A stretch of 24,278 nt of DNA, from positions 1-24,278 of the IMG/VR virus record IMGVR_UViG_3300006810_000371, one strand, 5' to 3'. Shown piece after piece: positions 1 to 24,278 of the stretch (the stretch's first letter is position 1; each line of letters starts with the position of its first letter). Source of the stretch: a virus. The notes beneath the pieces were generated by a model that was not told where the DNA came from, made no database searches, and saw only the letters and a program-made list of their open reading frames with translations. The position numbers and the translations under genes are program-made.

Positions 1-1
1 A

Positions 2-610
2 GCTACCCGTCCTGACTGGGATAAAGACCAGACACCTCAGGAAAAACTAGCCTCTATCCGTAGTTGGCATTTAGACCGTGGCTGGTCGGATATCGGTTAT
101 CATTTCGTCATTTTCAGAGATGGCACAGTCCTGACTGGTAGACCTATCGAAAAGGTTGGTGCTCACGTGAAAGGACATAACACAGGTACTATCGGTGTGT
201 CCCTTGAGGGTGGCTTTGGTTCTGCTACCACTGACTCTTTCTCGGATCACTTTACAGAAGAGCAAGAGAAAGCTTTAAGGGACTTGCTTAAAGACTTGCA
301 AAATAAGTACAGTGTTGATAAAATTACAGGGCATAACCAGTACGCAGCTAAGGCATGTCCGGGGTTTGACGTACCTACTTGGTTAAACAAGAAAGAGCCT
401 AGTAAACCCCGTGAGAAAGTTACTCAGTCTAAAACCGTACAGGCATCTGCTGTGACTATTGCTTCTGGTGCTGGTGCTGCTGTGTCTGCTATCGGTGTTC
501 TTGATGATGTATCCCAGTATATCATACTAGGCTTTGCTGGTATCATCATTCTGGCTGGTATGTTTATCATGAAAGAAAGAATCAAGGCATGGGCTAAGGG
601 TTGGAGATAA
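2..610 (+). CDS. Endolysin, N-acetylmuramoyl-L-alanine amidase (5' end outside window), with C-terminal membrane segment
   Basis: The gene runs in from the left edge, and the reading frame is open from base 2. The visible part aligns by eye with T7 lysozyme: a GYHFVIFRDGT strand, a KGHNTGTIGVSLEGG segment and a GHNQYAAKACPGFD segment. The last holds the second zinc His, the catalytic-type Lys and the zinc Cys. The first zinc His should lie roughly 20 residues upstream, outside the window. Enzymes of this Amidase_2 family cut the amide bond between MurNAc and the stem peptide. Unlike T7 lysozyme, the protein continues past the catalytic domain with a linker and about 50 residues holding a small-residue-rich hydrophobic stretch and a clear membrane helix (YIILGFAGIIILAGMFIM), then a basic tail. 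This suggests a membrane-tethered or holin-like endolysin. Its stop overlaps the start of the inner spanin. Confidence 0.9.
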   Translation, partial: ATRPDWDKDQTPQEKLASIRSWHLDRGWSDIGYHFVIFRDGTVLTGRPIEKVGAHVKGHNTGTIGVSLEGGFGSATTDSFSDHFTEEQEKALRDLLKDLQNKYSVDKITGHNQYAAKACPGFDVPTWLNKKEPSKPREKVTQSKTVQASAVTIASGAGAAVSAIGVLDDVSQYIILGFAGIIILAGMFIMKERIKAWAKGWR

Positions 611-846
611 TGTTCTTCTTCACTAGGATCAAACTGTATCTTCTTGTAGTCTTTGCTTTTGCAGCAGGCGTTCTTGGTGTATACTTCTCGGGTGTCCAGA
701 GAGGCATTGATAACAGCAGAAGTAAACTCGACAAGAAACGCCTAGACGATATCTCAACAGCAAAGAAGATAGAAGATGAAGTTGATGCTGACCCCTACCT
801 TGTTGATCGTGCTAACCAGTGGTTGCGCCATAAGGACAAACACTAG
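610..846 (+). CDS. Inner-membrane spanin (Rz-like)
   Basis: This 78-residue protein has one N-terminal membrane helix (about residues 9-30, LYLLVVFAFAAGVLGVYF) followed by a charged, helical, periplasm-facing segment rich in Lys, Arg, Asp and Glu. It ends in a DRANQWLRHKDKH tail. The size, topology and position directly after an endolysin fit an i-spanin, which couples to an outer-membrane lipoprotein to disrupt the outer membrane in the last step of lysis. The ATG at 610 overlaps the endolysin stop (TAATG). A TTG nine bases upstream is possible but less likely. The 3' end overlaps the next gene in another frame, as is common for Rz/Rz1 pairs. No database family was checked. Confidence 0.72.
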   Translation: MFFFTRIKLYLLVVFAFAAGVLGVYFSGVQRGIDNSRSKLDKKRLDDISTAKKIEDEVDADPYLVDRANQWLRHKDKH

Positions 847-991
847 TAGTTACTGCGATATAACATCTCCCATGTACTTCGATAAGTCTTCTGTCGTGCA
901 GTACTTATCAGTACATGACGAACAACTCCTCAAAGAAATTATTATTCACAATGAAAAACACAGAGCTATCTGTGGCGCTACTGATGCGTGA
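776..991 (+). CDS. Outer-membrane spanin lipoprotein (Rz1-like)
   Basis: This 71-residue protein starts inside the inner-spanin gene in a different frame and overlaps it by 71 bases. The N-terminus is a short lipoprotein-type signal: Lys2, a hydrophobic core (MLTPTLLIVLTSG) and Cys17 as the presumed lipidated residue. The -3 position is Thr instead of the usual Leu, so the lipobox is imperfect. The mature part would be about 55 residues. The overlapping i-spanin/lipoprotein arrangement is the classic Rz/Rz1 gene structure, and this supports the call more strongly than the sequence alone does. The product would sit in the inner leaflet of the outer membrane and bind the inner spanin across the periplasm. 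Confidence 0.68.
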   Translation: MKLMLTPTLLIVLTSGCAIRTNTSSYCDITSPMYFDKSSVVQYLSVHDEQLLKEIIIHNEKHRAICGATDA

Positions 992-1007
992 TTGGAAGGA
1001 TTGAACT

Positions 1008-4000
1008 ATGGCTGATATGGCTCTTATTAGCAAGCTACAGGCTCAAATTGCAGAGGCACAAAGGCGGTACAAGGAGGAGATGGATAAGGATGGCCAAGAC
1101 AGGAATGCCAATCCCGCTATTCTAGCTGCTCAGGTAAGGTCCCTCAAACAAAAACTAGCCGCTGCACAATCTGCCCCTGCTAGTACTGCTGGTACTACTA
1201 GTAATACTAGTAATACTGGTGGAAATACACTTCCAGCAGGATACCAATTACACACCAATCGTATCGGTAACACCAATACGTACAATTACCGTGTGAGTGG
1301 GCCTGACGGATTTAATAGTGGAGGACATGCTACTAAAGAGTTAGCTATTCAGGCTGCTATTGCTCATGCTTCCCCTGCTAGTACTACTGATACTACTGTT
1401 CCTGAGACGCCAGCAAAGTCCCCTGAGGAAATCACTCAGGGTGTAATAGATACTCAAACACAAATCCAGTCTGATCCTGCTGGCTACACTAAGCAGTACA
1501 GCGATGAGGTTATGTCGCTTACTTCTCAGCTAGATGCTTTGAACAGGGAGTACGGTGAGACCCCTACAGAAGAACAGAAGCAGGCTATCATTGCAAAGGA
1601 AAGAGAACTAGCTACTGCCCAAAGAAACTTGGGTACAGCTAAGCAGTACATGCAACAAGGACAGGTCAGTAGTGCTGCTGGTCTTATGTCTAGTGCTATG
1701 TCTGACCCTACGTCTATCATCACTGAGGCTACTCAAGGAACAATAGACACGGAAGGTACAGAGATTGCTGCTGGCACTGGACAAGTAACTGGTGAAGTCC
1801 CTTCTGCTACTGTTACAACTGGTATTGCTGGGGAGGCTGCTGAGGCTACTCCTGTTACTGCCACTACCTATGGTGCCACTACTGTTGGCACAGGGGCTAC
1901 TGCTGATGCTGCACAGGGTGTCGTATCTGATGAAGCACAGGTAACAGCCCAACAGGGTGCTATATCTTCCCTTGCAGAAGGCCAAGTATTTGATGAAGAT
2001 TACATCCAGCAAGTACAGGCAGGTACTCGTAAGGTAACCCCTGAGGAGTTGGTGGATTACGCAAGAGCCAACAATATTCCTACCTCTGAAGCTGCAAAGA
2101 TGCTTGAGCCTTACCTTAATGTACAGGCTGCTAAGTTTGTAGGAGAAACTCCTCAGGCAGAAGCACAGGATATCTACAGCTTAACTCCTACTCAGATAGC
2201 ACAACAGACTGCCACTAAGGTTCAGGATGCAGCAAAAGCTTCTGAGATTCCTACCGCTGAGGAAGCTATCACTAGTTACCAAAGCACAGTGCAGGGTGCT
2301 CAGGGTACTGTTGGTGCCAATGAGTTAGTTAACGCTAAAGACATTATTGGTGCAGAGAAGGCTATCACTGCTGTTGCTGCAACTATGGAAGCCCTTAACG
2401 AGGATGCTATCGCTGTTGCTGCTACAGGGTCTTTCTCTCAGGCTGCTCTTGCCAAGGCTGAACAGGGTACTGTCCCCCCGCAGGCTACTATCCAAGGACA
2501 GATGGCAAGCCTCATGGAGCAGTTTAATAACGGTACTCCTGCGTGGGCTGCTGGTGCTATGCGGGCTGCTAATGCTGCTATGGCTGCTCGTGGTCTTGGT
2601 GGTAGCTCTATGGCTGGTGCAGCTATCGTACAGGCTACTATGGAGGCTGCACTACCTATCGCTCAGGGTGATGCCCAAGCCTTCTTTGCAATGAATATGC
2701 AGAACCTGAACAACAGACAACAGGTTGCTCTGGCTAATGCTGCTGCACAACAAAACATTGAGCTAGCTAATCTGAATAATCAACAGCAGGTAGCTCTACA
2801 GAACAGTGCTAATGCCTTTTCTTTACAGTCTCAAAACCTGTCTAACCTACAGGCTGTAGTCTTGGCAAATGCTCAGTTAAAGTCAGCATTCCAGAATAAG
2901 ACACTTGATATCAACACTCAGTCGGCTTTGACTAACGCTGCTAGATATGCTGAGTCTGCTAACATTAACCTGAGTAATAGCCAGCAGGCTACCCTCCAGC
3001 GTTCTACTGAGAACTTACAGGTCGAACTAACAAACCTGTCGAATGCACAGCAGGCATCCCTAGCTAACCTTCAAGTTCGTGCTGCTCTTATTGGGCAGGA
3101 ACTAAGTAACGATCAACAGATGGCTGTCCTCCAGTCTACCCAAGACTTCGAGAGAGCTAACTTCGATGCTTCCGCTAAGCAACAGGCATTCCTCCAAGAC
3201 GCACAAGCAAAGGCTGCTCTTGAGGGAAGAGCTATGGACATTAGACAACAGACCCAGTTGTTTAACGTATCAGCTATCCTTGAAGAACGTCAGATTGAGC
3301 TTTCTAACGAACAGCAAACACGTCTCTTTAATAGCACCAATAAGCTTAGCATTGATATGGCTGAGTTGTCTAACAGACAGCAGACTGCTCTTGCCAATGC
3401 TCAGATTGAGGCTGCCCTTCGTGGTCAAGAGTTAAGCAACAAGCAACAGTCTGCCGTTCTTAACGCTGAGAGATTTGCAGAAGCAAATAACCTGACGTTC
3501 ACCACAGAGCAACAGACTAAGCTGTACAACTCCCAGCTTATGCAGACAGTCGGTATTGCTAACCTGAATAACAAACAGGCTGCTGCCCTACAGAATGCTG
3601 CTACTCTTGCTGGCATGGACATGGCGAACCTCAATAACCGTCAGCAGGCGGCTGTGGTAAATGCTCAGTCCTTCCTCCAGATGGATATGGCTAACCTGAC
3701 TAACGAACAGCAATCCGCTATGTTTACTGCTCAGGCACAACAACAGGTCCTTCTCTCTGACCAAGCCGCTGAGAATGCTGCACTACAGTTCAATGCTGCC
3801 TCTCAGAACCAGACGGATCAGTTCATGGCTACCCTCAGCTCTCAGATTAGTCAGTTCAATACAGCACAAAAGAATGCTATGGAACAGTTTAATGCTGATG
3901 AGGCTAATGCTATTGCACAGTTCAATGCAAGTCTTCAAAACCAGAGAGAACAGTTTAACGCAACGAACTCTCTTGTCATAGCACAAGCTAATGCCCAGTG

Positions 4001-4298
4001 GAGACAGGCAGTATCTACCACTGAGTTTGCTGCACAACACGAAGCTAACATGGCTGCTGCACAGGCTGCTAACGCTTTGACTACTGAGGCATTAGACCAG
4101 TTGTACCAGCGTGAGAGAGACCTGATGGCCTTCTCCTTTACAGCCTCTGAGTCCGCTATGGAAAGGATGGTGAATATTATCCTTGGAGATAAACAACTAG
4201 CGGCAGTCCGTGAGCAGATTAAAGCAGAAAAGCAGGCAGCTAACAGTGCTGCTTGGGGTGCTATTGCTGCTGAGGCTGTTAGCTTCATCTTTGGGTGA
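1008..4298 (+). CDS. Large repeat-containing virion protein (1096 aa; function unknown)
   Basis: No named family is recognised. Residues 1-60 are charged and probably helical. About residues 58-85 and 115-130 are Ser/Thr/Gly-rich linkers. Residues 130-560 are Ala/Thr/Gln-rich. From about residue 562 to 925 the protein consists of about 16 tandem 22-residue units with the core LSNxQQxALxNAQ. A run of shorter, roughly 11-residue units follows with recurring QFNA (about 925-985). The C-terminus has a helical segment and a short hydrophobic end. The extreme Gln/Asn/Ala content and hendecad-like spacing predict a very long alpha-helical or coiled-coil structure. It lies just after the lysis genes and before two wall hydrolases, so a virion fibre, needle or ejection-conduit role is plausible but inferred. 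AAGGA lies 7 bases before the ATG. Confidence 0.85.
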   Translation: MADMALISKLQAQIAEAQRRYKEEMDKDGQDRNANPAILAAQVRSLKQKLAAAQSAPASTAGTTSNTSNTGGNTLPAGYQLHTNRIGNTNTYNYRVSGPDGFNSGGHATKELAIQAAIAHASPASTTDTTVPETPAKSPEEITQGVIDTQTQIQSDPAGYTKQYSDEVMSLTSQLDALNREYGETPTEEQKQAIIAKERELATAQRNLGTAKQYMQQGQVSSAAGLMSSAMSDPTSIITEATQGTIDTEGTEIAAGTGQVTGEVPSATVTTGIAGEAAEATPVTATTYGATTVGTGATADAAQGVVSDEAQVTAQQGAISSLAEGQVFDEDYIQQVQAGTRKVTPEELVDYARANNIPTSEAAKMLEPYLNVQAAKFVGETPQAEAQDIYSLTPTQIAQQTATKVQDAAKASEIPTAEEAITSYQSTVQGAQGTVGANELVNAKDIIGAEKAITAVAATMEALNEDAIAVAATGSFSQAALAKAEQGTVPPQATIQGQMASLMEQFNNGTPAWAAGAMRAANAAMAARGLGGSSMAGAAIVQATMEAALPIAQGDAQAFFAMNMQNLNNRQQVALANAAAQQNIELANLNNQQQVALQNSANAFSLQSQNLSNLQAVVLANAQLKSAFQNKTLDINTQSALTNAARYAESANINLSNSQQATLQRSTENLQVELTNLSNAQQASLANLQVRAALIGQELSNDQQMAVLQSTQDFERANFDASAKQQAFLQDAQAKAALEGRAMDIRQQTQLFNVSAILEERQIELSNEQQTRLFNSTNKLSIDMAELSNRQQTALANAQIEAALRGQELSNKQQSAVLNAERFAEANNLTFTTEQQTKLYNSQLMQTVGIANLNNKQAAALQNAATLAGMDMANLNNRQQAAVVNAQSFLQMDMANLTNEQQSAMFTAQAQQQVLLSDQAAENAALQFNAASQNQTDQFMATLSSQISQFNTAQKNAMEQFNADEANAIAQFNASLQNQREQFNATNSLVIAQANAQWRQAVSTTEFAAQHEANMAAAQAANALTTEALDQLYQRERDLMAFSFTASESAMERMVNIILGDKQLAAVREQIKAEKQAANSAAWGAIAAEAVSFIFG
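2691..3780 (+). repeat. Tandem 22-residue (66-base) coding repeats
   Basis: These are in-frame repeats inside the 1096-residue gene. About 16 units of 22 residues share L(S/N)NxQQxALxNA, with Gln-Gln at a fixed place and Leu, Ala and Asn at regular offsets. Examples begin at NLNNRQQVALANAA, NLSNAQQASLANL, ELSNRQQTALANAQ and NLNNRQQAAVVNAQ. The DNA copies have diverged, so this is an old protein-level repeat and not a recent DNA expansion. A 22-residue period equals two hendecads, which suits a long, slightly right-handed helical bundle. Confidence 0.85.
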
Positions 4299-4303
4299 TA
4301 GAT

Positions 4304-5095
4304 ATGACTTACAAACCGTTCTACCTTAAAACTACTGCCTTAGCGGATGAATTAGTTCTTGCTGCTCTTGAGGGAGATACTGAGGTTACCAAGTCACTAA
4401 GGCCAGTGGCAAGACCAGAGGGGCTTATGTCTTCTCGTGCTCCGGGTAGGTCTCTGAGACCTATGGCTAGACCGGGAAGTATCTCTGATACCGCAAGCAT
4501 GGTGACAGAGGCTATCCGTGGGGCTGGAGAAAAGAGAGATAGGCTTCGTAGACCTGACGCTCCTGACTTAGGGGATGGTGAGCCTACAGAAGACATGATC
4601 GCTAAGTACCTTGCCTACATCGACGAGGTAAAAGAGTTTGAAGGGGAACTGAAAGAGTACAAGCCTAAACCGAGAAGTGAGGGGGCTTACTCTGAGGAAC
4701 TCGGAAGGTTTGGCTCTAGGCTCCGTATGTCTGAGTCAAGCAACAACTACCAAGAACAGATACAGTTGACAGATGGAAGGTACATGACAGGTGCTTTCCA
4801 GTTTGGTGACGCTAGATTGTCAGAGTACAAAAACGATACTGGTGAGTCTTTCACAAGGGATGAGTTTAAGAATGACAATGAACTACAGAACAAAGTATTC
4901 AAGTGGCACATAGCTGATATCGACAATTTGATTGATAGGCTTGACGCAGAGGGTTACAGCAGGGACGGTTTACGTGCTGTAGCTCACTTAGGTGGTAAGA
5001 CTGGTATGATGAAGTTTGTCAAGACTAGAGGTGGTTACAACCCGTCAGATGCTTTTGGTACGAGACTCTCGGACTACTACAACAAGTTTAAGTGA
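4304..5095 (+). CDS. Virion-associated transglycosylase-like peptidoglycan hydrolase
   Basis: This 263-residue protein has two parts. The N-terminal half holds MTYKPFYLKTTALADEL (1-17), a twofold SLRPxARP repeat (31-56), IRGA (71-74) and DMIAKYLA (97-104). These motifs recur in the next gene apart from the SLRPxARP repeat. The C-terminal half has RMSESSNNYQ with Glu144 placed like the catalytic Glu of SLT-type lytic transglycosylases. It continues with a GAFQFGDARLSEY segment, a WHIADID helix and a GLRAVAHLGG...YNPSDAFGTRLSDYY tail, a pattern I associate with phage transglycosylase-like domains. It probably cleaves glycan strands during DNA entry, replacing the transglycosylase domain that T7 carries in gp16. 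A GTG at 4295 would add three residues, but the match to the paralogue's start favours the ATG at 4304. Confidence 0.7.
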   Translation: MTYKPFYLKTTALADELVLAALEGDTEVTKSLRPVARPEGLMSSRAPGRSLRPMARPGSISDTASMVTEAIRGAGEKRDRLRRPDAPDLGDGEPTEDMIAKYLAYIDEVKEFEGELKEYKPKPRSEGAYSEELGRFGSRLRMSESSNNYQEQIQLTDGRYMTGAFQFGDARLSEYKNDTGESFTRDEFKNDNELQNKVFKWHIADIDNLIDRLDAEGYSRDGLRAVAHLGGKTGMMKFVKTRGGYNPSDAFGTRLSDYYNKFK

Positions 5096-5103
5096 GGTAG
5101 GAT

Positions 5104-5907
5104 ATGCCATACAAAACTCCTTACCTTCGTGCTACATCACTAGCGGATGAACTTACAGCTATTGCCACTGACCCTGAACTAATGGGAAGAAAGGCTAAGG
5201 CAAGTAGGTCGTATGGTATTGATACAAGCCTTATGCCTAGCACCAAGAGAGCTTTCGCTAAGTCTAAGCAGTCTCTTGTCAGTAGTATCCGGGGTGCCTT
5301 CGATAGGGATGAGTACTCCACAGAAGACTACCAACAAGAAGACCCCTTAGATATGACTGCTAAGTACATTGCTGGTATCTCTGACCCTGACTTAAAGAGA
5401 GAGATGGAAGGTATCATAGAGAAGGCAAGACTAGAGCAAGAAGCAAAGACAAGAGACGTAACCCCTCCTGTAAGCTTTGAGAATATCAGGACAGGTACCA
5501 CTGACTTTGGCTTTGAGATGGGTCCTGCTAGACCTAAAGTTCCAGAGCACATGGACACCCTCATGGCTATCATGGACAAGGCTGCTACTGCTACCTTTGG
5601 TGAAGGCTCTCGTATTGTTATCAAGTCAGGGGAAGGTCCTCACGGTTCTACCAGACACAGACAAGGACATGCGGCTGATATCGCAGTGTACAGACCTGAC
5701 GGTTCTCAAGTAACTGTTGCATCCCGTGATGCTAGGGCTTTCTTGACTAATGCTGCCCGTGCTGGTATACTTGGGATTGGTGCAGGAGAGGGCTACATGG
5801 GTGGTTCTCTGTTCCACTTAGACATCTTCCCCTTAGAGAGATACTCCCCAGAACAAGGCCAACGGTGGGGAACTCTCGGTCCGTCCATTCCAACTATATT
5901 CGATTAA
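5104..5907 (+). CDS. Virion-associated M15-type peptidase (putative peptidoglycan endopeptidase)
   Basis: This 267-residue protein has an N-terminal region related to the preceding gene: MPYKTPYLRATSLADEL at 1-17, IRGA at 62-65 and DMTAKYIA at 83-90. The C-terminal domain (about 140-267) carries the zinc-site pattern of M15 (VanY/DacB-like) peptidases: RHRQGHAADIAV at about 184-195, with His and Asp ligands, and FHLDIF at about 237-242 with the last His. Such enzymes cut D-Ala-containing peptide bonds in cell walls. The 8-base gap to the upstream gene and the shared N-terminal part suggest that both enzymes sit in the same virion sub-complex and act on the wall at infection. GAGG lies 6 bases before the ATG. 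Substrate specificity cannot be told from the sequence. Confidence 0.72.
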   Translation: MPYKTPYLRATSLADELTAIATDPELMGRKAKASRSYGIDTSLMPSTKRAFAKSKQSLVSSIRGAFDRDEYSTEDYQQEDPLDMTAKYIAGISDPDLKREMEGIIEKARLEQEAKTRDVTPPVSFENIRTGTTDFGFEMGPARPKVPEHMDTLMAIMDKAATATFGEGSRIVIKSGEGPHGSTRHRQGHAADIAVYRPDGSQVTVASRDARAFLTNAARAGILGIGAGEGYMGGSLFHLDIFPLERYSPEQGQRWGTLGPSIPTIFD

Positions 5908-5921
5908 GATAGGATACTACA

Positions 5922-6587
5922 ATGGCTTCGTTCGTATACGATAGACCTATTCCGGGGCAGTCCTTAACGGATGCACCTCGTAATGCCCGATATGAAAGAC
6001 CCCCTGAGATTGTTGACCCAGAAGATGCTCTTATGGTTCATCTTACTAGGCTTAACAAACCAGAGGCTATGAAGGGTATTATCAGTTTCGTTGAGGCTGG
6101 TGTTGACCTACAGACATTAGTTGAAGGGATTACTCGCAGTGCTGTTATGGCTGGAGTACACACGATTGATGTAAGCCTTATCGTTGCCCCTGTTATCCAT
6201 GAGTTTATTCGTAGTACTCTCGACATGGTAGGCGTTGACTATGACGAAGGCTTTGATGAGGATGAGGACGAAAAGAGACTCCAGATGTACACCAAAGCTA
6301 AGGCTCTTGCAGCCAGAGAGCTTATGGATATGGACAAGAAGGAAGGTCCTGTCGATCTAAAGTACGATGAGTTAATCGAAGAGATGAGTAAGGGTGTTCC
6401 TGAGGGTATGACCCAAGAGGAAGCCCAGCCAATGCCTGAGGAAGAAGCCCCTGCTCCTGCCCCACGTAGAGCAAGACCCTCTAACCCTGACCAGATGGAA
6501 CTTCCCTTAGGGGAACCTACCCAAGCCGCACCGGAACAGCAAGCAGAACCAGAAGAAAGAACTGGTCTTATGTCTAGGAGAGTATGA
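5922..6587 (+). CDS. Conserved virion-type protein, 221 aa (function unknown)
   Basis: No enzymatic motif is seen. The N-terminus MASFVYDRPIPGQSLTDAP is Pro-rich and extended. Residues about 35-105 form alternating helices with a conserved-looking hydrophobic core (GITRSAVMAG...IDVSLIVAPVIHEFI). A strongly acidic patch follows (YDEGFDEDEDEK, about 105-116). The C-terminal third is Pro/Glu/Ala-rich and probably disordered, ending in a short basic tail. The protein sits between two wall hydrolases and two large putative ejection proteins in one uninterrupted gene row, so a virion or assembly-chaperone role is likely. Its stop overlaps the next ATG (ATGA), which points to coupled translation. 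AGGA lies 7 bases before its ATG. Confidence 0.75.
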   Translation: MASFVYDRPIPGQSLTDAPRNARYERPPEIVDPEDALMVHLTRLNKPEAMKGIISFVEAGVDLQTLVEGITRSAVMAGVHTIDVSLIVAPVIHEFIRSTLDMVGVDYDEGFDEDEDEKRLQMYTKAKALAARELMDMDKKEGPVDLKYDELIEEMSKGVPEGMTQEEAQPMPEEEAPAPAPRRARPSNPDQMELPLGEPTQAAPEQQAEPEERTGLMSRRV

Positions 6588-7657
6588 TGAGTTTCTTAGC
6601 TGGATTTGTTCAACAGATGGATACTATTCGGGAACGTAATGATCGTTTCCGTGAGCAAGAGGCTGACCGTGCTGAGCGTCGAGAGATGTTCATGCAGAGG
6701 CTTATCGCTGAGCAGAAGAATGTACTTATTCCACACCTTCTTGAGTATGAATCTAAGAAAAATGAGTTTCTTGTAGAGCAGAAAAAAATACAGACAGCGT
6801 TGAAGACCAGCGGATTTAGTAACGCTACTATTGCTATCCTTACTTCTGCTGGTAAAGACGAAGAGGTTCTGTCGAGTATTATTGAGGCTAAGAAGGACGG
6901 TAGGTTCAACCCTTCTTCGGTAAGAGAGATTGATGAGTACGTTAAGAGTTACGCTGAGGAGAAAGGAGCAGATATCACGAAGATAGGGGAAAGCCTAGTG
7001 GCAGGTATCCGATACGGGGATATGAACGACCCAGCTAACCTTGAAGGTGTCATGGCTATCCGTCAAGTTCTTGAGAGTGATACTCCTATGGACGTAGCGA
7101 AAGAGGTAAGACAGCGACAGAGAAGAGCTATGGAGGTTCGCGCTGAGTTTGAGGAGGCTACGGCTGGTCTTGAGGGTATTCCTCTCAACGTGTCTGGTGT
7201 TAGAAGCTTGAAGGATACTGAGGATGCTCGCCTTCGTAGTATTATCCTCCAAACAGTAGCTGACCAAGTTGACCCCGGAAAGGTTAAGTTTGATGCTATG
7301 TCTGGGACTGCTAACTATGAGGGTGAGGATAACAATGTTCTACAACTCGCTAATAGAATCTATAATGATGTCTTAGACCAAGCGATGAGTCCTTCTGCTA
7401 CGACTGACCTTGAGACTATCAAGAGGTCTACTATCAATACCTTCTTGGGTAGAGCGGCTAAGCTTGATAAACCGAGCCTGTACCAAGCTTACGGTCTTCC
7501 TTACACTGGTGTCACAATCAATGTTAACGATGCTCTTAGATCCAGCAGTACTCCCGCAGCTATACCAGAAAGGAGCTTAGGGACACCGACAGGAACTCTT
7601 GCCAAAGACGAGACAGACGAAGAGCTTTACGAAAACTACAACTTGAACCTGCGCTGA
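6584..7657 (+). CDS. Putative internal virion (ejection) protein, 357 aa, coiled-coil N-terminus
   Basis: Family not recognised. Residues 10-75 are very rich in Arg, Glu and Gln (IRERNDRFREQEADRAERRE) and should form a long helix or coiled coil. The middle is mixed helical with no obvious catalytic motif. About the last 40 residues look disordered (Ser/Thr/Pro then acidic). Placement directly before the 1172-residue protein recalls T7 gp14/gp15, which precede gp16 and build the ejection conduit, but that parallel is positional only. Two consecutive ATGs (6584 and 6587) are possible starts. AGGAG ends 3 bases before the first and 6 before the second, so the second may be used. The start overlaps the upstream stop. 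Confidence 0.72.
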   Translation: MMSFLAGFVQQMDTIRERNDRFREQEADRAERREMFMQRLIAEQKNVLIPHLLEYESKKNEFLVEQKKIQTALKTSGFSNATIAILTSAGKDEEVLSSIIEAKKDGRFNPSSVREIDEYVKSYAEEKGADITKIGESLVAGIRYGDMNDPANLEGVMAIRQVLESDTPMDVAKEVRQRQRRAMEVRAEFEEATAGLEGIPLNVSGVRSLKDTEDARLRSIILQTVADQVDPGKVKFDAMSGTANYEGEDNNVLQLANRIYNDVLDQAMSPSATTDLETIKRSTINTFLGRAAKLDKPSLYQAYGLPYTGVTINVNDALRSSSTPAAIPERSLGTPTGTLAKDETDEELYENYNLNLR

Positions 7658-7665
7658 GGTTAACT

Positions 7666-10600
7666 ATGTCTGACTATTTAGATAAGGTATCGGGCAAGAA
7701 GTTTATGGACTTGCTTGAAGAAAAAGAGTTTAAGAAAGACTTAGTTAGGTTCTTTAGCGGTCCGATATACTCCATGACACCCGAGGAAATGAAAGAGCGT
7801 GGCTTTGAGGGTCTCGCTAATGATTTTGTTCGTCATATGAGGTACCAAAGCACAAACGAGTTCAGTGCAATACGTGACCTTAGCTCTGCTAGATCAGAAA
7901 GTAGCCCAGAAGAATTTAAGCAAGCCTTCGGTAGTTTGATGGAGGCTTTCGATGCTTCTGATGGAGGTGGCACAGGGGTTGTTGAGGGTGTCTGGGACTA
8001 TGCTTCTGCCTTAGCTACATCACCATCTACTGCGGTAACTGTTGGTAGTCTTGGCTTTGGTGCAGGCTCTAAGCTTGCAGGGCGTGGGGTTACTGCGGCT
8101 GCTCAGCTTGCTGTTCGTAATGAACTCCTCAAACAAGTGTCAAAGAAATCTGTTAGGAAAGCTGCTACTGCACAGGCTGGCAGGGAACTGGCAGAACAAA
8201 AAGTCAGACAGAAGATTGCAGCAGGAACTCTGGGTGGTATGCCAGAGGGTGTCGTAGCTAAGAGACAAGCCCAGAGGGTACTAACTGGAAGTGTCGGAAA
8301 AGAAGCAGCTAAGTCCGTAGGTATGTCTGCGGCATTCGAAGGGGCAATTGGTGCTCTTGGTACTGCTGCTGCACTAGAGACAAGAGAAGCAACTATCGAA
8401 GACTTCGAGTACACTAAAGGAGATGTCCTGACGGGTGCTCTTATTTCGGCTACTCTGGGTGGTGGTCTTGGCGGTGCGGCTGGTGCATTCTCTGCATACA
8501 AAAGAAACCAAGCATTCGAGACATTCTTCGAGGCAATTAAGAGAGAAGAGAAAGCTGCAAGGAAAGCACGAAAGAATGCTACCTCAACCTTGACACAAAG
8601 TAAGGCAAGCAAAAAGTATCAGGAGCTTGGTCTTACTCGGGCTGGCGCAGTACTTGATGCCCTTGACCCGAATGCTGTTATCAAAGGGGATACACTGAGG
8701 AGGTACGTTCTTACAGCGGGGGACTACAATCCTGCCCTGTCTGACAGAGGTCTTTCCTTGGATACTCTTCGTGGTATCGCTGCTGCTACCATTGATATTG
8801 CAGATCAGGTAAAAATAAAACCCAAAGAAAGAATTACGTCTGCTGTAAGTAGGGGTATCGACAGTGGTTTGATAACGACTAAGAAGCTAGACGAAATTAA
8901 GAAGAAGTATAACCTGTCTAACGATGCTATGAGTGCGATCTTTATCTCTGAGCTATCTGAGGCAGGTAAGGTCTTGCAAACAGCCAGCAACATTAAGCAG
9001 GTACTGCGGGATGTGAAAGGACTGGCTAATCGTGGTGTAAGTATGCCTAACGAGCAAGTCCTAGAAGACATAACTGCTGCTGTAAAAGATGGAAGTGCTA
9101 CTGGTCTTCTTGATAAAGGTCTGTGGTTCTTTAGAGAGGCTGACCGGGCGAGTATTGCCTTCATGACATCTCAGCTAGGGACTACTGCCGCCAACGTTGC
9201 TGGTACTGGCTTGACTATTGCAGCAGACACCTCTGACCAGTTAGCTAAGGCATTCTACAGGACTATTCTCAAAGGTGATTTAAGAGGAGCAGGAAACTCT
9301 CTTAGGTCTTCTATCGGTGTCCTTAGAGGTTTTACCACTAGTAAAGATGAGGCTGAACTCTTGCAGACATTCCTTGCGAAGGATATGCCACTTGAGTACA
9401 AGAGGACTTTCTATGATGTTATTCGTGCAGACGAAGTGACTGCTGGCGAATCCTCAATGCTTGTCCGTATAGCACGTAAGGCTAACTTCTTTAACTCTAT
9501 CACTGACGCAGCTTTCAAGAAGAGCATCTTTTACGCTATGTTGGACAGGCGTATGCGGGATGCTGCTCTGCAAGGTGGAACTAAGTACGGAAATGTTACA
9601 GACTTCTTGAAGAGAGGAACGTCCCTTGAGGAGATTGGGGAAGACTTAGTTAACAAGGCTGTTGATGACACTCGCCGTTTGACTATGCAAAGAACATACT
9701 ACGGGGACAAGACACCTTTCGGACAAACCGCTGCTGCTGTAGAGAAGATACACCGTAAGGTACCTTTCCTTATGTCACAAGGTATAGGTGTTCCTTTCCC
9801 TAGATATGTAGCAAACCACCTAGAGTACATTGGGGACTACACAGGTCTTGCTCTTGCTGGAGATACTATGGGCAAGACACTAAATGCAATGGGTTTGGGA
9901 GGAGCAGGCAGAAAGCTTATTGATGATCCTCTGAAGGAATACGAAGACAGAGTTGCTAGGTTTATCACTGGTATGTCTGGTGTATTCCTTGGTGCTCAAC
10001 TCCACAAGGCTGGGTACTTGCCTACCTACGACCAGTTCCTAACTGGTGAAGCAGAGGGTGGAGTAGACTTGAAGAGGTCGTTTGGTCCATTCATTGCAAG
10101 TACTTACTTGGGTGTCGCAATGGCACGTATAGCAGAAGGGGAAACTCTCGACAAACCTTTCTTGGATACAGTAAAAGAAATCGGAGATATTACTGTTGGT
10201 ATGACTGAGCTTGGTTTCCAAGGTGGTGCGATAGGTGACCTGCTGAGTTATGCGGATAACCCGTCTCCTACAACTGCGGATGCTTTCGCTAAGAGTGCTG
10301 GTAACTTCTTGTCTACCTTCACGTACCCTGCTGCTGTTGCCCGTGACCTGTACGGACAGATTGACCCGAAGGCTGCACCAACTCCTTACACAAGACCTAT
10401 ACTTCGTGGAAGTATGTACGAACAGTTGCCTGAGAGAAACTTCTTTGGTGATATCCTGAAAAATGAAACCTTACTTAATCAGGCAGTTAGGTTTGCCCCT
10501 GACCTTCAGTCTTTCAAGCTGGCATCCAACCAGAGTATGTCGGATGGGTACGACTTACCCCAGTACAGCATCTTTAATCCGTATCCTGTGAATAGCTTCA

Positions 10601-11184
10601 ATCCTATTAGACGACAGATGGGGTTCAAGCAAGAGGCTCCTACTACAACTCTTCAAAGAGAAGCGAGAGACCTTGACCTCAAGGAGTACAGGGTAAAGAA
10701 AAGAATTGCTAACCCTGCTGTTGACTGGTGGGTTACCGCAAGCCTAGCTAAGGGTAACAGGCTCACTGGCTCTAGGTCTTTGAATGATGAGTTTAAGATT
10801 TGGGCTAAGACAGGTAAGATTGATAAGTTCTCAGGTAGAACCTACGAACAACTTACTGAGCCAAGAGAAAAGAGAGAAGCACTCAAAGACTTTATACGTG
10901 ACTACTCTACAGTGGTGCAGACAGCAGTAGAAGATACCTTTGAGTCTATGCTTAAGTCACCTGAACCACAAATTAGAAGACAAGCCTTTGGGTACGTCCG
11001 TAACTTTTTCTTTATCGAAACATCTAAGGTAGGGAATAAGTCTAAGGTAGCTGAGGCTACAAGACGTGTGTCAAGGGGTAAGTTCTCTGACCCTGCTGAG
11101 TTTGTTCTTGAGACAGGGGACATAGACACAGAGATTACTAGGAAGTACGCTATCCTAGAGGAACTCGGAAACATAGAAGACTAA
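7666..11184 (+). CDS. Large internal virion protein (T7 gp16-like in position and build), 1172 aa
   Basis: This is the largest protein in the window and the last plus-strand gene before the terminator. The N-terminal ~110 residues are soluble and charged. Gly/Ala-rich hydrophobic stretches follow at about 122-150 (TAVTVGSLGFGAGSKLAG) and 255-280 (VLTGALISATLGGGLGGAAG), able to insert into a membrane. The rest is long, mostly helical and Lys/Arg-rich, with further weak hydrophobic stretches. T7 gp16 (1318 aa) has similar size, position and membrane behaviour, and enters the host to form the DNA conduit. No lytic transglycosylase motif is seen here. That activity appears to be supplied by the separate gene at 4304-5095. 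GAGG precedes the ATG by 6 bases. Identity by homology was not tested. Confidence 0.7.
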   Translation: MSDYLDKVSGKKFMDLLEEKEFKKDLVRFFSGPIYSMTPEEMKERGFEGLANDFVRHMRYQSTNEFSAIRDLSSARSESSPEEFKQAFGSLMEAFDASDGGGTGVVEGVWDYASALATSPSTAVTVGSLGFGAGSKLAGRGVTAAAQLAVRNELLKQVSKKSVRKAATAQAGRELAEQKVRQKIAAGTLGGMPEGVVAKRQAQRVLTGSVGKEAAKSVGMSAAFEGAIGALGTAAALETREATIEDFEYTKGDVLTGALISATLGGGLGGAAGAFSAYKRNQAFETFFEAIKREEKAARKARKNATSTLTQSKASKKYQELGLTRAGAVLDALDPNAVIKGDTLRRYVLTAGDYNPALSDRGLSLDTLRGIAAATIDIADQVKIKPKERITSAVSRGIDSGLITTKKLDEIKKKYNLSNDAMSAIFISELSEAGKVLQTASNIKQVLRDVKGLANRGVSMPNEQVLEDITAAVKDGSATGLLDKGLWFFREADRASIAFMTSQLGTTAANVAGTGLTIAADTSDQLAKAFYRTILKGDLRGAGNSLRSSIGVLRGFTTSKDEAELLQTFLAKDMPLEYKRTFYDVIRADEVTAGESSMLVRIARKANFFNSITDAAFKKSIFYAMLDRRMRDAALQGGTKYGNVTDFLKRGTSLEEIGEDLVNKAVDDTRRLTMQRTYYGDKTPFGQTAAAVEKIHRKVPFLMSQGIGVPFPRYVANHLEYIGDYTGLALAGDTMGKTLNAMGLGGAGRKLIDDPLKEYEDRVARFITGMSGVFLGAQLHKAGYLPTYDQFLTGEAEGGVDLKRSFGPFIASTYLGVAMARIAEGETLDKPFLDTVKEIGDITVGMTELGFQGGAIGDLLSYADNPSPTTADAFAKSAGNFLSTFTYPAAVARDLYGQIDPKAAPTPYTRPILRGSMYEQLPERNFFGDILKNETLLNQAVRFAPDLQSFKLASNQSMSDGYDLPQYSIFNPYPVNSFNPIRRQMGFKQEAPTTTLQREARDLDLKEYRVKKRIANPAVDWWVTASLAKGNRLTGSRSLNDEFKIWAKTGKIDKFSGRTYEQLTEPREKREALKDFIRDYSTVVQTAVEDTFESMLKSPEPQIRRQAFGYVRNFFFIETSKVGNKSKVAEATRRVSRGKFSDPAEFVLETGDIDTEITRKYAILEELGNIED

Positions 11185-11189
11185 AAGAA

Positions 11190-11225
11190 AACCCCCCGGT
11201 ATTACTCCGGGGGGTTCAGTTTTTT
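11190..11225. terminator. Bidirectional rho-independent terminator between convergent blocks
   Basis: A perfect 10-bp stem (AACCCCCCGG at 11190-11199 with CCGGGGGGTT at 11207-11216) closes a 7-base loop. TTTTTT lies at 11220-11225 on the plus side. On the minus strand the stem is followed by TTCTTTT, so it can end transcripts from both directions. It starts 6 bases after the stop of the 1172-residue gene and lies 14 bases from the stop of the opposing AT-hook gene. Confidence 0.93.
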
Positions 11226-11239
11226 GGGTTTTATAAGGA

Positions 11240-11533
11240 TTATCCCTTGATCCTACGGAGCATAACGTCTGCATACCTAAAGGCTTCTTCTACAATCTCT
11301 TCTGGTCTACCGTGTTTGCCAGAGGCTAGTAGTCCAGACAGAGCAGACCCTGCGTAGAAGTTGCGCCAATTAGGATCACCGTGTACTGGGTCTTCCTGTA
11401 GTTTCTTATTGAAGAACTCACGGGCCTCCTGTTCCAAAGACATCTGCTTCTTCTCGGCAGGTGTGTGCTTTGAAATAGGTCTTCCGCGTTTCTTCTTTAC
11501 AGGCGGTGGGTTGTTAGTAGAACCAACAGTCAT
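11240..11533 (-). CDS. Small AT-hook DNA-binding protein, 97 aa
   Basis: The N-terminus holds a canonical AT-hook core, Arg-Gly-Arg-Pro at residues 16-19 in PPVKKKRGRPISKHTP, which typically binds the minor groove of AT-rich DNA. The middle is charged and helical (EKKQMSLEQEAREFFNKKL). The C-terminal half (SALSGLLASG...EEIVEEAFRYADVMLRRIKG) looks like a small helical domain. It is the last minus-strand gene and has its own near-consensus promoter about 30 bases upstream, so it can be made separately from the replication genes. A role in DNA compaction, transcription control or host chromosome binding is possible, but only the AT-hook is supported by sequence. Confidence 0.75.
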   Translation of the reverse strand: MTVGSTNNPPPVKKKRGRPISKHTPAEKKQMSLEQEAREFFNKKLQEDPVHGDPNWRNFYAGSALSGLLASGKHGRPEEIVEEAFRYADVMLRRIKG

Positions 11534-11561
11534 TAGTTACCCCATAGGATCAAGTAGTTTA

Positions 11562-11590
11562 ATATTAAACCATTTCGATATGGCTGTCAA
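11562..11590 (-). promoter_or_regulatory. Sigma70-type promoter for the AT-hook gene
   Basis: On the minus strand, TTGACA (11590-11585) is followed by a 17-base spacer and TAATAT (11567-11562). This is a consensus -35, ideal spacing and a 5/6 -10. It lies in the 60-base gap before the ATG at 11533. It shares GTGTTGACAGCYATAT with the promoter upstream of the SSB gene. Confidence 0.85.
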
Positions 11591-11593
11591 CAC

Positions 11594-11908
11594 TTAATTT
11601 GATGCAGACACAGGTACGCACCAATTCATGTAGTCGTTCTCAATGAACTCCTTGTCGTTGTCTTCGTGGACTACATAGATCATACCGATAATGTTATTGG
11701 CTAGGGGCTGTGGTACACCTACCATAACTAGCTGGTTGAACATCATGGCAGGTGGTACTCCACTATCCCTAGCGTCTACTACAGGTCCAATGTAGCTGTT
11801 GAAGAACTTCTTGCAGTCCTCTACAGTACGGGCCAGTACCTCAGTAGCGGTGAATAGTGTTGCCGTAGTCAGTAAGAATGCTAAGGCGAAGGCGTATAGG
11901 TTTCTCAT
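11594..11908 (-). CDS. Small exported protein with signal peptide, 104 aa
   Basis: The N-terminus is a textbook Sec signal: MRN, a hydrophobic core (LYAFALAFLLTTATLF) and a likely cleavage site after TEVLA (residue 26). The mature part has about 78 residues with two cysteines (one in VEDCKKFF, one in MNWCVPV) that could form a disulfide in the periplasm. No family is recognised. It sits at the downstream end of the nucleotide-metabolism operon, and its ATG overlaps the DUF3310 stop (ATGA). Export during infection would fit an envelope-directed role such as superinfection exclusion or modulation of wall enzymes, but that is inference. Confidence 0.78.
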   Translation of the reverse strand: MRNLYAFALAFLLTTATLFTATEVLARTVEDCKKFFNSYIGPVVDARDSGVPPAMMFNQLVMVGVPQPLANNIIGMIYVVHEDNDKEFIENDYMNWCVPVSASN

Positions 11909-12198
11909 GTGGTGTTATCCTCTATAGACTTTATCATCCAGCTAAGGTACACCTCAGCCTTCCTCAGGTCTTCGATACCATTCTTGTACTCATACCTCCA
12001 AAGGTACTTCATGACGTTGCCCTTGCAGTACGCTTGGAATCCCTTAGGACCAAGGGTAGCACGAATAGCTTCGATACATTCGATACCAGACACGTTGTAG
12101 TGTAAGGGTTTATTTACTCGATTGAAACGGGAGGTTTCTTTGTCAGGGATCATGTAGCTTTCCAGTGCTTCTTTCTCTTCGATTGCTTGTGGGTTCAT
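11905..12198 (-). CDS. DUF3310 protein (T7 gp1.7-related nucleotide kinase family)
   Basis: This 97-residue protein has the DUF3310 signature: NKPLHYNVSGIECIEAI, FQAYCKGNVMKYLWRY and GIEDLRKAEVYLSWMI. T7 gp1.7, in the same domain family, is a nucleoside monophosphate kinase, so a role in the dNTP supply is likely. An upstream in-frame ATG at 12228 would add ten residues. The ATG at 12198 is preferred because AAGGAGGG stands 4-5 bases before it and it overlaps the PhoH stop (ATGA). It lies in the same operon as class II RNR and the MazG/HisE-like enzyme. Confidence 0.88.
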   Translation of the reverse strand: MNPQAIEEKEALESYMIPDKETSRFNRVNKPLHYNVSGIECIEAIRATLGPKGFQAYCKGNVMKYLWRYEYKNGIEDLRKAEVYLSWMIKSIEDNTT

Positions 12199-12890
12199 AG
12201 GCCCTCCTTCATGAATGCTACGATCCACTGCTTACACAAGTCGGACCGTACAATATCATCAGCAGTAAACTCAACAACAGGTACAGGGATCAGGTGCTTC
12301 TTAGCTATGTGTATAGCCTTAGACAGACCACTCGTCTCGTTAAGGTCTGACTGTTGGATATCCCCGTTCAGGATAACCTTACAGTTACTTCCTATCCTAG
12401 TCAAGAACATCTTCATTTCGTGAGGTGTAACATTCTGTGCCTCATCTAAGATCACGAAAGCATCTTGGAAGGATCGCCCTCGCATAGTCTCGAATGGTGC
12501 AATCTCAATGTTACCGTTCTTGATACCTGTCTCTACTGCTCCCTTGCCTAAGTGCCAGTGTAGTACCTCAAGGACAGGCATAACCCAAGGCATCATCTTC
12601 TCTTCTAGGGTACCGGGGAAGTAACCGATAGACTTACCAGCAGCTACGTTGGGTCTGGTGATGATGATCTTGTCTATGTCTTTCGTGATGTACAGATTAG
12701 AGGCGAAGGTAGCGGCAATGTACGTCTTGCCTGTACCAGCAGGACCTAACACTATAACCTGATCGTGCTCCTCTATGGCCCTGATGTAGAGTTCTTGGCT
12801 AGTGTTCTGGGGTAGAAGTTCTACGGTATCTTTAAGTGCAGCACCTTTGTAGGTAGTCTTACGTCTGGTGCGTTTGCTTTCCTGTTGCAC
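12195..12890 (-). CDS. phoH: PhoH-like P-loop ATPase
   Basis: This 231-residue protein has a Walker A GPAGTGKT at 49-56 and Walker B FVILDEAQN near residue 145. It also has the family features IITRPNVAAGKSIGYFPGTLEEKM and NGDIQQSDL, all standard for PhoH ATPases. The gene is very common in marine phages. Its molecular role there is unresolved, with RNA-related ATPase or phosphate-stress functions proposed. The likely start is GTG at 12890, since no ATG occurs in the first half of the frame. It begins 2 bases after the stop of the small basic gene and is translationally linked to DUF3310 downstream. Confidence 0.93.
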   Translation of the reverse strand: MQQESKRTRRKTTYKGAALKDTVELLPQNTSQELYIRAIEEHDQVIVLGPAGTGKTYIAATFASNLYITKDIDKIIITRPNVAAGKSIGYFPGTLEEKMMPWVMPVLEVLHWHLGKGAVETGIKNGNIEIAPFETMRGRSFQDAFVILDEAQNVTPHEMKMFLTRIGSNCKVILNGDIQQSDLNETSGLSKAIHIAKKHLIPVPVVEFTADDIVRSDLCKQWIVAFMKEGL

Positions 12891-12892
12891 TA

Positions 12893-13042
12893 CTACTTCC
12901 CTTGTCCACGGTACTGTTTGTGTTGACGCTTAGTAGACTTGTTCATTGAAGAACGCTTGAGGCTACCCCGTCTAGTGGCTTGGGATGTCTTCTTGTGATT
13001 ACGTTCAGGCTTCCAAGCAACACTGCTGCCAATCTTAGCCAT
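12893..13042 (-). CDS. Small very basic protein, 49 aa
   Basis: This 49-codon ORF begins MAKIGSSVAWKPERNHKK and ends NKSTKRQHKQYRGQGK. About a third of the residues are Lys, Arg or His, and there is one acidic residue (Glu13). AGGGAA lies about 6 bases before the ATG. It fills the space between tRNA-Leu and phoH exactly, stopping 2 bases before the phoH GTG. I recall similar tiny basic proteins beside phoH or replication genes in marine podoviruses, but no function is assigned. Nucleic-acid binding is plausible from charge only. Confidence 0.7.
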   Translation of the reverse strand: MAKIGSSVAWKPERNHKKTSQATRRGSLKRSSMNKSTKRQHKQYRGQGK

Positions 13043-13065
13043 TTGATTCCCTTTGTTAGAGTTGA

Positions 13066-13149
13066 TGGTAGCCGTGACCAGACTTGAACTGGTATGCCAT
13101 AGGCGAGGGATTTTAAGTCCCTTGTGTCTACCGATTCCACCACACGGCC
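13066..13149 (-). tRNA. tRNA-Leu (anticodon UAA)
   Basis: An 84-base class II tRNA. The acceptor stem GGCCGTG/CACGGCT has a terminal G-U pair like bacterial Leu tRNAs, discriminator A and an encoded CCA (13068-13066). The D-arm carries GGTAGACAC. The anticodon arm is AGGGA-CTTAAAA-TCCCT with anticodon UAA. A long variable region and the T-arm ACCAG-TTCAAGT-CTGGT follow. It would read UUA and UUG codons. It is transcribed with the nrdJ-phoH operon. Confidence 0.96.
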
Positions 13150-13159
13150 AGAAGTTATA

Positions 13160-13247
13160 TGGAGGTCACTGGAGGTATCGAACCCCTTGGCATCCTTCCC
13201 ACTATTTAACGCCGAGAGTTTAGAAGACTCTTGTGGGGACAGTGACC
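13160..13247 (-). ncRNA. tRNA-like RNA, resembles tRNA-Arg (UCU) without a normal D-arm
   Basis: An 88-base element lies 10 bases from tRNA-Leu. Reading the minus strand, GGTCACTG at the 5' end pairs perfectly over 8 bp with CAGTGACC near the 3' end, followed by T and an encoded CCA (13162-13160). A T-arm with loop TTCGATA precedes the acceptor 3' strand. The arm AGAGT-CTTCTAA-ACTCT is a canonical anticodon arm with UCU. Only about 9 bases (GTCCCCACA) stand where the D-arm should be, and the variable region is about 27 bases. CCCAC there can pair with GTGGG in the variable region, while GGCGT/ATGCC can form a crossing stem, giving a possible pseudoknot. It is either a divergent functional tRNA-Arg, a decayed tRNA or a tRNA mimic. 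Confidence 0.6.
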
Positions 13248-13254
13248 ATTAGTG

Positions 13255-13602
13255 TTACTCTTTCCTTCTCTGATGTGTTACCACAGCATGGCAGTTAGCA
13301 CAACGGACTTCACACTTACGCATCTCCTCCTTTATCTTATTAAGAGAGTGGCAAGAATTTACCATCCGAGATATCTCCATCGTTTTTTCACCTGTAATAT
13401 GGTCAAACTGGAGTGCAACAGGGTTCTCTTTGTAACCACAGTCTTTACAACCAAGGAAGACCTTAACTCTGTTTACGTAAGCCCTAAGTTTTGGCCTCAG
13501 TTCTTGGCTCCTACGCCTAGCTTTTTCTTTGTAGTAGTCTTTATTCTCCAAGTAGTGCTGCCTTATGTACCTCTTTTGGTACTCTGGGTCATTACTAGGC
13601 AT
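13255..13602 (-). CDS. HNH endonuclease (homing type)
   Basis: This 115-residue protein has a basic N-terminus (EYQKRYIRQHYLENKDYYKEKARRRS). The HNH core follows: GCKDCGY zinc knuckle, VALQFDHI with the first catalytic His, a helical segment (about 80-97), and KCEVRCANCHAVVTHQRR with the second zinc knuckle and the final His. Freestanding HNH genes of this build in phages are usually site-specific homing endonucleases that spread between genomes. It lies between nrdJ (14 bases away) and the tRNA-like element (7 bases away). AGGAG is placed 5 bases before the ATG. The neighbouring nrdJ gene is complete, so it is not seen inside an intron here. Confidence 0.9.
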   Translation of the reverse strand: MPSNDPEYQKRYIRQHYLENKDYYKEKARRRSQELRPKLRAYVNRVKVFLGCKDCGYKENPVALQFDHITGEKTMEISRMVNSCHSLNKIKEEMRKCEVRCANCHAVVTHQRRKE

Positions 13603-13616
13603 AGGAACTCCTGTTA

Positions 13617-15527
13617 TTAGGTAAGATCAACTATCTCGCAGACCTCACCACTACACGCATACGTCTGGCTGCTCTTCGTGTTGTCTTCCTTCTCGTAATC
13701 TTTAAGGTCAGACCAGTCAATACCGGAAGGCATGACAGCAAGGAGAGCCTCGTAGTCAGACTTACCGCACTCTTGGTACGGTGCCTGTTGGTACGTGTGT
13801 TCGTTGTACGGCAGGAAAGAAACCCCACTCATCTCATCGAAGTGTTCGTACACAAAGGCACCAACTGTAAGCCACTCATCCCCTCTCACGTTGATAGTAA
13901 CAGAGGGCTTATGCTCGCACCAATGACGCTGGTACATCAACCACATCTTCAACTGGTCGATAGCTGACAGGTCCTCAGTCAGTACTGCATTCTCTGGGGC
14001 TTTGACAGGGAAGGAGAACACAGTCGTAGTATCAGGCTTCATGACGCAGGGTTCATACGGGAAACCTTCTGCCTTCATGAACTGTGTCAAGGGGTCCTTG
14101 TTGTCTCCCCTCACAGTACGGATGTAATACCGACTATGGCGAGCGTGGATACCACTAGCAGAATCCACAAGCTGAGAAACCGTTCCGCTTGGCTTAACGC
14201 AGGTAACAGCGGTTGAAACAGGGATACCCAAGCGATCAGCCCACTTAGCGTTAGTATCAACAGCAACAGAGCGGAGGTGTTCAAGGGTCTTCTCCAATCC
14301 TTCATTCTTCAAAGTAAGAAGCTGGTTGTCCATGATACCAGTCAGAGACACACCAAGCAGACGCTCAGCCTCAGTGTTCTTCTGCCAAATCTTACGCAGG
14401 TAGGGGAAGTGTGTAAGAGTTGACTGAATAGTACCAAGCACAGTAGCAAGTTTTACCTTACGCTCAAGGTCTTCGATACTGTCAGTGGCACGAACAACAA
14501 CCTCCGTCAGGTTACAGAACTGGTAAGGACGAAGGATAATCTCGGAGCAAGGGTTAGTACCAAACTCCCAGTTAGTATCCCGACGACCATTCTTACCTGC
14601 CTGCTTAGTGGATGCCTTCCTGTTGAAGATACCACGTTCACCTGAACCAGACTCAACCAGTGCCATCCATTCACGCATGAAGGACACAGCGTCAGGCTTC
14701 TCGGTGTAAGCCACAGAGTTGTTAGCCAAGGCACGTTGAGGTTCGTTCTCCCACCATGCACCAGACTTGGCGTGACGCATACGATCATCCGAGAGATTGC
14801 TCAGAGAAATCATAGCGGATCGACGTACACCACCAACGACAACTACCTCCCCGATCTTACACATGATGTCATGGCATTCGATAGAGGACAGCTTGCGTTC
14901 CTGTGCGCCCTTAAACTTAGAGACAACAAAGTTGAAGAGGTCAACGAGAGGTGCAGGACCAGAGGCACGGCCACCAAAGGTCTTGAGCTTCGTACCTGCT
15001 GGACGTACAAGTGACACATCCCACTTAGGAATCTCACCGCTGTAGAGGAGTGCAATCAGTTGACGCAGAGCCTTAGCCCAACCTTCTTTGCTATCCTTAA
15101 CCACGATGGTAGTCTCACTGTCGAAGAGTTGAGGAACCTCGGGGAGTTTGTTGACGAACTGACGCTCAACGGAGAAGCCGACACCAGTCCCACAGAGCAA
15201 GATAAACATAGCCTCATCGAAGCTCTTAGGATCATCTACGGGTAGGTACGAACAGTTATAGCCAGCCGTGTTGTCACGCTCAAGGGCAGGACCAGCAGTC
15301 ATCATGGCTCGCATGGAAGGCATAACCTCCAGACCAAGGATTGCCTGCTTGATATCCTCGTAGATATCCCAGTCCAACCCATCGTTCAGAGGCTTAGCCA
15401 CTACGTTATCCATGTAGCGTTCAACAGTCTCAGGCCATGTCTCCCGGCGCTGCTCATCGTCCAGCCATCGTGCATAACGGCTGGTGTGAATGAAGGCTTG
15501 GTAGTCAGTAGGTAGGTAGTTATTCAT
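13617..15527 (-). CDS. nrdJ: Class II (adenosylcobalamin-dependent) ribonucleotide reductase
   Basis: This 636-residue enzyme reduces ribonucleotides for phage DNA synthesis using coenzyme B12. Key residues match the Lactobacillus RTPR pattern: Cys92 in GYNCSY; Asn325, Cys327 (thiyl radical position) and Glu329 in NPCSEI; Cys338 eleven residues later, the same spacing as RTPR C408-C419; and a C-terminal shuttle pair Cys625 and Cys630 in ACSGEVC. It is somewhat shorter than RTPR (739 aa). The ATG at 15527 has AAGGAG 5 bases upstream. An in-frame GTG at 15533 is too close to that site. The MazG/HisE-like gene stops 2 bases upstream, so the two are co-translated. No intron or frameshift is seen. 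Confidence 0.95.
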   Translation of the reverse strand: MNNYLPTDYQAFIHTSRYARWLDDEQRRETWPETVERYMDNVVAKPLNDGLDWDIYEDIKQAILGLEVMPSMRAMMTAGPALERDNTAGYNCSYLPVDDPKSFDEAMFILLCGTGVGFSVERQFVNKLPEVPQLFDSETTIVVKDSKEGWAKALRQLIALLYSGEIPKWDVSLVRPAGTKLKTFGGRASGPAPLVDLFNFVVSKFKGAQERKLSSIECHDIMCKIGEVVVVGGVRRSAMISLSNLSDDRMRHAKSGAWWENEPQRALANNSVAYTEKPDAVSFMREWMALVESGSGERGIFNRKASTKQAGKNGRRDTNWEFGTNPCSEIILRPYQFCNLTEVVVRATDSIEDLERKVKLATVLGTIQSTLTHFPYLRKIWQKNTEAERLLGVSLTGIMDNQLLTLKNEGLEKTLEHLRSVAVDTNAKWADRLGIPVSTAVTCVKPSGTVSQLVDSASGIHARHSRYYIRTVRGDNKDPLTQFMKAEGFPYEPCVMKPDTTTVFSFPVKAPENAVLTEDLSAIDQLKMWLMYQRHWCEHKPSVTINVRGDEWLTVGAFVYEHFDEMSGVSFLPYNEHTYQQAPYQECGKSDYEALLAVMPSGIDWSDLKDYEKEDNTKSSQTYACSGEVCEIVDLT

Positions 15528-15529
15528 TG

Positions 15530-16015
15530 TCACTCCTTAACGAGGTCAGTTAGGTCAGGTGCCTTGTAGTTGGGACCCTTCATAACCTTCCCGTCTTCTC
15601 TCTTAATTGGTTTACCGTTCTCGTCTAGCTTGGACATATTGCTGTTGTGTACCCTAGTAAAGGCAATAGCAGTAGTCTGTCCCCCATACCTTTCGAGACC
15701 TTCTTGGAGAGCACGGTCTACCCTACCCATAAGCTTTGATATGTCTTGTATCTCGTCGTCTGGAGCAAGTTCCCCAAGCCCCTCATGAGTCACCAACTCT
15801 AGTCCAACTAAAACGTAGGCAAGGTCACAGTACTCTTTCAGGTGGGCAGCAGTACCGGGCTTCTCTGCTTGCAGTTCTTTCAGTTCTTCTTCGTTTAACT
15901 TAACCCATAGCCGGGGGTCAAGGGACGCACCGAAACTTTTGATGAACTGCTTTAGTGCTGCATGAGGGGATATCGTTTCCTCTTGCAGGTCCTTTAGGTC
16001 TTCTGCTGTAAGCAT
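15530..16015 (-). CDS. MazG/HisE-like nucleotide pyrophosphohydrolase
   Basis: This 161-residue protein matches phage phosphoribosyl-ATP pyrophosphohydrolase-like (all-alpha NTP-PPase) proteins. It has a helical core with ELKELQAEKPGTAAHLKEYCDLAYVLVG and the characteristic C-terminal block RVHNSNMSKLDENGKP...DGKVMKGPNYKAPDL. Family members hydrolyse nucleoside triphosphates to monophosphates, and phage versions are thought to reshape nucleotide pools or (p)ppGpp signalling. The gene lies directly before nrdJ, consistent with nucleotide supply. It begins one base after the stop of the 55-residue ORF. The substrate cannot be told from sequence. Confidence 0.88.
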   Translation of the reverse strand: MLTAEDLKDLQEETISPHAALKQFIKSFGASLDPRLWVKLNEEELKELQAEKPGTAAHLKEYCDLAYVLVGLELVTHEGLGELAPDDEIQDISKLMGRVDRALQEGLERYGGQTTAIAFTRVHNSNMSKLDENGKPIKREDGKVMKGPNYKAPDLTDLVKE

Positions 16016-16016
16016 G

Positions 16017-16184
16017 TCAGTCTTTCTCTTTTAGAACTTCTATGTACCGTATCTCAACGTCATCTATATCGTAGATGGTTTGCCGTAGCAAGTCCTCAAT
16101 GTCTTCATGGAAGAAGTCACTGTCAGACCCAAGGAAGTTTGCATCTCTATCTACGTAGAGGTTTATTGTTATTTCAAACTGCAT
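16017..16184 (-). CDS. Small hypothetical protein, 55 aa
   Basis: This short ORF begins MQFEITINLYVDRD and ends YIEVLKEKD. Residues about 1-12 look like a beta strand. A helix (about 25-38, DIEDLLRQTIYDID) and a second strand follow, so it may be a tiny alpha/beta fold. It is acidic overall. It is the first gene after the promoter at 16215-16242, and its TGA is one base from the MazG/HisE-like ATG, which supports its being translated. No strong Shine-Dalgarno sequence is visible. Function unknown. Confidence 0.65.
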   Translation of the reverse strand: MQFEITINLYVDRDANFLGSDSDFFHEDIEDLLRQTIYDIDDVEIRYIEVLKEKD

Positions 16185-16214
16185 GATATTACCACAGGAT
16201 ATAGGGGACGCCTA

Positions 16215-16242
16215 GTTATACTCTACCATATTTGTTTGTCAA
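16215..16242 (-). promoter_or_regulatory. Sigma70-type promoter for the nucleotide-metabolism operon
   Basis: On the minus strand TTGACA (16242-16237), a 16-base spacer and TATAAC (16220-16215) sit in the gap between the metallophosphoesterase stop and the 55-residue ORF start. It would drive that ORF, the MazG/HisE-like gene, nrdJ, HNH, the tRNAs, phoH, DUF3310 and the exported protein. Confidence 0.78.
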
Positions 16243-16247
16243 GCTCT

Positions 16248-17021
16248 TCATGAATACTCCCTTCGTAACGTCTCAGTTGAGACAAACTGTGGTTCGTATA
16301 CACCATCGGATATATTTCTCTTGATGATGATACCCGACCACCACTCGCCGTTAGCCTGCCCAGCCCAACTCTCCGCAGCGCCCTTGAAACACCCGGCGAC
16401 AAGGCCGATAGCGCCTTTACTGCCCGCATCATCTTTGAAATACATATCGCGTTTGTGACTGTGACCAACAGTGCAAGAACGAAACCGCTTGTTGAGTAGC
16501 CCATAAGCATGGTGAAGGCCAGACATTGCGCTGCCATAATTGCCACTAGCGATGTAATGAGAGTAGTCGATGCCATTGTAATTAGCGATTGCGGGGGCTG
16601 AATTAGAGTACTCATGGTACTCATCGAACCAGTGGTCTGTGTTGAGGTGCTTGAAGGAGATGCCGTAGTTTGTCCCTTCGAGCCTTGGGTCTTTCGATAT
16701 GGCGAGTTTGATGCGGTGCTCATGGTTCCCCTCGAAGCCAAAGAATGCAGGACGCTTCCTCTTGTGCTTCTTGAAGAGGTGTCGCATCCGTTCCTGTGCG
16801 TCATTGTAACACACAACGTCAGCCTCATAGCTCTGTGCTACGATAGCTGTAGGTCTTGTCGTATCGTAAGAGTTAAGGCTACGCATGTCAGCGCCATCCC
16901 CTAAGTCTACAACGTAGTCAGGACGAATGTCGTAGAGAAGTTTACCTAACCAGTCGAACCGTTCGTTCGATACCTTGGGGTCCGCATGAGCGCATGTGAA
17001 TACTACTGCTGTCTTACCCAT
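16248..17021 (-). CDS. Calcineurin-like metallophosphoesterase
   Basis: This 257-residue protein carries most metal-binding motifs of the superfamily: GDGAD at 41-45, GNHE at 98-101, an upstream His in the DYSHYIASGNYG region, and GHSH in CTVGHSHKRD near residue 185. The first motif, normally Asp-x-His, reads Cys10-Ala-His12 (FTCAHAD), so one usual metal ligand is replaced by Cys. Related phage proteins are annotated as DNA-repair-type phosphoesterases, but the substrate is unknown. The start overlaps the endonuclease I stop by 8 bases, and AAGGAG lies upstream. By eye, the segment 16340-16500 is richer in G+C than the neighbouring genes. Confidence 0.83.
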   Translation of the reverse strand: MGKTAVVFTCAHADPKVSNERFDWLGKLLYDIRPDYVVDLGDGADMRSLNSYDTTRPTAIVAQSYEADVVCYNDAQERMRHLFKKHKRKRPAFFGFEGNHEHRIKLAISKDPRLEGTNYGISFKHLNTDHWFDEYHEYSNSAPAIANYNGIDYSHYIASGNYGSAMSGLHHAYGLLNKRFRSCTVGHSHKRDMYFKDDAGSKGAIGLVAGCFKGAAESWAGQANGEWWSGIIIKRNISDGVYEPQFVSTETLRREYS

Positions 17022-17451
17022 TGATACCTGCTCCTTTGAGAGAGGACAAGTTAAGCTCTTCTTCTAGCCACTTATCCGGTATTGTTTTATCTGCGAACAT
17101 GAAGCCTTGTCTCTTGCACCAGTCCGCGTAGCTAGTCTTAGAACCTTTGTAGAGTTTAGCACGTGAATTAGAAAACACGAAACGAATATCTAACTCTGGT
17201 CTTTGCTTCTTGATTTCTACATGCTTTCGTCTGTCTTCACTGGTGAACCTACCCTTCGTCTCTACGATGATACCATTCCAAAGAACGAAGTCAGGTGTGT
17301 ACTTCCTGTGCTTGAGGTCAACCCACGGTATCTTGTGCTTCTCGTACTCGTAGGAGATACCCTTCGCTGTAAGTTCAGCAGCAATATCCTCTTCTAGTCC
17401 TGACCTGTATCCTGCTTGGATTGCTCTGGCTCTTCTTGTGGGGGTTGCCAT
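17014..17451 (-). CDS. Endonuclease I (T7 gp3-type Holliday-junction resolvase)
   Basis: This 145-residue protein aligns closely with T7 gp3. Catalytic residues sit at matching places: Glu20 (RSGLE), Asp54 (YTPDF), Glu64 and Lys66 (VETKG), against E20, D55, E65 and K67 in T7. The family blocks ELDIRFVFSNSRAKLYKGSKTSYADWC and FADKTIPDKW are present. The enzyme cuts branched DNA, and in T7 it helps degrade host DNA and resolve replication intermediates. The ATG at 17451 has GAGGG 6 bases upstream and gives the same spacing to Glu20 as T7. A GTG at 17478 with GAGG upstream would add nine basic residues. The 5' end overlaps the exonuclease gene by 58 bases in another frame. Confidence 0.95.
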   Translation of the reverse strand: MATPTRRARAIQAGYRSGLEEDIAAELTAKGISYEYEKHKIPWVDLKHRKYTPDFVLWNGIIVETKGRFTSEDRRKHVEIKKQRPELDIRFVFSNSRAKLYKGSKTSYADWCKRQGFMFADKTIPDKWLEEELNLSSLKGAGING

Positions 17452-18155
17452 AGTTGTCCCTCTTCTCTTCTTAGCCACAGTAACCTCGCATTCTCTACTA
17501 CCCTTTCAATGTTTCCGTCATAGGCTTCGACCACAGCATTCCACAGGTCCTCTTCTGTTTCACACTCAGCGAGTATCTTCTTAGCTTTCACTGGACCCAC
17601 CCTGTGTAGACCTACGATGTTGTCTGCCCTGTCCCCTGTGAGTATCTGCTCATAGAAAAAAGACAGGCCCTCAAACTCTGAGACCTGCTGCCAGACGTTT
17701 GTTCTAAAGTTGAAGTGATAGCAGGGAAGTTGGAGCATGTCCTTGTCGATGGATGCCACCACACAGGACGGCCCTTCCACACTGGAAGCAATACCAATCA
17801 GATCATCTGCTTCTTCATCACTGGAAAGGATAGCACTGTAGTTATCCTGTAAGTACCAGCGTGCGTAACCTAGGTACTTAGGCTTTTCTCTGACAGAACG
17901 ATTACCTTTGTAAGGATAACTTGTGGCAATGTCATACCGGAAGTTACCATCACCTGTCAGGTACACTTCGAAGTCTTCTACCTCAGATGAGTAACAACAA
18001 TTACGTACAATCCAGTCGATCAACTTGTCGATCTTAATCTGGGTGTCAATCTCATTGCCATCATCTGAGGAGTAAGCAGCCCGGTAAGCTACAATGTCGC
18101 CATCAACGAGGACTTTGCCCCGAGAGGAGAGAGGAGGAGAACTAGATAGTAACAT
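17394..18155 (-). CDS. 5'-3' exonuclease (PIN/FEN-like)
   Basis: This 253-residue protein has the acidic metal-site motifs of 5'-3' exonucleases: VDGD at 17-20, SDEEADDLIG around 110-120, and SIDKDMLQLP near 135. The helix-3-turn-helix region TGDRADNIVGLHRVGPVKAKKIL follows at about 170-193. It corresponds functionally to T7 gp6, which removes RNA primers and degrades host DNA. The C-terminal tail (QPPQEEPEQSKQDTGQD) is polar and is encoded in the overlap with endonuclease I, so it is probably dispensable. TAGG lies 6 bases before the ATG. It follows the SSB gene by 24 bases in the same operon. Confidence 0.93.
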   Translation of the reverse strand: MLLSSSPPLSSRGKVLVDGDIVAYRAAYSSDDGNEIDTQIKIDKLIDWIVRNCCYSSEVEDFEVYLTGDGNFRYDIATSYPYKGNRSVREKPKYLGYARWYLQDNYSAILSSDEEADDLIGIASSVEGPSCVVASIDKDMLQLPCYHFNFRTNVWQQVSEFEGLSFFYEQILTGDRADNIVGLHRVGPVKAKKILAECETEEDLWNAVVEAYDGNIERVVENARLLWLRREEGQLWQPPQEEPEQSKQDTGQD

Positions 18156-18179
18156 TGAACCTACCGGACTACTATTCTT

Positions 18180-18743
18180 TTAGAACGGAATGTCGTCGTC
18201 TGCAAGGGCTTCCGCTACCTTCTTGCTTTTAGTAGCAGGAGAAGGACTGTTTGTCGCAGGAGCCGTAACAGAAGTCATATCCTTGAAGAAGGAGTTGAGA
18301 CCAGCACCGCCAGTATCCCCTTCACCAACGTGAGGGATATGATTGACTACTTGGATAGCTTCCAAGCGTGTACCCTTACGTCCAGTACGGGTGTCAAACA
18401 CTGCTGCACGTACACGTCCAGTCGATCCGTTACCAATCAGGCCATCATCTTCGAGGCTCCACTTGGTACCATCAGGACGCCCAACGGGAGGAGGACCACC
18501 AGCCCACTGGTTAGGTGCTGTGTGTGGGCGTGTCAGTCGTACAACAGTACCACGTCCCTCAGGATCAGGAGACATCTTCTTCTGACAGCCAGCAGCCTTT
18601 AGCTTCTTGGCGTTGGCATCATCCATAATGATACTGAGTTGGTACTCACCGTCAGTCTCCTCAGAGAAACGGTAGTCTCTGTTCTGTTCGAAGACCTTTG
18701 CCCATTCAAAGATGCCTTCGATTTCTACAAGTTGAGTCGGCAT
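18180..18743 (-). CDS. Single-stranded DNA-binding protein (T7 gp2.5-like)
   Basis: This 187-residue protein begins MPTQLVEIEGIFEWAKVFEQ. It continues with an OB-fold-like core (YQLSIIMDD, GTVVRLTRPH, RVRAAVFDTRTGRKGTRLEAIQVV), a Ser/Thr/Pro/Ala-rich linker and an acidic tail ending ADDDIPF. Such tails contact polymerase and helicase in gp2.5-type SSBs. T7 gp2.5 is 232 residues. The ATG at 18743 is chosen because AAGGAG stands 6 bases before it. An in-frame ATG at 18767 would add eight residues but lies upstream of that site. It is the first gene after the promoter at 18773-18801. Confidence 0.92.
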   Translation of the reverse strand: MPTQLVEIEGIFEWAKVFEQNRDYRFSEETDGEYQLSIIMDDANAKKLKAAGCQKKMSPDPEGRGTVVRLTRPHTAPNQWAGGPPPVGRPDGTKWSLEDDGLIGNGSTGRVRAAVFDTRTGRKGTRLEAIQVVNHIPHVGEGDTGGAGLNSFFKDMTSVTAPATNSPSPATKSKKVAEALADDDIPF

Positions 18744-18772
18744 TATGCACTCCTTTGTCATATGCAAGTTGA

Positions 18773-18801
18773 GATATAAGGCACCAACATATAGCTGTCA
18801 A
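18773..18801 (-). promoter_or_regulatory. Sigma70-type promoter for the SSB operon
   Basis: On the minus strand TTGACA (18801-18796), a 17-base spacer and TATATC (18778-18773; TTATAT one base earlier is an alternative) lie between the DNA polymerase stop and the SSB start. It shares GTGTTGACAGCYATAT with the promoter of the AT-hook gene, which supports a common phage promoter class. Confidence 0.78.
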
Positions 18802-18806
18802 CACCT

Positions 18807-20774
18807 TTAGTGCGTGTCTGCCCAATTTTTTCCTATGTCGTAGGTACCGGGCGTTGGTATCTTGAAGCCGAGTTCTTCACCAGTTTCAAGAAGAGTGTCA
18901 GCTATGAGTTGACCCATAGCCTTGGCGTCTGCTTCCTCTCCGATTACCTCCACTTGGTATTCGTCATGGATAAACCCAACCATCTTGAAGCGTAGACCCA
19001 TAGCCCTAGCCTTCTCATGCCAGCGGATAAGGGCGTGCTTCATCAGGACAGTCTCACCATTCTGGAGGATACCTGCCAGTGCCTTGTGCTGACTAGGTAC
19101 TACAACCTGCCGACCATCGTAACCCCGGAAGGATTTCTTTCTCCACACCTCAGGGATCAGTCTGTTCTTTAGATCGTATAGACCATCAATGCCACGCTCA
19201 AAGCGTTCACGGGCAGCACTAGCCTCACGCTCAGAGATACGCAGGATACTGGCAGTCTTAGCTACACCAGCACCTAGAAGCCAAGAGTATATGAAGGTCT
19301 TAGCATCGTCACGGGTGGCATGTTCAACACCAAGAGCGGCACGGTTGACGTTGTGGATATCTGTCTGGTCTTCCTTGCGCCCCTCCATGATAGCCTCTGC
19401 GTACTGTGTAGCACCGAAGTGACGCCACAAGTAATCAGCAAGAACACGAAGCTGGATACCGTCAGCATCTGCACCAACCAGCCAAGAGCCAGAGGGTACT
19501 GTCCAACAGGCACGAAGGTGTAGGTCGTATTCTTTCTTCACCTCCTGCACTGGTGTCTTAGCATCCCCATGAAAGGGTGAGGCAATGTTCGCTGTGTTAG
19601 GTGCCTTGTGGGCGCAGCGTCCAGTCCATGCACCAATGTTCATGATGGAGCCATGTATCCTGTTGTCAGCTTTGACCTGACCGATCCATTCTACAAGAGA
19701 ACTCCTACGTCCCTCCAAGGTGAGCCACTGAGCGAGAGCCTTAGCCCCAGCAGGTGCATCATCTGGAAGGGTGTTGAGGTTGTCTTCTGATACAGTCCAG
19801 CCGTACTTAGCTAGGTGTTCCTTCTTCGCGTTGTATGTTTCCTTGGTAAGCTCGTCTCCTTTCGGTGTTGCCTTGTCGCCAATGTTCAGGCGGTCAAACT
19901 TCATGTGTGTCTTGGTCTTCTCGAATGGCTTCCAGCCTGCCTCCCACAGAACGTCGATGCGATCCTGAGGTGAGCCGGGGTTGAACTTCTTGTAGTCGTA
20001 GCAGACCAACTCAGTACCATCCAAGGACTTCTGACACAGGGCATGTTTAGCCTTGGCATTAGTAACTGTAGCCATCTCTGTGCCATCCTTCTTGAGGCGG
20101 TACTGCACACGGTTAACTTCCTCTAGCTTGTCAGGGAAGTCGTACTCAAACTGCTCCTCTAGCTTAGCCATCTTCTGCTTGATGGAACCTAGCAGGTACT
20201 CTGCCTTGTTCTTATCAAAGTAGAAGCCGTAGTACTTTGTACGTACAAGTTCGATCTGCAAGTCATGCTCACAGCGTAGTGCCTTGGACCATGCCTTGTC
20301 GTAGATGATCTTCTTGAAGTGATCGTACAGTGCGTGTGTCACCTCAAGGTCTTGGTACCAGTACGTGACCATCTCCTCAGAGAACTCAGAGAAGTCATGG
20401 AAGTCACCCTTGTGTAGCTTGAGGCGGCGACCCCATGCGTCTAAGCTGTGAGGAGACTTAGCACCCTGCGGTACGTAGATGTCGTAGTCAACAGTCCGAG
20501 ATACAATCAGGGTGTCGATGATACGGCGAGGGTCAATCAGTCTAGGTTTCAGTAGCCTGTTGAGTTGAGGAGCATCAAAAGATATGAAGTTATGACCCAC
20601 AATAAGGCTGCAAGATTGATAGAAATCAATAGCCGCTTGTTTAGCCACTTCATCTTCGTGACAGTTCTCAAACTTGTAGACTTCTCCTGTGGCAATGTCC
20701 TTACCTCCGCATAGCCATAGCTTGTCGCATTCGTCCAAGCCATTCGTTTCGATATCCGACACAACAATCTTCAT
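18807..20774 (-). CDS. Family A DNA polymerase with 3'-5' exonuclease
   Basis: This 655-residue replicative polymerase has an intact proofreading domain: Asp7 and Glu9 in SDIETNGL, Asp67 in GHNFISFD, and WYQDLE near 140. The polymerase domain has motif A GADADGIQLRVLADYL (about 430-445), motif B RDDAKTFIYSWLLGAG (about 487-502) with Tyr at the position of E. coli Phe762, and motif C FIHDEYQVEV near 603. In motif A the usual Glu (T7 Glu480, E. coli Glu710) is Gln. The size is close to T7 gp5 (704 aa). The thioredoxin-binding insert of T7 was not recognised. Its ATG overlaps the primase-helicase stop (ATGA). The two proteins would form the core replisome with SSB. Confidence 0.97.
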   Translation of the reverse strand: MKIVVSDIETNGLDECDKLWLCGGKDIATGEVYKFENCHEDEVAKQAAIDFYQSCSLIVGHNFISFDAPQLNRLLKPRLIDPRRIIDTLIVSRTVDYDIYVPQGAKSPHSLDAWGRRLKLHKGDFHDFSEFSEEMVTYWYQDLEVTHALYDHFKKIIYDKAWSKALRCEHDLQIELVRTKYYGFYFDKNKAEYLLGSIKQKMAKLEEQFEYDFPDKLEEVNRVQYRLKKDGTEMATVTNAKAKHALCQKSLDGTELVCYDYKKFNPGSPQDRIDVLWEAGWKPFEKTKTHMKFDRLNIGDKATPKGDELTKETYNAKKEHLAKYGWTVSEDNLNTLPDDAPAGAKALAQWLTLEGRRSSLVEWIGQVKADNRIHGSIMNIGAWTGRCAHKAPNTANIASPFHGDAKTPVQEVKKEYDLHLRACWTVPSGSWLVGADADGIQLRVLADYLWRHFGATQYAEAIMEGRKEDQTDIHNVNRAALGVEHATRDDAKTFIYSWLLGAGVAKTASILRISEREASAARERFERGIDGLYDLKNRLIPEVWRKKSFRGYDGRQVVVPSQHKALAGILQNGETVLMKHALIRWHEKARAMGLRFKMVGFIHDEYQVEVIGEEADAKAMGQLIADTLLETGEELGFKIPTPGTYDIGKNWADTH

Positions 20775-22387
20775 ACGTCAAATACTACCTCCTCTAGGAT
20801 AGTTGTCTCGGGGTTGTAGTACACTTTACCTGCGCTGCCAAGGGCCGAGAACGGGCGGTTCTTGTCCACGACAAACTCGGTAGTGTTCCTCTCTGCTTCG
20901 TCTTCTGACTCTGTGTTCCGTTGAATTTTGATGCAGATGATAGCTTCTTCTTCAAGGGATGCTGCATACTTAGTCCTTCCATCGTCGTTGACCTGAGAGA
21001 TAAAACATACACAGACGTTCAACTCTTTAGCTAACTGAGCCATCCTTGCACCGAGTGTAGTCAGGGTACTGGTGGCTGCATCCACACCCTGCGTACTCAG
21101 GTAGGCAAGGCGCTGCACATGGTCGATGAAGAAGTGGGTTACCCCGTAGACTGTAGCACCCAGACGTACATGGTCCAGTAGGGTGAGCGGGCTGTCATGT
21201 GAACGCATCTCAAAGACAACTGTCCTGTCACCCTGTGTTGCTATCTGTGCTGCCTCTACAACGTAGTCTTCTGTCACATCATTCTCTGCTGCATCCTCCT
21301 TGGTACGGACATTCACACCGAGATAGTACGTAGCCATTGCACGGTAGGTAGTGGACTTCATTTCCTCCATGTGAAGAAGACCAACCCGAGAGTTCTCACT
21401 GTTATTCAACAAGCCCATCTCAAGGTACCGGATCAGTTCTGTTTTACCTGTACCTCTTGGTGCCTTGATAAAGGTAAGACCACCCTTCACTAGCCCACGT
21501 ATCTTATCATCTAGGCCAGAGTGTCCAGTGGGTGTGTACTCGTAGGGGTTCTCTGTCCTGATGGCAGTCTCTACCGCAACGTCACCCACATAGAAGTTGT
21601 CAGGTGTGTAACGCTGTGGTTTGAATGCTGCCCACTTTAGTTCGTCTGCGTCACCATTCATAAGGAAGTCGTTAGCATCCTTGTGTTTAGACATGGGTAC
21701 GTAGTAGAACTTCTCAGGGAAGAGAGGGTACAGTTTCTCTGCTGCACCCCTGCCAGCAGCATCAAGCTCACCAGCATAGACAATCTCTTGGAAGCTGTTG
21801 AGGTACTCAAAGTTTTTCTTGAGGAACTTCTCAGAGATAGATGCACTAGGCAGAGACTTAACTGGGTACTTAGTTATCTGGTGGAGAGATGCTGCATCGA
21901 ACTCCCCTTCCGTCAGGTAGATACGCTTGGAGGAACCAGAGTTAAACTCAGGACCAAACAGTTCCGCCATGCCTACACCAACGTCCTTCACCCATGTGTT
22001 AGACTTGTCGTTGTAGTCCCGGTACTTGACAGTGTGAGGATACTTGTATGCGTAACGGACAGGCTCACCGTCCTCATCGTACTGCAACTGAATGCCGTAC
22101 ATTTTACATACCTCTGGGTCGATACCCCTGATACCCTCGTAGGTATGACCCTCAATCTTTGCAGTCTTTGGGTTGGGTTTCATGCGGATAGGAGGGTACA
22201 CCTCTTTAGCCCAGTCTTTCAGTGGTTCATTCGAAGGGTACCTTCTACTACAAGACTGGCAGAAACCAGTACCTTCATTCCAAAAACTGAAAGCATCAGA
22301 ACTCTCACATTTAAGGTAAGGACAGGGCTGGTGGATAAGATCAGGTGGTCTCTTGTTCTGATGGATTGGTACTACGTTGTTCACCAT
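20771..22387 (-). CDS. Bifunctional primase-helicase (T7 gp4-like)
   Basis: This 538-residue protein has three recognisable parts. The zinc-binding domain has CPYLKC, then FCQSC 15 residues later (about 22-46). The TOPRIM primase domain has YLTEGEFDAAS (about 155-165), GELDAAGR (about 208) and KDANDF. The RecA-like helicase domain has Walker A APRGTGKT (about 310) and Walker B FFIDHVQRL. In T7 the same protein (566 aa) makes short primers and unwinds DNA as a hexamer. Here the second TOPRIM motif reads Glu-Leu-Asp where Asp-x-Asp is usual. GAGGAG is placed 8 bases before the ATG at 22387. The 5' end overlaps the upstream small gene by 47 bases. Confidence 0.95.
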   Translation of the reverse strand: MVNNVVPIHQNKRPPDLIHQPCPYLKCESSDAFSFWNEGTGFCQSCSRRYPSNEPLKDWAKEVYPPIRMKPNPKTAKIEGHTYEGIRGIDPEVCKMYGIQLQYDEDGEPVRYAYKYPHTVKYRDYNDKSNTWVKDVGVGMAELFGPEFNSGSSKRIYLTEGEFDAASLHQITKYPVKSLPSASISEKFLKKNFEYLNSFQEIVYAGELDAAGRGAAEKLYPLFPEKFYYVPMSKHKDANDFLMNGDADELKWAAFKPQRYTPDNFYVGDVAVETAIRTENPYEYTPTGHSGLDDKIRGLVKGGLTFIKAPRGTGKTELIRYLEMGLLNNSENSRVGLLHMEEMKSTTYRAMATYYLGVNVRTKEDAAENDVTEDYVVEAAQIATQGDRTVVFEMRSHDSPLTLLDHVRLGATVYGVTHFFIDHVQRLAYLSTQGVDAATSTLTTLGARMAQLAKELNVCVCFISQVNDDGRTKYAASLEEEAIICIKIQRNTESEDEAERNTTEFVVDKNRPFSALGSAGKVYYNPETTILEEVVFDV

Positions 22388-22649
22388 TGGCTATGCTCCT
22401 CTCAATGGAACGCTTCTTCTCTTCATCATCTAACGGTCGGATGGTGTCTTTGTCAACAGGTTTCCCTTGGGACTCAATCCAGTCGTATAGATCACCCAAG
22501 TCTACATCGTATGCAGCACAGTACAGAACTAGCTTCAAGCCCTCTTCACAGAGGTGATCCCTTGCCTTGTCATCCATGTGAACCTTGTATGTAGCAGACC
22601 CATCCTCATGCTCTACGCACTCAGACAACCCAATGTATGATGGTGTCAT
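22341..22649 (-). CDS. Hypothetical phage protein, 102 aa
   Basis: This acidic protein begins MTPSYIGLSECVEHEDGSATYKVHMDD. A helical segment follows with EEGLKLVLYCAAYDVDLGDLYDWIES (about 35-60), then a charged tail. I recall similar small proteins, with the core EDGSAxYxxHM and EGLKLVLYCAA, near replication genes of marine phages, but no function is known to me. Its ATG overlaps the stop of the 96-residue gene (TAATG), and its own end overlaps primase-helicase by 47 bases, so the set is translationally coupled. Confidence 0.72.
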   Translation of the reverse strand: MTPSYIGLSECVEHEDGSATYKVHMDDKARDHLCEEGLKLVLYCAAYDVDLGDLYDWIESQGKPVDKDTIRPLDDEEKKRSIERSIANGEQRSTNPSEQETT

Positions 22650-22939
22650 TAGAACATCTCCTCTAGTACCAGTGAGTATTTGTTTAGTTGGACCCTTGTC
22701 TCAGTGTAGTCCTCAATAGTGAAAGCCTCCAGAATATTCACAAGAGACCTACAGTACTTGATGTTGTCTACATAGTCCTGAAACCTGTAGTCAGCCTCCA
22801 AGTCCTTTACCTTTGACCACTTACCGAGGTCTTCCATAGCACTATCAAGGCTCATCTGTAGACGGTAGACGACCAACTCATCGAAGCAGTCAGAGTAAAT
22901 GATGCTATCGAAGTGCTTTGCTTTCTGTTCAGTGTTCAT
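22649..22939 (-). CDS. Hypothetical protein, 96 aa, helical
   Basis: This mostly helical protein (MNTEQKAKHFDSIIYSDCFD...QMSLDSAMEDLGKWSKVKDLEADYR...VNILEAF) has a balanced charge and no recognisable motif. Three cysteines are not arranged as a metal site. It is flanked by overlapping genes on both sides (ATGA with the 61-residue gene, TAATG with the 102-residue gene), which is the main reason to accept it as real. It probably belongs to the early operon that leads into the replisome genes. Confidence 0.65.
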   Translation of the reverse strand: MNTEQKAKHFDSIIYSDCFDELVVYRLQMSLDSAMEDLGKWSKVKDLEADYRFQDYVDNIKYCRSLVNILEAFTIEDYTETRVQLNKYSLVLEEMF

Positions 22940-23121
22940 AGCAAACCATCCTCTTGGTCTATCTTAGCTAAAGCGATCAGGAACTGTTCCTGTAGTAGGG
23001 CCTGTTGTACACCTCTTGCGACTTCTTTCCAAGAGATATGTCCCATCTGCTTAGGCCCTCTGTAGGTCTCCTCTATGAGCCAGATACCTAACTCATCGGT
23101 GTCTAGAGTTATGTTCATCAT
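22936..23121 (-). CDS. Hypothetical protein, 61 aa
   Basis: This small acidic protein (MMNITLDTDELGIWLIEETYRGPKQMGHISWKEVARG...) has an N-terminal strand-like segment and two predicted helices. No family is recognised. AGGA precedes a tandem ATGATG start, so either Met could be used. Its stop overlaps the next ATG. Upstream is a 123-base gene-free stretch with inverted repeats, making this the likely first gene of the early cluster that leads to primase-helicase. Confidence 0.6.
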   Translation of the reverse strand: MMNITLDTDELGIWLIEETYRGPKQMGHISWKEVARGVQQALLQEQFLIALAKIDQEDGLL

Positions 23122-23200
23122 TTCCGTCCTTTGCGTTTTTGAGTTACACGTAAGTCATAACAGCGAGATGTGAAGCACGAAGCCTACATTCTCCTTATCT

Positions 23201-23269
23201 TTTGCGGTAAATACGGAAGGTAATCTCCGCAAACACGTGGTGTTTTACCGTTTAGGATAACCACGTGTT
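23201..23269. repeat. Two adjoining inverted repeats upstream of the early cluster
   Basis: AACACGTGGT (23232-23241) is repeated inverted as ACCACGTGTT (23260-23269) with an 18-base loop. Each arm holds the palindrome CACGTG. Next to it, TTTGCGG (23201-23207) pairs with CCGCAAA (23227-23233) across 19 bases. The first repeat straddles the stop codon of the gene ending at 23245. Neither is followed by a T-run, so a simple terminator is unlikely. Operator sites or an RNA leader structure are possible. Nothing else is recognised in the 23122-23244 gap apart from an AAGGAG (23196-23191) with no usable start codon at normal spacing. Confidence 0.5.
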
Positions 23270-23607
23270 CTTACCCAAGAGTCGAAGTCACTTGTTGTCA
23301 TGTAGTCCTGTAATACACGCTCAATAGCCCAGAGCAAGTCATCATCAGGATCAACCCACTCATCCACTGTGTTGTCAATCCTAGTAGGTTTAGAACACAG
23401 GTCGTAGTACCGCATGAGAGAGGATACAACAATCTCCTCTTCGAAGTCTGCTTTGTAGTCATTCAGCATAGCTGTGAACCTGTCAGTCAGGTCATTTGAT
23501 ACGATCTTGTAGTCAGACATTGGTTTCTCCTTGTGAATAGTCATAGCAGCGCATCCGTCTCCAGAGGGATAGTCCAGCGGTTCACGACAGGATGGGCAGT
23601 TACTCAT
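23245..23607 (-). CDS. Hypothetical protein with N-terminal zinc-ribbon-like segment, two possible starts
   Basis: The long form (120 aa) begins MSNCPSCREPLDYPSGDGC, with three cysteines that resemble half of a zinc ribbon, and is preceded by AGGAGG 5 bases before the ATG. An internal in-frame ATG at 23520 (MSDYKIVSND) has its own strong AAGGAG 6 bases upstream and would give 91 residues. The common part is acidic and helical (DYKADFEEEIVVSSLMRYYDL, WVDPDDDLLWAIERVLQDYMTTSDF). No family is recognised. The change from higher to lower G+C between the two starts suggests that the N-terminal piece was joined to an older gene when the upstream cassette arrived. Confidence 0.62.
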   Translation of the reverse strand: MSNCPSCREPLDYPSGDGCAAMTIHKEKPMSDYKIVSNDLTDRFTAMLNDYKADFEEEIVVSSLMRYYDLCSKPTRIDNTVDEWVDPDDDLLWAIERVLQDYMTTSDFDSWVRTRGYPKR

Positions 23608-23983
23608 CCTTGCCTCCTGTCAGTTCTGCGATGTATCGTTGGGCGATTAAGTTACCGAAGCTGTTGCCGTAGCGATCTCCGTTGCCAAGTCGAGCTAGTT
23701 CTTCAAACCCCTCCACCGCCTTCGCCAGCTTCGCCTCCAGTTCACGCACAGCCTGTGTACCAATGCGGTCGCACTCTGCGTAGGCGTCACGGTATTTCTC
23801 GCAAGCTGCCAGCTTGGCCTCAAGCCGCATGATCGCCACCCTGTTCGCCAACCCCGTGGCCTCCAGTTCTTCGATGCGGGTGGCTGCGGCCACTCGTTCT
23901 GTCATCCACAGGTCCGTTTGCGAAATGATGCTTCTGTCTGCATCCCAAGACTGTCGCAGCCGCTTCACCAGATCGTCACTCAT
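23600..23983 (-). CDS. Ea22-like coiled-coil protein, 127 aa
   Basis: It begins MSDDLVKRLRQSWD. Long amphipathic helices with recurring Leu/Glu/Ala-rich segments follow (ATRIEELEATG, AIMRLEAKLAACEKY, AVRELEAKLAKAVEGFEELARL). It ends AELTGGKDE. This matches the look of Ea22-like proteins common in accessory regions of alphaproteobacterial phages and prophages, whose function is unknown. The gene is visibly richer in G+C than the replication genes. AGGAGG lies 5 bases before the ATG, and the start overlaps the upstream gene by 8 bases. Confidence 0.68.
   Translation of the reverse strand: MSDDLVKRLRQSWDADRSIISQTDLWMTERVAAATRIEELEATGLANRVAIMRLEAKLAACEKYRDAYAECDRIGTQAVRELEAKLAKAVEGFEELARLGNGDRYGNSFGNLIAQRYIAELTGGKDE
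23602..23631 (-). repeat. Junction repeat copy A
   Basis: On the minus strand this copy reads ...GAACTGACAGGAGGCAAGGATGAGT (23631-23602). It combines the end codons of the Ea22-like gene (AELTGGKD), a Shine-Dalgarno AGGAGG and the next ATG. It shares 27 bases with copy C (23605-23631 against 24141-24167) and 19 with copy B. Confidence 0.85.
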
Positions 23984-24143
23984 CCTTGCCTCCTGTATCT
24001 TTATCTATAACGCGCCCTGTAACCCTTTCTCCAACACCAAGGTCTACATTCCTCAGTGCATCGGAATACGTTACGCCGTAAGACTGTCTCCAAACAATCG
24101 TTACTACTTCCACCTCGACCAGCATTGGACTCTCAGCACCCAT
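23976..24143 (-). CDS. Small hypothetical protein, 55 aa
   Basis: The ORF reads MGAESPMLVEVEVVTIVWR at the start and ends VIDKDTGGKDE. The N-terminal half is strand-like (LVEVEVVTIVW). AGGAGG is placed 5 bases before the ATG. Its start overlaps the preceding partial gene and its end overlaps the Ea22-like gene, so it fits the tight row. The C-terminal TGGKDE is shared with the neighbouring gene because the start signal of the next gene is encoded there. Function unknown. Confidence 0.58.
   Translation of the reverse strand: MGAESPMLVEVEVVTIVWRQSYGVTYSDALRNVDLGVGERVTGRVIDKDTGGKDE
23978..23996 (-). repeat. Junction repeat copy B (short)
   Basis: The 19 bases ACAGGAGGCAAGGATGAGT on the minus strand are identical to part of copy A. 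They again place AGGAGG and the ATG of the Ea22-like gene over the last codons (TGGKDE) of the upstream gene. Confidence 0.85.
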
Positions 24144-24278
24144 CCTTGCCTCCTGTCAGTTCTGCGAGGGTGGTGCGCAGAGCCACTTTTGCTTCTTGCG
24201 TTAGGTCTGCATTGATTAAGTCTAAAGCCCGCTCCATTCCTGCAATCGCAACGGCTCTGTCTTTCCCCTGCAAGGTTA
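24133..24278 (-). CDS. Partial hypothetical protein (5' end beyond window), C-terminal 47 aa
   Basis: The frame is open from the right edge to the TGA at 24135-24133. The visible part (LQGKDRAVAIAGMERALDLINADLTQEAKVAL...) is helical and ends TLAELTGGKDGC. That ending nearly repeats the C-terminus of the Ea22-like gene (AELTGGKDE), because both gene ends carry the same repeated junction sequence. It resembles the helical C-terminus of other accessory phage proteins, but no family is assigned. Confidence 0.6.
   Translation of the reverse strand, partial: TLQGKDRAVAIAGMERALDLINADLTQEAKVALRTTLAELTGGKDGC
24141..24167 (-). repeat. Junction repeat copy C
   Basis: These 27 bases are identical to part of copy A. 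They overlap the end of the partial gene (AELTGGKD) and supply AGGAGG and the ATG for the 55-residue gene. Confidence 0.85.

Follow-up and report, generated by a model that had tools for sequence, protein, structure and literature searches.

In phage T4, internal proteins carry an N-terminal capsid-targeting sequence of ~10 residues, which the prohead protease cleaves. In T7-like phages, an ejection protein contains the wall hydrolase as one of its domains, and this domain can move between gp16-like and gp15-like proteins (PMC8954989, a review). Tailspikes of Klebsiella and related phages combine a conserved N-terminal anchor with a variable enzymatic C-terminus, and swaps occur between close phages (PMC10684548). 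HMO-2011-type phages are reported, in the available text of PMC6918029, to be among the most abundant known marine phages. Genomes of this type (CRP and related phages) have been published (PMC9038755, PMC8528129, PMC6918029), and they share with the DNA analyzed here an operon and a gene position, hereafter the slot. The available text of these three papers contains no description of the slot, of the N-terminal tag of its proteins or of domain swapping behind that tag.

We analyzed a 24,278-nucleotide stretch (the window; IMG/VR record IMGVR_UViG_3300006810_000371, positions 1 to 24,278), which is probably a fragment of a phage genome. Two consecutive genes in its slot encode proteins A and B, which share the tag and differ in their C-terminal halves (Table 1). 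The likeness to the T7 gp16 ejectosome and to the K1E/K1-5 gp15-like carriers is a wall hydrolase in an ejection-protein gene set, virion-borne in those phages. Unlike in T7 gp16, the hydrolase here is a separate tagged protein of ~230-300 aa with many exchangeable catalytic kinds, and a profile search of the PDB detected no gp16 relative for the large protein P0006. With the Klebsiella tailspikes the locus shares a constant module, here a putative attachment module, joined to an interchangeable enzyme, but the enzymes are predicted wall hydrolases encoded beside internal-protein genes rather than surface depolymerases, and the sequences are unrelated. Like the T4 capsid-targeting sequence, the N-terminal tag would bring unrelated proteins into the head; at about 70-120 residues, it is much longer than the ~10 residues of T4.

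Table 1. Positions of the features discussed, in window coordinates unless a locus is named.
Feature	Position	Strand	Basis or remark
Amidase endolysin, C-terminal part, with hydrophobic C-terminal segment	167..610	+	ORFs; weak NCBIfam AmpD amidase match (E=9.5e-4)
Rz-like spanin gene	601-846	+	Sequence inspection
Rz1-like spanin gene, lipobox LTSGC, overlapping the Rz-like gene	776-991	+	Sequence inspection
Gln/Ala-rich repetitive protein, 1096 aa, upstream slot border	1008..4298	+	Relatives have similar proteins ahead of the slot gene
Protein A gene	4304-5095	+	263 aa
Tag module of protein A, residues 1-120	4304..4663	+	BLASTP, shuffles, AlphaFold
GLMSS in tag A, residues 40-44	4421..4435	+	GL[MGA][SAR] motif
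Lytic-transglycosylase-fold domain of protein A, residues 126-263	4679..5092	+	AlphaFold, VIA-align, PHROG
Putative catalytic Glu144 (SESS) of protein A	4733-4735	+	Invariant in homologs
Protein B gene	5104-5907	+	267 aa
Tag module of protein B, residues 1-115	5104..5448	+	BLASTP; match to a tag profile built without the window
M15/hedgehog-type peptidase domain of protein B, residues 131-260	5494..5883	+	VIA-align, Foldseek, motif
P0003, 221 aa, downstream slot border	5922..6587	+	Homologs in phage records and IMG/VR
Motif at P0003 C-terminus	6564-6578	+	GL[MGA][SA](R/K)
P0004, 356 aa, putative internal virion protein	6587..7657	+	Shared gene order (CRP-13 gp36 and others)
P0006, 1172 aa, putative large internal virion protein	7666..11184	+	Similarity to CRP-13 gp35
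tRNA-Leu (anticodon taa)	13066-13149	-	
Slot protein of L116, 478 aa	L116 4539-5975		
Tag-only proteins, 89-93 aa	L053 5414-5695; L073 4031-4300; L077 3657-3929		
Inserted protein, ~147 aa	L034 7534-7977; L035 7515-7958; L153 4080-4526; L156 6444-6890		

We assigned the window to an HMO-2011-type podovirus because P0006 resembles gp35 of roseophage CRP-13 (35% identity over 99%) and because P0003 has homologs in phages of this type; its 19 homologous phage records comprise HMO-2011-type roseophages, pelagiphages and rhizobial phages. P0003 has PIPGQSLT near its N-terminus and ends in GLMSRRV. The slot, bordered by the Gln/Ala-rich repetitive protein and P0003, sits in a presumed internal-virion-protein operon. 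The window start truncates the amidase endolysin at its N-terminus; the full N-terminus is present in L001, a second contig of 8.2 kb that resembles the window closely without matching it exactly in sequence. The tRNA-Leu gene lies between the PhoH-like and ribonucleotide reductase genes.

Proteins A and B begin with MTYKPFYLKTTALADEL and MPYKTPYLRATSLADEL, respectively. The initial annotation had reported a common start followed by IRGA and DMxAKYxA in the same order, and the translated ORFs bear this out: IRGA and then DM(I/T)AKY(L/I)A follow downstream in identical order in both proteins. Its broader claim, that two consecutive proteins share a related N-terminal region, held as well. BLASTP aligned the two tags over 123 columns at 33% identity (E=9e-6), and the alignment score was matched by none of 5000 composition shuffles. 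Most of the signal came from the first 20 residues (0 of 20000 shuffles matched the score), and it was weaker in the later part that contains IRGA and DMxAKYxA (68 of 20000); without the first 17 residues, the score was matched by 3 of 5000 shuffles. The C-terminal halves of A and B did not score above shuffles against each other and have different predicted folds, as expected if these halves are unrelated, which had also been claimed. No tag-like similarity stood out in 115-aa pieces of the window's other presumed virion proteins (maximum score 49, compared to 92 between the tags). AlphaFold modelled the tags as helices at low confidence, and residues 32-60 of tag A had pLDDT <50 and were predicted to be disordered. 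By sequence inspection, the first helix contains several hydrophobic residues.

We observed genes A and B in the same order in L001; the two-gene arrangement is therefore unlikely to be an assembly chimera. A very recent duplication of the tag was also considered and is unlikely: DNA similarity of the tag regions was 19.5, within the codon-shuffled maximum of 22 (mean 11.8).

Neither protein was assigned by Pfam or NCBIfam, and searches of the PDB by sequence or profile returned no relatives of A, B, P0004 or P0006; we therefore compared folds. The C-terminal domain of protein A was modelled with pLDDT 93-98 from residue 131 onward (AlphaFold). VIA-align matched this domain to the Campylobacter jejuni lytic transglycosylase Cj0843 (Z 12.7, rmsd 2.4 Å, 120 residues) and to MltE, MltC and phage phiKZ gp144 (Z about 11.2). 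Glu144 was invariant among four aligned homologs. These models suggest that protein A has a lysozyme-like fold with a putative catalytic Glu, as in lytic transglycosylases. Protein B carries the motif STRHRQGHAAD (H185, D192) and H238-L-D240, both conserved in relatives. Its residues 131-249 matched the hedgehog N domain (Z 6.1, VIA-align; Foldseek agrees), and the domain also matched the zinc DD-peptidase 1lbu (Z 6.0) and MepA and Ply500 (Z 5.0). All top rows of this comparison belonged to one superfamily, and the zinc motif was concordant with them. Protein B is thus predicted to be an M15/hedgehog-type zinc peptidase, with HxxGxAxD and HxD/H elements and moderate Z scores. Overall, both proteins bear predicted peptidoglycan-hydrolase catalytic domains, and the fold comparison supports the earlier reading of one glycan-directed and one peptide-directed fold. 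Proteins A and B are not T7 gp16-like, because at 263 and 267 aa they end with the catalytic domain. This agrees with the earlier description of separate small proteins in the internal-virion-protein region. Relatives of both the M15 and the transglycosylase domain occur within large phage proteins, which also counts against an endolysin role.

A pattern search with the window tags recovered only the same phage; because the tag diverges too fast for such a search, we located loci by the flanking P0003. In HMO-2011-type phages, the slot, with the Gln-rich repetitive protein on one side and the P0003 homolog on the other, usually holds one tagged protein of ~230-300 aa. It holds an SLT-like protein in CRP-13 (gp38), a Hydrolase_2/SleB protein in CRP-603 (gp48) and a LysM plus GH19 protein in CRP-207 (gp43). 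CRP-9 and CRP-2 have other proteins of about 310 aa, and CRP-345, CRP-1 and ctYwJ313 have only a 65-70-aa protein (69 aa in ctYwJ313). From IMG/VR, we gathered the best 80 of at least 575 candidate stretches with the P0003 alignment. Within this set, 61 loci had both borders automatically readable, and every one had exactly one slot gene (two genes in 0). Manual inspection of four further loci without an ORF call found one slot gene each, and ~20 more syntenic loci, found via the transglycosylase domain, had one hydrolase each. L154, whose neighbouring genes are the same size as those of the window, has one tagged transglycosylase, and so does L046, which has the most similar P0003 (70%) among the matches listed. 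When bacterial genomes were scanned with the P0003 alignment, a single match emerged, at 32% identity, in a metagenome-assembled genome.

Among the loci examined, we observed a two-gene slot only in the window's phage (the window and L001); further two-gene slots may exist, since the P0003-based counts cover the best 80 of at least 575 candidate stretches. A second tagged M15 gene comparable to that of protein B was seen in viral contigs only in L116, among the matches listed. The slot protein of L116 (478 aa) has a tag-like N-terminus followed by M15-type and transglycosylase domains. Its M15-type domain matched L016 (6e-23), and its transglycosylase domain matched protein A (5e-10). Its M15 part matched protein B weakly (E=0.03), so that the two would be distant members of one family. 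Because L116 carries both domains, the predicted glycan and peptide activities also exist fused behind one tag. The initial annotation knew of no phage counterpart for this design. The design extends beyond the window's phage: a single tagged slot hydrolase is widespread in HMO-2011-type phages, whereas two copies are rare.

Some slots encode tag-only proteins of 89-93 aa (L053, L073, L077) and are placed among hydrolase-carrying relatives. These phages may have lost the slot hydrolase or may not need one. Some phages have a conserved protein of ~147 aa with hydrophobic segments (MFGLPLELITML...) inserted after the slot hydrolase and before the P0003 homolog. Hydrophobic N-terminal extensions of the slot ORFs in L068, L071, L081, L084, L094 and L095 were considered as signal anchors, a reading that we set aside. 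They are probably read-through of a T-rich spacer, because L078 and L090 have a comparable stretch that no start codon immediately precedes.

We considered whether the slot proteins are ordinary or accessory endolysins that are released late, with the N-terminal region serving in regulation or wall binding. PHROG names the family that matches protein A (phrog_26675, E=1.3e-11) 'endolysin', and the GH24 and GH19 domains found in slots are frequent in endolysins. However, CRP-13, CRP-9 and CRP-345 each have a separate annotated endolysin far from the slot, and the window has its own amidase together with Rz/Rz1-like genes. Structural-type genes flank the slot, and the tag-only proteins also speak against an endolysin function, which we regard as quite unlikely. 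Proteins A and B are probably not classical endolysins, since the amidase adjoins the Rz/Rz1-like genes and isolates have a separate annotated endolysin. By gene position, the slot hydrolases instead appear to be encoded among structural and ejection genes, distinct from the endolysin.

We built a profile from the tags of six other phages, with the window left out. This profile matched tag B (E=1.6e-4; best decoy 0.096) and the 69-aa slot protein of ctYwJ313 (E=2.5e-5), and it scored tag A at decoy level (E=0.078). After recruits were added, still without the window, tag A reached 0.012 and then 9e-4, with best decoys of 0.047 and 0.0018. Iteration past ~37 members led to drift and loss of the window tags, and for this reason only early rounds were used. 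With hhalign, the two window tags could be aligned to eight others over the first 20 residues only (P=9e-5). Because its profile match is inconsistent, tag A is tied to the wider family mainly via tag B, the slot and the first helix. The tag had no family match in Pfam or PHROG.

In HMO-2011-type slots, the tag precedes many different catalytic domains; the initial annotation had proposed looking for it on other domains. The C-terminal parts of the slot proteins fell into about 14 classes by BLAST clustering, several of them named by Pfam (PF18013, PF00959, PF01464, PF07486, PF00182). Classes without a Pfam match are defined by BLAST clusters alone, and 14 classes do not equal 14 folds, because several may share the lysozyme-like superfamily. 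Four loci (L106, L115, L120, L124) have related N-termini (40-46% identity to the first) and four different catalytic domains. The clearest pair is L124 and L208: their DNA is 92% identical over 600 bases upstream of the slot and 91% identical downstream, their tags are 91% identical in DNA and 94% in protein, and their catalytic domains are unrelated. Tags are 60-79% identical in L060/L055, L122/L096 and L080/L086, and the catalytic parts of each pair belong to different classes. On the P0003 tree, the catalytic class changes at least 47 times (101 loci; minimum 14, shuffled mean 70.6), a figure that is an estimate because the P0003 alignment is short and many forks of this quick tree are open. 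Strongly supported branches alone force 2 to 7 changes in each larger class. Where P0003 identity is high, tags remain alike even when the catalytic class differs.

These data bear on two other functions for the tag. It might inhibit the hydrolase or act as its chaperone, so that the enzyme stays unfolded or inactive up to ejection; the modelled helices joined by a flexible linker, and a module length that changes little while the enzyme type varies, would fit such a role. Tag-only proteins have no target in cis to inhibit, though, and the identical kind of module stands ahead of many unrelated domains, so that we find this function unlikely. Alternatively, the tag might bind the host envelope after ejection and target the enzyme to the wall or membrane. 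Binding domains are common in hydrolases, and the hydrophobic residues of the first helix could be read this way, but the module shows no Pfam resemblance to known binding domains and is partly predicted to be disordered. Its similarity at high P0003 identity, though the catalytic class changes, also argues against envelope targeting, which is very unlikely.

We also assessed a short motif. P0003-family proteins end in a GLM[SA]R-like sequence; in 92% of the 83 homologs, GLM falls within the C-terminal 25 residues (<1% in shuffles). GL[MGALF][SAGMR] occurred in 44% of tags compared to 4.4% of shuffles and was absent from the catalytic parts; its positions in tags cluster at residues 30-40. Similar C-termini occur in CRP-9 gp54 (GGLMAKKKKKK), CRP-13 gp53 (RPGLGAR), CRP-345 gp60 (RGLGTR) and CRP-207 gp58 (GGLASKKKRKKKK). 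The genes for these CRP-phage proteins lie between the portal and coat genes. We treat the motif as a lead, because counting began only after it had caught our attention, the sequences are related and hence not independent, and the pattern is loosely defined. The motif could serve in docking or mark a site of processing.

Taken together, we consider it likely that proteins A and B are virion-packaged peptidoglycan hydrolases whose tag acts as a docking or loading module and whose enzyme domain is interchangeable. The tagged slot hydrolases would then belong to the virion-associated peptidoglycan hydrolases. We infer their virion location from gene order, because we found no virion proteome of any HMO-2011-type phage in the open-access literature. 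The module would consist of a first helix of ~20 residues, a flexible linker that often contains GL[MGA][SAR], and a second helix. It may recruit the enzyme to the procapsid or internal core, most likely via a neighbouring internal protein. During infection, the enzymes would leave the particle together with the ejection proteins and breach the wall so that DNA can enter, protein A acting as a lytic transglycosylase on glycan strands and protein B as an M15-type peptidase on peptide stems. Phages would exchange the folded C-terminal domain by recombination near the tag boundary, and the second cassette of the window's phage may have arisen by tag duplication or by import of a tagged M15 gene. 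A more tentative possibility is a portable loading code, consisting of the tag and the GL[MGA][SA](R/K) motif of the P0003 family and several other proteins, that would move unrelated proteins into the capsid and out at infection. The slot would then be an evolved site of warhead exchange, doubled in the window's phage.

If the docking role is correct, it would explain why annotation has missed the slot hydrolases, as Pfam and PHROG contain no family that the tag matches, and enzyme types vary. Loci of the L124/L208 type are natural matched pairs for testing tag function. With its naturally exchanged enzymes, a small and separable loading tag would reveal how folded enzymes are packaged and ejected by a podovirus.
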